Of a DNA stretch of 64,000 bases, positions 1 through 64,000 are shown in pieces. The position numbers were made by a program, and so were the translations under genes. The stretch is from an uncultured Bacteroidia bacterium. Its GTDB lineage: Bacteria; Bacteroidota; Bacteroidia; Bacteroidales; UBA932. Under the pieces are notes generated by a model. The model was given only the letters and a program-made list of their open reading frames with translations. It ran no database searches and had not been told where the DNA came from. The stretch is taken from contig CACWOH010000013.1 in assembly GCA_902762435.1 (NCBI GenBank), forward strand, positions 1-64,000, given 5' to 3'. Numbering within the stretch: position 1 is the stretch's first letter; every line of letters starts with the position of its first letter.

Positions 1-61
1 ACACGGCACCCGTTCCGACGGAGGTCGCCGGGGCGCAGATCGTATCGGAAAAGTTCGCCAT
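1..61 (-). CDS. mnmE: tRNA uridine-5-carboxymethylaminomethyl modification GTPase MnmE, N-terminal fragment
   Basis: Reading leftward from an ATG at 61, the first 20 codons give MANFSDTICAPATSVGTGAV and run off the window edge. This matches the start of MnmE/TrmE (usual pattern DTIxAxATxxGxGAIxxIR), the GTPase that with MnmG modifies the wobble uridine of some tRNAs. Only the tip of the formyl-THF-binding N-terminal domain is visible, so the call rests on a short motif. It is divergent from the DUF362 gene. An imperfect promoter element (TAAATTCG, minus strand 76-69) lies directly upstream, leaving almost no leader. Confidence 0.6.
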   Translation of the reverse strand, partial: MANFSDTICAPATSVGTGAV

Positions 62-89
62 CGGACTGCGAATTTACGAAAAACCTTCG

Positions 90-97
90 TATATTTA
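90..97 (+). promoter_or_regulatory. candidate -7 element TATATTTA for the DUF362 gene
   Basis: One mismatch to TAnnTTTG, 17 nt before the ATG at 115. No clear -33 TTTG box at the right distance. Confidence 0.4.
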
Positions 98-114
98 CAC
101 AATTCTGAATTGCC

Positions 115-1134
115 ATGAACAAACCACTTATCCTTTTAAGCATTATGTCTATCCTCGGATGTACCGCCTGCAAGCCGAGTGCGCAGCAGCCCGCTACCGT
201 GTATATGACCACGGAAATCACCCCCGAATCCCTGATCAGAATGTATGAAGTCCTTGGCATTCCCGCCGAGGGCCGCGTGGCCGTGAAAATCAGTTCCGGC
301 GAACCCGGCGGCCACAATTACCTCAAGCCGGAACTCATCGCTCCGCTGATACGCAAGGTAAACGGCACCATCGTGGAGTGCAACACCGCTTACGGCGGCC
401 TGCGCGGCACGACGGAGGAGCACCTGCAGGCCGCGCGCGACCACGGTTTCCTGGATATCGCGCCCTTCGACGTGATGGATGCGGAAGGGGAGATGAAGAT
501 TCCCGTGCGCGACACGACCTACATCAAGTATGACATCGTGGGCAGCCACCTGCAGAACTACGACTTCATGATCAACCTCGCCCACTTCAAGGGGCACGTG
601 ATGGGCGGCTTCGGCGGTGTGCTGAAGAACCAGAGCATCGGTGTGGCCTCGCAGGGTGGAAAATGCTACCAGCATTCCACCGGCAAGGCGGAGAACATCG
701 ACGACTTCAACGCCCTGCTGATGACCACCGTCACCGAAGAGGGGGCCGGCCTGGAGGCGGCGGACTGGGTGGCGATCACCCACAGCCATGACGCCTTCCA
801 CGAATGCATGGCGAACTGCGCGGCTGCAGTGGAAGATTATATGGGTAAAGGAAAAATCCTGTATATCAACGTAATGAACAATCTTTCCGTGGATTGCGAC
901 TGTGACGGAAGCCCGGCCGATCCGGAGATGCACGACATCGGTATCCTGTCCAGCCTGGATCCCGTGGCGCTGGACCAGGCCTGCGTGGATCTGGTGTTCA
1001 ATTACGAAGACAAGGAGGGTGACAGCGCCGAGGCGCTCAAGGAACGCATCACCTCCCGCCACGGGATCCACATCGTGGAGCACGCCGAGAAGATCGGCCT
1101 GGGCACCCGGAAATACAACCTGGTCAAACTCTGA
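115..1134 (+). CDS. DUF362 domain lipoprotein
   Basis: A 339-aa exported protein. The N-terminus is a short hydrophobic signal ending in a Cys-containing lipobox-like stretch (ILGCTAC), so it is probably lipid-anchored. The rest matches the DUF362 family: AVKISSGEPGGHNYLKPELI near residue 60, a segment around NLAHFKGHVMGGFGGVLKN, and several conserved Cys late in the protein (VDCDCDG). Some DUF362 proteins carry ferredoxin domains; no CxxCxxC cluster is visible here. The biochemical role is unknown. It is followed by its own intergenic gap and a new promoter, so it is probably monocistronic. Confidence 0.75.
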   Translation: MNKPLILLSIMSILGCTACKPSAQQPATVYMTTEITPESLIRMYEVLGIPAEGRVAVKISSGEPGGHNYLKPELIAPLIRKVNGTIVECNTAYGGLRGTTEEHLQAARDHGFLDIAPFDVMDAEGEMKIPVRDTTYIKYDIVGSHLQNYDFMINLAHFKGHVMGGFGGVLKNQSIGVASQGGKCYQHSTGKAENIDDFNALLMTTVTEEGAGLEAADWVAITHSHDAFHECMANCAAAVEDYMGKGKILYINVMNNLSVDCDCDGSPADPEMHDIGILSSLDPVALDQACVDLVFNYEDKEGDSAEALKERITSRHGIHIVEHAEKIGLGTRKYNLVKL

Positions 1135-1169
1135 GAATCCGGCATCTTGATAATTTCCGACGGAATTGT

Positions 1170-1177
1170 TAAATTTG
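1170..1177 (+). promoter_or_regulatory. promoter -7 element TAAATTTG
   Basis: Exact match to TAnnTTTG, 40 nt before the ATG of the IscU-like gene. A CTTG at 1146-1149, 20 nt upstream, could serve as the -33 box. Confidence 0.6.
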
Positions 1178-1217
1178 CAGAATTGAATAAACAACTGGTT
1201 CATTCTATTATTTTCAT

Positions 1218-1910
1218 ATGATCTACACCAAAGAAGTGCAGCAGATGTGCTGCGTTGCTAAAGGCGCCAATCACGCCAATGCCCCGATTCCCGAAGAAGG
1301 GAAGTGGGTGCATGCAAAAGAAATCAAAGACATCTCCGGCCTTACCCACGGTATCGGCTGGTGCGCTCCGCAGCAGGGATGCTGCAAACTGACCCTCAAC
1401 GTCAAGGACGGCATCATCGAGGAAGCCCTGGTCGAGACCATCGGCTGCTCCGGCATGACCCACTCCGCCGCCATGGCATCTGAGATCCTCCCGGGCAAGA
1501 CCCTGCTCGAGGCACTGAACACCGACCTCGTCTGCGACGCCATCAACACGGCGATGCGCGAGCTCTTCCTGCAGATTGTCTACGGCCGCACCCAGTCTGC
1601 CTTCTCCGAGGGCGGTCTGCCTGTCGGCGGTTCCCTCGAGGACCTCGGCAAGAACCTCCGCAGCCAGGTAGGTACCATGTTCGGCACCAAGGCCAAGGGT
1701 TCCCGCTATCTCGAGATGACGGAAGGCTACTGCACCCGGATGGCCCTCGACGCCGACAACGAAGTGATCGGCTACGAGTTCGTCAACCTGGGCAAACTGA
1801 TGGATGCCCTGAAAGCCGGCGCCACCGGTCCCGAGGCCATCGAGAAGGCCCGGGGCACTTACGGCCGTTTCAATGATGCTGTGAAATATATCGATCCCCG
1901 CAAAGAGTAA
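1218..1910 (+). CDS. iron-sulfur cluster assembly scaffold-like protein (NifU/IscU-type fold)
   Basis: A 230-aa cytosolic protein. The central segment GCSGMTHSAAMASEILPGKT resembles the IscU/NifU_N core (GCxxxxxSASxxxxxxxGK), with further Cys pairs near the N-terminus (MCCV) and at residues 50-60 (CAPQQGCC). It is longer than typical IscU (about 130 aa) and has a C-terminal extension. In Bacteroidales genomes this protein is regularly paired with a GGGtGRT protein, as here: the next gene starts 7 nt after this stop. A role in Fe-S handling is inferred from the scaffold motif. The actual client is unknown. Confidence 0.75.
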   Translation: MIYTKEVQQMCCVAKGANHANAPIPEEGKWVHAKEIKDISGLTHGIGWCAPQQGCCKLTLNVKDGIIEEALVETIGCSGMTHSAAMASEILPGKTLLEALNTDLVCDAINTAMRELFLQIVYGRTQSAFSEGGLPVGGSLEDLGKNLRSQVGTMFGTKAKGSRYLEMTEGYCTRMALDADNEVIGYEFVNLGKLMDALKAGATGPEAIEKARGTYGRFNDAVKYIDPRKE

Positions 1911-1916
1911 GACACT

Positions 1917-2912
1917 ATGGCACTTTTCGAAAGCTACGAGCGCCGCATCGATCAGATCAATGCCGCTCTCAACAAATACGGTATCAAGGACATCGACGAG
2001 GCCAAGGCCATCTGCGATGCAAAGGGTATCGACCCGTACAAGATGTGCGAGGACACCCAGAAGATCTGCTTTGAGAATGCAAAGTGGGCTTATGTCGTGG
2101 GCGCCGCCATTGCCATCAAGAAGGGCGTGAAGACCGCCGCCGAGGCCGCCGAGGCCATCGGTGAGGGCCTCCAGGCCTTCTGCATCCCCGGTTCCGTCGC
2201 GGACGACCGCAAGGTCGGTCTCGGCCACGGCAACCTGGCCGCCCGCCTTCTCTCCGAGGAGACGGAGTGTTTCGCCTTCCTGGCCGGCCACGAATCCTAC
2301 GCTGCCGCCGAAGGCGCCATCAAGATCGCTGAAATGGCCAACAAAGTGCGCCAGAAGCCGCTTCGCGTCATCTTGAACGGCCTTGGCAAGGATGCCGCCA
2401 AGATCATCTCCCGCATCAACGGCTTCACCTATGTCCAGACCCAGTTCGATTACAACACCGGCAAGTTGAACGTCGTCAGCGAGAAGCGTTACTCCGACGG
2501 TGTCCGCGGCGGCGTGCGCTGCTACGGCGCCGACGACGTCCGCGAGGGTGTCGCCATCCTTTGGAAGGAGAATGTCGATATCTCCATCACCGGCAACTCC
2601 ACCAACCCCACGCGCTTCCAGCATCCCGTGGCCGGCACGTACAAGAAAGAGCGTGTCCTCGCGGGCAAGAAGTACTTCTCCGTGGCTTCCGGCGGCGGTA
2701 CCGGCCGTACCCTGCACCCGGACAACATGGCTGCCGGTCCCGCTTCCTACGGCATGACCGACACCCTGGGCCGCATGCACTCCGATGCGCAGTTCGCAGG
2801 TTCTTCCTCCGTTCCCGCGCACGTCGAGATGATGGGCTTCATGGGTATGGGCAACAACCCGATGGTCGGCGCCACGGTGGCGGTCGCCGTCGCTGTTGCG
2901 CAGGCGATGTAG
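1917..2912 (+). CDS. GGGtGRT protein
   Basis: A 331-aa cytosolic protein containing the name-giving motif GGGTGRT near residue 260 (ASGGGTGRTLHPDN). It is Ala/Gly-rich with no membrane segment. The family is defined by this motif and has no established activity. Its constant association with an IscU-like scaffold (immediately upstream, same operon) suggests a joint function in metal-cluster chemistry, but that is inference. Transcription probably ends at the hairpin at 2945-2980. Confidence 0.85.
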   Translation: MALFESYERRIDQINAALNKYGIKDIDEAKAICDAKGIDPYKMCEDTQKICFENAKWAYVVGAAIAIKKGVKTAAEAAEAIGEGLQAFCIPGSVADDRKVGLGHGNLAARLLSEETECFAFLAGHESYAAAEGAIKIAEMANKVRQKPLRVILNGLGKDAAKIISRINGFTYVQTQFDYNTGKLNVVSEKRYSDGVRGGVRCYGADDVREGVAILWKENVDISITGNSTNPTRFQHPVAGTYKKERVLAGKKYFSVASGGGTGRTLHPDNMAAGPASYGMTDTLGRMHSDAQFAGSSSVPAHVEMMGFMGMGNNPMVGATVAVAVAVAQAM

Positions 2913-2944
2913 TCCTTCGACGGGCTCAGGAACCGAATGAATAC

Positions 2945-2980
2945 GAAAGAAGCAGCCGGTCAGGCTGCTTCTTTCATTTT
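2945..2980. terminator. bidirectional intrinsic terminator between convergent genes
   Basis: A perfect 13-bp stem, GAAAGAAGCAGCC (2945-2957) and its complement (2963-2975), with a 5-nt loop GGTCA. T-rich sequence follows on the + strand. The stop codon of the leftward C_GCAxxG gene (TGA, 2962-2960) lies in the loop, and its last codons encode one arm of the stem. Confidence 0.8.
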
Positions 2981-3445
2981 CTCCGCCAGGAGGGTCGCCG
3001 CATTGCGGACAATCTCGGAACAGGGACGCTTGCGGTAATACTCTGCCGTCCGCGCCGACGGCTCCGGACCATCCGGCCGGCGTTCCCGCAGGCCGAGGAG
3101 TTCGCCGCACACGATGCTGCCCCCGTTCCGTTCCTTGAACGTCTCCGCCAGTTCCTGGACGAGGGCGTAGTTGGCCTTGCGTTCTTCCGCCCCGGGCGTC
3201 GTTGCCGGACGGATGAAGCCGGCGACCATCGTGCAGGCGCTGAAGGCGCCGCACACCTCGCGCATCCGTCCGAAACCGCCGCCGAATCCGGCACCGAGCG
3301 TCTTCAGGAGTTCTTCACTGACGGCGCCGCCCTGTTCCAGGACGTCGGCAAAGGCCAGCAGGACGGCCTGGCAGCAGTTGTAGCCTTCCTCGAAAATCTT
3401 CCGGGCGCGTTCGCCGCGCTCCGCAGGGTCGATTGCGATTGCCAT
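2960..3445 (-). CDS. C_GCAxxG_C_C family redox-type protein
   Basis: A 161-aa protein with the regularly spaced cysteines of this family: YNCCQAV near residue 23, CGAFSACTMVAG near 65, a single Cys in the IVCGELLG segment near 110, and PCSEIV near 140. Members are small cytosolic Cys-rich proteins of unknown activity, presumed to bind metal or take part in redox chemistry. It is adjacent to, but not coded with, the IscU-like/GGGtGRT pair, and lies 6 nt downstream of the nucleoside kinase gene on the same strand, so it is probably cotranscribed with that kinase. Confidence 0.8.
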   Translation of the reverse strand: MAIAIDPAERGERARKIFEEGYNCCQAVLLAFADVLEQGGAVSEELLKTLGAGFGGGFGRMREVCGAFSACTMVAGFIRPATTPGAEERKANYALVQELAETFKERNGGSIVCGELLGLRERRPDGPEPSARTAEYYRKRPCSEIVRNAATLLAEKMKEAA

Positions 3446-3451
3446 GCCGGA

Positions 3452-5104
3452 TTAGTCGATAAAGCTCCGGATGAGGGAGGTAGGGGGAAGTTCCTTGTCG
3501 GATACGGGCACGAAATAGTGCAGGAACATCAACAGGCGGTGCGCCTCGCTGTATTCCGCGCAGTTCTTCGGCACGGTGGCCAGGATGCGCTCCGCGTGGG
3601 TGCGCAGCACGGCGAACTCGGCCAGGTAGGCGGAGTTGAAGATGACGTCGGCCGTCTCCTGGTAGGGGTAGATCCACTTGACCTCCGCCCGGCGGACGTT
3701 GGGCCAGTTGGAGATAGTCTCGCGCGCCGTGTAAGCGCCCTTGTTGAAGTCGCGAACGATGCGGCGCAACAGGCGGTTGTCGCTGGTGGGGATGCAGTTG
3801 TGATCGTCGAGCGAGATGCTCGTGACGGTGTTGATGAAGATGCGGAACTTGGCGCTCTCCGGCACCAGGTTCGTCAGCAGGGGATTCAAGGCGTGGATGC
3901 CCTCGACCAGCAGCACGGAGCGCTCGTCCAACTGCAGTTTCTTGCCGTTGAATTCCCGCTTGCCCGTCACGAAGTTATACTCCGGCACCTCGACTTCTTC
4001 TCCAGCCAGGAGCTGCAGCACGTCCTCCTGCAGGTAGTCGTGGTCCACGGTCTCAAAATTGTCGAAATCGTAGCTCCCGTCGGGGAATTTGGGCGTGTCC
4101 AGCCGGTTCACGAAATAGTCGTCAGTCGAGAAGGAGACCGGGTGCAGGCCGCAGGCCATCAGCTGGATGCTCAACCGCTTGCAGAAGGTGCTCTTGCCGC
4201 TGCTGGTGGGGCCCGTGATCAGCACGATGCGCACCGGATTCTCGCCCTGGTGGCGGCGTTCGATCTCCTCGGCGATCTGGACGATCTTCTTCTCCTGGAG
4301 CGCCTCGGAAATCTGGATCATGTCGGAGGCCTTGCCGCTCAGGCAGGCGCAGTTCACGTCGCCCACGTTGCCCAGGCCCATGATGCGGTTCCAGCGGAGC
4401 ATCTCGGTGAAGATGCCGAAGGTCTTGGGCTGCTCGAAGAAGGGGGCGAGCCCCTCGGGCGCGTGCCGGTCAGGCACGCGGAGCAGCATGCCGCCGCGGT
4501 AGGGGAGCAGGTCCCACACCTTGAGCAGGCCGGTGCTCGGCACCAGGGCGTCGTAGTAGTAGTCCGCGGTGTCCTGCAGCGTATAATAGGTGATATAGAC
4601 GTCGCCGCAGGTGCGGAGCAGTTTTACCTTGTCTTCGTAACCGAGCTTCTTGAAGATGCGGATGGCCTCGGAGGTCTGCACCTCGTGGCGCCGGAACGGG
4701 ATGTCCTTGGCCACGAGCTCCTGCATGTGTTCGCGGATCTGCGCCGTTTCCTCGGGCGTGACTTCCGACCCGTCCGGTTTGTCCACGTTGCAGTAGTAAC
4801 CTTTGGAGATGGGCCGCCGCAAAACGATCTTGTAGTCCGGGAAGAGGTCCCGCGCCGCCTTGCAGAGCAGGAAACTCAGCGAACGGCAGTACACGTTGCG
4901 TCCGCTGTAGGAGCGGAAGTCCAGGAATTCGACGTCGCGGTTGTTGAAAACGCGGAACTTGAGGCCCTCCGAGACATTGTTGACCTTGGCGGACAGGATG
5001 TCGTACGGGCGGTCGAATTCGAATGCCGGAAGCATTTCCAGCAACGTGGTCCCTTCCTGGAATTCCTGGAAAGTCCCGGTGTTCTTGCAGAAGATCTTGA
5101 GCAT
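3452..5104 (-). CDS. nucleoside (uridine/cytidine) kinase with N-terminal TGS and threonyl-tRNA-synthetase-like domains
   Basis: A 550-aa protein. Residues 1-60 look like a TGS domain. The next roughly 200 residues resemble the editing and accessory region of ThrRS (YYCNVDKP, FRRHEVQTSEAI). The C-terminal half is a uridine-kinase P-loop domain with Walker A GPTSSGKST near residue 295 and a downstream FSTDDYF motif. Such fusions are common in Bacteroidota and Firmicutes and are annotated as nucleoside kinases; substrates are presumed to be uridine and cytidine. Its divergent neighbours (PRT-like protein, CodB, Upp) fit pyrimidine salvage. Confidence 0.85.
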   Translation of the reverse strand: MLKIFCKNTGTFQEFQEGTTLLEMLPAFEFDRPYDILSAKVNNVSEGLKFRVFNNRDVEFLDFRSYSGRNVYCRSLSFLLCKAARDLFPDYKIVLRRPISKGYYCNVDKPDGSEVTPEETAQIREHMQELVAKDIPFRRHEVQTSEAIRIFKKLGYEDKVKLLRTCGDVYITYYTLQDTADYYYDALVPSTGLLKVWDLLPYRGGMLLRVPDRHAPEGLAPFFEQPKTFGIFTEMLRWNRIMGLGNVGDVNCACLSGKASDMIQISEALQEKKIVQIAEEIERRHQGENPVRIVLITGPTSSGKSTFCKRLSIQLMACGLHPVSFSTDDYFVNRLDTPKFPDGSYDFDNFETVDHDYLQEDVLQLLAGEEVEVPEYNFVTGKREFNGKKLQLDERSVLLVEGIHALNPLLTNLVPESAKFRIFINTVTSISLDDHNCIPTSDNRLLRRIVRDFNKGAYTARETISNWPNVRRAEVKWIYPYQETADVIFNSAYLAEFAVLRTHAERILATVPKNCAEYSEAHRLLMFLHYFVPVSDKELPPTSLIRSFID

Positions 5105-5131
5105 CGTCTTGGATTGGCTGTTTTACCCTTA

Positions 5132-5139
5132 CAAATTTA
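5132..5139 (-). promoter_or_regulatory. promoter -7 element TAAATTTG (nucleoside kinase)
   Basis: Exact TAnnTTTG on the minus strand, 28 nt before the kinase ATG. Back-to-back with the rightward element at 5152-5159. Confidence 0.6.
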
Positions 5140-5151
5140 GTAATTAATTAG

Positions 5152-5159
5152 TATATTTG
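5152..5159 (+). promoter_or_regulatory. promoter -7 element TATATTTG (PRT-like gene)
   Basis: Exact TAnnTTTG. Predicted transcription start is about 5166, which makes the in-frame TTG at 5168 an unlikely start and supports the ATG at 5189. Confidence 0.65.
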
Positions 5160-5188
5160 TATCCCGATTGGACCAAAAGGGAGATTCA

Positions 5189-6277
5189 ATGTCACATATT
5201 CCTCAGGATGCCGGACTCGTTCTGCTCGGCAAGCAGCGTGAAACAAGCATCTACCAGCTCAAGTCCGTCGGGCTGCAGAACAATTACTATATCGTAAGCG
5301 GGGAGGGGACCCGCCACCTGATGGCATCCCCCGAGGTTGTCGGTTTCGAATCCTACCTGTCGATGAAACCGGCCACGTCCGCGGCGCTCGAGTATTTCTG
5401 CCGGAGCGGCCTCGCCACCGAAGCGGATATCCTGACCATCCTGCGCGGCGGACTCAACTATCCCCTGGAAGAGTGCTGCTACAAGGCGGGCATCCGTGTC
5501 CCGAACATGGACTTCATCTCCTGCGAACGCAAGATCGAGGACGGGGTGATCACGGGCCTCGACATCAAGTACGAGAAACTCCACATCGGCAAGGACATTA
5601 CCCTGATGATCGGCGACATCATCGCCAGCGGCGACACGCTGCGGCTCTGCCTCTCGCAGGTCGTGGACCGTTTCCGCCGGCGCGGCGGCAGCCTGAAACG
5701 CATCATCTTCTTCACCGTGGGCGGCACCAAGGCCATTCCGCTGATGGAACGCTTCACCGAGGACATCCGCCGCCTGTTCCCCGGCTTCGAAGGCTTCCTG
5801 TGCATCTTCTACGAGGGTATCTTCACCGTCTATGAAGACAAGGGCGTGACGGGTATCAACATCCCCGACATCGACTTCGGCTGGCGGGGCGGCGTGGTGG
5901 CCCCGGAGTTCCGGCATTACGTGCTGAGTTTCGTGGAAGACGCCCTCTTCGAGAAATGCATTATCTACGACGGCGGCGCACGCCGTTACGAGATTACCGA
6001 GCACTACCACGAGGTGATGGAATACTGGGAGCGCCTGCAGGCCATTGCGGACCGGGTGGATTTCCAGGCTTTCCTGGCCGAGAAGATCGGCTACAGCCGG
6101 CCCGTCACCTACGAGAAGTGGCTGGAAATCAACCGATACGGCGAACTCGGCGACCTCCGCCGGCTTTACGGACTGGAGCAGCACTACCTGGACGTCGTGT
6201 CCGCGCGCGGCCTTGCGGAGATCTGCCGGCGGCGCATCCGCGGCATCAAGGCCGACCTGGGAAAATACATCCAATAA
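5189..6277 (+). CDS. phosphoribosyltransferase-domain protein of unknown specificity
   Basis: A 362-aa soluble protein; ATG 5189 was chosen because the promoter is too close to the upstream TTG. Residues about 75-190 look like a type I phosphoribosyltransferase fold: LRGGLNYPLE (hood/flexible region), then a PRPP-binding loop IGDIIASGDTL near 150, followed by a strand-helix GGSLKRIIFFTVGGTK. The C-terminal 150 residues are helical and charged and match nothing I can name. It lies 12 nt upstream of the cytosine permease gene and divergent from a nucleoside kinase, so a role in pyrimidine base or nucleotide metabolism is likely. The acceptor base is unknown, and it could also be a regulator that uses the PRT fold to sense PRPP. 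Confidence 0.65.
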   Translation: MSHIPQDAGLVLLGKQRETSIYQLKSVGLQNNYYIVSGEGTRHLMASPEVVGFESYLSMKPATSAALEYFCRSGLATEADILTILRGGLNYPLEECCYKAGIRVPNMDFISCERKIEDGVITGLDIKYEKLHIGKDITLMIGDIIASGDTLRLCLSQVVDRFRRRGGSLKRIIFFTVGGTKAIPLMERFTEDIRRLFPGFEGFLCIFYEGIFTVYEDKGVTGINIPDIDFGWRGGVVAPEFRHYVLSFVEDALFEKCIIYDGGARRYEITEHYHEVMEYWERLQAIADRVDFQAFLAEKIGYSRPVTYEKWLEINRYGELGDLRRLYGLEQHYLDVVSARGLAEICRRRIRGIKADLGKYIQ

Positions 6278-6289
6278 ACATAAACGACG

Positions 6290-7552
6290 ATGAGTACCAC
6301 AAAGTCAAAGGTCGATTTCGACTACACCGCCGGGAAGGTCGCGTCCGGCGGGCGCAAGAGCAACCTGAGCATGTTCATGATCATGCTCGGATTCACTTTC
6401 TTCTCCGCCAGCATGTGGGTGGGTCAGCAGATGGCCGCCGGACTGGATTTCGCGGGGTTCATCTGGGCCATGCTGCTGGGCGGCCTGATCCTGGGCGCCT
6501 ATACCGGCGCGCTCGGGTTCATCGGCGCCGAGAGCGGCCTCACCCTGGATATGCTTGCGCACCGCAGCTTCGGCGTAAAGGGCAGCTGGCTGCCCAGCGC
6601 GATGATCAGTTTCACGCAGATCGGCTGGTTCGGCGTGGGCCTGGCGATGTTCGCCATCCCCGTCGCGAAAGAGATCATGGGACTTGAGGTTACGCCCGAC
6701 CACATGCCCACGGTCGGCTACGTGCTTGTGGCCGTCGCCGGCCTGCTGATGACGGCGAGCGCCTTCTTCGGCATCAAGAGCCTGACCATCATCAGCTACA
6801 TCGCCGTGCCGCTGGTGGCCATCCTCGGCACGGTGGCGATGATCCTCGCCATCAAGCGGGGCGATGCGGGACTCGTGGAGCAGTTCTCCCGCGGCACCAA
6901 GGACCTTTCGGTCATCGCCGGCGCGGGCCTCGTGATCGGCAGTTTCGTTTCCGGCGGCACCGCCACGCCCAACTTTACCCGCTTCGCCAAGAACGCAAGA
7001 GTGGGCCTGTGGGTGACCGTCGTCGCCTTCTTCATCGGCAACTCGCTGATGTTCCTGTTCGGCGCCGTGTCCAGCATCTATGCGGGCGGCAACGACATCT
7101 TCGAGGTGATGCTGAACCTCAATCTCTTCTACTTCGCCATCCTCGTCCTGGGCCTGAACATCTGGACCACCAACGACAACGCGCTGTATTCCGCGGGCCT
7201 GGGTCTGTCGAATATCTTCGGCCTGCCCAAGAAGACGATGGTGCTCGTTTCCGGCATCATCGGCACGGTGGCCGCCGTGTGGCTGTACTGGAACTTCTGC
7301 GACTGGCTGAACGTGCTGAACTGCACCCTGCCGCCCGTCGGCATCATCCTGATCCTGAGTTACTTCTGTAACCGCAAGAAATACCTTGCCGACGAGATGC
7401 CCGCCATCAGCGTGAACTGGTGGGCCGTGGCCGGCGTCGTGCTGGGCGCCGTGGTGGCGAACCTGGTGAAGTGGGGGATCCCGTCGCTGAACGGCATGGC
7501 CGTGGCGGCCGTGCTCTTCCTCGCCGGGGAGACGCCCTGCAAGAAAAAATGA
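6290..7552 (+). CDS. codB: cytosine/purine permease, NCS1 family (CodB-like)
   Basis: A 420-aa inner-membrane transporter with about 12 hydrophobic segments. Matches to NCS1/CodB are seen in the N-terminal region (FFSASMWVGQQMAAGLDF), TQIGWFGVGLAMFAIP near residue 110, and SGGTATPNFTRFAKNAR near 220. The family imports cytosine or related bases by cation symport. It sits between a PRT-fold protein and uracil phosphoribosyltransferase, consistent with base uptake followed by conversion to UMP. No cytosine deaminase is visible in this window. Confidence 0.85.
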   Translation: MSTTKSKVDFDYTAGKVASGGRKSNLSMFMIMLGFTFFSASMWVGQQMAAGLDFAGFIWAMLLGGLILGAYTGALGFIGAESGLTLDMLAHRSFGVKGSWLPSAMISFTQIGWFGVGLAMFAIPVAKEIMGLEVTPDHMPTVGYVLVAVAGLLMTASAFFGIKSLTIISYIAVPLVAILGTVAMILAIKRGDAGLVEQFSRGTKDLSVIAGAGLVIGSFVSGGTATPNFTRFAKNARVGLWVTVVAFFIGNSLMFLFGAVSSIYAGGNDIFEVMLNLNLFYFAILVLGLNIWTTNDNALYSAGLGLSNIFGLPKKTMVLVSGIIGTVAAVWLYWNFCDWLNVLNCTLPPVGIILILSYFCNRKKYLADEMPAISVNWWAVAGVVLGAVVANLVKWGIPSLNGMAVAAVLFLAGETPCKKK

Positions 7553-7553
7553 T

Positions 7554-7561
7554 TATCTTTG
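7554..7561 (+). promoter_or_regulatory. promoter -7 element TATCTTTG (upp)
   Basis: Exact TAnnTTTG starting just after the codB stop codon, 26 nt before the upp ATG. upp probably has its own promoter in addition to read-through from codB. Confidence 0.55.
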
Positions 7562-7586
7562 AAGAACCATAACTGATAAACACACT

Positions 7587-8216
7587 ATGAGCCAAGTACA
7601 CGTTATCGATCACCCGATGATCCAGCACAAGCTGACCATCATGCGTGACAAGGAGACGGGATCGAAGGATTTCCGCCAGCTCCTCGAGGAGATCTCGCTG
7701 CTGATGGGTTATGAGGTCACCCGGGACATCCCCCTGGAAGATGTTGAAATTGAAACGCCCATCTGCAAGATGACCGCGAAGAAGGTTTCCGGGCGCAAGC
7801 TCGCCATCGTGCCGATCCTGCGCGCGGGAATGGGCATGGTCGAGGGCCTGCACACTCTTGTCCCGGTGGCCAAGGTGGGCCACATCGGCCTGTACCGCAA
7901 CGAGAAGACGCACGAGCCGGTCGTTTATTACTGCAAGCTTCCCGAGGATATCCAGAACCGCCTGGTGATCGTGACGGACCCGATGCTCGCCACCGGCGGC
8001 AGCGCCTGCGACGCCGTCCAGATGCTCAAGGACCGCGGATGCACGAACATCCGCCTGATGTGCCTGGTGGCGGCCCCCGAGGGCATCGCCAAGGTGCAGA
8101 AGGAGCATCCGGACGTGGACATCTACGTGGCGGCGGTGGACGACCACCTCAATGCCGACGCATACATCGTCCCCGGCCTCGGCGACGCGGGCGACCGCAT
8201 CTTCGGAACGAAGTAA
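7587..8216 (+). CDS. upp: uracil phosphoribosyltransferase
   Basis: 209 aa, the usual length. Upp converts uracil and PRPP to UMP and pyrophosphate. The PRPP-binding loop [12 protein letters not shown] is intact near residues 131-142, and the C-terminal uracil-binding segment [16 protein letters not shown] is present. It closes the pyrimidine-salvage block and converges on rho, from which it is separated by a long inverted repeat. Confidence 0.95.
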
Positions 8217-8220
8217 TCCT

Positions 8221-8301
8221 GTCCGGAAAACAGTTGCCCCCTGAAGCGCTGAAAAACACCCGTTCGGGAAATGCGCTTCAGGGGGCAATCTGTTTCCGGA
8301 C
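8221..8301. repeat. long inverted repeat between upp and rho (possible bidirectional terminator)
   Basis: Two 29-nt arms, 8221-8249 and 8273-8301, pair along almost their full length, with only one bulged base on each side (blocks of 9, 3 and 16 bp). The 23-nt loop holds a small CCC-GTTC-GGG hairpin. No strong T-tract follows on either strand. It fills the whole gap between two convergent stop codons. Confidence 0.8.
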
Positions 8302-8303
8302 GA

Positions 8304-10121
8304 TTAATAATTATCGTAATACTTGGCTTCGCGGGGCGTAACCTTGGACATGTTGTCCAAGAGGTCCTGGTTGGTCTTGTACTCGTCCATCAGCTGGAGC
8401 ATGAAGTTCATCGCCTCCGTGGGGCTCATGTCCGCCAGCAGCTTGCGGAGGATCCAGATGCGCTGGCTCTGGTCCGCGCGGTAGAGCAGGTCGTCGCGGC
8501 GGGTGCCGGAGAGCACCAGGTTGACGGCCGGGAAGATGCGGCGGTTGGCAAGCGTGCGGTCCAACTGGATCTCGCTGTTGCCGGTGCCCTTGAACTCCTC
8601 GAAGATGACGTCGTCCATCTTGGATCCGGTCTCAGTCAGGGCCGTGGCCAGGATGGTCAGCGAGCCGCCGCCTTCGATGTTGCGTGCGGCGCCGAAGAAA
8701 CGCTTCGGCTTCTGGAGCGCGTTGGCGTCCACGCCGCCGGTGAGCACCTTGCCGGACGCCGGCTGCACGGTATTGTAGGCGCGGGCGAGACGGGTGATGG
8801 AATCGAGCAGGATCACGACGTCGTGGCCGCATTCGACCAGGCGGCGCGCCTTCTCGATGACCATATTGGCCACCTTTACGTGCTTCTCGGCCGGTTCGTC
8901 GAAGGTGGAGGCGACTACCTCCGCCTGCACGCTGCGCTGCATGTCGGTGACCTCCTCGGGACGCTCGTCCACGAGCAGGACAATCTCGTACACCTCCGGA
9001 TGGTTGTCCGCAATGGCGTTGGCGATGCTCTTGAGCAGCAAGGTCTTACCGGCCTTCGGCGGAGAGACGATCAGCATACGCTGGCCCTTGCCGATGGGAG
9101 CGAACATATCCACGATGCGGCAGCTGACGTCCTTGTTGTGCCCGTTGCCGGTAAGGTTGAACTTCTCGTCCGGGAAGAGGGGGGTGAGGAAGTCGAAGGG
9201 GACGCGGTCGCGGATAAACTCGGTGCTGCGGCCGTTGACGGACAGGATCTTCACCAGAGGGAAGTACTTGTCGCCTTCGCGCGGCGGACGGATCTCGCCG
9301 GTCACGGTGTCGCCGCTCTTGAGGGCGTTGATCTTGATCTGCTGCTGGGAGATGTAGATATCGTCCGGTGAATTCAGGTAGTTGTAGTCGGAGGAGCGCA
9401 GAAAACCGTAGCCGTCCGGCATGATTTCCAGGACGCCGGTCGCCACCACGGTGCCTTCGAATTCGGGCACGCGTGGGCGCTGGTTCTGCTGGTTCTGCTG
9501 GTTCTGGAAACGCTGGCGCTGCTGATTATTCTGCTGGTTTTGCTGCTGTCCCTGGTTCTGGTTCTGCTGATTCTGCTGGCGGGGCTGTTCCGGCTTCTCC
9601 TGGGCGGGCTTGGGGGCATTGTCCCGGGGCTGCTCCGCAGGGGCGCCGGCGGCGGGTTTTTCAGGCGCCGCAGGGGCATCCTGGGCAGCGGCGGCCTTCG
9701 GCTTGCGGCCGCGCTTCTTCGGCGCATCGGCCGCGGGGGCCTCAGCCACGGGTCCGGCCTTCTGCTCCGGCTGCGCCGCCTCCGCTTCGGCCTGCGCGGG
9801 AGCGGGCTGCTCCTTCTTGGAGGCTTTCTGCTTGGGCTTGCGCTCCTTGGCCGCTTCGGCGGGAGCAGCCTCTGCTGGCTTCTCCGCCTTCTCCGCCGTT
9901 TTTTCTGCGGCCTTCTCCTTGGGAGGACGGCCGCGGCGCGCCTTGGGCTTTTCGGGGGCGTCGTTGACTTTCGCGGACTCCGCACGGGCTTCCGCGTCTA
10001 TGATGGCGTAGGCGAGATTCTCGTCGTCCAGTTTCTTCGTTACTTTGATGTCAAGTTCTTTTGCGATGGCCTCGAGCTGTTCTCTGTTCATGGCATCCAG
10101 CTCGAACAACTTATGTGTCAT
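8304..10121 (-). CDS. rho: transcription termination factor Rho with long Q/N-rich disordered insert
   Basis: 605 aa from the ATG at 10121 ([15 protein letters not shown]), chosen because an upstream in-frame start would lie on the promoter side of the leader. Order of domains: Rho_N helix bundle (about 1-45); an insert of about 160 residues rich in K/E/A/P, ending in a strongly Gln/Asn-rich tract (coded around 9480-9585); CSD RNA-binding domain ([20 protein letters not shown]); and hexameric ATPase with Walker A PPKAGKT and the [20 protein letters not shown] segment. E. coli Rho is 419 aa, so the insert explains the extra length. It terminates untranslated transcripts. Confidence 0.95.
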
Positions 10122-10125
10122 ATGG

Positions 10126-10154
10126 AAAAAATAAGGGTCCGGCGAGCGCCGGAG
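10126..10154 (-). promoter_or_regulatory. hairpin and T-run in the rho leader (possible attenuator)
   Basis: On the minus strand, TCCGGC-GCTC-GCCGGA (10153-10138) is followed by CCCTTA and six T, just before the rho ATG. The gap between stem and T-run makes it a weak terminator candidate. It lies between the predicted start of transcription (about 10160) and the start codon. Confidence 0.35.
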
Positions 10155-10166
10155 GGTTTGGATATG

Positions 10167-10174
10167 CAAAGATA
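10167..10174 (-). promoter_or_regulatory. promoter -7 element TATCTTTG (rho)
   Basis: Exact TAnnTTTG on the minus strand, 46 nt before the rho ATG, giving a leader of about 40 nt that contains the hairpin above. Confidence 0.6.
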
Positions 10175-10184
10175 AGCAAAAATC

Positions 10185-12914
10185 TTAATTATCCCAATAG
10201 CTGTCGCTCTTCTTGAAGCGCAGCAGGTCGGCGAGCGCGGAGGCGTTCGCGGCGATGCGGAAGCTGTAGGACTTCCAGTTCCCGGTCGGGATCCACGACA
10301 CGGCGATGTTGAAACAGTGCAGGTCGTAGGTGGCGCTGATACTGGTCGTGGACAGGGCCTTCGCTACGAAATCGTAGCCGGTGCTCATATTGATGGACAT
10401 CTTCGGCGTCAGCTTGATGTTGCCGGAGGCGCTTATCGTGGCGAGGATGTGGTCCTTGTGATCCAGCCGGGCCGCCTCCTTATCATACGTGTAGGCGCGC
10501 GACAGGCTGAAGCTGGCGCTCAGGTTCAGCGACCAGGGGACGTCCGGGTTGGTGTAGTACAGCCAGCCCTCTGGAATGTATTCGCCCGTAACCGGATGGT
10601 AGTAGATGCGCTGGTAGTAGCTGGCCGCCGCACTGCCGCGCCCGTTCGCTCCGGTGCCGTCATAGCCGTTCATCTTGCCCTTCCCTGACAGGGAATAGGA
10701 CGCTGAAGCGGAGAAATTGGTCAGCCGCGCGAGGCCCTGGCCGGCAGCGACGGAGAAGCGGTTGTACCGCGTCCCGCGGTCGCTGATCGCATACGGGTCG
10801 AAGCCCGCGCTGGCGCTGATGCTCACCTTGCCGAACAGGGACGTGGACATGCTCATCGAAATGTTGCCCATCTTCAGCGAGTCCGCCAGGAAATTGTAGT
10901 TGGTGTTGATGTTCAGCTGGTCGATCAGCTTGACCTTCTTGGTCCCGGTGCCGGTGGTGTCGGCGAAGTCGCGCACCTTGGCTTCCAGGTTGTTGCCGAT
11001 GGACAGCGACGCGGTGGCGGAACGGCCCCGCCCCGGGGCGCTGTAGATCTGTCCCGCATACACGTTGTACTGGTAGGTCTTCTCCTCTCCGGAGGCGTCC
11101 CGGTACTCCAGGGTGCGGTAGCCGTTGGCGTAGGTGCCTTTCTCCGGGCTCAGCGACATAGACACGGACGGGGAGATCACGTGCCGGATCGCCTGGATCC
11201 GGTGATGCCGCCCGAAGTTGAACGTGCCGTAAATGCGTGTGCTCATGGACGCGCCGAGCGAGTAGTTCTGCGTGATGCCGAAGGTGTTGAACTGCGAACT
11301 GGGCTGGGCCTCCACCTTGTCCGTCTCCGGGTTATAGGCGTATTCCGTCTTCCGGAAGAACCAGTTCTGGGCGTACGAGACCGACGGGGCGAAGCTGATG
11401 TACTTGAGAATCTGGAAGTTCGGCAGGCCGATGGTGAAATTGTGCGCCATGCCGTTCTGGAAGCGGTCCAGGAAGCCCGGCTGGCCGAAGTCGGACGCCT
11501 TGAAGTTGACCTTGTTCTGAAGGGTGGTGTTGTAGCCGAAGGAGATGCGCTCGTAGAACTTCTCCTTGCCCACGCGGTTCTTCTTCTTGAACGGGTAGAT
11601 CGTGCTCATCGAGAAGGTGATGTTCGGCAGGGTGAAGGTATAGGAGGAGTCTCTGGAGTTCTGGCTGTGCAGGGCGTTGATGCTGAGGTTGAACTTGCCG
11701 TTCCAGTTGCGGGACCAGGAAATGGAGGAGGATACCTGGTTCTGGATGGCCTCGTTGACGCTGCGCGAGTTGTAGCGGCTGTTGGACGGGGTCGAGAAAT
11801 TGACGGAGGCGGAGAAACTGGTGCCGGGATGCGCCTTGGAGTCCTGCGTGTGCGTCCAGCGGACACCGAAGTTGCGCGTCTGGAAGAAGTCGGGACTGTC
11901 CTTCTCGCCGGTCTGGTCGTTGGAGTATTTCAGGGAGAAGTTGCCGTTGAACTTGTAGTTCACCCTGTAACGGGAATTGATGTCCACCGCCCAGGATCCC
12001 AGGGTGTAGTAGTCGCCGGTGACGGACAGGTCGAAGTGGTCGCCGAACACGAAGTACATGCCCAGGTCTCGCATGTAGAAGCCGCGGGCCTCCTCCTCGC
12101 CGAAGGACGGGGTCAGCAGGCCGGTGGCGCGTTGCGGACGCTTCGGGATGAAGCCGAAGGGGATGCCGATGAAGGGGAGGTGCACGTCCTCGATCACGAG
12201 GTGGGCGGGACCGAAGACGGTCGTGCGCGTCTGACTGATCACCTTGCCCACACTCATGTCCACGTAGTAGTGGGGATGGTCGTCGTCGCAGACGGTGTAC
12301 TTGCCGTGCGAAAGGTTGATGGAGTGGTCGTCCATCATCTTGATGTCGCGGCCGTGCAGGATGCCCTCGTCGTCGGTCGTGACCATGTTGGTGATGCGCG
12401 CCTTGCGGGTGTTGAAGTTGTAGCGGACCTCGTCCATGTTGTAGGTCTGTGCGCCCTGCTTCATCACCGGCCGGCCGTTCCAGACGCCTTCCAGGCTGTC
12501 ATAGACGCCTTTCGCATAGACGGTTCCGCTGTTCAGGTCGTACTCCATGTAATCCGCCGTGAGCTCCATGTCCTGGTATTTCACGCTGACGCCGCCGTAA
12601 TAGTAGATGAGGCGGCGGCCGCCGGAGAAGTCGCTGATGATCGAATCGGTGGCGCTGGAGAAAGCCGGCTGCTCGAGCGAGCTCTTGTCCAGTTTCGCGA
12701 TGGAATCGATCCGGTGAAGCGAGTCCGCGTGGTGCAGCGAATCCCGCCGGGCGAGGGTGGCGGAGTCCGGCTGCGCGACCTGCTTTTCGATGCGGGCGCC
12801 GTAGATGGTCCCGTTCCCGCGGCGGTTGCGCCGCAGCTGGGCGGCGGCTTCCGGCGCGGCAAACGTCAGCAGCAGGAGTGCGCAGGCACAAAATATGCAG
12901 ATACTCTTCCTCAA
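10185..12914 (-). CDS. lptD: LptD/OstA-like outer-membrane LPS-assembly protein
   Basis: 909 aa from a TTG start at 12914 with a clear signal peptide (MRKSICIFCACALLLLTF... to AAA). After a spacer with DSLH-type repeats comes the OstA/LptD jelly-roll (YYGGVSVKYQDMELTADYMEYDLNSG near residue 110). The long C-terminal half alternates aromatic and polar residues as in a large beta-barrel. LptD inserts lipopolysaccharide into the outer leaflet. No ATG fits the signal peptide, and the promoter is close upstream, so TTG is the best start. It is upstream of rho on the same strand, but rho has its own promoter. Confidence 0.85.
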   Translation of the reverse strand: MRKSICIFCACALLLLTFAAPEAAAQLRRNRRGNGTIYGARIEKQVAQPDSATLARRDSLHHADSLHRIDSIAKLDKSSLEQPAFSSATDSIISDFSGGRRLIYYYGGVSVKYQDMELTADYMEYDLNSGTVYAKGVYDSLEGVWNGRPVMKQGAQTYNMDEVRYNFNTRKARITNMVTTDDEGILHGRDIKMMDDHSINLSHGKYTVCDDDHPHYYVDMSVGKVISQTRTTVFGPAHLVIEDVHLPFIGIPFGFIPKRPQRATGLLTPSFGEEEARGFYMRDLGMYFVFGDHFDLSVTGDYYTLGSWAVDINSRYRVNYKFNGNFSLKYSNDQTGEKDSPDFFQTRNFGVRWTHTQDSKAHPGTSFSASVNFSTPSNSRYNSRSVNEAIQNQVSSSISWSRNWNGKFNLSINALHSQNSRDSSYTFTLPNITFSMSTIYPFKKKNRVGKEKFYERISFGYNTTLQNKVNFKASDFGQPGFLDRFQNGMAHNFTIGLPNFQILKYISFAPSVSYAQNWFFRKTEYAYNPETDKVEAQPSSQFNTFGITQNYSLGASMSTRIYGTFNFGRHHRIQAIRHVISPSVSMSLSPEKGTYANGYRTLEYRDASGEEKTYQYNVYAGQIYSAPGRGRSATASLSIGNNLEAKVRDFADTTGTGTKKVKLIDQLNINTNYNFLADSLKMGNISMSMSTSLFGKVSISASAGFDPYAISDRGTRYNRFSVAAGQGLARLTNFSASASYSLSGKGKMNGYDGTGANGRGSAAASYYQRIYYHPVTGEYIPEGWLYYTNPDVPWSLNLSASFSLSRAYTYDKEAARLDHKDHILATISASGNIKLTPKMSINMSTGYDFVAKALSTTSISATYDLHCFNIAVSWIPTGNWKSYSFRIAANASALADLLRFKKSDSYWDN

Positions 12915-12928
12915 AAGGGATTTTTTCC

Positions 12929-12936
12929 TATATTTG
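12929..12936 (+). promoter_or_regulatory. promoter -7 element TATATTTG (amidase)
   Basis: Exact TAnnTTTG. Predicted start about 12943, about 21 nt before the TTG start codon at 12964. It faces the leftward lptD element at 12947-12954. Confidence 0.6.
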
Positions 12937-12946
12937 CATTAATCTA

Positions 12947-12954
12947 CAAAAGTA
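12947..12954 (-). promoter_or_regulatory. promoter -7 element TACTTTTG (lptD)
   Basis: Exact TAnnTTTG on the minus strand. Predicted start about 12940, 26 nt before the lptD TTG. The two -7 elements point towards each other, so polymerase cannot occupy both at once. Confidence 0.6.
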
Positions 12955-12963
12955 CGTATTTTT

Positions 12964-14079
12964 TTGAAACGAACAATCTGCATTCTCCTGGCCTCGCTGC
13001 TGTGCCTGGCCCTTTCCGCCGCCGACGGGCTGCGGCTCACGACCGTGGTGATCGACCCCGGGCACGGCGGGAAGGACTCCGGAGCGGTGAGCCGCGACGG
13101 CAAGGACTACGAGAAGACCTTCGTGCTCGATATCGCCAAGACACTCCGGGACAAGATTCGTGCCGCATATCCTGACGTGAACGTCATCCTGACGCGGAGC
13201 GACGACCGCTACGTGACCCTGGGCGGCCGGGCCGACGTCGCCAACAAGGCGAATGCGAACCTGTTCATCTCCATCCACATCAACAGCATCGACAAGACCT
13301 CGCCCAACGGCTTTTCCGTGCACGTGCTCGGCCAGTCCCACAAGAAGGGCACGGACTTGTACGCCAACAACATGGACATCGTACGGCGGGAGAACTCCGT
13401 GATCCTGCTGGAGGAGGACTATTCAACGACTTACGGAGACTTCGATCCCAACGACCCGGAGTCCTATATCTTCATGAACCTGATGCAGAACGCCAACCTG
13501 GAGCAGAGCGTGCGTTTCGCCCAGCTGGCGGAGAAGCACCTCAAGGGCGGCCCCATCAAGAACGACCGCGGCGTGTCCCAGGATCCCTTCCTGGTGCTCT
13601 GGCGGACGGCGATGCCCGCCGTACTGCTGGAACTGGGTTTCATCTCCAACGCCACGGACCTGGCGGCCCTCCGGCAGAAGAACGACCGCAACAAACTGGC
13701 GGAGTGCGTCTTCCAGGCCTTCAAGGAGTACAAGACCATTTACGAGGGGGGAGCGTCGTCCCAGACGACGGTGACGCAGCAGCAAAAGACGGAGACCGCT
13801 CCGTCCAAGACGGAAACCGCGCCCGCCAAGTCCGGCGGCGAGGAGGAGACGGTTTACGCCGTGCAGGTCTTCGCGGTGCGCAAGACGATGAATCCGAAGG
13901 CGCCGGAATTCATGGGCTACACCCCGCGGGTCATCAAGACCGGAACGCTCAACAAATACTTCATCGCCGTCGGGAAGAGCGCCTCGGAGGTGCGGAAGAA
14001 ACTACCCGCCATCCGCAAGAAATATCCTGATGCCTTCCTCGTGAAAATCGTCGGCGACACGGTCACCCGCGTGGATTGA
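12964..14079 (+). CDS. N-acetylmuramoyl-L-alanine amidase with C-terminal SPOR-like domain
   Basis: 371 aa from a TTG start (no usable ATG; the promoter is 28 nt upstream). Signal peptide about 1-20. The Amidase_3 domain holds the zinc-site motifs IDPGHGGKDSGA, a Glu in the following helix, FISIHINS, and the catalytic ELGFISNATD. A Thr/Lys/Gln linker then leads to a 70-residue C-terminal domain (VYAVQVFAVRK... FIAVGKSASEVRK) that resembles SPOR, which binds denuded septal glycan. It probably cleaves peptide stems during cell separation in the periplasm. Confidence 0.9.
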   Translation: MKRTICILLASLLCLALSAADGLRLTTVVIDPGHGGKDSGAVSRDGKDYEKTFVLDIAKTLRDKIRAAYPDVNVILTRSDDRYVTLGGRADVANKANANLFISIHINSIDKTSPNGFSVHVLGQSHKKGTDLYANNMDIVRRENSVILLEEDYSTTYGDFDPNDPESYIFMNLMQNANLEQSVRFAQLAEKHLKGGPIKNDRGVSQDPFLVLWRTAMPAVLLELGFISNATDLAALRQKNDRNKLAECVFQAFKEYKTIYEGGASSQTTVTQQQKTETAPSKTETAPAKSGGEEETVYAVQVFAVRKTMNPKAPEFMGYTPRVIKTGTLNKYFIAVGKSASEVRKKLPAIRKKYPDAFLVKIVGDTVTRVD

Positions 14080-14387
14080 CGCAAAGATAAAAATCACGAT
14101 TTTCAAGCCACAGGAACGGGTGCGACGCAAATAAACGTTTAATTCATAATTTAGAATTATTCTAAATACTAAATGTTTGAAAATGACGCCACATTCCCAG
14201 AAAATAGTTTTATAATTGCTTGATAATCAAATTATTGAAAACGTGGTGCACTGCACCTCATTTATTAATAATTAAAAACAAAAAAGTTAAAAAGCAATAT
14301 CGCAAAAAACTTTTTTTCAACTTTTTTTCATCCAATTTTGCATTGCGATCCGGCGGATTACGCCTGGTCGTTTTTGTCCCATATAGC
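14080..14387. other. AT-rich region upstream of dnaA with two palindromes
   Basis: This 308-nt gap is far richer in A/T than the rest of the window. It contains a 19-bp palindrome (ATTTAGAAT-T-ATTCTAAAT, 14149-14167) and a 13-bp one (GGTGCA-C-TGCACC, 14245-14257), plus oligo-A and oligo-T runs near 14280-14330. I found no good DnaA box (TTATCCACA). An imperfect -7 element CAATTTTG precedes dnaA at about 14333. It may hold dnaA regulatory sites or part of an origin; the sequence alone does not decide. Confidence 0.5.
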
Positions 14388-15812
14388 ATGGATTCTCAAG
14401 AGAGACACATAGACATCTGGAACAACTGTCTGCAGATCATCGAGCAGATTGTGGAGCCGCAGCAATTCAAGACGTGGTTCCGCCCGATCCGTGCCGTCTC
14501 CTTCGAAGATTCCAGGCTGACCGTCGAGGTCCCTTCCCCCTTCTTCCAGGAGTATCTGGAGTCCGCCTTCCTGGACGTGCTGCGCCTGACGCTCCGCCGC
14601 GTGATCGGCGAAGACGCGCGCCTGTCCTATAAGGTCACGCCCGTGCGCAACCAGCCCGCGATGCGCGTGTCCGGCCAGACAGCCGCGCTGCCGGTGAACC
14701 CGGAGGTGACGGTCAACCCGACCCCGTCCTCCAGCCCCAGCCCCTTCGTCTATCCCGGCCTGCACAAGATCCAGATCGATCCCCGGCTCAACCCGGTGTA
14801 CTGCTTCGCGAACCTGGTCGAGGGCGAATGCAACAAGATGGGCATCACGGTTGGGGAGAACATCGCCAAGGCGCCCGGCCGGACCCCGTTCAACCCGCTC
14901 TTCATCTTCGGCGGCCCCGGTCTGGGCAAGACGCATCTCGCACAGGCCATCGGCATCGCCATCAAGGAGCGCTATCCGGAGAAGGTGGTGCTCTACGTGA
15001 CGGGCTACGAGTTCAAGACAACCTACATGCATGCGGTGTCCGTGCTGAACAAGCTGACGGATTTCCTGGCCTACTACATGAAGCTGGACGTGCTGATCAT
15101 GGACGACATCCAGTACCTGATGGGCCCCGGATGCCAGAACGCGTTCTTCAACATTTTCAACTACCTGCACCAGAGCGGCAAGCAGCTGGTGTTCACCTCC
15201 GACCGCGCTCCCGCGGACCTGGAGAATTTCGAGGAGCGCCTGCTGTCCCGCTTCAAATGGGGCGTGCCGGTGCAGCTCCTGCCCCCGGACCATGCGACCC
15301 GCCTGAACATGCTGCGCGCCCGCGCCGAGCGGGAAGGCGTGGACGTTCCGGAGGAGGTGCTCGACTTCCTGGCAAGCCGCGTCCGCTCGAGTTTCCGCGA
15401 GCTGGAGGGCGCGCTGATCTCCCTGATCGCGCACGCTTCCGTCGAGCGGGACAAGCCGATGCTGGAGCTGGCCGCCTCCATCACGGAGAACCTGGTGGGC
15501 GAGGAGAAGACCGAGATCGACATCGACCGCGTCCAGCAGTCCGTCTGCGACTACTTCAACATCAGCCGCGAGGACCTGCTGTCCAAGTCGCGCAAGCGCC
15601 AGATCGTCCAGGCCCGCCAGATCGCGATGTTCCTCAGCCGCAACCTCATTTCCAACTGCTCGCTCGCCACGATCGGGCAGGAGATCGGCGGCAAGGACCA
15701 CGCCACGGTCCTGCACGCCTGCACGACCGTCTCCGACCTGATGTCCACGGACAAGGTGTTCCGCAAGTATGTCACGGACATCGAGTCCCAGTTGGTTTCC
15801 TCCTCCCGTTAA
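14388..15812 (+). CDS. dnaA: chromosomal replication initiator protein DnaA
   Basis: 474 aa from the ATG at 14388; the open frame extends further upstream but only through AT-rich non-coding sequence. Domain I begins IDIWNNCLQIIEQIVEPQQFKTWF. A variable proline-rich linker lies around 100-130. The AAA+ domain has Walker A GGPGLGKTH near 175 and Walker B LIMDDIQYL. The C-terminal DNA-binding domain has the signature GGKDHATVLHA. It is followed after 21 nt by rpe rather than the dnaN often seen next to dnaA. Confidence 0.97.
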   Translation: MDSQERHIDIWNNCLQIIEQIVEPQQFKTWFRPIRAVSFEDSRLTVEVPSPFFQEYLESAFLDVLRLTLRRVIGEDARLSYKVTPVRNQPAMRVSGQTAALPVNPEVTVNPTPSSSPSPFVYPGLHKIQIDPRLNPVYCFANLVEGECNKMGITVGENIAKAPGRTPFNPLFIFGGPGLGKTHLAQAIGIAIKERYPEKVVLYVTGYEFKTTYMHAVSVLNKLTDFLAYYMKLDVLIMDDIQYLMGPGCQNAFFNIFNYLHQSGKQLVFTSDRAPADLENFEERLLSRFKWGVPVQLLPPDHATRLNMLRARAEREGVDVPEEVLDFLASRVRSSFRELEGALISLIAHASVERDKPMLELAASITENLVGEEKTEIDIDRVQQSVCDYFNISREDLLSKSRKRQIVQARQIAMFLSRNLISNCSLATIGQEIGGKDHATVLHACTTVSDLMSTDKVFRKYVTDIESQLVSSSR

Positions 15813-15833
15813 ACGATTAAGCCGCAACGCGAT

Positions 15834-16481
15834 ATGCTACAGATTGCCCCTTCCATCCTGGCGGCGGATTTCCTCCATCTGGAGAAGGACATCCAGCTCG
15901 TGAACCGCTGCGGGGACATCCTGCACCTCGACGTGATGGACGGTTCGCTGGTGCCCAACATCTCCTTCGGATTCTCGGTCATCGACCAGGTGGCGAAGAT
16001 CGCGACGGCGCCGATGGACGCACACCTGATGGTGGTGCATCCGGAGCGCTGGTTCGACAAGGTCGCATCGGACGGTATCCAGATGTGCTCGTTCCACTGG
16101 GAGGCCGCGGGGAGCAACACCTCCCGCTATATCGACCGGCTCCACCGGCTCGGCCTGAAGGCGGGCGTGGCCATCAACCCCGACGTGCCCGTGAGCCGGC
16201 TGTATCCGTATATCGGCAAGGCGGACTATTTCCTGGTGATGTCGGTTTTCGCCGGTTTCGGCGGGCAGAAGTTCATCTACGAAACCCTCGACCGCGTGGC
16301 GGCCCTGCGCGCGGAAATCGCCCGCCGGGGGGCGCAGGCGCTGATCGAGATCGACGGCGGCGTGTATGAGGGGAACGTGCGGGCGGCCGAGGAGGCGGGC
16401 GTGGACATCGTCGTGGCCGGCAGCGCCGTTTACGGTGCCGATGACCCGGCGGCCGCTATTTCGGCTCTTCGCGGAGCCTGA
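15834..16481 (+). CDS. rpe: ribulose-phosphate 3-epimerase
   Basis: 215 aa, normal length. The TIM-barrel metal and catalytic motifs are present: IAPSILAADFLHL at the N-terminus, HLDVMDGSLVPNISFG, HLMVVHPERW, GFGGQKFI and the late EIDGGV aspartate. It interconverts ribulose-5-phosphate and xylulose-5-phosphate in the pentose phosphate pathway. It is probably cotranscribed with dnaA. Its last 26 nt overlap the end of the convergent birA. Confidence 0.95.
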   Translation: MLQIAPSILAADFLHLEKDIQLVNRCGDILHLDVMDGSLVPNISFGFSVIDQVAKIATAPMDAHLMVVHPERWFDKVASDGIQMCSFHWEAAGSNTSRYIDRLHRLGLKAGVAINPDVPVSRLYPYIGKADYFLVMSVFAGFGGQKFIYETLDRVAALRAEIARRGAQALIEIDGGVYEGNVRAAEEAGVDIVVAGSAVYGADDPAAAISALRGA

Positions 16482-17085
16482 ACATATATTTTCCGAATTC
16501 TTCTTGCAATGACGCTCTGCCGTCGGCGTCGGCCAGCCGGCCGAACCGGCGGCGGAGTCCGTCCTGCAGGACCGGGAGTTCGGCTTCCGGACTGTAGCGG
16601 CGGCCGGTCAGCTCGCGCAGGGAAACAGGGTTGGGCAGTTCTTCCGGCCAGTCCGTCTCGTTGAGATTGAGCCCGATGCCGACGATGCCGGCGAGGATGC
16701 GGTTCCCCTCGAGGATGTTCTCGATCAGGATGCCGCAGATCTTCCGGTCCCCGACCCAGATGTCGTTGGGCCACTTGATGCGGGCCTGCACTCCGTGGCC
16801 GAGGAGGTAGTCCCGCAGGCCGAGCGTCGTCACCTGCGTGATGAGCAGGGCGTCGGACGCCGCCAGGGCGAAAGGCCCCTCGAAACGGTACAGGATGCTG
16901 AACGTGAGGTTCTCGCCGGGGGTGGAATGCCAGCGGTGGTCGCCCTGTCCGCGCCCCGCCGTCTGGCCGCGCGCGGCGACGACTGACAGATTGTCACAAC
17001 CCGCCATCCGCCTCCTGAGCTCGCTGTTGGTCGAATCTGCGCTTTCCAGCCACAATATGTGTCCGCCCCGGTCCGTTGGTTCCAT
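16456..17085 (-). CDS. birA: biotin--[acetyl-CoA-carboxylase] ligase
   Basis: 209 aa from ATG 17085 (MEPTDRGGHILWLESADSTNSELRR). This is the catalytic biotin-protein ligase domain without the N-terminal winged-helix repressor domain: DSTNSEL, GRGQGDHRWHS (biotinyl-AMP loop), IKWPNDIWVGDRKICGILIEN and GIGLNLN are all seen. It attaches biotin to carboxylase subunits. An upstream in-frame ATG at 17130 lies before the promoter and was rejected. Confidence 0.92.
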   Translation of the reverse strand: MEPTDRGGHILWLESADSTNSELRRRMAGCDNLSVVAARGQTAGRGQGDHRWHSTPGENLTFSILYRFEGPFALAASDALLITQVTTLGLRDYLLGHGVQARIKWPNDIWVGDRKICGILIENILEGNRILAGIVGIGLNLNETDWPEELPNPVSLRELTGRRYSPEAELPVLQDGLRRRFGRLADADGRASLQEEFGKYMFRLREEPK

Positions 17086-17094
17086 TTTTGTTAC

Positions 17095-17102
17095 TATATT
17101 TG
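17095..17102 (+). promoter_or_regulatory. promoter -7 element TATATTTG (ftsH operon)
   Basis: Exact TAnnTTTG, predicted start about 17109, 13 nt before the ftsH ATG. It faces the birA element at 17108-17115. Confidence 0.6.
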
Positions 17103-17107
17103 TCCAG

Positions 17108-17115
17108 CAAAAATA
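17108..17115 (-). promoter_or_regulatory. promoter -7 element TATTTTTG (birA)
   Basis: Exact TAnnTTTG on the minus strand, predicted start about 17101, 16 nt before the birA ATG. Same face-to-face geometry as the lptD/amidase pair. Confidence 0.55.
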
Positions 17116-17121
17116 CGCAAG

Positions 17122-19105
<1,984 letters not shown>

Positions 19106-19119
<14 letters not shown>

Positions 19120-19942
19120 TTTCTGGGTCAGGACGCTGACGGGGATCGCCTTCCTCGCGGTGATGGTCTTCGGCCTCATCTGGGACCGGGCCGTGTTCGG
19201 CGCCCTGTTCGTCTTCATCCTGTGGGTGGCGCTGCAGGAGTTCTACCGGATGGCCCTGGGCGCCCGTTTCCTTTTCCAGCAGAAGCTGGGCCTGGTCACC
19301 GGTGCCCTGGCGTTCCTGCTCGTGGCCTGCCATTGTTTCTATGGCTGGAGCCTGCACCTGCTGCCGCTCGTCCTGGTTCCGCTGCTGCTCATTCCGGCCA
19401 GCTGCCTGCTCCTCCCGTCGCGGGAAGGATTCGGGGACCTGTCCTATATCTACGCCGGGCTGCTGTATATCGCGCTTCCGGTCAGCCTGTCTCCGCTGCT
19501 GATGATGGACGGGGACGTGTTTGACGGCTGGTTGCTGCTTTCGTTCTTCATCCTGATCTGGGTGTCCGACGTGGGCGCCTACTGTATCGGGACGGCGTTC
19601 GGGCAGCGGGAAGGGGCGCGCAAACTTGCGCCCTCCATCTCGCCGAAGAAGTCCTGGTGGGGCTTCTGGGGCGGTCTGGCGTTCTGCGTCGGCGCCGCCG
19701 TCGGCCTCCACTTCCTGACCTGGCTGCCCTTCCCGCTGGTCCACTGCATCGCACTGGGCTTGATCGTGGGTGTGGGCGGCGTCTGCGGCGACCTGTTCGA
19801 ATCGATGTGGAAGCGCCAGTTCGGCGTCAAGGATTCCGGCAAGTGCATCCCCGGCCATGGTGGCATGCTGGACCGCTTCGACAGCAGCCTGGTGGCCATC
19901 CCCCTGGCTTGTGTGTATCTGACCCTGTTCGGCCTGCTATGA
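19106..19942 (+). CDS. cdsA: phosphatidate cytidylyltransferase
   Basis: 278 aa from ATG 19106, overlapping the end of ftsH by 14 nt; the next in-frame ATG at 19112 is an equally good start. Seven or eight membrane segments. The C-terminal signature SDVGAYCIGTAFG and the family motif KDSGKCIPGHGGMLDRFDS are intact. It makes CDP-diacylglycerol from phosphatidate and CTP in the inner membrane, supplying the downstream psd branch and cardiolipin synthesis. Confidence 0.95.
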
Positions 19943-20592
19943 AGATAGACCGGAATTCCAGGGGTACGCTGGCGCTGGTCTATGCGCTGAGCATCGCGGC
20001 CGGCGCCGCGCTGTTCTGCTTCGTGCACGTCCCGTGGATCGTCTGGCCCCTGGTCGCACTGCTGCTCTGGTTCTGCGCCTGGCAGACGGCTTTCTTCCGT
20101 GTCCCCGAGCGCCAATACGCCGGCGCTCCGGACAGCGTCACCTCCGTCGCGGACGGCGCCGTCGTCATCCTGGAGAAGGTCTTCGAGGACGAGTTCCTGA
20201 AACGCGACTGCATCCAGCTGTCGGTCTACATGAATTTCTTCGACGTGCACGCCAACTTCTGGCCGGCGTCCGGCGAGGTGACCTATTACCATTATTACCC
20301 GGGCGAGCATTTCCTGGCGTTCGCGCCGAAGGCTTCCGCCGAGAACGAGCACTCCTGCATCGGCCTGCGGCTCGCCGGCGGGCAGGAAATCCTTTTCAAG
20401 CAGCTGGCCGGCGTCTTCGCGCGGCGCATCGTCTGCTATGCGAAAGACGGACTGCAGGTGCAGGGCGGCGCCCAGTGCGGCATCATCAAGTTCGGGTCGC
20501 GCATCGACCTCTTCCTGCCCCTGGATGCAAAGGTGAAAGTAAAAGTGGGGGACAGCGTCCGGGCCTGCGAGACGGTGCTCGCAGAATTGTAA
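19939..20592 (+). CDS. psd: phosphatidylserine decarboxylase proenzyme, short type
   Basis: 217 aa; ATG 19939 overlaps the cdsA stop (ATGA). Two N-terminal hydrophobic segments, then the catalytic core with SVYMNFFDVHANFWP and the self-cleavage site FGS, where Ser187 would become the pyruvoyl group. This short form is typical of Bacteroidota. It converts phosphatidylserine to phosphatidylethanolamine. Coupled translation with cdsA fits a lipid-synthesis operon. Confidence 0.93.
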   Translation: MKIDRNSRGTLALVYALSIAAGAALFCFVHVPWIVWPLVALLLWFCAWQTAFFRVPERQYAGAPDSVTSVADGAVVILEKVFEDEFLKRDCIQLSVYMNFFDVHANFWPASGEVTYYHYYPGEHFLAFAPKASAENEHSCIGLRLAGGQEILFKQLAGVFARRIVCYAKDGLQVQGGAQCGIIKFGSRIDLFLPLDAKVKVKVGDSVRACETVLAEL

Positions 20593-20597
20593 TCCGT

Positions 20598-21200
20598 TTA
20601 TTCAGAGAGGATCCTGTCCAGGTCGCGGCGCAGTTGCGCGGCATCCTGGAAAACGAGGCCGCGGATGCCGACGGCTTCGGCGCCGGCCGTATTCTTCGGA
20701 TTGTCGTCGATGAAGATGCATTCTTCCGCCCGGAGGCCGTAGCGCTCCAGCAGGATCCGGTAGATCCTCGGTCCGGGCTTTACCGTCTTCTCCTTCCCGG
20801 AGACTACGAACCCGTCCAGCAGCCCGAACACCGGGTAGCGGTCCCGGATGAGCGGGAAGGTCTCCCACGACCAGTTGGTGAGCCCCCACGCGCCGTATCC
20901 GCGCGCCTTGTAGTCGCGCACGAGCGCTTCCATCCCGGGAATCCCGTCACCCATCATGTCGATCCAACGGTCGAAGTACAGGCGGATTTCCTTCTCCCAT
21001 TCCGGGAAGAGGGCCACGCGTTCCTCGGTAACTTCCTTCGGGCTGCGGCCGGCGTCCACCTGGGCGTTCCACTCATAAGGGCAGATCTCCGTCAGGAACC
21101 AGTCCGCCCGGGCTTCGTCCCCGAAATAGGGAACGTAAAGCCGGCGCGGGTCCCAGTCCACCAGCACGGCGCCGAAATCGTAAATGAGGTGCCGGATCAT
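20598..21200 (-). CDS. HAD-superfamily hydrolase, subfamily IA (YihX-like)
   Basis: 200 aa. Motif I is YDFGAVLVDWD, the form in which the second Asp is replaced by Gly, as in YihX-type sugar phosphatases. Motif II WGLTNWS, a Lys in KTVKPGPRIY and motif IV ECIFIDDNPKNTAGAEA follow. It is probably a cytosolic phosphatase for a small phosphorylated metabolite; the substrate is not predictable. It overlaps the upstream plug-domain gene by 4 nt (ATGA), so the two are cotranscribed. Confidence 0.85.
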   Translation of the reverse strand: MIRHLIYDFGAVLVDWDPRRLYVPYFGDEARADWFLTEICPYEWNAQVDAGRSPKEVTEERVALFPEWEKEIRLYFDRWIDMMGDGIPGMEALVRDYKARGYGAWGLTNWSWETFPLIRDRYPVFGLLDGFVVSGKEKTVKPGPRIYRILLERYGLRAEECIFIDDNPKNTAGAEAVGIRGLVFQDAAQLRRDLDRILSE

Positions 21201-21643
21201 TCCTGTCCCGTCGTAATGAGGATGACGCCGTTCGCGCCGCGGATGCCATAGATGGAAGCGGAGCTGTCCTTGAGCACTTCCACGGACTTAACGTCGCCGG
21301 GGTTGATGTCGCTGAGGTCGTCGACCGGCACGCCATCCACGAGGATCAGGGGGTCGGCCGTGCCGTTGACCGTGTCGGTCGAACGGATCCGGATGGTCTT
21401 ACCGTTCACCGTGACGCCCGGTACGCGCCCGCGCAGATAGTCATACATGTCCGAATAATTCCGGGCATCATTCATATTGACCTTGCTGATGGCTTCGGTG
21501 ACGTCATCCCGGCGGCGCTGTCCATAGCCGGTTTCGACCATTTCGTCTCCGGGAGAACTGCCTGCGGGTTTGGCGCCGGGCTGGAAAACGCCGCAAGAAC
21601 ACAGCAGCGTACAAAGCAGGATAAGGGGGTATACCGGTCTCAT
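21197..21643 (-). CDS. lipoprotein consisting only of a TonB-receptor plug domain
   Basis: 148 aa from ATG 21643, chosen because a full promoter lies at 21694-21664. Signal peptide with lipobox LLCSCG. After a short linker the protein has the core of a TonB-dependent receptor plug: YDYLRGRVPGVTV, DPLILVDGVPVDDLSDINPGDVKSVEVLKDSSASIYG and GANGVILITT, and then stops. There is no beta-barrel. SusC-type receptors carry this plug, but here it stands alone on a lipid anchor. Function unknown; a possible decoy or adaptor for TonB or for another barrel. Confidence 0.8.
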   Translation of the reverse strand: MRPVYPLILLCTLLCSCGVFQPGAKPAGSSPGDEMVETGYGQRRRDDVTEAISKVNMNDARNYSDMYDYLRGRVPGVTVNGKTIRIRSTDTVNGTADPLILVDGVPVDDLSDINPGDVKSVEVLKDSSASIYGIRGANGVILITTGQE

Positions 21644-21663
21644 GTAATTGTGTTTTGGGTGTT

Positions 21664-21694
21664 CAAAAATACGATTTATTCTCCGGAAAACAAA
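21664..21694 (-). promoter_or_regulatory. complete promoter: TTTG-N19-TATTTTTG (plug lipoprotein)
   Basis: The -33 TTTG (21694-21691) and -7 TATTTTTG (21671-21664) are separated by exactly 19 nt. The -33 box is half of the palindrome CAAATTTG (21691-21698) shared with the tRNA-Cys promoter. Confidence 0.75.
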
Positions 21695-21725
21695 TTTGCA
21701 AGTACAGGAAAAATGCGTATATTTG
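21695..21725 (+). promoter_or_regulatory. complete promoter: TTTG-N19-TATATTTG (tRNA-Cys)
   Basis: The -33 TTTG (21695-21698) and -7 TATATTTG (21718-21725) are separated by 19 nt. The mature tRNA begins 8 nt after the -7 box, so there is practically no 5' leader. Confidence 0.8.
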
Positions 21726-21732
21726 CAGTCCC

Positions 21733-21803
21733 GGTGCGTTGGCCGAGTGGCTAGGCGCAGGTCTGCAAAACCTGTCACAGTGGTTCGATTCCGCTACGCA
21801 CCT
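21733..21803 (+). tRNA. tRNA-Cys (GCA)
   Basis: 71-nt cloverleaf. The acceptor stem GGTGCGT (21733-21739) pairs with ACGCACC (21796-21802), with discriminator T. The D arm begins GGCCGAGTGGCTAGGC. The anticodon stem AGGTC/AACCT encloses anticodon GCA at 21765-21767, and the T loop is GGTTCGATTCC. CCA is not encoded. It is followed at once by a terminator. Confidence 0.97.
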
Positions 21804-21806
21804 CAA

Positions 21807-21841
21807 AAGAGTCTGTCGCAAGTGCGTCAGGCTCTTTTTTT
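21807..21841 (+). terminator. intrinsic terminator after tRNA-Cys
   Basis: The stem AGAGTCTG / CAGGCTCT (one G-T pair) is followed by seven or more T at 21834-21841. Confidence 0.8.
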
Positions 21842-21893
21842 GGTATAATTATTGATAGGAAGCGGGTTACCGGAGCTTCTAATTATCAAAAAG

Positions 21894-22457
21894 ATGAAGA
21901 AGTATTTTGTTTTGGCGGTGATCGGCCTGATGGCCGCAGCTGCGAATCTGAGCGCCCAGCCCCAGCAGGGTGCCGGTATGCCTCAGATGCCCCCCGTGCT
22001 CAATCCCGAGGAGAAGACGGCCCAGATGGCCGAGAAGTACAAACTCACGGAAGAGCAGAAGCAGGCTGTCCTGGAACTGAACCAGAAGTATGACGGCAAG
22101 CTGGAAATGAAAATGCCCGAGCAGGGCGAAATGAAGGATTTCCGCAAGATGACCGATGAAGAGCGCGAGCAATTCATGAAGGAAATGCAGTCCCGTATGG
22201 CTGAGATGCAGGAAACCCAGGCACAGCTGGAAGAGAACCAGAAGGCCTACGAGAATGAACTCAAGGGCATCCTGGACAAGAAGCAGTTCCGGAAATACCG
22301 TTCCGATATCCTCCGTGCGCAGGCCGAGCGTGAGCAGGCCATGCAGCGCGGCTTCGGCGGCGGATTCCCCGGTGGTGGCTTCCCGGGCGGAGGTTTCCCC
22401 GGTGGGGGCATGCCTGGCGGCGGCTTTCCGGGCGGAGGTTTCCCCGGCGGCTTCTGA
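21894..22457 (+). CDS. exported DUF4890/Spy-like helical protein with Gly-Phe-Pro tail
   Basis: 187 aa from ATG 21894 (an upstream in-frame start would precede the natural leader). Signal peptide to LSAQ. The body is helical and highly charged (EEKTAQMAEKYKLTEEQKQAVLELN; MTDEEREQFMKEMQ), similar to Bacteroidota DUF4890 and to the LTxxQ pattern of CpxP/Spy periplasmic chaperones. The last 30 residues are seven tandem GGGFP-like units. Function unknown; a periplasmic stress or chaperone role is inferred from the resemblance. Confidence 0.75.
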   Translation: MKKYFVLAVIGLMAAAANLSAQPQQGAGMPQMPPVLNPEEKTAQMAEKYKLTEEQKQAVLELNQKYDGKLEMKMPEQGEMKDFRKMTDEEREQFMKEMQSRMAEMQETQAQLEENQKAYENELKGILDKKQFRKYRSDILRAQAEREQAMQRGFGGGFPGGGFPGGGFPGGGMPGGGFPGGGFPGGF

Positions 22458-22478
22458 TCAAGCCTGAAAAACGAATGG

Positions 22479-22505
22479 TCCCCGGCAGTTTTGCCGGGGA
22501 TTTTT
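22479..22505 (+). terminator. intrinsic terminator after the DUF4890 gene
   Basis: The perfect 8-bp stem TCCCCGGC (22479-22486) / GCCGGGGA (22493-22500), loop AGTTTT, is followed by five T. Confidence 0.85.
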
Positions 22506-23593
22506 CATGGGCAGAGGATGGATTTCACGAATTCGACCATGCCCGGCTGGAACCCGTAGGAAACGCCCAGGTAGATCATGTGCAGGGCCGCGTAGGGAAG
22601 CACCTGCCGCACGAACGCCTGTCTGTCCGCCGGCGAGGGCGCGTCCGCATATTCCTCCGCAAAGAAGTCCCAGGCACGGGCGAGCTCGTCCAGCCCCAGG
22701 TGGAACAGGTCCCGCGCACGCTCTTCGGTGTTGAGTTTCGTGAGGAAATACCACATGGCGACGTCCAGCAGGGGATGTCCGTAACCGAAATCGCCCAGGT
22801 CGATCCAAAGGTCCTCACCCTCGGGGGTGCGGATGACATTGCTCATCTGCAGGTCGCCGTGCACGCAGGTCGTGGCGGCGGGGATGCCGTCCACGAAGCG
22901 CAGAACGGCCGCTTTCTCCTCTTCGGACAGCTCCCGGCAGAGCAGGACCGCCTGCCGGTGCGCGAGGACGCGGTCGCCGAACAGGGCGGTATCGCAGGGG
23001 GTTTCGTGCAGATGGCGGCACATCCGGGCGAAGCAGCGGCTGATTTCCTCCAGCCGCTGCGGTTCCTCCGAGATGATGCGGGAGAAGGAGCGTTTCCCGG
23101 GAATGCGCTCGAAATCCAGCGCCGTCCGGTCCCCGTCGGCATAAAGGGTCCCGACCAGCGGGGTGGGCAGGCCGAAGCGCAGTACGGCGCGCGCCACCGC
23201 CTTCTCCCGGGCGACCGCCTCCCGTGACACGTTGGCACCGTAAATTTTCATCATGGCGTCCCCGTCCGCGCTGTTATACGACTTGGACAGGTAACTGGCG
23301 CCGAACTCCTCGTATTGCGAGGCGTCCAGCGGGCGCGGCCGGCGGCACACGTCGATGAATTCGCCGACGCCGGAATCCGTAAAGCGGTCCACGACTGCAT
23401 CAGAAGCGTTGATGACGCTGAAACGGCAGCCTTGACGGCGGGCCTCCAGCAGCTTGCGGAGGGCCGCGAAATGGATGGCGTCCACATCGGAGAAATCCAG
23501 GACATAGGGTTCCGGGCCTTTCATCCGGGCGACCAGGCAGCCGGCGGCCCCGGCATCCAGGATGCCCGCGGGACAGAGGATTCGATCATTCAT
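22505..23593 (-). CDS. STAS domain fused to APH-type phosphotransferase
   Basis: 362 aa. Residues about 1-90 look like a STAS (anti-anti-sigma) domain: YVLDFSDVDAIHFAALRKLLEARRQG and DRFTDSGVGEFIDV. Residues about 105-362 form an aminoglycoside-phosphotransferase/choline-kinase fold, with the catalytic loop VHGDLQMSNVI (HxDxxxxN) and the metal-binding segment IDLGDFGYGHPLLDVA. The canonical P-loop of the N-lobe is weak. The small-molecule or protein substrate is unknown. It is monocistronic, with its own promoter. Confidence 0.75.
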   Translation of the reverse strand: MNDRILCPAGILDAGAAGCLVARMKGPEPYVLDFSDVDAIHFAALRKLLEARRQGCRFSVINASDAVVDRFTDSGVGEFIDVCRRPRPLDASQYEEFGASYLSKSYNSADGDAMMKIYGANVSREAVAREKAVARAVLRFGLPTPLVGTLYADGDRTALDFERIPGKRSFSRIISEEPQRLEEISRCFARMCRHLHETPCDTALFGDRVLAHRQAVLLCRELSEEEKAAVLRFVDGIPAATTCVHGDLQMSNVIRTPEGEDLWIDLGDFGYGHPLLDVAMWYFLTKLNTEERARDLFHLGLDELARAWDFFAEEYADAPSPADRQAFVRQVLPYAALHMIYLGVSYGFQPGMVEFVKSILCP

Positions 23594-23609
23594 CTTCTCG
23601 AAGTTTCTA

Positions 23610-23617
23610 CAAATTTA
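23610..23617 (-). promoter_or_regulatory. promoter -7 element TAAATTTG (STAS-kinase)
   Basis: Exact TAnnTTTG on the minus strand, 17 nt before the ATG at 23593. Confidence 0.6.
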
Positions 23618-23648
23618 GCCAAGATGCGCGGAATCTGAAAAAAGATTG

Positions 23649-23656
23649 TTAATTTG
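23649..23656 (+). promoter_or_regulatory. candidate -7 element TTAATTTG (SDR gene)
   Basis: One mismatch to TAnnTTTG, 31 nt before the ATG at 23687. It overlaps the in-frame TTG at 23654, which is therefore not the start. Confidence 0.45.
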
Positions 23657-23686
23657 CAGAAGAAAACCGTTAGCCACATTTTGCAT

Positions 23687-24709
23687 ATGAAAAGAAAAGC
23701 CTTGTTCATCGGCGGCACCGGCACGATCAGCACCGCCATTACCGCCCGTATTGCCGCAGAAGGGGAATGGGAACTGACCCTGCTCAACCGGGGTTCCCGC
23801 AGCGATGCCGTCCCGCCGGGCGTGCGTGTCATCCAGGCGGACATCTCCGACGAAGCGGACGTCGCGCGCAAGCTCGCCGGCATGCAGTGGGACTGCGTGT
23901 GCGATTTCATCGGATTCGTGCCCGCCCAGGTCGAACGCGACTGGCGGCTGTTCCGGAACTGCACCAGGCAATATATGTACATCAGTTCCGCCTCGGCCTA
24001 CCAGAAGCCCGCGGTCAACCCCTACATCACGGAAAGCACGCCCCTGTCCAATCCGCACTGGCAGTACTCGCGCGACAAGATCGCCTGCGAGGCTTTCCTG
24101 ATGGAGAAGTTCCGCGAGGAAGGCTTCCCGGTCACGATCATCCGCCCGAGCCACACCTATGACAACCGCAGCGTCCCCCTGGCCGTCCACGGCCCCAAGG
24201 GCTCCTGGCAGGTCATCCGGAGAATGCTCGACGGCAAGCCGGTCATCCTCCCGGGCGACGGTACGTCCCAGTGGACGGTCACGCACAATACGGACTTCGC
24301 CAAGGGTTTCTGCGGCCTGATGGGCAATGTTCACGCCATCGGGAACGCCTTCCAGATCACCTCGGACGAGACGCTTACCTGGCGCCAGATCTACCAGACC
24401 GTCGCCGACGTGCTCGGCGTGGAACTGAAGCCGTATTTCGTTCCCTCCGATTTCCTCGCCGCCATCGGGCCGTACAATTTCGACGGCGAGCTGTTGGGCG
24501 ACAAGGCCTGGACCGTGCTGTTCGACAACAAGAAACTGAAGCGGCTCGTTCCCGGATTCTGCTGCACGACCCGTTTCGACCAGGGAGTGCGCGGAACGCT
24601 GGAGAACATCCTCGCGCATCCGGAACTCCAGGTCCCGGACCCGGAATTCGACGCCTGGTGCGACCGGGTGATCGCCGCGATGGAGCAGGCGAAGGCCTCG
24701 CTCCGTTAG
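23687..24709 (+). CDS. NAD(P)-dependent epimerase/dehydratase-like SDR protein
   Basis: 340 aa from ATG 23687. The N-terminal Rossmann motif is FIGGTGTIST, followed by an acidic residue pattern for the cofactor. The extended-SDR features are an SSASAYQK segment near residue 105 and a YSRDK stretch that supplies the Tyr-xxx-Lys catalytic pair (Y, K). The family includes sugar-nucleotide epimerases and isoflavone-reductase-like enzymes. No operon partner reveals the substrate. It is soluble and cytosolic. Confidence 0.8.
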   Translation: MKRKALFIGGTGTISTAITARIAAEGEWELTLLNRGSRSDAVPPGVRVIQADISDEADVARKLAGMQWDCVCDFIGFVPAQVERDWRLFRNCTRQYMYISSASAYQKPAVNPYITESTPLSNPHWQYSRDKIACEAFLMEKFREEGFPVTIIRPSHTYDNRSVPLAVHGPKGSWQVIRRMLDGKPVILPGDGTSQWTVTHNTDFAKGFCGLMGNVHAIGNAFQITSDETLTWRQIYQTVADVLGVELKPYFVPSDFLAAIGPYNFDGELLGDKAWTVLFDNKKLKRLVPGFCCTTRFDQGVRGTLENILAHPELQVPDPEFDAWCDRVIAAMEQAKASLR

Positions 24710-24747
24710 CGGGCGGCGGAGCAGACGGTATATTCCGCAAAAAGTCT

Positions 24748-24755
24748 TATATTTG
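24748..24755 (+). promoter_or_regulatory. promoter -7 element TATATTTG (CPBP protease)
   Basis: Exact TAnnTTTG, 25 nt before the ATG at 24781. Confidence 0.6.
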
Positions 24756-24780
24756 TAATCCTGATCAAGCAGATTCAACG

Positions 24781-25605
24781 ATGCGCAAATATACGTCTGC
24801 GGCGCGGATGCCGCTCTGGAAATGGATACTGTGCCTGCTGGGCGGGCTGGTCATCTTCACGATCCTGTACGGGCTCGCCTCGATGACGCGGGCCCTGCCG
24901 AATCCGTGGATGCGTATGGGCGCCTATGTGCTCAGCGCCGGACTCGGTTTGTTCCTGTATGCCGTCTGGTGCAACCTGACCGAGCGGCGCCCCGTGCTGG
25001 AACTGCCCATGAACCGGTTCTGGAAGGATCTCGGCCTGGGACTGCTGCTGGGCGTCGTCATCTTCGGCATCGTCGTGGGCCTGATGGCCCTGGCGGACTG
25101 CTACCGCATTTCGGAAATCCATTTCAACCCCCTCGGACAGGCGGAGTGGTTCCTGATGTTCCTGATGGTGGCCGTCTTCGAGGAGATTATCTTCCGGGGC
25201 GTGCTTTTCCGCCTGATCGACGACCGCTGGAACACCTTCGTGGCGCTGCTCGTGTCCGCCGTACTGTTCGGCGTCATGCACCTGCCCAACCCGGGCGCCA
25301 CGCTCTGGAGCACCGCTGCCATCGCCATCGAGGCCGGCCTGCTGCTCGGCGCCGCATACAAGTTCAAGGGCACCCTCTGGCTGCCGATCGCCATCCACTG
25401 GGCCTGGAACTACACCCAGGGCAACATCCTCGGTTTCGCCGTTTCGGGCGAGCCCATCCAGGAGAAACTCTTTTCGCCCATCATCACGGGACCGGACTGG
25501 ATTACCGGCGGCGCTTTCGGGGCGGAGGCATCCGTACCCGCCGTGGCGGTCGGCCTGCTGCTGACCGTCATCCTGCTCTATAAATGCAAGCGCGACGAAC
25601 GGTGA
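24781..25605 (+). CDS. CPBP-family intramembrane glutamic endopeptidase
   Basis: 274 aa, about eight membrane segments. The CPBP/Abi motifs are present: motif 1 EEIIFRGVLFR near residue 138, motif 2 FGVMHLPN near 165 and motif 3 with His in IAIHWAWNYTQGN near 205. Such proteins are membrane proteases (Rce1-like fold); the target is unknown. The frame continues upstream into the preceding gene, but the promoter places the start at ATG 24781. It overlaps the next gene (fRMsr). Confidence 0.88.
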   Translation: MRKYTSAARMPLWKWILCLLGGLVIFTILYGLASMTRALPNPWMRMGAYVLSAGLGLFLYAVWCNLTERRPVLELPMNRFWKDLGLGLLLGVVIFGIVVGLMALADCYRISEIHFNPLGQAEWFLMFLMVAVFEEIIFRGVLFRLIDDRWNTFVALLVSAVLFGVMHLPNPGATLWSTAAIAIEAGLLLGAAYKFKGTLWLPIAIHWAWNYTQGNILGFAVSGEPIQEKLFSPIITGPDWITGGAFGAEASVPAVAVGLLLTVILLYKCKRDER

Positions 25606-26054
25606 GCATCCCTGAACGATATACCCTCCTGCTCGCCCAGATGAAGGGCCTGCTGGAAGGGGAGCGCGACCGCACGGCGAACCTCGCCAATGCAGCCGCG
25701 CTCATTCACGGGAGTTTTGATTTCTGGTGGACGGGATTCTATCTGGCGGCCGGCCGGGAACTGGTGTTGGGGCCTTTCCAGGGCCCGGTTGCCTGCACGC
25801 GCATACCCTATGGCAAGGGAGTCTGCGGCACCGCCTGGGCGCGGCGGGAAACCGTCGTGGTACCGGACGTGGAAGCGTTTCCGGGGCACATCGCCTGCAG
25901 CAGCGCTTCCCGCAGCGAGATCGTCGTACCGCTGGTCCGGGACGGGGAGGTGCTCGGCGTGCTGGACATCGACAGCCGCGACCTGGCGGCCTTCGACGCG
26001 GAAGACGCCGCGGGCCTCGAAGAGATCGCCGCGCTGCTGGTGCAACACATCTAG
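25584..26054 (+). CDS. free methionine-(R)-sulfoxide reductase (GAF domain)
   Basis: 156 aa from ATG 25584; a GTG at 25602 that overlaps the CPBP stop (GTGA) would give 150 aa and is equally plausible. This is a GAF domain with the fRMsr cysteines: GPVACTRIPYGKGVCGTAW and GHIACSSASRSEIVVPL, matching the three catalytic/resolving Cys of YebR/MsrC. It reduces free methionine-R-sulfoxide. It is translationally coupled to the membrane protease upstream. The last 4 nt overlap the convergent 51-aa ORF. Confidence 0.88.
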   Translation: MQARRTVSIPERYTLLLAQMKGLLEGERDRTANLANAAALIHGSFDFWWTGFYLAAGRELVLGPFQGPVACTRIPYGKGVCGTAWARRETVVVPDVEAFPGHIACSSASRSEIVVPLVRDGEVLGVLDIDSRDLAAFDAEDAAGLEEIAALLVQHI

Positions 26055-26206
26055 GCGAGGACGAGATCGAGTTCGCCGAACAGTTCGATGAAATCGGAAG
26101 AGAGCTGACCTGCGATTTCGCGGGCGGTCTGCTCATTGTGCGTACGGTCGGTAATCTGCTGCGCGAGCGCGGAGCGAAGGCTCAGTATTTTCTCATTCTT
26201 GCTCAT
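26051..26206 (-). CDS. small 51-aa protein of unknown function
   Basis: Reading leftward, ATG 26206 to TAG 26051 gives a 51-aa helical, charged protein beginning MSKNEKILSLRSALAQQI and ending ELFGELDLVLA. A good -7 promoter element (TACCTTTG, 26253-26246) sits 39 nt upstream, and a 19-bp inverted repeat covers the -33 region. Codon use is ordinary for the window. No family recognised. The combination of promoter, operator-like repeat and start codon supports a real gene, but conservation has not been tested. Confidence 0.5.
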   Translation of the reverse strand: MSKNEKILSLRSALAQQITDRTHNEQTAREIAGQLSSDFIELFGELDLVLA

Positions 26207-26245
26207 AAGTCCTGTCTGTTAAGTCGTTCCTTTGATTCAACGATA

Positions 26246-26253
26246 CAAAGGTA
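26246..26253 (-). promoter_or_regulatory. promoter -7 element TACCTTTG (51-aa ORF)
   Basis: Exact TAnnTTTG on the minus strand. No canonical TTTG at -33; the palindrome at 26263-26281 lies there instead. Confidence 0.5.
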
Positions 26254-26262
26254 AGGCCCAAT

Positions 26263-26281
26263 TTTGACAGGTCTTGTCAAA
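26263..26281. promoter_or_regulatory. inverted repeat TTTGACA-N5-TGTCAAA, operator candidate
   Basis: Perfect 7-bp arms with a 5-nt centre (GGTCT). It covers the stop codon of the WYL regulator gene and the -33 region of the downstream small-ORF promoter. No T-tract follows, so it is not an obvious terminator. Confidence 0.5.
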
Positions 26282-27191
26282 GAGAAAATAATTTCGAAAA
26301 ACAGGCGGAATAATCCCGCAAATAATCCTTGAGAGGCTCCCCGTCCAGGATTTCCACCTCCCCGGCCAGGCCGGAAACGAAGCGGCCCACGCCCGCCACG
26401 GCGCAGATGCCGGTATCCAGGATCCAGTGTGCGTCACCGTCCGCCGTAAGGTTGCGTTCGGCGAGCGGGTACTCTTCCACCAGCAGGTTCTTGGCTTTCA
26501 TCGTGAGGCGCAGGCGGACGCGGAACGCCTCCCGGCCGGCCATCCGGAACACGTCCGTCGAGCGGAGTTCGTGCTCCGCTTCGCGCGTCCAGGGACGGTC
26601 CTCCAACACCTCCACTTCCACCATCCGGCTGACCTTGAAGATCTTGTTCCGCCCGTCCTCAAGGTCGAAGGCCTGGATGTCGATGTAATTGGTGGTGAAG
26701 GCGAAAGGCTCCACGAGCCGGTCCCGTACCTGCCCGCTGTGGCCGGATTCATAACGGAGCAGGCGCACGGCCTTCTTCTCGCGGATGGCGTGCGAGAGCG
26801 CCTCCACGTTGGCCGCGTTGGATCCCTTGTCGATGTAGTCCGCGATGCTCGTACTGGCGTAGATGGCCGCCAGTTTGCTTTTCAGGCCCGCCTTGAGGGC
26901 GTTGGTCGGATCCAGCCTGTCGATCAGGTGGTTCACCAGGAAAGCCTCCTCCTCCGAGAAATAGACCAGTTTGTCCAGGTCCGGGTACTTCGGCGACATC
27001 TTCGCGAGGCGGTACACGCCCCCGTGGACCTTCTCCACGGCGAAGCCACAGGCCTTGAAGGTGTCTATGTAGCGGTAGATGGAGCGGTAGGACGTATCCA
27101 ACCGTTCGGCCAGTTCGTCGATGGTGTACCCGACGCGGCCCGACATCAGCGTCATCAGGCGCAGGACGCGCTCGATCTTGGGCTGGTCCAT
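26277..27191 (-). CDS. WYL-domain transcriptional regulator
   Basis: 304 aa. The N-terminal winged helix-turn-helix is of the HTH_11/DeoR type (LMSGRVGYTIDELAERLDTSYRSIYRYIDTFKACGF), followed by a WYL domain around 140-220 (VRLLRYESG... VEPFAFTTNYIDIQAFDLEDG) and a C-terminal WCX-like extension. WYL proteins sense nucleic-acid or nucleotide ligands and control metabolism or defence genes. It lies 1 nt after the 147-aa gene and shares its promoter. The inverted repeat at its 3' end could be a target, but that is only inference. Confidence 0.88.
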   Translation of the reverse strand: MDQPKIERVLRLMTLMSGRVGYTIDELAERLDTSYRSIYRYIDTFKACGFAVEKVHGGVYRLAKMSPKYPDLDKLVYFSEEEAFLVNHLIDRLDPTNALKAGLKSKLAAIYASTSIADYIDKGSNAANVEALSHAIREKKAVRLLRYESGHSGQVRDRLVEPFAFTTNYIDIQAFDLEDGRNKIFKVSRMVEVEVLEDRPWTREAEHELRSTDVFRMAGREAFRVRLRLTMKAKNLLVEEYPLAERNLTADGDAHWILDTGICAVAGVGRFVSGLAGEVEILDGEPLKDYLRDYSACFSKLFSL

Positions 27192-27192
27192 C

Positions 27193-27636
27193 CTATTTGA
27201 GGCGCAGGCCGCATTCCGCGAGCTGGACGGCCTCCACGAGGGTGTCGTCGTCCTTGCCCAGGATGCAGAGGATCACGAGGATGCCTTTCTTGAGCTCGAC
27301 GCACATCATCCGCATCGGGGAGTCGTCCTCGGCAATGGCCTCGAAACCATACGCCTTCTTGCCGTTGAAGGGCCACTCGACGATCGGGTCGAAATCTTCG
27401 GGATCATCCTCGTCGAAGCCCACCGTGTCGGCGTAGTTGGAGAGCGCCTGGTCCGCGGCCGTGGTGTCTTCGGGGAGCGGCCCGACATAGACGTCGATCA
27501 GCGCTTCGTCGGTCTGCTTCCTGTCGTTCGGCAGGTGGCAGGACAGGTGCGTGATCTCCACGCCGGATTCATCGATGTAACTGTCCAGGTCGGATACCCA
27601 GCCCTGCGGGAGTTTGAGGGAAATGTCGTAAGCCAT
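27193..27636 (-). CDS. hypothetical acidic protein, 147 aa
   Basis: A soluble, strongly acidic protein (LPEDTTAADQALSNYADTVGFDEDDPEDFD) with no signal peptide, and a hydrophobic strand KKGILVILCILGK near residue 120. It could be a small mixed alpha/beta domain. No family recognised. It is transcribed together with the WYL regulator (1-nt gap) from the promoter at 27676-27669, so it may be linked to that regulator's function. Confidence 0.7.
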   Translation of the reverse strand: MAYDISLKLPQGWVSDLDSYIDESGVEITHLSCHLPNDRKQTDEALIDVYVGPLPEDTTAADQALSNYADTVGFDEDDPEDFDPIVEWPFNGKKAYGFEAIAEDDSPMRMMCVELKKGILVILCILGKDDDTLVEAVQLAECGLRLK

Positions 27637-27668
27637 ATTCTCGTTGTTTACTGATTCTCGTCAACAGA

Positions 27669-27676
27669 CAAATATA
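27669..27676 (-). promoter_or_regulatory. promoter -7 element TATATTTG (147-aa gene and WYL regulator)
   Basis: Exact TAnnTTTG on the minus strand, 33 nt before the ATG at 27636. Confidence 0.6.
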
Positions 27677-27700
27677 AGGAAAAATATGGCAGAATTTCCG

Positions 27701-27708
27701 TACCTTAG
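27701..27708 (+). promoter_or_regulatory. candidate -7 element TACCTTAG (phosphatase-VanX gene)
   Basis: One mismatch to TAnnTTTG, 24 nt before the ATG at 27732. Confidence 0.4.
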
Positions 27709-27731
27709 GGGCTGCAAAACACTTTTTGACC

Positions 27732-29135
27732 ATGAAACTGTCCCGATACAGCCTCGCCGCGGCCGCCCTGGTCCTGGCGTCCATCCTTCCCGTCCGGGCC
27801 CAGGGGGATCCGGAACCTTTCTTCACCACGAAGGAACTTCCCGACCTGATCCGGAGCCTGCCCGCGCCGCCGGACACCCTGTCCGCCGCCTTTACCTACG
27901 ATATCATGCGGTATATGTGGGGCAAGACGCAGCGGCCCGATTCCGCACGGGCGGCGATGGCCCGCCGCGACGCCGTGTGGAACTACGGAGCGCTGCTGGG
28001 CGAACTCAGCGAACCCTTCGGCCTGGCCATCTCGGAAGAGGCGACCCCCGAGATCTGGGCGCTGATGACGCGCAGCCTCGCCACGACGGACCAGATGCGC
28101 GTGGCGCCCAAGGCGTTCTATCACCGGAAGCGCCCTTTCGAGCGCTTCCACGAAGCGATGCTGACCGGCGAGGAAAAGGAACTGAGCGGGGAGGGGAGCT
28201 ACCCCTCCGGGCACACGATGCGCGGCTGGACGGCCGCACTGCTGCTCGCCGAGATCAACCCGTCCGCGGCCGACGCCATCTACGCCCGGGCGTGGGAATA
28301 CGGGGAGAGCCGGGTCATCGCCGGCGCCCACTGGCAGAGCGACGTGGACGCCAGCCGGGTCGCCGCCAGTATCGGCTACTCGCGCCTGCAGACCAGTCCG
28401 GCGTTCCGCGCCCAGATGGCGCGCGCCTGCAAGGAATTCCGCCGGCTCCGCCCCGCGGCGCTGCCTGCAGACGGACGCGATGCATTCGTCCTGCTGACGG
28501 AAGCCGTTCCGGACGCCATCTTCGAGATCCGCTATTTCAGCACGTACAATTTCGTGGGAGACCGCATCGACGGGTATCTGGCCCCCGTCGCCCTGATGAC
28601 CCGGCAGGCCGCGGACAGCCTGCATGCCGTCAGCGACGACGTGATGCGCCTGGGATACCGGCTGAAGATCTACGACGCCTACCGGCCGCAGATGGCCGTG
28701 GACCATTTCGTTCGCTGGGCCCGCGACCGCCGGGATACCCGGATGAAGGAGAGCTTCTATCCCGACCTGAACAAGAACGTCCTTTTCCCGCGGGGCTACA
28801 TCGCCCTGAAGAGCGGACATACGCGGGGCTCCACCGTCGACCTGACGCTGCTGGACGCCGTATCCGGCAAGGAACTGGATATGGGCGGCACCTTCGACTG
28901 GTTCGGGCCCGAGAGCCATCCCGATTTCTGCGGCAATCCGGATACGGGCGTCTATGATGCCGCCGCGGCGGCCCGGTCACCCAAGGGCCTGAGCGAGGAA
29001 CAGTTCCGCCATCGCCTGATCCTGCGGGAGGCGATGCTGCGTCACGGCTTCAAGCCGCTCGATGAAGAGTGGTGGCATTTTACCCTGCGGAACGAGCCGT
29101 TCCCGGATACCTATTTCAACTTCCCGGTAGGATAA
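27732..29135 (+). CDS. class A acid phosphatase (PAP2) fused to VanX-type D-Ala-D-Ala dipeptidase
   Basis: 467 aa, exported (signal peptide to VRAQ). The N-terminal half holds the complete class A non-specific acid phosphatase signature: K-x6-RP in KAFYHRKRP, PSGH at 158-161, and SR-x5-H-x3-D in SRVIAGAHWQSD. The C-terminal half is peptidase family M15D: YDAYRPQ (the VanX Arg), SGHTRGSTVD with His363 and Asp370, and EWWH with Glu446 and His449; the spacing matches the VanX zinc and catalytic residues. A periplasmic role in peptidoglycan or lipid-carrier recycling is inferred. ATG 27732 was chosen over the in-frame TTG at 27726. Confidence 0.85.
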   Translation: MKLSRYSLAAAALVLASILPVRAQGDPEPFFTTKELPDLIRSLPAPPDTLSAAFTYDIMRYMWGKTQRPDSARAAMARRDAVWNYGALLGELSEPFGLAISEEATPEIWALMTRSLATTDQMRVAPKAFYHRKRPFERFHEAMLTGEEKELSGEGSYPSGHTMRGWTAALLLAEINPSAADAIYARAWEYGESRVIAGAHWQSDVDASRVAASIGYSRLQTSPAFRAQMARACKEFRRLRPAALPADGRDAFVLLTEAVPDAIFEIRYFSTYNFVGDRIDGYLAPVALMTRQAADSLHAVSDDVMRLGYRLKIYDAYRPQMAVDHFVRWARDRRDTRMKESFYPDLNKNVLFPRGYIALKSGHTRGSTVDLTLLDAVSGKELDMGGTFDWFGPESHPDFCGNPDTGVYDAAAAARSPKGLSEEQFRHRLILREAMLRHGFKPLDEEWWHFTLRNEPFPDTYFNFPVG

Positions 29136-29146
29136 GTCGGGCCCGG

Positions 29147-29530
29147 TCAGCTGACTTTTCCCTTGCCGCCGGGCTTGTAATTGCGGAGGAAGTCTTCCAG
29201 ACGGATTTCGCTGGGACGGGCGCCGCGGGCCACGGGATCCATCGGCGTCCCGACGGGTTCGCCGGTGAGTTCGTCCTCGGGCGGGCCCAGGATCTCGTCG
29301 ATCAGGGCGAATGCCTGGTCCAGCAGGTCCAGGGCATGCTCGGCCTGGGCGCGCTGCTCCTTGTCCGCAAGCTTGCCGAGGTCTTCCCGCATCGGCAGGC
29401 GCGCGTCGATGTCGCTCACGCCCTTCTCCACGTCCAGCGCCACGTCCTCCACGGCGTAGAGGACCTCCTTGATCTCCTGCAGGCGCTTGATGCTGTCCTG
29501 AAGGGTTTTGATATCGTCTGCGTATCCCAT
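29147..29530 (-). CDS. hypothetical coiled-coil protein, 127 aa
   Basis: A soluble, acidic, largely helical protein. Residues 1-85 have heptad character (IKTLQDSIKRLQEIKEVLYAVEDVALDVEKG), then a proline-rich tail EDELTGEPVGTPMDP. No family recognised. Its ATG overlaps the ettA stop by 1 nt (TAATG), so translation is probably coupled to ettA. A ribosome-linked role would be guesswork. Confidence 0.65.
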   Translation of the reverse strand: MGYADDIKTLQDSIKRLQEIKEVLYAVEDVALDVEKGVSDIDARLPMREDLGKLADKEQRAQAEHALDLLDQAFALIDEILGPPEDELTGEPVGTPMDPVARGARPSEIRLEDFLRNYKPGGKGKVS

Positions 29531-31206
29531 TATTCCATCAGTTTTTTGTACTTGAAGCGCTTGGGCTCCGTATCGCCCAGGCGGGCCTTGCGGTTCTCCT
29601 CGTATTCGGAGTAGCTTCCCTCGAAGAAATACACCTGTCCGTCGCCCTCGAAGGCGAGGATGTGCGTGGCGATGCGGTCCAGGAACCAGCGGTCGTGGCT
29701 GACCACCACGGCGCAGCCCGCAAAGCCGTCCAAGCCGTCTTCCAGGGCCCGGATCGTATTGACGTCCACGTCGTTGGTGGGTTCGTCCAGCAACAGCACG
29801 TTGCCTTCGTCCTTGAGCGTGAGGGCCAGGTGGAGGCGGTTGCGTTCACCGCCGGACAGCACGCCGCAGAGCTTCTCCTGGTCGGCGCCGGAGAAATTGA
29901 AGCGCGATACCCACGAGCGGGCGTTGATATCGCGGCCGCCCAGACGCACCCACTCGGAATTGCCCGCGATGGTCTCATAGACCGTCTTGTCGGGGTCGAT
30001 GCTCTTGTGCTGCTGGTCCACATAGGCGATTTTAGCGGTGGGGCCGATTTCGATCGTGCCGCTGTCGGGCTGCTCGATGCCCATGATCAGGCGGAAGAGG
30101 GTGGTCTTGCCGGCGCCGTTGGGGCCGATCACGCCCACAATGCCGGCGGGCGGCAGCACGAACGTCAGGTGCTCGAACAGCAACTTGTCGCCGTAGGCCT
30201 TGCTGACGTCGTGGAACTCGATGACCTTGTTGCCCAGGTGCGGGCCGTTGGGGATGTAGATTTCCAGCCGGGCCTCTTTCTCCTTCGCATCCGCGGAAGC
30301 CAGTTTCTCGTAGGCGCCCAGACGGGCTTTCTGCTTGGCCTGACGGGCCCTGGGGGCCATCCGGACCCATTCCAGTTCGCGCTCCAGCGTCTTGCGGCGG
30401 CGGCTTTCCTGCTTCTCTTCCTGCGCGAGGCGCAGGCTCTTCTGCTCCAGCCAGGAGGAGTAGTTGCCCTTCCAGGGGATGCCCTCGCCGCGGTCTAGCT
30501 CGAGGATCCAGCCCGCCACGTTATCCAGGAAATAGCGGTCGTGCGTGACGGCGATCACAGTGCCCTTGTACTTCTGCAGATGGGCCTCCAGCCACTGGAT
30601 GCTCTCGGTGTCGAGGTGGTTGGTGGGCTCGTCCAGCAGCAGCACGTCCGGTTCCTGCAGCAGCAGGCGGCACAACGCCACACGGCGCCGCTCGCCGCCG
30701 GACAGGGTGGCCACCTTCGCGTCGGAAGGCGGGCACTGCAGGGCGTCCATCGCGCGCTCCAGCTTGGCATCGATCTCCCAGCCGTCGTGGTGCTCGATGA
30801 GTTCGGTCAGTTCGCCCTGGCGCTCGATGAGCCGGTCCATTTCGTCGTCGTCCATCGGTTCGCAGAACTTCAGGCCGATCTCGTTGTACTCGGCGAGCAG
30901 CCCCATCACCTCCGCGACCCCCTCCTGGACCACCTCCAGCACGGTCTTGTCCGGATCCATCTGCGGCTCCTGCTCCAGGTAGCCCACGGTGTAGCCGGGC
31001 GCCCAGACCACCTCGCCCTTGTAGGATTTCTCCACGCCGGCGATGATCTTCAGGAGCGTCGATTTGCCGGAGCCGTTCAGGCCGATAATGCCGATCTTGG
31101 CCCCGTAGAAGAACGAGAGGTAGATGTCCTTGAGGATCACCTTGTTGTTATGGGGGAGGACCTTGCCCACCCCGTTCATCGAGAAGATAATCTTTTCGTC
31201 TGCCAT
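29530..31206 (-). CDS. ettA: energy-dependent translational throttle protein EttA (ABC-F)
   Basis: 558 aa with two ABC domains and no membrane segment: Walker A GLNGSGKST near residue 43 and GPNGAGKTT near 360, signature LSGGERRRVALCRLL and LSGGERNRLHLALTL, Walker B VLLLDEPTNHLD and VLLLDEPTNDVD. The arm region and P-site linker (KQESRRRKTLERELEWVRMAPRARQAKQKARL) are as in EttA, which binds the ribosomal E site and gates the first elongation cycles according to ATP/ADP. Full length. Confidence 0.95.
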   Translation of the reverse strand: MADEKIIFSMNGVGKVLPHNNKVILKDIYLSFFYGAKIGIIGLNGSGKSTLLKIIAGVEKSYKGEVVWAPGYTVGYLEQEPQMDPDKTVLEVVQEGVAEVMGLLAEYNEIGLKFCEPMDDDEMDRLIERQGELTELIEHHDGWEIDAKLERAMDALQCPPSDAKVATLSGGERRRVALCRLLLQEPDVLLLDEPTNHLDTESIQWLEAHLQKYKGTVIAVTHDRYFLDNVAGWILELDRGEGIPWKGNYSSWLEQKSLRLAQEEKQESRRRKTLERELEWVRMAPRARQAKQKARLGAYEKLASADAKEKEARLEIYIPNGPHLGNKVIEFHDVSKAYGDKLLFEHLTFVLPPAGIVGVIGPNGAGKTTLFRLIMGIEQPDSGTIEIGPTAKIAYVDQQHKSIDPDKTVYETIAGNSEWVRLGGRDINARSWVSRFNFSGADQEKLCGVLSGGERNRLHLALTLKDEGNVLLLDEPTNDVDVNTIRALEDGLDGFAGCAVVVSHDRWFLDRIATHILAFEGDGQVYFFEGSYSEYEENRKARLGDTEPKRFKYKKLME

Positions 31207-31212
31207 ATTCCG

Positions 31213-32670
31213 TTATTTGCGGGCTTTGGTGAGTTTCCAGCGGAAGAAGAGCGCGGCGCTGACCGCGATTACGGCGGCGCCGATCGCGCGGTTCCAGCCG
31301 AGCGGGAGATTGAGCCCGATCTGGGCGATGCAGATATAGGCGACGCTGACGGCAGTCATCACGCAGGCCGGCAGCAGGGTGATCAGATAGGAGACGCCTT
31401 CGCGTTCGCGGGCGAGGAAGACCGTCACCGCCCACAGCGTGAAGACAGAAAGGGTCTGGTTGGCCCAGCCGAAATAACGCCAGATGATGTTGAATCCGTC
31501 TTCGTTGGCGATGTTGAACCAGAGCATCACGGCGCAGACACAGAAGAGCGGCAGGCTGATCGCCAGGCGTTTCCCGATGGGTTTCTGGCTGAAGTGCAGC
31601 GAATCGGCGATGATCAGGCGTGCACTGCGCAGGGCCGTGTCGCCGCTGGTAATCGGGGCGGCCACCACGCCCAACAGGGCCAGGACGCTGCCGGTCACGC
31701 CCAGCCAGCTGCGGGACACTTTCGTGACCACGGTCGGCGCGGCGTCCGAGAAGGTGCCGCCCACCTCGGCGGCTCCGCCGGCAAAGAAGAAATAGGAAGA
31801 CACGGCGGCCCAGACCAGGGCCACGAGCCCCTCGGTGATCATCGATCCATAGAAGACGGGCCGGCCGAGCTTCTCGTTCTTCAGGCAGCGCGCCATCAGC
31901 GGGCTTTGCGTCGCGTGGAAGCCGCTGATGGCCCCGCAGGCGATGGTGACGAACATATACGGCCAGATGGGCTGCCCCTTGCCGCCCCAGGTCTGGCTGC
32001 GGTTCTGCAGGCCGTCCCAGAGTTCGGGAATCTGCGGCATCTTCACGATCAGGCCCACCATCAGGGCGATGGCCATGAAGATCAGCGCCACGGCGAAGAG
32101 AGGGTATATCTTGCCGATGATCTTGTCGATGGGGAGCATCGTGGCGATGATGTAATAGACGAAGATCACGCCCGCCCAGATCAGGAAAGCGCTGTTCGTG
32201 CCATTGCCGGCGAGGTCCTTCAGGATCACGGCCGGGCTGTACACGAATACGGCGCCCACCAGCACCAGCAGCAGGACGCTGAAGCACAGCATCACGGCCT
32301 TGGTGCGCTTTCCGAGATACTTCCCGATCAGGTCCGGCAGGCCCGCACCGCCGTTTCGCAGCGACAGCATTCCGCTGAAATAGTCGTGCACGGCGCCGCC
32401 GAAGATGCAGCCCAGCACGATCCACAGGTAGGCAGCCGGGCCGAACTTGGCGCCCATGATGGCGCCGAAGATGGGCCCCGTGCCCGCGATGTTCAGGAAC
32501 TGGATCATGAACACCTTCCAGGTGGGGAGGGGAATGTAATCGATTCCGTCGGCCTGGGTAATGGCCGGCGTCTGCCGGGCGGGGTCCGGACGGAAAACGC
32601 GTTCCACGAACTTGCCGTAGAGCAAGTATCCGAGGATGAGCGCGATGACGCTGATAAAGAAGGAAATCAT
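31213..32670 (-). CDS. cstA: carbon starvation protein CstA-family transporter
   Basis: 485 aa from ATG 32670, with at least 12 membrane segments. CstA family motifs are seen near the N-terminus (DPARQTPAITQADGIDYIP), then NIAGTGPIFGAIMGAKFGPAAYLWI and GGAVHDYFSGMLSLRNGG. Characterised relatives import peptides or pyruvate. A TTG 15 nt further upstream is in frame but lies inside the promoter. The predicted transcription start falls about on the ATG (see findings). Probably in a cluster with ettA (6-nt gap). Confidence 0.88.
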   Translation of the reverse strand: MISFFISVIALILGYLLYGKFVERVFRPDPARQTPAITQADGIDYIPLPTWKVFMIQFLNIAGTGPIFGAIMGAKFGPAAYLWIVLGCIFGGAVHDYFSGMLSLRNGGAGLPDLIGKYLGKRTKAVMLCFSVLLLVLVGAVFVYSPAVILKDLAGNGTNSAFLIWAGVIFVYYIIATMLPIDKIIGKIYPLFAVALIFMAIALMVGLIVKMPQIPELWDGLQNRSQTWGGKGQPIWPYMFVTIACGAISGFHATQSPLMARCLKNEKLGRPVFYGSMITEGLVALVWAAVSSYFFFAGGAAEVGGTFSDAAPTVVTKVSRSWLGVTGSVLALLGVVAAPITSGDTALRSARLIIADSLHFSQKPIGKRLAISLPLFCVCAVMLWFNIANEDGFNIIWRYFGWANQTLSVFTLWAVTVFLAREREGVSYLITLLPACVMTAVSVAYICIAQIGLNLPLGWNRAIGAAVIAVSAALFFRWKLTKARK

Positions 32671-32674
32671 AATA

Positions 32675-32682
32675 CAAAAATA
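32675..32682 (-). promoter_or_regulatory. promoter -7 element TATTTTTG (cstA)
   Basis: Exact TAnnTTTG on the minus strand, only 4 nt between its last base and the cstA ATG. An alternative, worse element ATTATTTG is at 32690-32683. Confidence 0.45.
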
Positions 32683-32735
32683 CAAATAATGCCGAAAAAT
32701 AACTAAATTGCCGACGAATAACAGACCTTACCGAA

Positions 32736-34145
32736 ATGCCCTTCTCCTTCTGGCTGAACATCGTGTTCGTCGTCATCCTCGTCAGTATCATCCTGATGGA
32801 GGTGGCGGAGAACGGGCGCCCGATGCGGACCCTCGCCTGGATCCTGGTCCTGATCTTCCTGCCCGTGGTCGGGCTCGTGCTCTACTTCTTCTTCGGCCGG
32901 GACCGCAAGAACCGCCGCATGGTGAACACGGAGGACATGAACCGCCTGCTTTCGCTTTCGCAGGAGGCGGTGCAGGAACACCTGTGCACCGACCCGCCCG
33001 CGCAAAGCCGGAACCTGGTCACCCTGCTGCAGACGGCCGGGAACGCCCTGCCGGTGGAAGGGAACGAAGTACGCGTGTACACCGATTTCCCGTCGATGTA
33101 CGAGGACCTGCTCGCCGACCTGGAAGCCGCGCAGCACCACATCCATTTCCAGTTCTTCAAGTTCGAGGACGACGAGATGGGCCGCCGGGCGGAGGAGATC
33201 CTAGCGCGCAAGTCGGAGGAAGGCCTGGAAGTGCGCCTGCAGATCGACGACCTGGCGAACCTCACGCGCCGCCGCTTCTACCGCCGGATGGCGGAGCGCG
33301 GCGTGCAGGTGCGTCCTTTCTTCCGTGTCCGGCTCCTGCTTTCCAGCGACACAAACTACCGCAACCACCGCAAGAACGTCGTCATCGACGGCCGCATCGG
33401 CTACACCGGCGGGATGAACATCGCGAAACGCTATGCCATCGGCAACCGGGCCGGCACCTGGCGGGACACCCATATCCGCGTGGCGGGCCCCGTCGTGGCG
33501 GAGATGCAGACCGCCTTCCTGGTGGACTGGAAGTTCTCGACGAAGCAGCTGCTGGACAAGCCGGTCTATTACCCCCGCATCCCGAAAGGAGGGTCCCTGC
33601 TGATGCAGGTGGCCACTTCCGGGCCGATGGGGGAGTTCCGCGTGATCATGCAGGGGCTGCTGCGCATGCTCTCGGAGAGCCGCCGTTACGTCTATATCCA
33701 GACGCCCTATTTCGTGCCCAACGAGGCGATGATCGCCGCATTGCGGGGCGCGGCCCTGTCGGGCGTGGACGTCCGCCTGATGATGCCCCGCCGCGGCGAC
33801 ACCAATTTCCTCGTCACCCTGGCCGGCCGGTCGTATGTCTCGGACGTGACCGCCGCGGGCGTCAAGGTGTACCTCTACGAGCCGGGCTTCCTGCACGCCA
33901 AGACCATCGTCGCCGACGACAGTGTAGTATCGATCGGCTCCGCAAACCTGGACATCCGCAGTTTCGAGCAGGACTTCGAGATCAACGCCTTCATATATGA
34001 TAAGGCGCTCGCGCGCGCGATGCGCTCGCAATTCCTTGAAGACCAGCACGCCTGCCGGCCCGTGGACCCGGCCGCCTGGAACGCCCGGCCCGCGCTGACA
34101 CGCTTCTGGGAGTCGTTCGCCCGCCTGTTTTCCCCGCTGCTGTAA
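32736..34145 (+). CDS. cls: cardiolipin synthase (phospholipase D family)
   Basis: 469 aa. Two N-terminal membrane segments (4-22 and 33-52), then two PLD domains, each with an intact HKD motif: HRKNVVIDG near residue 210 and HAKTIVADD near 388, both followed by the GSxN/GGMN segment (GYTGGMNIAKRY; SIGSANLDIRS). It joins two phosphatidylglycerol molecules, or a related donor pair, to make cardiolipin in the inner membrane. It has its own gap upstream and is not linked to cdsA/psd. Confidence 0.93.
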   Translation: MPFSFWLNIVFVVILVSIILMEVAENGRPMRTLAWILVLIFLPVVGLVLYFFFGRDRKNRRMVNTEDMNRLLSLSQEAVQEHLCTDPPAQSRNLVTLLQTAGNALPVEGNEVRVYTDFPSMYEDLLADLEAAQHHIHFQFFKFEDDEMGRRAEEILARKSEEGLEVRLQIDDLANLTRRRFYRRMAERGVQVRPFFRVRLLLSSDTNYRNHRKNVVIDGRIGYTGGMNIAKRYAIGNRAGTWRDTHIRVAGPVVAEMQTAFLVDWKFSTKQLLDKPVYYPRIPKGGSLLMQVATSGPMGEFRVIMQGLLRMLSESRRYVYIQTPYFVPNEAMIAALRGAALSGVDVRLMMPRRGDTNFLVTLAGRSYVSDVTAAGVKVYLYEPGFLHAKTIVADDSVVSIGSANLDIRSFEQDFEINAFIYDKALARAMRSQFLEDQHACRPVDPAAWNARPALTRFWESFARLFSPLL

Positions 34146-34184
34146 ATTTTTTAAAAATTTTTAACAACGTGCCGGATTAATTTC

Positions 34185-34192
34185 TATCTTTG
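34185..34192 (+). promoter_or_regulatory. promoter -7 element TATCTTTG (TonB-domain lipoprotein)
   Basis: Exact TAnnTTTG, 28 nt before the ATG at 34221. Confidence 0.65.
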
Positions 34193-34220
34193 CGGCGGAA
34201 AACGTTTAAAACCATTTGAT

Positions 34221-34778
34221 ATGAAAAAGATTCTTTCTTTCGTGACTATCGCCGCCATGGCGGTGATGGTGCTCTCTTGCAAGAATGAAGGCAAGGGCAA
34301 GGATGAGGTCAAGGACGCTGCCGAAGAGGCTGTCGAGGCCGTCGAGGGAGCTGCCGAGGAAGGCGCTGAGGCCGTCAAGGACGCTGCCAAGGACCTGAAC
34401 GACGCTGCCAAAGACGCTGCCAACCGCGCCGGCGATGCTATCGAGAAGCTCGAGGACATCAAGCCGTACGCCGCCGTCGAGGTAAAGCCTACGTTCAACG
34501 GTGGTGACGATGCCGCTTTCGTCAAGTACCTCCAGCAGAACATCAAGTACCCGCAGTCCGCTCTCGACAATGAGGAGCAGGGTACCGTGCGCGTGGCCTT
34601 CGTCGTGGACGCCAATGGCAAGATCCGCAACGCCAAGGTCGTGAAGGGTGTCTCCGAGGCGCTCGACGCCGAGGCGCTCCGCGTCATTGAAAGCGCTCCG
34701 GACTGGACGCCGGCCAAGCAGGACGGCAAGAACGTCCCCGTTACCTTTACCGCCCCCGTTACTTTCGCGATTAAATAA
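34221..34778 (+). CDS. lipoprotein with amphipathic repeat helix and TonB C-terminal domain
   Basis: 185 aa. Signal peptide and lipobox (VMVLSCKN). Residues 25-80 are a long Ala/Asp/Glu/Lys helix with 11-residue periodicity (AAEEAVEAVEGAAEEGAE, DAAKDLNDAAKDAANRAG), similar to LEA or apolipoprotein repeats. Residues 95-185 form a TonB C-terminal fold (FVKYLQQNIKYPQSALDNEEQGTVRVAFVVDANGKI). Normal TonB has an N-terminal membrane helix and a Pro-rich spanner; here a lipid anchor and a helix replace them. It may not transduce energy at all. Function unknown. Confidence 0.8.
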   Translation: MKKILSFVTIAAMAVMVLSCKNEGKGKDEVKDAAEEAVEAVEGAAEEGAEAVKDAAKDLNDAAKDAANRAGDAIEKLEDIKPYAAVEVKPTFNGGDDAAFVKYLQQNIKYPQSALDNEEQGTVRVAFVVDANGKIRNAKVVKGVSEALDAEALRVIESAPDWTPAKQDGKNVPVTFTAPVTFAIK

Positions 34779-35373
34779 GGATTTCGCGGAATATCCCGTA
34801 CAGGGCCTCCCCGGTGCTTGCGTTCAAGGCAAGATCCTCCGGGGAGGCTCCTTTTTCTGCCGTGTTGCCGCCGCACAGGTCCACCCCCAGCAGCGGGCGG
34901 AAGCCGGCGACGCGGCGCAGCGCCCGCGTCAGTTCCGGAAGCGTCATCCCGCCCTGGTCCCAGTCCGTCCGCGCGAACTTCGGGGACAGGACGTCCAGGT
35001 CGACGGACAGATAGACCGGCAGCAGCGGAAGCTCCTCCAGGGCGGGGAAGTCCGCCGACGAACGGATCCAGACGTCCGTGTGGCAACAGGGGAGCCGGCG
35101 CGCCGCAGCCACCCACCCGCCGCAGCTGAGCAGTTCGCCGCCGAAGGCGCCGGCCTGGTCGTCCGGATGGTTGTCGAACAGGACCAGGGAGAACGGCTCG
35201 CGGAGCCGCTCCAGCCAGAAGAGGGTCTGGTAATGATAGTCGCCCGTACCGATATAATGGAACGCACCGACGGGCAGGCCGGCAATTTCGCGCCGGATCC
35301 GGTCCGCACTTTCCGCCGAACAATAGCAATTCGTACCCTCCAGATGCGAGAAATCGACATTTATCCGCTCCAT
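34771..35373 (-). CDS. arginase/ureohydrolase-fold protein
   Basis: 200 aa from ATG 35373, short for the family (about 300). Metal-site motifs are visible: GDYHY near residue 50, LFDNHPDDQ (DxHxD) near 70, and VYLSVDLDVLSPKF (SxDxD) near 125, with a late GVDLCGGN where arginases have a conserved Glu region. The substrate could be a guanidino compound or something else; the shortened C-terminus makes arginase activity uncertain. It overlaps the end of the convergent TonB-domain gene by 8 nt and contains that gene's terminator. Confidence 0.7.
   Translation of the reverse strand: MERINVDFSHLEGTNCYCSAESADRIRREIAGLPVGAFHYIGTGDYHYQTLFWLERLREPFSLVLFDNHPDDQAGAFGGELLSCGGWVAAARRLPCCHTDVWIRSSADFPALEELPLLPVYLSVDLDVLSPKFARTDWDQGGMTLPELTRALRRVAGFRPLLGVDLCGGNTAEKGASPEDLALNASTGEALYGIFREILI
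34805..34855 (+). terminator. intrinsic terminator for the TonB-domain gene, inside the arginase-like CDS
   Basis: The perfect 10-bp stem GCCTCCCCGG (34805-34814) / CCGGGGAGGC (34839-34848), loop 24 nt, is followed by TCCTTTTT. It is read only rightward. Confidence 0.65.
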
Positions 35374-35380
35374 AACAGCG

Positions 35381-35388
35381 TAAAAATA
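35381..35388 (-). promoter_or_regulatory. candidate -7 element TATTTTTA (arginase-like gene)
   Basis: One mismatch to TAnnTTTG on the minus strand, 7 nt before the ATG at 35373. Confidence 0.35.
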
Positions 35389-35409
35389 AGAAAAATCAAA
35401 AAAAAAACC

Positions 35410-35417
35410 TATATTTG
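35410..35417 (+). promoter_or_regulatory. promoter -7 element TATATTTG (gcv operon)
   Basis: Exact TAnnTTTG, 24 nt before the ATG at 35442. The leader is too short for a glycine riboswitch. Confidence 0.65.
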
Positions 35418-35441
35418 TTGAATTGAACACGGTTTTGTAGA

Positions 35442-35906
35442 ATGCCCGAAACAGGACTTGCCCCGCTGGATCCCGAGAAGATCTACTACTCGATGGACGA
35501 GTTGACGCTCGACACCGAGGAGGGTCCCCAGACGCTCCGCCTGGGCGCCTGGCTGAACGTGGACCCGGTCCGGATCCACCGGATGATCATGCGCGACAAG
35601 GTCCTGCAGGTCGATCAGATGGAAGTGTACAATCCGCTGGTCAGCAAGCTCCGCCGGGCCGACCCGGACTATTACAAGAAATTCATGGGCCTCCGCCTTG
35701 TCATCGACTATCCCGGCTACAGTTCCGGCATCCTGGCCAAGATCCCCTTTGAGAACGACCCCGTAGGCTTCTACAAATGGTGGCGGAAGGGCCGCCACGA
35801 AGACAAGGTCTATCTGTCCCTGGGCAACCAGGTCCGGCTTTTCCAGAAAGTGGCGATCATGGACCCCAAGATGATTCTCAAGAAAGACCTCGAAATCCTG
35901 AAATAA
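35442..35906 (+). CDS. hypothetical protein, 154 aa, first gene of the glycine cleavage operon
   Basis: A soluble protein, no signal peptide. Notable segments are MDELTLDTEEGPQTLRLGAWLN and a basic C-terminal part with YKWWRKGRHEDKVYLSLGNQ. No family recognised. It is the promoter-proximal gene, 25 nt upstream of gcvT, so it is likely cotranscribed with the glycine cleavage genes. Whether it belongs to that pathway cannot be told. Confidence 0.65.
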   Translation: MPETGLAPLDPEKIYYSMDELTLDTEEGPQTLRLGAWLNVDPVRIHRMIMRDKVLQVDQMEVYNPLVSKLRRADPDYYKKFMGLRLVIDYPGYSSGILAKIPFENDPVGFYKWWRKGRHEDKVYLSLGNQVRLFQKVAIMDPKMILKKDLEILK

Positions 35907-35931
35907 ACTAAAACAACAGCCAATAGCCAAT

Positions 35932-37035
35932 ATGGACAATCCTTTGAAGAAGACTTGTCTGCACGACCTCCACGTGGGGCTCGGTGCCAAGATGAGCCCT
36001 TTCGCCGGTTTTGACATGCCGATCCAGTACAGCGGCATCATCGACGAACACAATGCGGTACGCCACGCGGTCGGCGTGTTCGACGTTTCCCACATGGGGG
36101 AGATCTTCGTCAGCGGCCCCGACGCGGAGAGTTTCGTCAATTACGTTTTCACCAACGACATCCGCCCGATGGTCCCCGGCCAGATCCTCTACGGAATGAT
36201 GCTCTACCACGACGGCGGCACGGTGGACGACCTGCTCGTCTACAAGGAATTCGAGCCGCAGCACTACCTGCTGGTCGTGAACGCATCCAACGTGGACAAG
36301 GACTATGCCTGGCTGCGCGAACAGTCCGAGGCCTTCGACGTCCGCCTGGACGACCAGTCCGAGGCCTGGGGGCAGATCGCCGTCCAGGGCCCCGGGGCCG
36401 AGACGGCCGTCAAGGACCTGCTCGGATTCCCGGAAGCGGCGAACATCGCCTTCTACAACTTCCTGGACCTCGAGCGCGACGGCGTCCGCGTGATCCTCAG
36501 CCGCACCGGCTATACCGGCGAAGACGGCTTCGAGATCTACGCCGCTCCGGATTTCATCCGCGCCTGCTGGCAGAAACTGATGGACGGCGGCGTGAAGCCC
36601 TGCGGCCTGGGCTGCCGTGACACGCTCCGCTTCGAGGCGGGCCTGCCGCTTTACGGCGACGAACTGACGGCCGACATCTCCCCGGTGATGGCCGGGCTCG
36701 GGATGTTCTGCAAGCTGGACAAGCCGGAATTCATCGGCAAGTCTGCCCTGGAGGAGCAGAAGTCGCTGGGCGTGGCCCGCAAGCTCGTGGGTATCGAACT
36801 GGAAGACAAGGCCGTGCCGCGCAACGGCTACCCGGTGGAACTGGAAGACGGTTTCGAGGTGGGCGTCGTGACCACGGGCTACCACTCCATCTCCCTGGAG
36901 AAGAGCCTCTGCTTCGCCCTGGTGGACAGCGCCTACGCCGCCCTGGGCACGCCGCTCTGGGTCCGCGTGCGCAAGCGCAGCTTCCCCGGCATCGTGGTCA
37001 AGAAGCGCTTCTATCAGACCAAGTACAAGAAATAA
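35932..37035 (+). CDS. gcvT: aminomethyltransferase (glycine cleavage T protein)
   Basis: 367 aa, normal length. Family motifs: HAVGVFDVSHMGEIFVSGPDA near residue 40, TNDIRPM, an Asp in GYTGEDGFEIY (catalytic region) and CGLGCRDTLRFEAGLPLYG. It transfers the methylene group from the H protein's aminomethyl-lipoyl arm to tetrahydrofolate, releasing ammonia. Followed by gcvH, gcvPA and gcvPB in one operon. Confidence 0.96.
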   Translation: MDNPLKKTCLHDLHVGLGAKMSPFAGFDMPIQYSGIIDEHNAVRHAVGVFDVSHMGEIFVSGPDAESFVNYVFTNDIRPMVPGQILYGMMLYHDGGTVDDLLVYKEFEPQHYLLVVNASNVDKDYAWLREQSEAFDVRLDDQSEAWGQIAVQGPGAETAVKDLLGFPEAANIAFYNFLDLERDGVRVILSRTGYTGEDGFEIYAAPDFIRACWQKLMDGGVKPCGLGCRDTLRFEAGLPLYGDELTADISPVMAGLGMFCKLDKPEFIGKSALEEQKSLGVARKLVGIELEDKAVPRNGYPVELEDGFEVGVVTTGYHSISLEKSLCFALVDSAYAALGTPLWVRVRKRSFPGIVVKKRFYQTKYKK

Positions 37036-37054
37036 CCACTAAAACATATTATCT

Positions 37055-37432
37055 ATGAGCAAGATTGCAGAGGGACTCCTCTACAGCGAATCCCACGAAT
37101 GGGTCAGAGTCGATGGCAACGTGGCCATCATCGGCGTTTCCGATTTCGCACAGGCTGAAATGGGGGACATCACCTATGTCGAGATGCCCGACGTCGACGA
37201 CGAAGTGTCCGCCGGCGAAGACTTCGGCGCCCTGGAAAGCGTCAAGACGTCCAGTGAACTCGTCGCCCCCGTCTCCGGCCGTGTCGTCGCCCGCAACGAC
37301 GAACTCGAAGACAAGCCCGAACTGATCAACGAAGATGCCTACGAGGCCTGGATCATCAAGGTCGAGATGTCCGACAAGAGCGAGCTCGACAAGCTGATGA
37401 ACGCCGCCGCTTACACCAACATCGCCGGTTAG
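37055..37432 (+). CDS. gcvH: glycine cleavage system H protein
   Basis: 125 aa. Lipoyl domain with the modified Lys in GALESVKTSSELVAPVSG near residue 65. It carries the aminomethyl intermediate between P, T and L proteins. The spacing to gcvT (19 nt) and gcvPA (4 nt) supports a single transcript. The lipoyl-dehydrogenase (L) gene is not in the window. Confidence 0.96.
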   Translation: MSKIAEGLLYSESHEWVRVDGNVAIIGVSDFAQAEMGDITYVEMPDVDDEVSAGEDFGALESVKTSSELVAPVSGRVVARNDELEDKPELINEDAYEAWIIKVEMSDKSELDKLMNAAAYTNIAG

Positions 37433-37436
37433 GGAC

Positions 37437-38741
37437 ATGGGAGCATTCAGCTATTTTCCTCACACTGAGGAAGATATCCGCGTAATGCTCGAAAGGATCG
37501 GTGTCGGGTCGATGGACGACCTCTATGCCGATGTCCCTGCGGATTTCATCTATAAAGGGGAGTACGACCTGCCGTCCGCGATGAGCGAACAGCAGGTTCG
37601 TGACTTTTTCGAGAGCCTGGCCTCCAAGAACACCCGCCTGAAGGTATTCGTGGGCCAGGGAGCCTACGACCACTACGTGCCGTCCGTAATCCCGTACATC
37701 ACTTCGCGCAGCGAATTCCTGACCGCCTACACGCCGTACCAGTGCGAGATCTCGCAGGGCACGCTCCGTTACATCTTCGAGTGGCAGTCGATGATCTGCC
37801 GGCTCACCGGCCTGGACTGCGCCAACGCCTCGATGTACGACGGCCCGACGGCCGCCGCGGAAGCCATGCGCATGTGCGTGGCCAGCGCCAAGCGGCGCAA
37901 CTCCGTCCTGGTGTCCGCCCGGCTGCTGCCGAACGTCATCGAGACCATCCAGACCTACGCCAAATACGCCGGCATCAACGTCGTCGTATCCGATACGGTC
38001 TTCGAGGACGCGGCGGAAGGCGTACTTGACCTCGCAGGCGTCATCGTCCCGTCCATCAACCGCTTCGGCGTGATCGAGAACCACCTCGGCCTCGCGGACC
38101 TCGTCCACGAAATGGGCGCCCTGCTCGTCGAATACTGCGACCCGTCCGCCCTCGCCGTCGTGAAGTCGCCGGCCGAATGGGGCGCCGACATCGCCGTAGG
38201 CGACGGCCAGAGCCTCGGCATTCCGCTGTGCTTCGGCGGTCCGTACGTGGGCTTCATGGCCTGCACCGCCGCCCTGATGCGCAAACTTCCCGGCCGCATC
38301 GTCGGAGAGACCACCGACGCCTCCGGCAAGCGCTGCTACGTCCTGACGCTCCAGGCGCGCGAGCAGCACATCCGCCGCGAGAAAGCTACGTCGAACATCT
38401 GCTCCAACGAATCCCTGATGGCACTCTGGTGCACCGTATACCTGTCGCTGATGGGTCCGGAAGGCATGCGCAGGGTCAACGCCCTCTGCTACGAAGGCGC
38501 GCACTACCTGCACGACGCCCTGCTCGCCACGGGCAAGTTCCAGCGCGTCTTCGACGCCGACTTCCTCAAGGAATTCTGCCTCAAGCCGCTCTGCCCGGTC
38601 CACAAACTCCAGAAGGCCCTGCTCGACGCCGGCTTCTTCGCCGCCCTGCAGACCGAGGAAGGCTACGTGACCTTCTGCGTCACGGAAAAGCACACCCGTG
38701 AGGAGATGGACCGCATCGTCGAAATCGTCAAATCAATCTAA
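37437..38741 (+). CDS. gcvPA: glycine dehydrogenase (decarboxylating) subunit 1
   Basis: 434 aa, the N-terminal half of a split P protein. Motifs: SYFPHTEEDIRVMLERIG at the start, GAYDHYVPSVI, TPYQCEISQGTLRYIFEWQSMICRLTG, and MYDGPTAAAEAMRM. With GcvPB it forms the heterotetrameric decarboxylase. The final segment KLQKALLDAGFFAALQTEEGYVTFCV is complete. Many Bacteroidota have a single fused gcvP; this one is the two-gene form. Confidence 0.95.
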   Translation: MGAFSYFPHTEEDIRVMLERIGVGSMDDLYADVPADFIYKGEYDLPSAMSEQQVRDFFESLASKNTRLKVFVGQGAYDHYVPSVIPYITSRSEFLTAYTPYQCEISQGTLRYIFEWQSMICRLTGLDCANASMYDGPTAAAEAMRMCVASAKRRNSVLVSARLLPNVIETIQTYAKYAGINVVVSDTVFEDAAEGVLDLAGVIVPSINRFGVIENHLGLADLVHEMGALLVEYCDPSALAVVKSPAEWGADIAVGDGQSLGIPLCFGGPYVGFMACTAALMRKLPGRIVGETTDASGKRCYVLTLQAREQHIRREKATSNICSNESLMALWCTVYLSLMGPEGMRRVNALCYEGAHYLHDALLATGKFQRVFDADFLKEFCLKPLCPVHKLQKALLDAGFFAALQTEEGYVTFCVTEKHTREEMDRIVEIVKSI

Positions 38742-38756
38742 CGGGAGGGCTGCGAT

Positions 38757-40244
38757 ATGAAATACTACGACAAACTCATTTTCGAACTCTCCAAGCCCGG
38801 CCGCATCGGCTTCTCCCTTCCCAGACCTGCTGACCGGCAGCAGCTGCCCTTCGGAAACACTGCCACCCTCGGCACGTTAAGAGGGGGGACCGCAAGCGAA
38901 GCGCAGCGGTGGGGTCCGAAGGACGTTTCCGAAGGGCAGGCTGCTGCTGGCAGCAAAGTATGCAGTAAAGTATGGCGGGAGGCTCCGCTGGACCTGCCGG
39001 AAGTCAGCGAGGTGGACGTGGTACGCCACTACACGAACCTCAGCCAGATGAACTTCGGCGTCGACACAGGCTTCTACCCGCTCGGCTCCTGCACGATGAA
39101 ATACAACCCCAAGATCAACGAAGAGATCGCGGGGATCCCGGGATTCGCCGGCCTGCACCCCCTGCAGCCCAACGAAACAGTCAAAGGCGCCTTCGAAGTC
39201 CTCGTGGGGATGGACAAGGCCCTCGCCGCCATCACGGGCATGAAGCACTTCACCTTCCTGCCCTGCGCCGGCGCCCACGGTGAACTCACCGGCCTGATGC
39301 TGATGCGCGAATACCACATGAGCCGCGGCGACACGGCCCGCACCAAGGTCATCGTCCCCGACAGCGCCCACGGCACCAACCCCGCCTCGGCGGCGGTCTG
39401 CGGCCTGGACATCGTCGTCGTCAAGTCCAAGGAAGACGGCCTCGTGGACGTCGAAGCCCTCAAGGGCCTGCTCGGCCCGGACATCGCGGGCATCATGCTC
39501 ACGAACCCCAACACGCTGGGCCTCTTCGAGCGCGACATCAAGCAGATCGCGGAACTCGTCCACGGCTGCGGCGGCCTGCTCTACTACGACGGGGCGAACA
39601 TGAACCCGCTGCTGGGCATGGTCCGTCCCGGCGACATGGGCTTCGACATCATGCACCTGAACCTGCACAAGACCTTCTCGACGCCCCACGGCGGCGGCGG
39701 TCCCGGCGCGGGTCCGGTCGGCGTGTCCGACAAGGTGCTCCCGTTCCTGCACATCCCGCGCGTGAGCGGCTTCCACGGCAACTTCGGCATCATCCTGCGC
39801 GCCTACGCGTACATCCTGATGCTGGGCCGTGAGCACATCAAACTGGCGGGCAAGTTCGCCACCCTGAGCGCCAACTACATCAAGGAATCGCTCAAGGACT
39901 GCTACAAGCTGCCCATCCCGTCCGTCTGCAAGCACGAGTTCGTCTTCGACGGTCTGCTGGACGACAACGGCGTCACCACGCTGGACGTCGCCAAGCGCCT
40001 GCTGGACTACGGCTTCCACGCGCCGACCATCTATTTCCCGCTCCTGTTCCACCAGGCCATCATGATCGAGCCCACGGAAACCGAGTCGCTCGAGACCCTG
40101 GATGCGTTCATCGCCGTGATGCGCAAGATCGCGGAAGAGGCGAAGACGGACCCGGAGTTGCTGCACGGTGCGCCGCACAACACGCCCATCGGCCGTCCCG
40201 ACGAGACGACCGCCGCGCGCCAACCGGTCCTGAAATATGAATAA
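38757..40244 (+). CDS. gcvPB: glycine dehydrogenase (decarboxylating) subunit 2, with in-frame palindromic insert
   Basis: 495 aa. The PLP-binding Lys is in the conserved segment [21 protein letters not shown]. The N-terminus is normal up to [10 protein letters not shown] (residue 22). The next roughly 52 residues, rich in Gln/Gly/Ala/Arg, do not look like the family and coincide with a palindromic DNA element. The normal sequence resumes at [20 protein letters not shown]. The frame stays open, so the protein may still be made with the insert in a surface loop near the N-terminus. Confidence 0.92.
38830..38953. repeat. palindromic repeat element inserted in gcvPB
   Basis: Inverted arms 38830-38858 and 38925-38953. 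The inner 15 bp, CTGCCCTTCGGAAAC (38844-38858), pair perfectly with 38925-38939; the outer part pairs with a one-base shift (GCAGCAG blocks). The 66-nt centre contains a smaller GGACC...GGTCC inverted pair (38887-38891 and 38913-38917). Immediately after it is a direct repeat AAAGTATG (38955-38962 and 38967-38974). Confidence 0.8.
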
Positions 40245-41013
40245 GCGGCAGAAAGCCCTGATCGTGCTGCTGACCCCCTTCGTACTGGGATTCCTGCTCG
40301 GACTCCTGGTCGGAGGGGGTTGCAGCAAGAAGGAGCGTCCCCCGAAGAAGGAGAAGACCGCCACCGTGGCGGACAGCCTCGCCCGGGAGAATGCCGCCGA
40401 AGAGGAAGGGGAGGACGACGTGGACGGAACGGGGGAGTCCACCGCGAAGGAGATCATCTACTACACCAAGCTGATGTCCTACGGACAGGTGTTCAATGAC
40501 ATCAACGAGGTCCATCTGGAAAAGGCGCGCGCCGTGGGCCTGCGCAAGGTGCCTGAGAAGCGGGACGACATCGACACCCAGCGGCTCGTCCGGATCGACG
40601 ACAGCGACTACCTCGTGATCGACAACCTGCGCTACTCGGTGCCATATCTGACCAAAAACGCGGCCGCCGAACTGAACCGCATCGCCGTCGCTTTCCACGA
40701 CTCGCTCACACGCAAGCAGTTCCCGGTCTACCAGCTCGTCTGCTCCTCGATCCTGCGGACCGAGGAAGACGTCGCGAATCTCCGGAAGAGCGGCAATCCC
40801 AACGCTTCCGACAACTCCGCACACTGCTACGGCACCACTTTCGACATTACCTACACGCGCTACTGGCGCGATGAGGAAACCGATGAGTTCATGCAGCCGT
40901 ATGAGCTCACGAAGGTGCTCGCCGAGGTGCTGCGCGACGAGAAGGCGGCCGGCCGCATCCTCGTGAAATACGAACGGAAGGAACACTGCTTCCACATCAC
41001 TTCCACGAAATAA
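40237..41013 (+). CDS. DUF5715-like, M15-peptidase-fold exported protein
   Basis: 258 aa; the ATG overlaps the gcvPB end by 8 nt. One N-terminal membrane helix with a Cys right after it (LVGGGCSKK), so it is either a lipoprotein or membrane-anchored, followed by a Lys/Glu-rich linker. The C-terminal half has [14 protein letters not shown] and HCFHIT, arranged like the SxHxxGxxxD and HxH zinc motifs of M15 peptidases. I match it to DUF5715 from Bacteroidota. A periplasmic peptidoglycan peptidase is a reasonable inference; the link with glycine cleavage is probably only transcriptional. Confidence 0.75.
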
Positions 41014-41037
41014 CGAAACACTCAACCACAACCCATC

Positions 41038-42114
41038 ATGAACACGAAGAAAACTTTTGCGCTGCTCCTCCCGCTGCTGGCCGCAGGCGTTGTCGCCCTG
41101 GCCCAGACCGGGCGTACGCAGGTCATCGAAGGCGGCGGTACCGGTGCCTACAAGTCCGTCGCCGTGGAGGACACGAGCCTCCCGACCCACACCATTTACC
41201 GGCCGGAGAACCTGAAGGCCTATGTGAGCGAGAACGGCAGGATTCCCGTCCTGCTGTATGCCAACGGCGCCTGCGCCAACAACAACCTGGAGATGAGCCG
41301 CCTGCTCAGCGAGGTGGCCTCCCACGGCTACATCATCCTGGCCATCGGCCCCTATCAGGACATGCCCGACGAAGCGTTCTATGCCCAATGGAAAGGCGTC
41401 GTGCGGGGCTGGTATCCCGAGACCAAGCCCGTGGCCATCATGGGCAACGGCGAACGCCTGACCCCATACACGGAGGCTGAACTGGCCGCCCGCGCCGCCG
41501 AGCAGGAAGCCGCCCGGAAGGCTGCCGAGGCGGCCGCAAAGAAGAACCGCAACAAGAAGCCCGTCGTCACGGTGGAACCCTTCCGCACCTACGCCCGGCA
41601 ACTGCTGGAGGCGCTGGACTGGCTGACCGACCAGAACGGGAACGAGGAAAGCGAATACTACCACCTGATCGACCTCGAGAAGGTGGCCGCGATGGGGCAG
41701 TCCTGCGGCGGCGCCCAGGTGCTGGGCGTGGCCCACGACCCGCGCATCAAGACCTGCATGATCTTCAACTCCGGCATCGGCGAGATGTCGATGAGCGGCG
41801 CGTCCAAGAAGTCCCTGGCCAACCTGCACACTCCGATGCTCTACATCAACGGCGGCACCGCGGACGTGGCCTACAACAACGCCAACGGCGACTGGGGCCG
41901 CATTGCGGATGATATCCCCGTGGTCAAGATCTCCACGCTCGACGGCCACCACGGTACCTATTACGAGAAGAACGCCGGCGCCTTCGCCGTCGTGGCCCGG
42001 ATGTGGCTGAACTGGCAGCTGAAGGGTATCGTGGGCGACTCCGCACTCTTCATGAACGACGAGTACGGGAAGACCTTCTACCCGCAGTGGACCTTCGACC
42101 GCAAGAACTGGTAG
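41038..42114 (+). CDS. secreted alpha/beta-hydrolase-fold protein
   Basis: 358 aa with signal peptide (to ALAQ). Alpha/beta-hydrolase features: a strand PVLLYANGACANN (oxyanion region), nucleophile elbow AMGQSCGGAQ, late Asp region INGGTADVAYNN and His in LDGHHGTYY. A roughly 30-residue Ala/Lys/Glu helix with a basic end (around residues 145-180) is inserted before the nucleophile. It resembles dienelactone-hydrolase or PET-hydrolase-like exported esterases. Substrate unknown. Confidence 0.75.
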   Translation: MNTKKTFALLLPLLAAGVVALAQTGRTQVIEGGGTGAYKSVAVEDTSLPTHTIYRPENLKAYVSENGRIPVLLYANGACANNNLEMSRLLSEVASHGYIILAIGPYQDMPDEAFYAQWKGVVRGWYPETKPVAIMGNGERLTPYTEAELAARAAEQEAARKAAEAAAKKNRNKKPVVTVEPFRTYARQLLEALDWLTDQNGNEESEYYHLIDLEKVAAMGQSCGGAQVLGVAHDPRIKTCMIFNSGIGEMSMSGASKKSLANLHTPMLYINGGTADVAYNNANGDWGRIADDIPVVKISTLDGHHGTYYEKNAGAFAVVARMWLNWQLKGIVGDSALFMNDEYGKTFYPQWTFDRKNW

Positions 42115-42120
42115 CGGGAA

Positions 42121-42786
42121 CTATTCTATTTCGAGGACGGTCAGGACACCGTCCGAAACCCGGAATCTGACATTACGGCCTTCGTACAGGAGGCCGTAAA
42201 TCCGTTCCGGGTCGTCCTGGTAGGACGGGCGCGGGTCCTGCGAGAGGATCTCCAGCAGGCCGTCCACGCTGTCGGCGGAAAGATCTTGGAAGACGCTTTT
42301 GGGCAGCCGGACTTCCAGCGGTTTCCACTCGTGGTCGTCCACGAAGCCGCTGCGGGCGCCGGGATGGCTGTCGGCGTATTCCACATAGGGTTTGATGTCG
42401 TAGATGGGCGTGCCGTCCGCCAGGTCGGCGCCAAGTACGTGGATCTCGCCTTTTTCAAGATCGATGGATTCGATGCGTACCGAACTGAGGCCCAACGGAT
42501 TGGGGCGATAGGGGGAGCGGGAGGCGAACACCCCGACTCGCTCGTTTCCGCCCAGGCGGGGCGGCCGGACGGTCAGGCCGTCCGGCACGTCTTCGCGGTT
42601 CAGGTGGAAGCCCCAGAGGAGCCAGAGCCAGTCGAAACCGTCCAGCCCGCGGAGCGCGTCCGGGCTGCGGTATGGCGGCTCCAAAACGACGGTACCCCGC
42701 AGGGAGCCGGCCAGACCGGCCTGGCGGGGAATACCGAATTTCTCCGGAAGCGGAGCCCGGAAAACAGCAACAGTTTTAAGTTCCAT
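42121..42786 (-). CDS. trmO: tRNA (adenine37-N6)-methyltransferase TrmO (TsaA family)
   Basis: 221 aa. Begins with a beta-barrel TsaA domain: KFGIPRQAGLAGSLRGTVVLEPPYR and WLLWGFH, with the SAM-site motif ASRSPYRPNPLGLSSVRIESID. It methylates t6A37 in tRNA-Thr type anticodon loops. The C-terminal 70 residues, including RPSYQDDPERIYGLLYEGRNVRF, fit the accessory domain of E. coli TrmO. It lies 9 nt downstream of the M23 gene on the same strand. Confidence 0.92.
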   Translation of the reverse strand: MELKTVAVFRAPLPEKFGIPRQAGLAGSLRGTVVLEPPYRSPDALRGLDGFDWLWLLWGFHLNREDVPDGLTVRPPRLGGNERVGVFASRSPYRPNPLGLSSVRIESIDLEKGEIHVLGADLADGTPIYDIKPYVEYADSHPGARSGFVDDHEWKPLEVRLPKSVFQDLSADSVDGLLEILSQDPRPSYQDDPERIYGLLYEGRNVRFRVSDGVLTVLEIE

Positions 42787-42795
42787 AGGTCAGTG

Positions 42796-44064
42796 TTATC
42801 TGGTGGTTAGCGTATCCAAGGCGGGAACGGACGTGGAGTCCGCCGGCTGCAGGCCGTTTATCTCGTTTATATAATTCTCATACAGGCGGTTGAAGTCCGC
42901 CAGCAGGGCCGTATCCAGCGGCTCCGAGGCGGGGGAGTTCAGCGACAGCGGGTCGATGGCCCTGCCGTTCTCGAAGACCCGGAAGTCCAGGTGCGGGCCC
43001 GTGGCGGTGCCGGTGGCGCCCACGTAGCCGATCAGCTGGCCCTGCGACACGCGCGAACCGACTTTCAGCCCGGGCGCATACTTCGACAGGTGCATATAAC
43101 TGGTTTCATACCCCCGGGCATGCTTGATGCGGATGCGGTTGCCGCCGCCCCCGCCGTCCCAGCCCAGCTTGGTCACGACGCCGTCGCCGATGGCGTACAC
43201 GGGCGTGCCGGTCGGGGCGGCGTAGTCCACCGCGGTATGCGCCCGCACCACGCCGGTCACCGGATGCTTGCGGGCATAGGAGAAGCGGCTGCTGATGCGG
43301 TTGTACTTGAGCGGCGCCTTCAGGAACATCCGCTTGAGGCTCTCGCCGCCCTGGTCCCAATAAGCGGTGCCGTCCGCTGTCGTGAAACGCACGGCGGCGA
43401 CCTCCCGGCCGGATTCAGGGGTGAAGAGGCTGAAGCGGACGCTGTCGATCGAGACCACCTCGCCCTCGCAGAGGGTCTGGTCGTAAATCATCCGGAAGCG
43501 GTCCCCGCCCTGCAGGGCGAAGAAGTTCACGCTCCACTGATAGATGTCCGCCAGTTCCATGATCAGGTTGGGCGTGGCGCCCGCCTTCATCATGTCGTTC
43601 CAAAGCGAACTGGTGATCGTTACGTCCGCGACCTTGCGTTCGTGTTCGACCGGTTTGTCGTAATGCCAGACGGCGAGCGAATCCGCGCAGCGGAACACGG
43701 TGGAACGCACCTTGTCCTGCACATACACGACATACCGCAGGGCCCGCGTGCTGTCCGGTGTGTAATAAGCCAGCACGTCGTTTCCGGCCCGCAGCCTGCG
43801 CACGTCGAATACGCTGTCGCAGAGCACCGACAGGGCGTACGCGTCCTTCGCGTCCATGCCCAGACGGTGCATCAGGCCGTTGAAGGTCTCCCCGCTGCGG
43901 ACCTGCAGCGTATCCGCCGCGAGCGCTTCCGTCCGGAAACCGATCGGCGGGATCTCCGGTTCCGGGGGCACGACAATCTCCGGCGGCTTGGGGCGGCAGG
44001 AGGCCACCGCCAGCAGCAGGAGAAGGATCGTATAAAGATGTCCGGACCGGGCGTTCAAAGTCAT
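42796..44064 (-). CDS. M23/LytM-fold lipoprotein with an altered zinc ligand
   Basis: 422 aa. Lipobox LLAVASCRP. The N-terminal 260 residues contain LysM/OapA-like periplasmic regions, and the last 150 an M23 domain: HTAVDYAAPTGTPVYAIGDGVV (HxxxD intact) and GPHLDFRVFENG, where canonical LytM has HLHFE. The second His, a zinc ligand, is Asp here. It may be a degenerate M23 protein that activates or regulates another hydrolase, or it may use Asp as ligand. It directly follows the HerA-like gene (ATG next to its stop). Confidence 0.85.
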   Translation of the reverse strand: MTLNARSGHLYTILLLLLAVASCRPKPPEIVVPPEPEIPPIGFRTEALAADTLQVRSGETFNGLMHRLGMDAKDAYALSVLCDSVFDVRRLRAGNDVLAYYTPDSTRALRYVVYVQDKVRSTVFRCADSLAVWHYDKPVEHERKVADVTITSSLWNDMMKAGATPNLIMELADIYQWSVNFFALQGGDRFRMIYDQTLCEGEVVSIDSVRFSLFTPESGREVAAVRFTTADGTAYWDQGGESLKRMFLKAPLKYNRISSRFSYARKHPVTGVVRAHTAVDYAAPTGTPVYAIGDGVVTKLGWDGGGGGNRIRIKHARGYETSYMHLSKYAPGLKVGSRVSQGQLIGYVGATGTATGPHLDFRVFENGRAIDPLSLNSPASEPLDTALLADFNRLYENYINEINGLQPADSTSVPALDTLTTR

Positions 44065-45675
44065 TTATTTCAACAGGTTGCCCAGGATGCTGCGGGTCAG
44101 GGCGCGGAGCGCGCTGGACGTGGCGCTGGAAATGGCCTTTTCCGCCGTGCCCTTCGAATTCTTGCTTTTCTTCTTGCCGGTGATGGCGTTGGCGGCGGCC
44201 GTACCGGCACTGCGCGTCACGCTGGAAATCGCAGCGGATGCGGCAGCGGCGGCGACGGTTGCGGCGATGGTCTTCTTCGCCTTGCCGCTCTTGACAGGCT
44301 TCTTGGCGGCCGCGGCTTCTTTCTGTTTCGCCGCTTCCTCCTTCTGCCGGGCAACCGCTTCCGCCTGCCGGGCCTGCTCCTCTTCGGCCTTCTGCTGGTC
44401 GGCGAGCAGGATCTCAAAGGCGGATTCGCGGTCGATCACCGTGTCGTATTTCCCGCCGACAGGCGAAGCGGCGTTGATGTCCAGGCGCTGGCCTGCCGTG
44501 ATGGCGCCAATCTGGCTGAGCGGGAAGAGGATCTTGGCGCGCTGGACCACGGACGGGGCGCCTTTCGGGTCCAGGAAACTGACGAGGGCTTCGCCGGTCT
44601 CCAGGTTCATGATGGCCTCGTCGGTCTTGAAGGCGGGATTGGCGCGGAAGGTCTCCGCTGCGGCCTTGACGGCCTTCTGGTCCTTGGGCGTATAGGCGCG
44701 CAGCGCGTGCTGGACGCGGTTACCCAGCTGGCCGAGCACGGTCTCGGGAATGTCTGTAGGGCTCTGCGTGATGAAGTACACGCCCACGCCTTTGCTTCGG
44801 ATCAGGCGGATCACCTGCTCGATCTTGCTCACGAGGGCGGGGGAAGTGTCCGTGAACAGCGTATGCGCCTCGTCGAAGAAGAACACGAGCTTCGGCAGTT
44901 CCGGGTCGCCCACTTCCGGCAGTTTGGCGTAGATGTCGGACAGCAGCCACAGCAGGAAGGTCGAGTAGAGCTTCGGATTCAGCATCAGCTTGTCCGCGGC
45001 GAGCACGCTCATCACGCCCCGGCCGTTCTCCACGGCGAAGAGGTCCTGGATGTCGAAGGCCGGCTCGGCGAAGAACTTGTCCGCCCCCTGGTTCTCCAGC
45101 GACAGGAAGGCCCGCTGGATGGCGCCCACGCTGGACGTGGACACATTGCCGTACTGGCGGGAGTACTCCTCCGCGTGCTCGGCCACATAGCTGAGCATCG
45201 CACGGAGATCCTTCATGTCCAGGAGCAGCAGCCCGCGGTCGTCCGCCACGCGGAAGACGATATCCATCACGCCGGACTGGACCTCGTTGAGCCCCAGCAG
45301 GCGGCTGAGCAGCATCGGGCCCATGTTCGAGATGGTCGTGCGCATGGGATGGCCCTCTTCGCCGAAGACGTCGTAGAAACGCGTCGGGCAGCCGGCGAAC
45401 TGCGGATTCTCGATGCCGAATTCGGGCAGGCGCTTCTCGATGAAGCCGCTCAGGCGGCCGGCCTGGCTGATGCCCGACAGGTCGCCCTTCATGTCCGCCA
45501 TGAAGCAGGGCACGCCCGCCTGGCTGAACGATTCGGCGAGCACCTGCAGGGTGACGGTCTTGCCGGTGCCGGTGGCGCCGGCGATGAGCCCGTGGCGGTT
45601 CGCCATCTTGCCGGTAATGGAAATGGGCCCTTCGGGGCCGTGGGCGACATAAAGTCCGTGGTCAGCGTCGTACAT
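44065..45675 (-). CDS. HerA-like/DUF853 P-loop ATPase
   Basis: 536 aa from ATG 45675. Walker [12 protein letters not shown] near residue 35, Walker [13 protein letters not shown] near 285, and the arginine-finger/sensor region [42 protein letters not shown]. This is the DUF853 family of FtsK-HerA ATPases, which can also act as putative helicases or translocases. The C-terminal 130 residues are low-complexity Lys/Ala (coiled-coil [21 protein letters not shown]) and may bind nucleic acid or membrane. Cellular role unknown. Confidence 0.85.
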
Positions 45676-45734
45676 ATCGTGATTCGTTTTTTGATTTCTA
45701 TCGGGTAAAGTTAGCAAAAAATAGGGATTTTTGT

Positions 45735-45742
45735 TAAATTAG
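45735..45742 (+). promoter_or_regulatory. candidate -7 element TAAATTAG (aquaporin)
   Basis: One mismatch to TAnnTTTG, 33 nt before the ATG at 45776. Confidence 0.4.
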
Positions 45743-45775
45743 CATCGTGAAACAAACCATTAAACCACATTCAAA

Positions 45776-46444
45776 ATGAAAAAGTACTTTGCTGAATGCA
45801 TCGGAACCTTCGTTCTGACGCTCCTGGGCTGCGGCACCGCGATGTTCCTCGGGTGCGGCGAGCCGGCCGGTGTCGTGGGCACCGCCATTGCTTTCGGTCT
45901 GACCGTCGTCGCCATGGCGTACACGATCGGAAACATCTCCGGCTGCCACATCAACCCGGCCATCACCTTCGCCGTCGCCCTGTCCGGCCGTATGAGCTGG
46001 AAGGACGCCTGCGGCTACTGGGTGGGTCAGCTGGTCGGCGGTATCATCGCCGGTGCCATCCTGCTGCTCCTCACCAAGGTCGTCGCGGCTCCGGACCTGA
46101 CCGGCGGTCTCGGCACCAACGGCGTGGCCAATGCGGGCGGCGTCGGCGGCGCACTGCTCGTCGAGTTCATCGCCACCTTCATCTTCGTGCTCGTCGTGCT
46201 CGGCGCCACGGATGCGAAGCTGGGAGCCGGCAAGCCTGCGGGTCTGGCCATCGGTCTCACCCTCATCCTCGTGCACCTCGTGTGCATCAACCTGACCGGC
46301 ACCTCCGTCAACCCGGCCCGTTCCATCGGTCCGGCCCTGTTCGCCGGTGGGGAAGCCCTCGCCAACGTGTGGGTGTTCATCGTTGCCCCGATGGCCGGTG
46401 CTGCCCTTTCCGCCTGCGTGTGGAAATGCCTCGCCAAGGAGTAG
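45776..46444 (+). CDS. aqpZ: aquaporin (AqpZ-like, MIP family)
   Basis: 222 aa, six membrane segments plus two half-helices carrying the NPA motifs: SGCHINPAITFAVAL near residue 60 and GTSVNPARSIGPALF near 180. The narrow-filter residues (His in the second half, Arg after the second NPA) favour a water channel rather than glycerol facilitator. It sits in the inner membrane and is monocistronic, with a strong terminator. Confidence 0.93.
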   Translation: MKKYFAECIGTFVLTLLGCGTAMFLGCGEPAGVVGTAIAFGLTVVAMAYTIGNISGCHINPAITFAVALSGRMSWKDACGYWVGQLVGGIIAGAILLLLTKVVAAPDLTGGLGTNGVANAGGVGGALLVEFIATFIFVLVVLGATDAKLGAGKPAGLAIGLTLILVHLVCINLTGTSVNPARSIGPALFAGGEALANVWVFIVAPMAGAALSACVWKCLAKE

Positions 46445-46460
46445 GAAGTTCCGAAACGAC

Positions 46461-46496
46461 AATAAAACCGGCCCTGGATCCAGGGTCGGTTTTATT
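46461..46496. terminator. bidirectional terminator between aqpZ and the repeat-protein gene
   Basis: AATAAAACCG-G-CCCTG (46461-46476) pairs with CAGGG-T-CGGTTTTATT (46481-46496) around a GATC loop, with A- and T-rich ends on both strands. Confidence 0.88.
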
Positions 46497-46522
46497 GTTG
46501 CATTCCGGCTGCGACGGGGAAG

Positions 46523-46933
46523 TTACCGTTTCATGAAGAAATAGAAGAAGGCCACCCACTCCGTCTTCAGGCTGCTGGGATAATAGCCGATCGTGCTGTG
46601 GGAACCGTTCTCCACACGGCCGTTGCTGATGTAGCCGATGGTGCTGTGGGAGCCGTTTTCCACGCGGTTGCCGCTCAGGTAGCCGATGGTGGAATGGCTG
46701 CCGTTCTCGAAGCGGCCGCTGCTGTAATAGCCGATGGTAGAGTGACTTCCGTTCTCAAAGCGGCTGTCGCTGAAGTAACCGATGGTGCTGTGGCTGCCGT
46801 TCTCCACGCGGCCGTTGGAATTGATATAGCCGATGGTGGAGTGGCTGCCGTTTTCCAGACGCGACTGCGCGCGCGTTTCCACCCCCGCCAGGAGCAGCAG
46901 GGAGGCGATCATCAGGAAAAGGATTCTTTTCAT
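46523..46933 (-). CDS. secreted protein made of six ENGSHSTIGY repeats
   Basis: 136 aa. Signal peptide to TRAQ, then six tandem units of 16-17 residues with invariant core ENGSHSTIGY and variable ends (e.g. INSNGRV, FSDSRF, YSSGRF, LSGNRV, ISNGRV, YPSSLK). A hydrophobic, aromatic C-terminus WVAFFYFFMKR follows. Such regular short repeats suggest a repetitive beta structure, with one strand pair per repeat. I cannot assign a named family with confidence. Exported, function unknown. Confidence 0.8.
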   Translation of the reverse strand: MKRILFLMIASLLLLAGVETRAQSRLENGSHSTIGYINSNGRVENGSHSTIGYFSDSRFENGSHSTIGYYSSGRFENGSHSTIGYLSGNRVENGSHSTIGYISNGRVENGSHSTIGYYPSSLKTEWVAFFYFFMKR

Positions 46934-46955
46934 AAGTGCAGGTTTTGTTCTTCTG

Positions 46956-46963
46956 CAAATATA
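46956..46963 (-). promoter_or_regulatory. promoter -7 element TATATTTG (repeat-protein gene)
   Basis: Exact TAnnTTTG on the minus strand, 22 nt before the ATG at 46933; 10 nt from the divergent element at 46974-46981. Confidence 0.6.
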
Positions 46964-46973
46964 GTTTTTTTCT

Positions 46974-46981
46974 TATATTTG
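46974..46981 (+). promoter_or_regulatory. promoter -7 element TATATTTG (198-aa lipoprotein)
   Basis: Exact TAnnTTTG, 33 nt before the ATG at 47015. Confidence 0.6.
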
Positions 46982-47014
46982 TAGTAGAAACAACCATTTA
47001 AAAACGATAACGGT

Positions 47015-47611
47015 ATGAAAAAACCTTTTCTCGGCCTTCTGAGCCTCCTGTCCGGCTGCGCGCTGTTCTCCGGCTGCGGTACGCTGAACAACGTCATGAG
47101 CCTCGCCACCGGCAACAGCTCCCGTTCCTTCACTTTCCAGTCCCTCCCGAAGACGACGGACGACATCACCTCCCTCAAGGAAGCGGACCTGAAAGATCCG
47201 TACGGAGTGGCTGCGCTTACGCTCCTGGCGCTGACCCGCTATGGCGACAACCCCGACGCCTGCTATGAGATGCTGAACTTCCTGAAGGGCCCCGAGCCGC
47301 TTTCCACCTATGAGAAGCAGTTCATCCGCGAGCGCCTGCAGGGCAAGGAATACAAGCCGTTCTCCTACTTTGCCGGCTCCAGCCCCGACAACAACTACAC
47401 GCCCTCCAAGCCCTACAAGATCACGGTAAGCAGCAACCCGTATTCCTTCCAGGAGGACGGTTGGGCGGTGATGCACGTCACTTCCAGCGGTGCGGACAAC
47501 CCGCGCCAGATCAAGCTCCGCCAGAAAAAGAGCACGGGCCAGTGGTTCCTGAACGACATCCAGTGCCTCAGCGACATCCGCACCCCGGCCAAGGACGACA
47601 AGTGGAGATAA
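47015..47611 (+). CDS. DUF6935-like lipoprotein
   Basis: 198 aa. Signal peptide with a lipobox candidate (SGCGT). The body contains DPYGVAALTLLALTRYGDNPDACYEMLNFLKGP and a C-terminal segment YKPFSYFAGSSPDNNYTP... VTSSGADNPRQIKLRQKKSTGQWFL, which I associate with DUF6935 of Bacteroidota; the match is from memory. Function unknown, probably membrane-anchored in the periplasm. It overlaps the nudC start by 10 nt, so the two are cotranscribed. Confidence 0.65.
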   Translation: MKKPFLGLLSLLSGCALFSGCGTLNNVMSLATGNSSRSFTFQSLPKTTDDITSLKEADLKDPYGVAALTLLALTRYGDNPDACYEMLNFLKGPEPLSTYEKQFIRERLQGKEYKPFSYFAGSSPDNNYTPSKPYKITVSSNPYSFQEDGWAVMHVTSSGADNPRQIKLRQKKSTGQWFLNDIQCLSDIRTPAKDDKWR

Positions 47612-48354
47612 AGACATACTTCTTCCGGGGACGGGAAGTCCTGGTAGACGGCGAGGGCGAAGCCGCTGAGGCGGAAGCCCTCGCCGCTTTTCCGGGTGCC
47701 TTCCGCTTCACCGATCCGCTGACCGGCTGCACCGGCGTGGAACTGCCCGCCGCTGCCGGCGCCCCGGGTGGCCAGCACTTCCTGCCGGTCCCCGCGTATT
47801 TCTTCTCGCACGGCGACGCGGAAAACGCCCGGCTGTCCCGGGTGAAGGGGCTGACGCTCTGGCGCAGCCGGACCCGGTTCTGCCCCGCCTGCGGGCAGGA
47901 ACTCCGCCCGCATCCGGTCGAAAACGCCCTGGAATGCCCGGCCTGCGGGCAGCTCCAGTTCCCGCGCATCGAACCCTGCATCATCACCCTGGTCAGCCGC
48001 GGCGACGAAATCCTGCTGCTGCGCAACATCAAGGACCGGGAGGGCATTTACGCCTGCCTGGCGGGATTCGTGGAGATGGGGGAGACGCTGGAACAGGCCG
48101 TCCGCCGCGAGGTCCGCGAGGAAACCGGCCTGGAAATCAAGGACATCCGCTACGCCGGCAGCCAGGCCTGGCCCTTCCCGGACCAGTTGATGGCCGGGTT
48201 CTATGCGGAATATGCCGGGGGAGAGATCGTCATCCAGCAGAGCGAGGTCCGGGACGCCCGCTGGTTCCGCCGCGACGCCCTGCCGCCGCTGCCGCGGCCA
48301 GGGTCCATCGCCTGGCGGCTGATCAACAACTGCCTGCAGTCCGGGGATCAATAG
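47602..48354 (+). CDS. nudC: NADH pyrophosphatase / RNA deNADding enzyme NudC
   Basis: 250 aa from a GTG start at 47602 ([10 protein letters not shown]); the open frame upstream overlaps the lipoprotein gene in another frame. Zinc ribbon CPACGQE... CPACGQ near residues 95-115. The Nudix box [24 protein letters not shown] is intact near 150, and the NADH-specific motif [11 protein letters not shown] follows (SQPWPFP in the family). It hydrolyses NAD(H) to NMN(H) and AMP and removes NAD caps from RNA. It overlaps the convergent rubrerythrin gene by 7 nt. Confidence 0.9.
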
Positions 48355-48893
48355 TTCTCCGCCAGGACCTGGAAATAGGCCTGGGGATGAGCGCACACGG
48401 GGCAGATCTCCGGCGCTTCCTTTCCCACCACGATGTGCCCGCAGTTGGAGCACTGCCAGATGGCGTCGCCGTCCTTGGAGAAGACCTTCTTGTCGTTGAT
48501 GTTCTTCAGCAACTTGCGGTAACGCTCCTCGTGGTGCTTCTCGATGGCGGCCACCTGCTCGAAACGCTCGGCAATCTCGTCGAAGCCTTCCTCACGGGCC
48601 TCCCGCGCCATGCGCGCGTACATGTCGGTCCACTCAGCGTTCTCGCCGGCAGCCGCATCGGCGAGGTTCTCCACGGTCGCGGGAACGGCTCCGCCGTGCA
48701 GGTATTTATACCAGATCTTGGCGTGCTCCTTCTCATTGGCGGCCGTCTCTTCGAAGATGGACGCGATCTGGACGTAACCGTCCTTCTTGGCCTTGGATGC
48801 GAAATAGGTGTACTTGTTGCGGGCCATGGATTCGCCGGCGAAGGCTTCCATCAGGTTGGCCTCGGTCCGGGTGCCTTTCAGTTCTTTGCTCAT
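48348..48893 (-). CDS. rbr: rubrerythrin
   Basis: 181 aa. The ferritin-like diiron domain has Glu/His ligands in [26 protein letters not shown] and EKHHEERY, and the C-terminal rubredoxin-like domain has WQCSNCGH and [11 protein letters not shown] (two CxxC). It reduces hydrogen peroxide in anaerobes, which fits a Bacteroidales lifestyle. It is complete and has its own short upstream region. Confidence 0.95.
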
Positions 48894-48927
48894 AGGAAAT
48901 GCGTATTGCTAGTTTCCGTAAATATAC

Positions 48928-48935
48928 AAATTAAT
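48928..48935 (-). promoter_or_regulatory. candidate -7 element TTAATTTG (rbr)
   Basis: One mismatch to TAnnTTTG on the minus strand, 34 nt before the ATG at 48893; adjacent to the rightward YhfC promoter. Confidence 0.4.
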
Positions 48936-48938
48936 CCC

Positions 48939-48946
48939 TATATTTG
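48939..48946 (+). promoter_or_regulatory. promoter -7 element TATATTTG (yhfC operon)
   Basis: Exact TAnnTTTG, 16 nt before the ATG at 48963. Confidence 0.6.
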
Positions 48947-48962
48947 TATAAACTGATAAGCC

Positions 48963-49772
48963 ATGGTTTCATCTTTTTCTATTGTCATGATGGCCCTCTG
49001 CGCCTTCCTGGGCGTGGCCGTCCCGATTGCGCTGGCCTGGTGGCTGGTCCGGAAGCACAAGGCCCGCTGGTCCGTGATCCTGGTCGGCGCCGCCGCGTTC
49101 TTCATTGCTGCGCTGGTCTTGGAGTCGGCCGTGCACCAGCTGGTCCTGAACGGGCCTGGCGGGAACGCCATCCTGGGGAACACCCTCTACTATGCACTGT
49201 ACGGGGGCCTGATGGCCGGCCTCTTCGAGGAGACGGCCCGCTTCCTGGTCATGAAATACTATCTAAAAAAACGCGTCCCGGATACGGTCCTGCCCGGAGT
49301 CGCCTATGGTGTCGGCCACGGGGGAGCGGAAATGCTCATCATTTTCGGAATCGGCATGGTCTCGAGCATCGTGATGGCCCTGATGGTCAACGCCGGCCAG
49401 ACGGAGGCGCTGATCGCCAAGACGCCGGAAGCGTCACAGGCGGCCCTGCAGGCACAGATCGACCAGTTGGTGGGCACGAAGCCCGGCGCCCTGCTGATCG
49501 GGATCTGGGAGCGCATCGCCGCCATTGTCCTGCAGATCGCGCTGTCCGTGCTGGTCTGGACCGGTGTGCGCAAGGGAGGAAAGTGGATCTGGCTCTTTCC
49601 GCTCGCGATCCTGCTGCACGCCGTGATCGACGGCGGAGCCGTCCTGCTGTCGAAGTCCGTGGGGATGGTCCCGATCGAGCTGATCGTCACGGCCGAAGCC
49701 GTCGCCGTCGCGGCCCTGGCGTGGCTGGTCGCCCGGAAAGCTTGTCAATGCCCGGCGCCCGAAGGGCATTAG
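48963..49772 (+). CDS. YhfC-family intramembrane protease
   Basis: 269 aa, seven or eight membrane segments. Conserved motifs: FEETARFLVMKYYLK near residue 88, GVGHGGAEMLI near 118 and LLHAVIDGGAV near 215. These E/H residues form the active site expected of YhfC glutamic-type membrane proteases (related to CPBP). Target unknown. It is the first gene of a tight cluster with gtrA and the flavoenzyme. Confidence 0.85.
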   Translation: MVSSFSIVMMALCAFLGVAVPIALAWWLVRKHKARWSVILVGAAAFFIAALVLESAVHQLVLNGPGGNAILGNTLYYALYGGLMAGLFEETARFLVMKYYLKKRVPDTVLPGVAYGVGHGGAEMLIIFGIGMVSSIVMALMVNAGQTEALIAKTPEASQAALQAQIDQLVGTKPGALLIGIWERIAAIVLQIALSVLVWTGVRKGGKWIWLFPLAILLHAVIDGGAVLLSKSVGMVPIELIVTAEAVAVAALAWLVARKACQCPAPEGH

Positions 49773-49773
49773 C

Positions 49774-50172
49774 ATGACAGGTAAAACCGACAACGTCTTC
49801 ATCCAGTTCTTCCGCTACTGCATAGTCGGAGGACTGGCTTTCCTGGTGGATTACTGCCTCTTGTTTATATTGTCGGACAAGTGCGGGCTGCATTATCTCC
49901 TGTCGGCCAGCATTGCGTTCATCGCAGGGCTGGTCGTGAATTACCTGCTCAGCATCTTCTGGGTATTCTCCGAATCAAAATACCAGGACAAGCGGAAAGA
50001 GTTTGCCATTTTCGCCTTCATCGGCGTGATCGGCCTCGGTCTTACGGAAGGATTGATGTGGCTGTTTACCGACCTGACCGGCCTGCACTACCTGCTTTCC
50101 AAACTGATTACGGCTGCCCTCGTCCTTTTATGGAATTTCTTCGCCCGTAAAGCTGTCCTGTTCACAAAATGA
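49774..50172 (+). CDS. GtrA-family membrane protein
   Basis: 132 aa with four membrane helices ([22 protein letters not shown] at the start, a typical GtrA beginning). GtrA-like proteins flip or present lipid-linked sugars across the membrane for surface-glycan modification. It starts 1 nt after the YhfC stop and overlaps the flavoenzyme by 4 nt, forming a glycan-related gene pair by inference. Confidence 0.88.
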
Positions 50173-51764
50173 GCCACGACGACACCCCCCGGAAAGCTGT
50201 TATCGCCGGGGCCGGTCCCGCCGGCCTGACGGCTGCCTCTGAGTTGCTCGACCATACCGCGATAGCGCCCGTGATCCTGGAAGCCGGTTCCCGGATCGGC
50301 GGCCTGTCCCAGACCGTCAACTACAAGGGAAACCGGATGGATATCGGCGGGCACCGCTTTTTCAGCAAGAGCAAGCGGGTGACGGACTGGTGGGAAAAGA
50401 TCCTGCCGCTGCAAGGAGCTCCCGCCCTGGACGACCTCCTACTGGACCGGACCGTCGCCACCCGACCCGGCGGACCGGATCCTTCGGATACCGACCGGGT
50501 GATGCTGAACCGGAACCGGGTCAGCCGGATCTACTATCTCCGCAGTTTCTTCGACTATCCCATCTCCCTGAAATGGCAGACTTTTGCCAACATGGGTCTG
50601 GGTAGAACCATCCAGGCGGGATTCGGCTATCTCGCTGCCACCCTCCACAAAAGGCCGGAGAATTCCCTGGAAGACTTCTACGTCAACCGTTTCGGAAAGC
50701 CACTCTACAAGATGTTCTTCGATGGGTACACCGAGAAGGTCTGGGGCATCCACCCTTCCCGGCTGGGCGCGGACTGGGGTTCGCAGCGCGTGAAGGGGCT
50801 GTCCGTCGGCGCCGTGCTGGCGGACATTTTCCGGAAGGCGTTCCACGTCAAGGGGAAAGAAGTGGAGACGTCCCTGATCGAATCCTTCATCTACCCGAAA
50901 CTCGGGCCCGGGCACCTGTGGGAGACCGTCGCGTCGGATATCCGCGAAAAAGGCGGGGAGATCCGGATGGAATCCGCCGTCAGGGAGGTCCACGTTCGGG
51001 AAGACGCAGGCAGTGTGCGGAGGGTGGATTACGTCGTTTACGAGCACCCGGAACAGGGGCTCGTCCGGGAGGACTGCGACTGGTTCTTCTCCTCCATGCC
51101 CGTCAAGGACCTCGTCGCCGCCCTGTCCGGCATCGATGTGCCGGAAGCGGTCAAGGCCGTCGCCGGACAGCTCCGGTACCGGGATTTCATCACGGTGGGC
51201 CTGCTGGTCGATGAACTGAAAATCAGCAACAAGACGAAAATCAAGACCTATGGGAACCGCATCCCGGACACCTGGATCTATATCCAGGAACGGGACGTCA
51301 GGCTGGGACGCCTGCAGGTCTTCAACAACTGGTCCCCGTACCTGGTGGATGACTTCAAGAACAAGGTCTGGATCGGTCTGGAATACTTCTGCGACGAGGG
51401 CGACGAGCTTTGGAATATGGAGAAGGAGGACTTCATCCGGATGGCCATCGGTGAGTTGGAGCACATCGGCATCATCGACGCCGCCAAGGTCGTGGACAGC
51501 ACACAGGTAAAGATCAAAAAAGCCTATCCGACCTATTACGGCAGTTACTACCAGCTGGACCAGGTCATCGCCTTCCTGAACACGATTGAAAACCTCTTCT
51601 GCATCGGACGGAACGGCCAGCACCGCTACAACAACATGGACCACTCGATGCTGACGGGAATGACCGCCGTCGACAGCATCAGAAACGGCACCTGGAAAGA
51701 CAAGACGCCCGTCTGGTCCGTCAATTCGGAAGCGGCTTACCTCGAGGCGAAACAAAACAAATAA
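50169..51764 (+). CDS. FAD-dependent oxidoreductase resembling UDP-galactopyranose mutase/protoporphyrinogen oxidase
   Basis: 531 aa. N-terminal dinucleotide-binding motif [17 protein letters not shown], then [13 protein letters not shown] and [14 protein letters not shown], the pattern of amine-oxidase/UGM-like flavoproteins. The C-terminus has [18 protein letters not shown], which binds FAD. Proteins of this group are often annotated as sugar-nucleotide modifying enzymes, and pairing with GtrA supports surface polysaccharide metabolism, but the substrate is inferred only from context. It is translationally coupled to gtrA (ATGA). Confidence 0.8.
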
Positions 51765-51785
51765 CCCGCTGAGATTCAGCGGGTT
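51763..51785. terminator. bidirectional hairpin terminator (flavoenzyme / tRNA-Phe)
   Basis: The perfect 10-bp stem AACCCGCTGA (51763-51772) / TCAGCGGGTT (51776-51785), loop GAT, begins at the stop codon of the flavoenzyme. It is followed on the minus strand by a T-rich run ATTTGTTTTG, so it works best for tRNA-Phe. Confidence 0.75.
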
Positions 51786-51789
51786 AATG

Positions 51790-51862
51790 TGGTGCTGGGA
51801 AGAATCGAACTGCCGACACAAGGATTTTCAGTCCTTTGCTCTACCATCTGAGCTACAGCACC
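51790..51862 (-). tRNA. tRNA-Phe (GAA)
   Basis: 73-nt cloverleaf read leftward. The acceptor stem GGTGCTG pairs with CAGCACC, discriminator A. D arm GCTCAGATGGTAGAGC, anticodon loop ACTGAAAAT with anticodon GAA, T loop GGCAGTTCGATTC. CCA is not encoded. Confidence 0.97.
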
Positions 51863-51880
51863 ATTTCCCTTACGGGATTG

Positions 51881-51911
51881 CAAAGGTAGATAAAAAAAGC
51901 AGAAATCCAAA
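51881..51911 (-). promoter_or_regulatory. complete promoter: TTTG-N19-TACCTTTG (tRNA-Phe)
   Basis: The -33 TTTG (51911-51908) and -7 TACCTTTG (51888-51881) are separated by 19 nt, and the tRNA 5' end is 18 nt downstream of the -7 box. Confidence 0.8.
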
Positions 51912-51923
51912 ATTAATTTGCAA

Positions 51924-52049
51924 AACGGCGTACAGGCAGGTTGCCGGAGCAAACCGTGCCGCCCGCGGCAATGAGCGGGAGGGGCCCACGAAGTGGGAGG
52001 GACGGAGCGAAGCGAAGGGTTTGCGCAGGCAAGCCTGCCTGTCGCCGTT
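51924..52049. repeat. palindromic repeat element downstream of the DMT transporter
   Basis: Inverted arms 51924-51955 and 52018-52049 match over about 30 nt with small gaps (shared blocks AACGGCG, ACAGGCAGG, TTGCC, GCAAACC). The centre carries two further hairpins, CCCGC...GCGGG (51963-51979) and CCCAC-GAA-GTGGG (51985-51997), and a GGAGCGAAGCGAAGG stretch. The element is GC-rich against AT-rich flanks. It ends exactly on the transporter stop codon. It may be related to the insert in gcvPB. Confidence 0.75.
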
Positions 52050-52981
52050 CAGCGATTGGAACGTCCCTGCTGCCCTGCAACGATGACGCCGAGCAGGATC
52101 AGGGCGGAGCCGACCGCACCGGCGGGCGTAAGCCGCTCGCCCAGGATGATCATCGCCGAGACAAGCGTAAAGACCGGATTCAGATAGACATAGTTGGTGG
52201 AGGTCAGGTTCCCGATCTTCGACATCACCAGATTCCACGCCACGAAGCAGCCCAGGGAAGCCAGCAAACCCAGGAAGAGCAGATTCCCCCAGACCACGGG
52301 CCGGCAGAAGAGCTCCAGCGGCGCGAATTCCCGGCCCAGCAGGAAGGGGAGGATGGTCAGCAGGCCGTAGAAGAAAACCTTCCGGGTCGCGAACACGGCC
52401 CCGTACTCGTCCGTCATCTTTCCCATGAAAAGGCTGTACAGCGCCCAGCAGAGGGCGGCGCCCAGGGCCAGCAGGTCGCCCCGGAGCGATACCTGCACCC
52501 GGGAACCGTCGAACAGCATCAGCGCCATCCCGCCCAGGGCCAGCAGCGTCCCGAGCACGAGCAGCCAACCCGAACCCACCCGCTCCAGGGCGGCTGCGAA
52601 ACGGTCGCGGCGCAGCCGCCGGTAGGCGAGCGACAGGAGCGCGGTCATCAGCGGCGCGCTGCACACCAGGAACGCCACGTTGCTGGCCTGCGTGTAGGCG
52701 AGCGCCGTATTTTCCGTCAGGAAATAGAACGATCCTCCCGTCACGCCCAGGAAGAAGAACAGCAGTTCATCCTTCCAATTGCGGCTCCACAGGCGGCGGG
52801 GACCCTTCTGCAAGAGCGAAAGGACCCAGATGCCGAGGTAGGCCATCGTAAAGCGAACGACGAAGATTTCCGCCGGATCCAGTCCGGCGGAAATCAAGGT
52901 CTTCGTGCAGACGAAGGTCACGCCCCAGATCCCTACGACGGCGAGGGCGAGCAGATGATACAGGAACTTCGACCTGGCCAC
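52049..52981 (-). CDS. EamA/DMT-family transporter
   Basis: 310 aa from a GTG start, ten membrane segments in two EamA repeats (VVGIWGVTFVCTKTLISAGLDPAEIFVVRF at the start; LGCFVAWNLVMSKIGNLTSTNYVYLNPVFTL in the second). Family members export amino acids or metabolites. It lies 5 nt after carB at the end of the arg-car operon, so export of an arginine-pathway product or related compound is an attractive but unproven guess. Confidence 0.85.
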   Translation of the reverse strand: MARSKFLYHLLALAVVGIWGVTFVCTKTLISAGLDPAEIFVVRFTMAYLGIWVLSLLQKGPRRLWSRNWKDELLFFFLGVTGGSFYFLTENTALAYTQASNVAFLVCSAPLMTALLSLAYRRLRRDRFAAALERVGSGWLLVLGTLLALGGMALMLFDGSRVQVSLRGDLLALGAALCWALYSLFMGKMTDEYGAVFATRKVFFYGLLTILPFLLGREFAPLELFCRPVVWGNLLFLGLLASLGCFVAWNLVMSKIGNLTSTNYVYLNPVFTLVSAMIILGERLTPAGAVGSALILLGVIVAGQQGRSNR

Positions 52982-52986
52982 GGCGG

Positions 52987-55900
52987 CTAATACTCGTCCC
53001 AGCTCTTGATGGAGATGGCGTCCTGCGGCACGGTGCAGAAGGCCCGGATATAGGCGGTCGCCAGGCGGCTGTTCGTAATGAGCGGCACGTTGAAGTCAAT
53101 GGCGGCGCGGCGCATCTGGTAACCGTTGCTGAGCTCGCTGTGGGTGAAGTTCTTGGGGATGTTGATCACCAGTTCCACCTGATGCTTCCGGATGAGGTCC
53201 AGCGCAGCGGGTGCGCCTTCTTCCCGCTCGTTCGGCCACAGGGCCTTCAAGGCAGGCACGCCGTTCTCGTTCAGATACTTGCAGGTGCCACCGGTGGCGT
53301 AGATGGTATAATCCTTCTCCGCGAGCAGCTGGCAGGCGCGGAGCAGGTCCGCCTTCTGGATCGGGTTGCCCGAAGAGATGAGGATGGACTTCTGCGGGAT
53401 GCGGTGCCCCACGGAAAGCATCGACTTCAGCAGGGCCTCGTTGAGGTTGTCGCCGATGCAGCCCACCTCGCCGGTGGAAGCCATGTCCACGCCCAGTACC
53501 GGGTCCGCCTTGCCCAGGCGGGCGAAGGAGAACTGCGAGCACTTGATACCCACGTAATCCAGCTCGAAGGGATCGATGTCGATCTTCTCGGGACGCTGCC
53601 CGAGCATACAGCGCGTGGCAAGGTCGATCAGGTTGACCTTCAGGACCTTGGACACGAACGGGAAGCTGCGGGAAGCCCGCAGGTTGCACTCAATCACCTT
53701 GATGTAGTTGTCCGTGGCGAGGAACTGGATGTTGAAGGGGCCCGTAATATGCAGCTCCGCGGCGATGGCCGCCGTGGTCTTGCGGATCTTGGCGGCGGTG
53801 ATGCCGTAGATCTTCTGCGGCGGGAACTGGATGGTGGCGTCGCCGGAGTGAACGCCGGCAAACTCGATGTGCTCCGAGATGGCGTAGGCGATCACCTTGC
53901 CGCCGTCGGCCACGGCGTCGCACTCCAGCTCCTTGCAACGCTGCATGAAGGAACTGATCACGACGGGATGCTCCTCCGACACCTCCACGGCCATGCCGAG
54001 GAAGATGCGCAGGTCCTCCTTGCTGTAGCAGACGTTCATCGCGGCGCCGGACAGCACGTAGGAAGGCCGCACCAGCACCGGGAAGCCCACCTCGTCCACG
54101 AAGCGGTCCACATCCTCCATCGTCGTCAGCTCGCTCCAGCGCGGCTGGTCGATGCCCAGCTTGTCCACGATCTGCGAGAACTTGTTGCGGTCCTCCGCCC
54201 GGTCGATGTCGTGTGCGGTGGTGCCGAGGATATGCACGCCGGCGCGCATCAGGGGCACCGCCAGGTTGTTCGGAATCTGGCCGCCCACGCTCACGATCAC
54301 GCCGTACGGCTTCTCCAGGCCGCAGATCTCCATCACCGTCTCAAAGCTCAACTCGTCGAAATACAGCCGGTCGCAGACGTCATAGTCGGTGGAGACGGTC
54401 TCCGGGTTGTAGTTGATCATGATGGCCTTGTAGCCGCTCTCGCGCAGCGTCTTCAGGGCATTCACGCCGCACCAGTCGAACTCCACGCTGCTGCCGATGC
54501 GGTAGGCGCCGGAGCCCAGCACGATCACGGTGTTGGAGCCGTCCTCGAAAGCGATGTCGTCCGCCTCGCCGTTGTAGGTCAGATAGAGGTAGTTGGTCGA
54601 GGAAGGGAACTCCGCGGCCAGCGTATCGATCTGCTTCACGACCGGGCGCAGGCCCAGGAAGGCGCGGTACTCACGTACCTTGGACTCCGGCACGCCCAGA
54701 ACGCGGGCGATCTGGATGTCCGAGAATCCCTGGCACTTGGCCTTCCGGAGCAGGTCAAAGCCGATGTCGGTCAGTTTCTTGCAGGACTCGAGTTCCTGGT
54801 AGGTCTTCTCGATATTGTCCAGCTTGTCCAGGAACCAGCGGTCGATCTTGGTCAGCTCATAGATGCGGTCCGCCGTATAACCCGCCTCGAAAGCGGCCGC
54901 GACGGCGAAGATGCGCATGTCCGTGGGGTGGCGCAGCGCATCGTCCAGGTCCTCTTTCCGGAACGGCTTGTTGCACACAAAGCCGTTGGCGCCCTGGCCG
55001 ATCATACGCAGGCCCTTCTGCATCGCTTCCTCGAAGGTGCGGCCGATGGCCATCACTTCGCCGACGCTCTTCATGCTGGAGCCGATCTCGCGCGAGACGC
55101 CCTTGAACTTATTGAGGTCCCAGCGGGGGATCTTCACCACCACGTAATCCAGGGCCGGCTCGAAGAAGGCGGGCGTGGTCTTGGTCACGGTGTTCTTGAG
55201 TTCGTGGAGGCCGTAGCCCAGGCCGAGCTTGGCGGCGATGAAGGCGAGGGGATAGCCCGTGGCCTTGGAGGCCAGCGCGGAAGAACGGCTCAGGCGGGCG
55301 TTGATCTCGATCACGCGGTAATCGTCGCCGTCCGGGCTGAAGGCATACTGGATGTTGCATTCACCCACGATGCCGATGTGCCGCACGATCTCGATCGCCT
55401 TCTTGCGCAGGAAGTTGCATTCGTCGTTGCTGAGCGTCTGGCAGGGGGCGACCACGATGCTCTCGCCGGTATGGATGCCCAGCGGGTCGAAGTTCTCCAT
55501 GTTGCAGACACAGATGCAGTTGTCGAAGCGGTCGCGCATCACCTCGAACTCGATTTCCTTCCAGCCGCGCAGCGACTTCTCCACCAGCACCTGCGGCGAG
55601 AAGGAGAAGGACTTGCGCGCCATGGCTTCCAGTTCCTCTTCGTTCTCGCAGAAGCCGGAACCGAGTCCGCCGAGGGCGTAGGCGGCACGCAGGATCACCG
55701 GATAGCCCACTTCGCGGGCGGCGGCGCGCGCCTCCTCGATGTTGGCCGCAGCGTGCGACTTGATCGTCTTGACCTTGATCTCATCCAGGCGCTCCACGAA
55801 CAGTTCGCGGTCTTCCGTGTCAATAATGGCCTGCACCGGGGTGCCGAGCACCTGCACGCCGTACTTTTCGAGCACGCCGCTCTTGAACAGTTCCACGCCG

Positions 55901-56190
55901 CAGTTCAGCGCCGTCTGGCCGCCGAAGGAAAGCAGGATGCCCTGCGGCTGCTCTTTCCGGATGACCTTCTCCACGAAGAAGGGGGTCACGGGCAGGAAAT
56001 ACACCTTGTCGGCAACGCCTTCGGAGGTCTGCACCGTGGCGATGTTGGGGTTCATCAGAACGGTGCTGATGCCTTCCTCGCGGAGGGCCTTGAGGGCCTG
56101 CGAGCCGCTGTAGTCGAATTCGCCGGCTTCGCCGATCTTGAGGGCGCCCGATCCGAGCACCAGGACTTTCTTTATGTTGGAGTCGATCAT
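52987..56190 (-). CDS. carB: carbamoyl-phosphate synthase large subunit
   Basis: 1067 aa, full length. Two homologous ATP-grasp halves; starts MIDSNIKKVLVLGSGALKIGEAGEFDYSGSQA. Glycine-rich ATP loops, the carbamate-half motif NTVIVLGSGAYRIGSSVEFDWCGVNA and a C-terminal allosteric domain (QKSILISSGNPIQKADLL) are present. It makes carbamoyl phosphate from bicarbonate, ammonia (delivered by CarA) and two ATP, for arginine and pyrimidines. It overlaps carA by 4 nt. Confidence 0.97.
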   Translation of the reverse strand: MIDSNIKKVLVLGSGALKIGEAGEFDYSGSQALKALREEGISTVLMNPNIATVQTSEGVADKVYFLPVTPFFVEKVIRKEQPQGILLSFGGQTALNCGVELFKSGVLEKYGVQVLGTPVQAIIDTEDRELFVERLDEIKVKTIKSHAAANIEEARAAAREVGYPVILRAAYALGGLGSGFCENEEELEAMARKSFSFSPQVLVEKSLRGWKEIEFEVMRDRFDNCICVCNMENFDPLGIHTGESIVVAPCQTLSNDECNFLRKKAIEIVRHIGIVGECNIQYAFSPDGDDYRVIEINARLSRSSALASKATGYPLAFIAAKLGLGYGLHELKNTVTKTTPAFFEPALDYVVVKIPRWDLNKFKGVSREIGSSMKSVGEVMAIGRTFEEAMQKGLRMIGQGANGFVCNKPFRKEDLDDALRHPTDMRIFAVAAAFEAGYTADRIYELTKIDRWFLDKLDNIEKTYQELESCKKLTDIGFDLLRKAKCQGFSDIQIARVLGVPESKVREYRAFLGLRPVVKQIDTLAAEFPSSTNYLYLTYNGEADDIAFEDGSNTVIVLGSGAYRIGSSVEFDWCGVNALKTLRESGYKAIMINYNPETVSTDYDVCDRLYFDELSFETVMEICGLEKPYGVIVSVGGQIPNNLAVPLMRAGVHILGTTAHDIDRAEDRNKFSQIVDKLGIDQPRWSELTTMEDVDRFVDEVGFPVLVRPSYVLSGAAMNVCYSKEDLRIFLGMAVEVSEEHPVVISSFMQRCKELECDAVADGGKVIAYAISEHIEFAGVHSGDATIQFPPQKIYGITAAKIRKTTAAIAAELHITGPFNIQFLATDNYIKVIECNLRASRSFPFVSKVLKVNLIDLATRCMLGQRPEKIDIDPFELDYVGIKCSQFSFARLGKADPVLGVDMASTGEVGCIGDNLNEALLKSMLSVGHRIPQKSILISSGNPIQKADLLRACQLLAEKDYTIYATGGTCKYLNENGVPALKALWPNEREEGAPAALDLIRKHQVELVINIPKNFTHSELSNGYQMRRAAIDFNVPLITNSRLATAYIRAFCTVPQDAISIKSWDEY

Positions 56191-57263
56191 AACTTGGAAA
56201 TGAAATCGTCAAAGATGAATTCGGTATCTTCCGGACCGCTGGAGGCCTCCGGATGGAACTGGGCAGAGAAATACGGCTTGGTCTTGTGCCGGATGCCCTC
56301 GTTGGAGCCGTCGTTCATATTGATGAAGTAGGGCTCCCAGTCGGCGGGCAGGGAGGCGTCGTCCACGGCGAAACCATGGTTCTGGGCGGTGATATAGCAC
56401 TTGTCGGTGCCGCACTGGCGCACCGGCTGGTTGTGGGAGCGGTGGCCGTATTTCAGTTTATAAGTCTTGGCGCCGACGGCCAGGCCGAGCAGCTGGTTGC
56501 CCATGCAGATGCCGCAGATAGGCTTCCCGGTCTCCATCGCCTTACGGATGTGCTCCACCGTCACCTGGCAGTGAAGCGGATCTCCGGGCCCGTTGGAAAG
56601 GAACAGCCCGTCCCATTCCAGCTGGTTGAAATCGTAATCCCAGGGCACGCGGATGACCTCCACCCCGCGGATCACCAGGTTGCGCAGGATCTGGTGCTTC
56701 ACACCGCAGTCCACCAGCACCACCTTCTTGTCGCCCTTTCCGTAACGGATGATCTCCTTGCAGCTTACCAGCGCAGCCTGATTCTCCCGGTGCGGATCCG
56801 GCACGTCGAACGGGCTCTCGTCGTCCGCCGGGACGATCTTTCCGAGCATCGTGCCCTCCTCGCGCAGGATCTGGGTCAGCAGGCGCGTGTCGATGCCGCA
56901 GATTCCGGGGATCTTCTGTTCCGCCATCCAGTCGCCGAGGCTCTGGACAGCGTCCCAGTGGCTGTAGTTCTCGCTGTAATCGGTCACGACCAGGCCGCGG
57001 ATCCATATTTTCTCGGACTCGAAGCTCTTGATGATTCCGTAAGCGTCCACTTCCATCGGCGGGATGCCGTAGTTGCCCAGGATCGGATAGGTCAGGCAGA
57101 GGATCTGGCCCGAAAAAGACGGATCCGTGAGGCTCTCCGTGTAGCCGACCATCGCCGTGGAGAAGACCACTTCTCCGTCGCAAGGGCCGTCATAGCCGAA
57201 TCCCCAGCCTTCCATTGTGCGTCCGTTCTGCAGGACGAGTTTCACTTTTTTGCGTGTTGCCAT
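56187..57263 (-). CDS. carA: carbamoyl-phosphate synthase small subunit (glutaminase)
   Basis: 358 aa. The N-terminal CPSase_sm domain (LVLQNGRTMEGWGFG... EVVFSTAMVGYTESLTDPSFSGQI) and the class I glutaminase domain with catalytic Cys in GICMGNQLLGL and His/Glu in FHPEASSGPEDTEF. It hydrolyses glutamine and channels ammonia to CarB. It is the eighth gene of the leftward arginine cluster, 18 nt after argH. Confidence 0.96.
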   Translation of the reverse strand: MATRKKVKLVLQNGRTMEGWGFGYDGPCDGEVVFSTAMVGYTESLTDPSFSGQILCLTYPILGNYGIPPMEVDAYGIIKSFESEKIWIRGLVVTDYSENYSHWDAVQSLGDWMAEQKIPGICGIDTRLLTQILREEGTMLGKIVPADDESPFDVPDPHRENQAALVSCKEIIRYGKGDKKVVLVDCGVKHQILRNLVIRGVEVIRVPWDYDFNQLEWDGLFLSNGPGDPLHCQVTVEHIRKAMETGKPICGICMGNQLLGLAVGAKTYKLKYGHRSHNQPVRQCGTDKCYITAQNHGFAVDDASLPADWEPYFINMNDGSNEGIRHKTKPYFSAQFHPEASSGPEDTEFIFDDFISKL

Positions 57264-57281
57264 CTTATATTACTGTATTAC

Positions 57282-58552
57282 TCATTTCCAGTCGGCCGCC
57301 GCATCCATCAAGGCGGCGATCCTGTCGTTGCACAGATTCCCCAGACTGCCGATGTGCGTGTGCTTCAGGTCGGATGCCTTCAGCCCCGCAGGGTCCGCGC
57401 CGGCATAGCTGAAGCGCCCCTCGTTCACCTCGATGCCCACCTGGCGGTACGCGTCGCGGAAGGGTGTGCCGGCGAGCGTGCGGCGGTTCACTTCCTCCAC
57501 CGTAAAGAGATAATCATAGAGGGGATTGTCCAGGATGTGCCCGTTCACCTCGATGTGCGCGAGCATATAGTCCGTCATCTGCAGGCAATCGTGCATCGCC
57601 TCCAGGGCGGGGAAGAGGATGTCCTTCAGCAGCTGGTAGTCGCGGTGGTAGCCGTGCGGCATGTTGCTGCACAGCAGCGCGACCTCGTTCTCGCAGGAGA
57701 GGATGCGGTTGCACTTGCCGCGCAGGATCTCCCACACGTCGGGATTCTTCTTGTGCGGCATGATGCTGGAGCCCGTATGCAGCAGTCCGCCGCGAACTTA
57801 TTGAGCGTCAGGGCGATGCCGCCGAGGGCGGAAGCCACGGCCCGCTCGCAGCGACCGCGCTGCATCTGCGCCGCCACGCTGTTGTAGACGGGGGAGGCGA
57901 AGCCCAGCAGCCGGGTGGTCATCTGCCGGTCCAGCGGGAAGGAATTCCCGTAACCGGCGGCCGAACCCAGCGGGTTGCGGTCCACCACCTTGAACACCCC
58001 GCCCAGCACGTTCATGTCGTCCACGAGCGCCTCGGCGTACGCGCCGAACCACAGGCCGAAGGAGGAAGGCATCGCCACCTGCGCGTGCGTGTAGCCCGGC
58101 AGCAGCACCTCTTTATACTGTTCGCTCAGGGCCTGGAGGCGGCGGAACAGCGCCAGGACCTCCTCGCGCACGGACAGCAGCCCGTCCTTCAGGAAGAGCT
58201 TGATGTCCACGAGCACCTGGTCGTTGCGGGAGCGGCCGGAGTGGATCTTCCCGCCCAGTTCGCCGAGTTCCCGGGTGAGCAGGAGTTCCACCTGCGAGTG
58301 GATGTCCTCCACGTCGTCCTCGAGCCGGAAATCCCCGGCCTCAATGCGCTCCGCGATGCGGGCGAGCGCGGCGTCCAGCGTGGCGAGCTCGTCCGCCGTC
58401 AGCAGGCCGATGCTCTCCAGCATCCGGATGTGCGCCCGCGAGCCCTGCACGTCGTAGCGGGCCAGCCGGAGGTCCAGCACCCGGTCGTTCCCGACCGTGA
58501 ACCGCTCCACGGCTTCCGTCGCGGAAGTACCTTTATTCCAGAGTGTTGCCAT
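57282..58552 (-). pseudogene. argH: argininosuccinate lyase with a one-base frameshift
   Basis: From ATG 58552 (MATLWNKGTSATEAVERFTVGNDRV) the protein matches ArgH through HSGRSRNDQV and GYTHAQVAMPSSFGLWF to LNKFAAD near 57787, then reads nonsense. In another frame the sequence continues LHTGSSIMPHKKNPDVWE, the ArgH signature with the catalytic Ser, and runs to a normal C-terminus at 57282. Comparing the two suggests one C missing after GAC, where GACCTGCTG would restore the frame. Corrected length would be 423 aa. Either a real inactivation or a sequence error; the intact remainder and its central place in the operon favour the latter. It overlaps the argE-like gene by 20 nt. Confidence 0.85.
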
Positions 58553-59618
58553 AAAACTTCTCAATAAAAGCGATATATCCGTCAATACCCTGCGCGATCT
58601 CGCGCGCAAGGATGAATTCGTCCGCCTTGTGGGAACGGGCAGACTCCCCGGGCCCCATCTTGACGGCATCCACGGGGATGCGCATCCAGTCGGAGGTGGT
58701 GGGGGAGGAATAGCATTCCAAACCGAGCGCTTCGGCCGTCCGCTGCAGGGGGGATCCAGCCGCCGTCGCGGACGAGCGGTTCGCGAGATTGCGCGCCGTC
58801 AGCGTGCTGCGGCACAGCGCCTGCAGTTCTTCCAGGATCTCTTCATTGGTATACTGCTCCGTCGGGCGGATGTCCACCACGAAACGGCAGCGGTCAGGGA
58901 TCACGTTGTGCGCAGTTCCCGCACTGATCTGCGTCACGTTCAGGTGCACCTCGCCCATCCGCGGGGAGATACGGCCGAACCTGTGTGCACGCAGGGCGGC
59001 GATATCGTCCAGGGCGATGTAGAGGGCGTTCACGCCCTCACCGCGGGCAGCGTGCCCGCTGACGCCCTGCGCCTCGCCGTCCAGCACCAGCAGGCCCCGC
59101 TCGCTCGTCGCGGCGTTCATCCCGGTGGGCTCTCCCACGATCACCCACTTCGGCATCGGCCAGTCACGGCCCAGCGGGCCTTCCGCGGAATACAGCCAGC
59201 GGGCTCCGTGCGGGCCGGCCACCTCTTCCTCGCGGACGAGGGACAGCAACAGGTTCACGGGCATTTCCCGTTCAAAAAAATGGCGGAATGCAGCAATCAT
59301 CGACACTACACTTCCGCCATCGTCGTTGGAACCCAGTCCATAGATGATATCGGGGTCGTTGCCGGAATCGAAGGGATCGCGCGTGTAACCGTTGTTCACG
59401 GGAACCGTGTCCAGGTGGGCGTCGAGCGCGAGGGTCGGCTTGCCCGGGTCGAATCGTCGGTTCAGCGCCAGGATATTGCCGCCCACGTTGCCGTACGGAA
59501 TGCCCCAGGCGTCCAGGGCGGCGCCCACGCAGGCGGCGACGGCTTCTTCTTTCCCCGAAAGGGCGGGGATGCGCACCATCTGCCGCAGCAGGGCTATGCT
59601 GTCTTCGTGCAAACTCAT
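58533..59618 (-). CDS. M20-family N-acyl-ornithine/citrulline deacylase
   Basis: 361 aa. Metal-site motifs of peptidase M20: ALDAHLDTVPVN near residue 80, GLGSNDDGGSVVSM near 110, and VREEEVAGPHG near 140. In Bacteroidota this enzyme completes the arginine pathway after the ArgF' step by removing the acyl group, which the cluster supports; the acyl group (succinyl or acetyl) is not decided by this protein alone. Gene order argB, this gene, argH, with overlaps, shows coupled expression. Confidence 0.88.
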   Translation of the reverse strand: MSLHEDSIALLRQMVRIPALSGKEEAVAACVGAALDAWGIPYGNVGGNILALNRRFDPGKPTLALDAHLDTVPVNNGYTRDPFDSGNDPDIIYGLGSNDDGGSVVSMIAAFRHFFEREMPVNLLLSLVREEEVAGPHGARWLYSAEGPLGRDWPMPKWVIVGEPTGMNAATSERGLLVLDGEAQGVSGHAARGEGVNALYIALDDIAALRAHRFGRISPRMGEVHLNVTQISAGTAHNVIPDRCRFVVDIRPTEQYTNEEILEELQALCRSTLTARNLANRSSATAAGSPLQRTAEALGLECYSSPTTSDWMRIPVDAVKMGPGESARSHKADEFILAREIAQGIDGYIAFIEKFYGNTLE

Positions 59619-60394
59619 AGCTTCAATTCCGTTCCGCCCGGCGAAAGCAGGTCGGCGGCGTTCCGGATGACCACCCCGGCGGCACCGTCCCGCAAGGCCT
59701 TGAACGCGTTGTCGAGCTTGGGAATCATCCCGTCGGCCACGCGCCCTTCGGCTTTCAGCCGGGCATACGCGCCCGGGTCGAGGACGGGAATCACGCTGTC
59801 GTCGTCATTCCGGTCACAAAGTACGCCATTTTTCTCGAAACAATAAAATAATTCTGCCCCCAGCGCCACGCATACCGAAGCGGCCACGGTATCCGCGTTG
59901 GTGTTGAGCAGCTGCCCCGCGCCGTCGTGGTTGATGGCGCACAGCACGGGCGTCAGGCCGGCGTCCAGCAGATGCATCAGAAAGCCCCGGTTCACGCTCT
60001 CCGGCGTGACGTCGCCCACGAAGCCGAAATCCACCTTCGTCACGCCGTCGGACAGGGTTTTGGGCGGGCGCCGCCGGGCGGTGATGACGCCGCCGTCGCA
60101 GCCTGCCAGGCCGATGGCGTTGCAGCCGCAGGCCTGCAGCCGGGCCACGATGTCCTTGTTGCACCAGCCGGCATAGACCATCGTCACGACCTCGAGCGTC
60201 TGCGCGTCGGTGACGCGCCGTCCCTCGATCTTGACGGGCTCCTGCCCGAGGGCCTTCTGGACCTGGCTCGCGCGCACGCCGCCGCCGTGCACCAGGACCT
60301 TCGGCCCCGGCACGGCCGCGAACTCCCGGCAGAAGTGCTCCAGCGCCGCCGGATCGTCCACCACGTTGCCGCCGACTTTGTACAGGCTGATCAT
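59615..60394 (-). CDS. argB: acylglutamate kinase (ArgB)
   Basis: 259 aa from ATG 60394 (MISLYKVGGNVVDDP), which overlaps the argF' stop (ATGA); a longer upstream frame is spurious. Amino-acid kinase fold: KVLVHGGGVRASQV near residue 35, NAIGLAGCDGGVI near 120, LTPVLCAINHDGAGQLLNTNADTVA and the nucleotide region GMIPKLDNAFKAL. It phosphorylates N-acylglutamate, the second committed step of the pathway. Confidence 0.93.
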   Translation of the reverse strand: MISLYKVGGNVVDDPAALEHFCREFAAVPGPKVLVHGGGVRASQVQKALGQEPVKIEGRRVTDAQTLEVVTMVYAGWCNKDIVARLQACGCNAIGLAGCDGGVITARRRPPKTLSDGVTKVDFGFVGDVTPESVNRGFLMHLLDAGLTPVLCAINHDGAGQLLNTNADTVAASVCVALGAELFYCFEKNGVLCDRNDDDSVIPVLDPGAYARLKAEGRVADGMIPKLDNAFKALRDGAAGVVIRNAADLLSPGGTELKL

Positions 60395-61353
60395 AGGCTT
60401 TCCAGCATCCGTTTCATCACCACCTGGGCGGACACGGCGCGGTTCGCCGCCTCCGGGATCACCAGGCTCGTTGGCGCGTCGATCACCTCGTCGGAGACGA
60501 TCATATTGCGCCGCACCGGCAGGCAATGCATGAAGAAGGCGTCGTTGGTCACGGCCATGTGGCGCGCATCCACCGTCCAGCCCATGTCCATGCTGAGGAT
60601 CTGCCCGTACTTCGACGGATCCGTCACGCCCGGGCAGCTCCAGTTCTTGGCATATACGAAGTCCGCGCCTTCCAGCGCCTTCATCTGATCGTATTCCACG
60701 GGCGCATCGCCCGCGAACGCGGGATCCAGTTCATAGCCGCGGGGATGCGTGATCACGAAGTCCACGTCCGCCGCGTTCATCCATTCCGCGAAGGAATTCG
60801 GCACCGCCTGGGGGAGCGAGCGCGGATGCGGGGCCCAGGTCAGGACCACCTTGGGGCGCTTCTTCCTGCGGTACTCCTCGATCGTGATCAGGTCGGCGAA
60901 GGCCTGGCAGGGATGCACGGTAGCGGACTCCAGGCTGATCACCGGCTTGCCGCCATATTCGATGAACTGGTTCAGGATCGTCTCCCGGTAATCGAATTCC
61001 CGGTCCTTCAGGCCCGCGAAAGAGCGGATGCCGATCAGGTCGCAATAGCTCGTCATCACGGGGATGGCCTCGCGCAGGTGTTCGGACTTGTCGCCGTCCA
61101 TCACCACGCCCAGCTCGGTCTCCAGCTTCCAGCTATCCTGGCCGATGTTCAGCACGATGGGGTTCATGCCCAGGTTCAGGGCGGCCTTCTGGCTGCTCAG
61201 CCGGGTACGCAGGCTGCTGTTGAAGAAGACCAGCATGATGGTCTTGTCCTGCCCCAGGTGTTTCCAGGCGAACGGCGTGGCCTTCACCTGCTTCGCTTCC
61301 TCGAGCGCTGCGCCGAGGTCGCCGATGTCGCCGACGTGAAAGAAGGATTTCAT
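60391..61353 (-). CDS. argF': N-succinylornithine carbamoyltransferase (ArgF')
   Basis: 320 aa. Carbamoyl-phosphate site FFNSSLRTRLSSQKAALNLGMN near residue 43, the late substrate motif FFMHCLPVRRNMIVSDEVI and the segment VLTWAPHPRSLPQAVPNSF typical of the acylornithine branch rather than ordinary OTCase. From memory of the Bacteroides fragilis enzyme, specificity is set by residue 90 (Pro there; Glu at the equivalent place in acetylornithine enzymes). In this protein residue 90 is Ser (GDKSEHL), a change compatible with succinyl specificity. Confidence 0.9.
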   Translation of the reverse strand: MKSFFHVGDIGDLGAALEEAKQVKATPFAWKHLGQDKTIMLVFFNSSLRTRLSSQKAALNLGMNPIVLNIGQDSWKLETELGVVMDGDKSEHLREAIPVMTSYCDLIGIRSFAGLKDREFDYRETILNQFIEYGGKPVISLESATVHPCQAFADLITIEEYRRKKRPKVVLTWAPHPRSLPQAVPNSFAEWMNAADVDFVITHPRGYELDPAFAGDAPVEYDQMKALEGADFVYAKNWSCPGVTDPSKYGQILSMDMGWTVDARHMAVTNDAFFMHCLPVRRNMIVSDEVIDAPTSLVIPEAANRAVSAQVVMKRMLESL

Positions 61354-62477
61354 TGTGCCAGAACTTCAGAAAATGCAGTAAGGAACCGGTCCGCCTCGTC
61401 CCGGGTCAGGCACAGCGGGGCCAGCAGGCGGATCATGTTGCTTCCGGCCACGCCGGTGAAGATGTGCTTGTCGTAGAGCAGCGCCTTCCGCAGGGGAGCG
61501 ACACTCTCGTCGAACTCGATGCCGAGCATCAGGCCCTTGCCGCGCACCTCCTTGATCCGGGGGCTTTCCGGCAGCTGGGACTTCAGATATTCCCCGACCT
61601 CCCGGGCATTGTCCACCAGATGCTCCTCTTCGATGATGTCCAGCACCGCGAGGGCGGCCGCGCAGGCCAGGTAGTTGCCCCCGAACGTGGTGCCGAGCAT
61701 GCCTTTGCGCGCCTGGAACTGCGGGGCGATCAGGATGCCCCCGCAGGGGAATCCGTTCGCGATGCCCTTGCCCAGGGTGATGATGTCCGGCCGGATGCCC
61801 GCCCACTGGTGCGCGAAGAACTTGCCCGTGCGCCCGTAGCCGCTCTGCACCTCGTCCAGGATGAGCGCGGCGCCATATTGCCTGCAAAGGCGGGAAAGCG
61901 TCTGCAGGAAGCCCTGCGTGGGCACGTGGATGCCGCCGCAGCCCTGGATGCCCTCCACGATCACGGCGGCCACGTCGCGTTTCATCAGCTCCTCGGCCAC
62001 GGCGTCGCCGTCATTCAGGTCGAGGAAGGTCACGCGGTGATGCGCGTTGAAAGGGGAGACGATCGCGGGGTTGTCCGTCAGCGCCACGGCGCCCGAGGTG
62101 CGCCCGTGGAAACTCCGGCGGAAAGCGATGATGCGGTCCTTGCCGGTATGGAAGGAGGCCAGCTTGGCGGCGTTCTCGTTCGACTCCGCGCCGCTGTTGT
62201 CCAGGAACAGCGCGTAGTCTTCATAACCGGCGGCCTCGCCGATGCGGCGCGCGAGCTCCTCCTGGAGCGGGTTGCGCACGCTGTTGGAATAGAATCCGAT
62301 CTTGTCCAGCTGCGCCTTGAGCGCCTCCACGTAGTGCGGATGGCTGTGGCCGACGGAGATGACGGCGTGTCCGCCGTAGAGGTCCAGGTATTCCTGCCCC
62401 TTGTCGTCCCACACGGTGCAGCCTTTCGCCCGCACGGGCGTCACGTCGAAAAGGGAATATACGTCAAACAGTTCCAT
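61350..62477 (-). CDS. argD: acetyl/succinylornithine aminotransferase
   Basis: 375 aa, class III PLP aminotransferase. Motifs: NSGAESNENAAKLA (cofactor phosphate site) near residue 95, ALILDEVQSGYGRTGKFFAHQW near 205 and the PLP Lys in DIITLGKGIANGFPCGG near 237. It converts N-acylglutamate semialdehyde to N-acylornithine. The start overlaps argF' by 4 nt. Confidence 0.95.
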   Translation of the reverse strand: MELFDVYSLFDVTPVRAKGCTVWDDKGQEYLDLYGGHAVISVGHSHPHYVEALKAQLDKIGFYSNSVRNPLQEELARRIGEAAGYEDYALFLDNSGAESNENAAKLASFHTGKDRIIAFRRSFHGRTSGAVALTDNPAIVSPFNAHHRVTFLDLNDGDAVAEELMKRDVAAVIVEGIQGCGGIHVPTQGFLQTLSRLCRQYGAALILDEVQSGYGRTGKFFAHQWAGIRPDIITLGKGIANGFPCGGILIAPQFQARKGMLGTTFGGNYLACAAALAVLDIIEEEHLVDNAREVGEYLKSQLPESPRIKEVRGKGLMLGIEFDESVAPLRKALLYDKHIFTGVAGSNMIRLLAPLCLTRDEADRFLTAFSEVLAQ

Positions 62478-62481
62478 AGCG

Positions 62482-63444
62482 TCAGAATGCGGATGCCTTC
62501 AGCCGCAGGCCGGCGTTTTCCGGCAGGCCGAAGGCGAGGTTCATGTTCTGCACCGCCTGGCCGGACGCCCCTTTCAGGAGGTTGTCGATCACGGACGAGA
62601 CGACCAGCGTCCCGTCGTGCTTCTCCAGCGCCACGATGCACTTGTTGGTATTCACGACCTGCTTGAGGTCCACCGGGCGGTCGCTCACGAAGGTGAACGC
62701 CGCGTCGGCGTAAAAGTCCCGGTAGAGCGCGAGCGCCTCGTCGCCGGACAGCGGGCATTCCGCCGTCACGGAAGCGAAGATGCCGCGGGCGAAGTCGCCC
62801 CGCATCGGCACGAACTGCACCGGCGAGTCGAAGCCCGGCTGCAGCCGCCCCAGCGTGCGGCGGATCTCCAGCAGGTGCTGGTGCTCGAAGACCTTGTAGG
62901 TCGAGAGGTTGTTGCTGCGCCAGCTGAAATGCGTTGTCGCAGAAGGTTTTACCCCGGCTCCGGTAGAACCGGTTACGGCGGTCACGCGCACGGGCCCGTC
63001 CAGCAGGCCGGCGCTGGCGAGGGGCAGCAGCGCCAGCTGGATGGCCGTGGCGAAGCAGCCCGGGTTGGCGATTTTCTCCGCTCCGCGGATGCGCTCCCGC
63101 TGCCACTCCGGCAGGCCGTACACATAGCCGTCGGATTCGTCGCGGAAGTCCTGGGCGAGGTCGATCACCTTCAGGCCGGCGGGCCGCTCGTTCTGTTCCC
63201 AGAACTCCTTGCTCTTGCCGTGCGCGGAGCACAGGAAGAGCACGTCCGCGGCGCCCAGGTCATAGCTGTCGCTGAAGCGCATCTGCGTGTCGCCCAGCAG
63301 GCCCTCGTGGACCTCCCAGAGGTAATTCCCGGCGTTGCTGGTCGAATGCACGAAGGCGATCTCCACATCCGGGTGGTTCACCAGGATGCGGACCAGTTCG
63401 CCCGCCGTATAGCCGGCTCCGCCGATGACGCCCGCCTTAATCAT
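62482..63444 (-). CDS. argC: N-acyl-gamma-glutamyl-phosphate reductase
   Basis: 320 aa. N-terminal NADP Rossmann motif VIGGAGYTAGELVRIL, catalytic Cys in IANPGCFATAIQLALLPLA near residue 130, and VQFVPMRGDFARGIFASV near 210 from the dimerisation domain. It reduces N-acylglutamyl phosphate to the semialdehyde. Its start overlaps the argG stop by 8 nt. Confidence 0.95.
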   Translation of the reverse strand: MIKAGVIGGAGYTAGELVRILVNHPDVEIAFVHSTSNAGNYLWEVHEGLLGDTQMRFSDSYDLGAADVLFLCSAHGKSKEFWEQNERPAGLKVIDLAQDFRDESDGYVYGLPEWQRERIRGAEKIANPGCFATAIQLALLPLASAGLLDGPVRVTAVTGSTGAGVKPSATTHFSWRSNNLSTYKVFEHQHLLEIRRTLGRLQPGFDSPVQFVPMRGDFARGIFASVTAECPLSGDEALALYRDFYADAAFTFVSDRPVDLKQVVNTNKCIVALEKHDGTLVVSSVIDNLLKGASGQAVQNMNLAFGLPENAGLRLKASAF

Positions 63445-64000
63445 CGCCCTTGAATTCGTCTTTATGATTGCCGTAATAGACGCGCAGCGGCGTGGACGTT
63501 ACCTTGATGAAGCCCTTGGCCTCCTCGGCCGTCCAGCCTTTCTGCGTCTCGCCGTATTCGCCCAGCTTGCTCTTCACCAGGTCGTCGGGGGAGTCCACGC
63601 CCACGGTCGAGAAGCCGTAGGGGCGCAGTTCCAGGGTCACGGTGCCGTTCACGTTGCGCTGGCTGCTCTCGAGCATCGCCTCGATGTCCCGCATCACGGG
63701 CTCGAGGTACTGGCTCTCGTGCAGGAACATCCCGTACCAGTTCGCCACCTGGTCCTTCCAGTACTGCTGCCACTTGGACAGGGTGAACTTCTCCAGGAAA
63801 CGGTGCGCGCCGATGATCAGCATCGGGGCGGCGGCCTCGAAGCCCACGCGGCCCTTGATGCCGATGATGGTGTCGCCCACGTGCATGTCGCGGCCGATGC
63901 CGTACGGGGCGCCGATGGCCTCCACGGCCTGGATGGCGGCGATCTTGTCGGTGTACTCCACGCCGTTCACGCTCTTCAGCTCGCCCTTCTCGAAGCCCAG
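63437..64000 (-). CDS. argG: argininosuccinate synthase, C-terminal part
   Basis: 188 codons, open at the right window edge. Matches ArgG: DKIAAIQAVEAIGAPYGIGRDMHVGDTIIGIKGRVGFEAAAPMLIIGAHRFLEKFTLSKWQ, with the tail VTSTPLRVYYGNHKDEFKGDD. The N-terminal ATP-binding half lies outside. It joins citrulline and aspartate. It is the most upstream visible gene of the operon; the promoter lies outside the window. Confidence 0.93.
   Translation of the reverse strand: MGFEKGELKSVNGVEYTDKIAAIQAVEAIGAPYGIGRDMHVGDTIIGIKGRVGFEAAAPMLIIGAHRFLEKFTLSKWQQYWKDQVANWYGMFLHESQYLEPVMRDIEAMLESSQRNVNGTVTLELRPYGFSTVGVDSPDDLVKSKLGEYGETQKGWTAEEAKGFIKVTSTPLRVYYGNHKDEFKGDD

Follow-up and report, generated by a model that had tools for sequence, protein, structure and literature searches.

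The gcvPB gene of an uncultured Bacteroidia bacterium, located in the 64,000-nucleotide stretch of DNA analyzed here (the window), stays open through a sequence that is a palindrome at the DNA level. This raises the question of what such a sequence is, and how it came to lie within a housekeeping gene. The answer that we consider probable is that the sequence is one copy of a small mobile palindrome, non-autonomous and now spread across a single Bacteroidales genus; template switching between the arms would rewrite them and could flip the core. In what follows, G000 is the genome to which the window belongs (2.3 Mb), other G handles are sampled genomes, and L handles are loci or contigs.

An in-frame palindrome in gcvPB

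The features of the window that belong to this question are as follows.

38757..40244, + strand: host gene gcvPB (glycine dehydrogenase subunit 2), an ORF open through the element; NF003346, 672.9 bits against a cutoff of 441
38834..38950, + strand: palindromic element, arms and core, from the inverted repeats, the match to covariance model R1 (38841-38943, 91.1 bits), and length comparison
38834..38858, + strand: 5' arm, a GGCAGCAG block and then CTGCCCTTCGGAAAC, from the inverted repeats; it partly overlaps QQLP codons that are found in some uninserted relatives too
38859..38924, + strand: conserved core; 97% identity between query positions 27-98 and copy G000:C1:3-74, and family alignment A1
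38861..38885, + strand: first core structure, in which CCCTC (38866-38870) pairs with GAGGG (38881-38885); CCCGT/ACGGG in other copies
38889..38910, + strand: second core hairpin, ACCGC...GCGGT, from DNA and RNA folds
38914..38924, + strand: third core hairpin, GTCC-GAA-GGAC, from folds; longer in other copies (GTCCGGC-GCA-GCCGGAC)
38925..38950, + strand: 3' arm, GTTTCCGAAGGGCAG and then GCTGCTGCTGG, from the inverted repeats
38950..38973, + strand: imperfect direct repeat of 12 nt, GCAGCAAAGTAT/GCAGTAAAGTAT, bordering the insert on its right; halves 38950-38961 and 38962-38973, 92%
51938..52037, + strand: a further family copy, divergent in sequence; R1 score 56.7 bits, E 1.1e-14

An earlier note on this DNA had described a palindrome inserted in frame within gcvPB. 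This is borne out by a perfect 15-bp inverted repeat (38844-38858 and 38925-38939), continued outward by a second arm block (38834-38844 and 38940-38950, 91%), inside the ORF at 38757-40244. The direct repeat that the note placed around AAAGTATG at the right edge is also present. Its figure of about 52 inserted residues, with the family sequence passing straight from GFSLP to LPEVSE, has to be revised: 98 residues precede NFGVD in G000, against 59 (G081, G008, G124, and G015) or 63 (G096) in uninserted relatives, which gives a net insertion of about 35 to 39 residues (105 to 117 nt). Part of the left arm falls on a QLPKG-like stretch that also occurs in G081, G015, and L040.

The insert folds far better than 200 shuffled sequences, both as DNA (z -7.7) and as RNA (z -7.2, the fold that the earlier note had suggested examining), with no shuffle as good in either case. 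Within the first core helix, two pairs are changed on both sides (in 5 and 4 of 34 sequences), and reading of the copies points to a possible TGCC/GGCA pairing around this structure. No Rfam match was found at the element up to an E value of 5 in 20 loci; two sub-threshold matches lay elsewhere. At the protein level, the best stretch of GcvPB against solved structures covers residues 69-338 (PDB 1wyt_B). The AlphaFold2 model from 23 sequences is of too low confidence to be relied on (mean pLDDT 63.9, below 50 for residues 1-118), and no secondary structure is predicted across the insert in it.

A repeat family dispersed in one genus

A BLAST search of G000 with the insert (157-bp query) returned 28 places. 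Covariance model R1, built on 34 copies, gave 39 matches in the same genome at E ≤0.001, and 31, 18, 32, and 14 in G113, G166, G081, and G008, respectively. Across the genus, 128 of 151 sampled genomes match (54 of the 63 of high quality) in a scan with stricter filters and up to 25 scored candidates per genome. Of 198 genomes sampled from the order, 4 match at E ≤1e-5: the present one, one from another genus of the family, with 5 copies, and two from other families, with 1 and 13 copies.

Each copy consists of a structured, conserved core of about 65 to 75 nt within a long inverted-repeat stem. The core comes in at least three subtypes (grouped by reading) and is closed by AAAC/GTTT-like ends, from which long arms of differing sequence extend. 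In longer variants at two loci, L032 and L050, a different structured stretch is fused to the first half of the core. Model matches also lie upstream of gcvPB on two more distant public Bacteroidales contigs (L046:1146-1255 and L047:1091-1270).

Arms vary more than cores and remain complementary

The arms were examined in 128 distinct core-pattern matches with their flanks, placement being equally free in the cross comparisons between copies. A 14-nt arm complementary at no fewer than 11 positions was found for 103 of the 128, against 139 of 1,523 cross comparisons. The outer-flank, frame, and core/arm pair tests used only these 103 (L039, L041, L154, L233, and L030 are among the 25 dropped), and the within-copy arm figure of 92% is inflated by that selection. 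Complementarity extends outward: over the next 45 nt per side it is 12.4 within copies against 6.7 across them, and 57 of 94 copies exceed the 99th percentile of the cross comparisons. The 5' arms of 94 copies are only 46% identical to one another over 14 nt. Among pairs at non-homologous sites, 79 have cores with an identity of 97% or more; in 31 of these the arms are at most 60% identical, and in 6 more than 85%. Whether sites were homologous was decided from the ungapped identity of their flanks, and a few of the 79 may be orthologous. As far as sequence comparison goes, the arms are thus more variable than the cores and yet complementary.

The same is seen between close relatives. G113 and G166, which are 97% identical in gcvPB, have an identical core at the same site of a DEAD-helicase gene, in opposite orientations and with different arms. 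These arms sit between native codons, and a search of both genomes for the arm of the G113 copy, allowing up to 2 mismatches, found only that copy. At the L220 site the G113 and G074 copies are opposite in orientation, while G113 and G166 agree. In the gene of a FAD-dependent protein, G008 and G074 have arms that differ at matching positions and have changed in step. By reading, L029 (G000) and L124 (G015) are copies beside similar flanking codons, again with different arms. In gcvPB of G064, the conserved GYSL codons run within the 5' arm and the 3' arm is its near-inverse; therefore, host sequence has been copied there. The host derivation of arms is clear at this site and suggestive at a few others. 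A host origin of all arms as a general rule was rejected, given the helicase arms between native codons and the empty sites corresponding to L227 and L217, which lack arm sequence.

Other copies share their arms. In G081 there is a burst of 11 near-identical copies (L264-L274) in which long arms are shared along with the core, L271 differing on the left. In G328, which belongs to a different family of the order, pairs of copies lie in divergent orientation (L304-L306), with arms common to several copies. The arms can therefore travel too.

These observations bear on an alternative that we regard as unlikely but worth serious attention, namely, that the arms are part of the element itself and that selection keeps them paired for recognition by a DNA-hairpin-binding Y1/RAYT transposase, their variation being ordinary compensatory evolution and inverted copies at one site being independent insertions. 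The movement of arms with the core in the G081 burst, the arms common to copies in G328, and the co-occurrence of Y1 genes with the elements (see below) favor this view. It fits poorly with the widely different arms on many near-identical cores, and between sister species at one site, and with the inclusion of conserved host codons in the arm of G064; moreover, the three Y1 genes examined in G000 have no flanking R1 copies.

A different reading, which we hold only tentatively, is that the core alone is mobile and that neighboring DNA is copied at each site to make and remake the arms, with the core able to flip between them. The arms would then be made by fold-back or template-switch synthesis primed at the closing stem of the core, and the element, if this reading is true, would be a palindrome that takes its inverted repeats from the host. 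One locus, L275 (ksgA of G081), contains a palindrome of 40 nt without mismatch, the right half of which is native sequence coding for VLEIGP; this may reflect a fold-back event or an assembly artefact.

Under the mobile-palindrome explanation that we favor, a non-autonomous element made up of a core in an inverted-repeat stem would insert at dispersed sites. After insertion, polymerase template switching between the arms would maintain their complementarity while rewriting them, could copy adjacent host codons into the opposite arm, and could flip the core. Template switching between inverted repeats is described for yeast genes, where it homogenizes the arms and inverts the spacer (PMC8604942), and the same source gives one example in which repeats were lengthened. 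Of the processes considered, it is the best account of arms that are complementary and yet differ, of arms that hold host codons, and of inverted cores. Independent insertions could also account for inverted copies at one site.

Copies within genes mostly preserve the reading frame

Copies of the family lie within many protein-coding genes. Pfam domains are found on both sides of the element in RibF, TldD, TldE, a SpoU methylase, RsmF, a tyrosine recombinase, an HI0933-like protein, a DEAD helicase, UvrD, PolA, and a FAD-dependent protein. Domains also flank it in a HemN-like radical SAM protein, the second one below its cut-off. In YgiQ the element lies within one domain, and in DsbD, DnaX, an HHH protein, a methyltransferase, and a THUMP-like protein a domain is found on only one side. 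The GltD gene of G000 holds half an element. Several of the candidate frames searched, including the + frames of L211-L214, gave no domain.

The effect on the reading frame was assessed for the 103 copies from the codon composition of the flanks only. The flanks are coding on the same strand in 31 copies, on opposite strands in 11, unclear in 58, and too short in 3. Of the 31, 28 are in phase and free of stops, none is in phase with a stop, and 3 are out of phase (binomial probability 6e-11 against one-third; orthologous sites are included and the counts are not independent). The element is antisense to the gene in 17 of the 28 in-phase copies and sense in 11, and five of its six frames are used. 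Because both orientations and five of the six frames are read, there is no conserved peptide; one was looked for and excluded. A copy has on average 3.9 of its 6 frames open, against 2.8 for shuffled sequence. In rlmB of G166 (L183), the gene looks frame-broken at its insert.

If the mobile-palindrome explanation holds, insertions into coding sequence would persist only where the frame is kept, no stop is introduced, and a loop or linker tolerates the added residues. The survival of only such insertions may be why the same housekeeping-gene sites are filled in several species.

One alternative is a structured element that remains untranslated and works as RNA, through self-removal, bypass during translation, or regulation; the strong fold and the pairs changed on both sides of the first core helix speak for it. 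We consider this improbable. Preservation of phase and absence of stops in 28 of 31 copies would be unneeded were the RNA removed, 17 of those 28 copies are antisense to the gene, and the 20 loci searched gave no Rfam match at the element.

Filled and empty sites

The gcvPB genes of the genus were compared at 30 loci, the best among 123 matching genomes; the region is lacking in G095. The loop carries the element in 7 of the 30, in the orientation of the gene (+) in G000, G064, G117, and G004 and reversed (-) in G113, G166, and G074, and none of the 22 other readable genes gives a model match at the loop. The earlier note had named the same residues, conserved at the protein level in all close relatives, as the outcome that would point to an ordinary family insert. 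That is not what is seen: the close relatives G096, G081, G008, G124, and G015 have no model match at the loop. By eye, the loops of G115 and G127 may be degenerate or deletion remnants. Short stretches in gcvPB of G127 (L156) and G124 (L152) are perhaps deletion scars of past inserts, or else original target sequence. Among the 25 gcvPB genes printed from 80 named public contigs, some of which may be of the same species as the sampled genomes, L039 (+) and L041 (-) carry the element. Another palindrome occupies the same loop in L042.

Flank searches and alignments gave further sites that are occupied in one species and vacant in another, of which the following are examples. The HI0933 site is filled in G081 and empty in G096, G166, G113, G124, and G008; G113 and G081 have a filled ksgA site, which is empty in G166 and G000; the gltD site is filled in G081, holds the half element in G000, and is empty in G124, G113, G166, and G008; and one intergenic copy is present in G113 with an empty site in G166. 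A possible 6-nt target-site duplication (TTGTCA) was noted at one filled/empty pair, and none is evident in the other aligned pairs. No insertion or excision event was observed. The sequences demonstrate a dispersed family with in-frame intragenic copies in both orientations and with filled and empty orthologous sites; we infer that the element probably moves by DNA transposition.

A classical MITE, with sequence-specific terminal repeats and a DDE transposase, would have the size and the inverted-repeat ends seen here. We judge it very improbable, given that the copies have no common terminal sequence (the 5' arms show the low identity reported above) and that no target duplication recurs among the aligned pairs. 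The loci that were read contained no autonomous element with the same ends. An ordinary lineage-specific protein insert in GcvPB, which an open insert in a variable loop might suggest, is practically untenable and already refuted: the same DNA occurs at one loop in opposite orientations and different frames, and it recurs in many other genes and between genes. An assembly artefact of metagenome bins is hardly credible either. Draft assemblies make up most of the genomes, and in G000 several contigs terminate at a copy, but the family occurs in 128 of 151 genomes, including the 5-contig G113, and on the named public contigs L039 and L041.

Relation to known palindromic elements

The earlier note had likened the insert to the Rickettsia palindromic elements (RPEs), and dispersal in the genome together with filled and empty gcvPB loops supports a mobile palindrome of that kind. 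RPEs are short palindromic repeats, given as 105 to 146 bp (PMC2229807) or about 150 bp (PMC10969869), found in frame in unrelated housekeeping genes and also between genes (PMC2229807, PMC10969869). By this described behavior the present family is alike, with in-frame copies in unrelated protein genes and copies elsewhere. It differs in its host, a genus of Bacteroidales, and in its long, mostly copy-specific arms, where a 12-bp terminal repeat is listed for RPEs (PMC2229807). Such shared terminal inverted repeats are not seen among the 94 copies compared (46% identity of 5' arms), with exceptions in G081 and G328.

In-frame intragenic palindromes are already known in several bacterial groups according to PMC3733652, which places GTAG/CGTC REPs inside genes, including those of DNA polymerase I, UvrD, and DNA repair, and reports CGTC repeats in Bacteroidetes without a dedicated transposase. 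The present family resembles REPs and REPINs as described there in being palindromic, dispersed in many copies, and located within genes, among them polA and uvrD. REPs measure 20 to 40 bp and bear a tetranucleotide tag at one end (PMC3733652), whereas the unit here is about 110 to 160 nt, has a core of three structures, and shows no evident fixed end tag. By inspection, the ends of the element look copy-specific, and CGTC/GACG is internal, beside the third hairpin in many copies. A Y1 gene flanked by the repeat, a feature of REPs, was not found at the three Y1 genes examined in G000. Because a flanked transposase in G000 and shared terminal repeats are both lacking, we set the family apart from REPs and RPEs. 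Long inverted repeats are also known inside functional coding genes of Nematomorpha mitochondria (PMC6649704), the abstract of which reports no dispersed core.

We recognized no description of the present family in the literature searched, which did not extend to subscription journals and preprints. Within it, the in-frame behavior of the palindrome is not new, and the family, its host group, and the behavior of its arms seem to be. With this family, protein-coding mobile palindromes, of which those of Rickettsia are the best known, reach into a genus of Bacteroidales sampled in more than 150 species, and many natural experiments of in-frame insertion in housekeeping genes become available. 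The fixed core with largely copy-specific, complementary arms makes the origin, persistence, and change of intragenic palindromes directly testable, and may provide a bacterial system for the study of arm homogenization and spacer inversion by template switching within genes.

Y1 transposases as candidate mobilizers

Matches to Y1_Tnp (E ≤0.01) were found in 117 of the 151 genus genomes. Their presence is associated with that of the element (Fisher P 1.1e-4 for all genomes and 0.029 for those of high quality, uncorrected for phylogeny), and the counts of the two correlate (Spearman 0.50 in 151 genomes and 0.56 in the 63 of high quality, likewise uncorrected and with up to 25 candidates counted per genome). 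Elements without a Y1 match occur in 21 genomes and Y1 matches without elements in 10. On the basis of this co-occurrence, a Y1 (RAYT-like) transposase is a candidate for mobilizing the element.

At the three G000 Y1 genes inspected, a fourth, weak match being left out, no R1 copy lies alongside. In Bacteroidetes, the genes of Y1 subclass 2.6 (RAYT group 5) are described beside "atypical secondary structures" with copies elsewhere (PMC6006769). The likeness to that report is in the host phylum and in a palindrome near Y1 genes, also at the three of G000; the difference is that the palindromes at the G000 genes are not R1 copies. Near the Y1 genes, 9,310 bases contain 3 inverted repeats, and 54,848 control bases contain 6, a weak signal. 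Each of the three genes has a different palindrome within about 50 bp (L009:784-859, L010:1968-2057, and L011:503-602).
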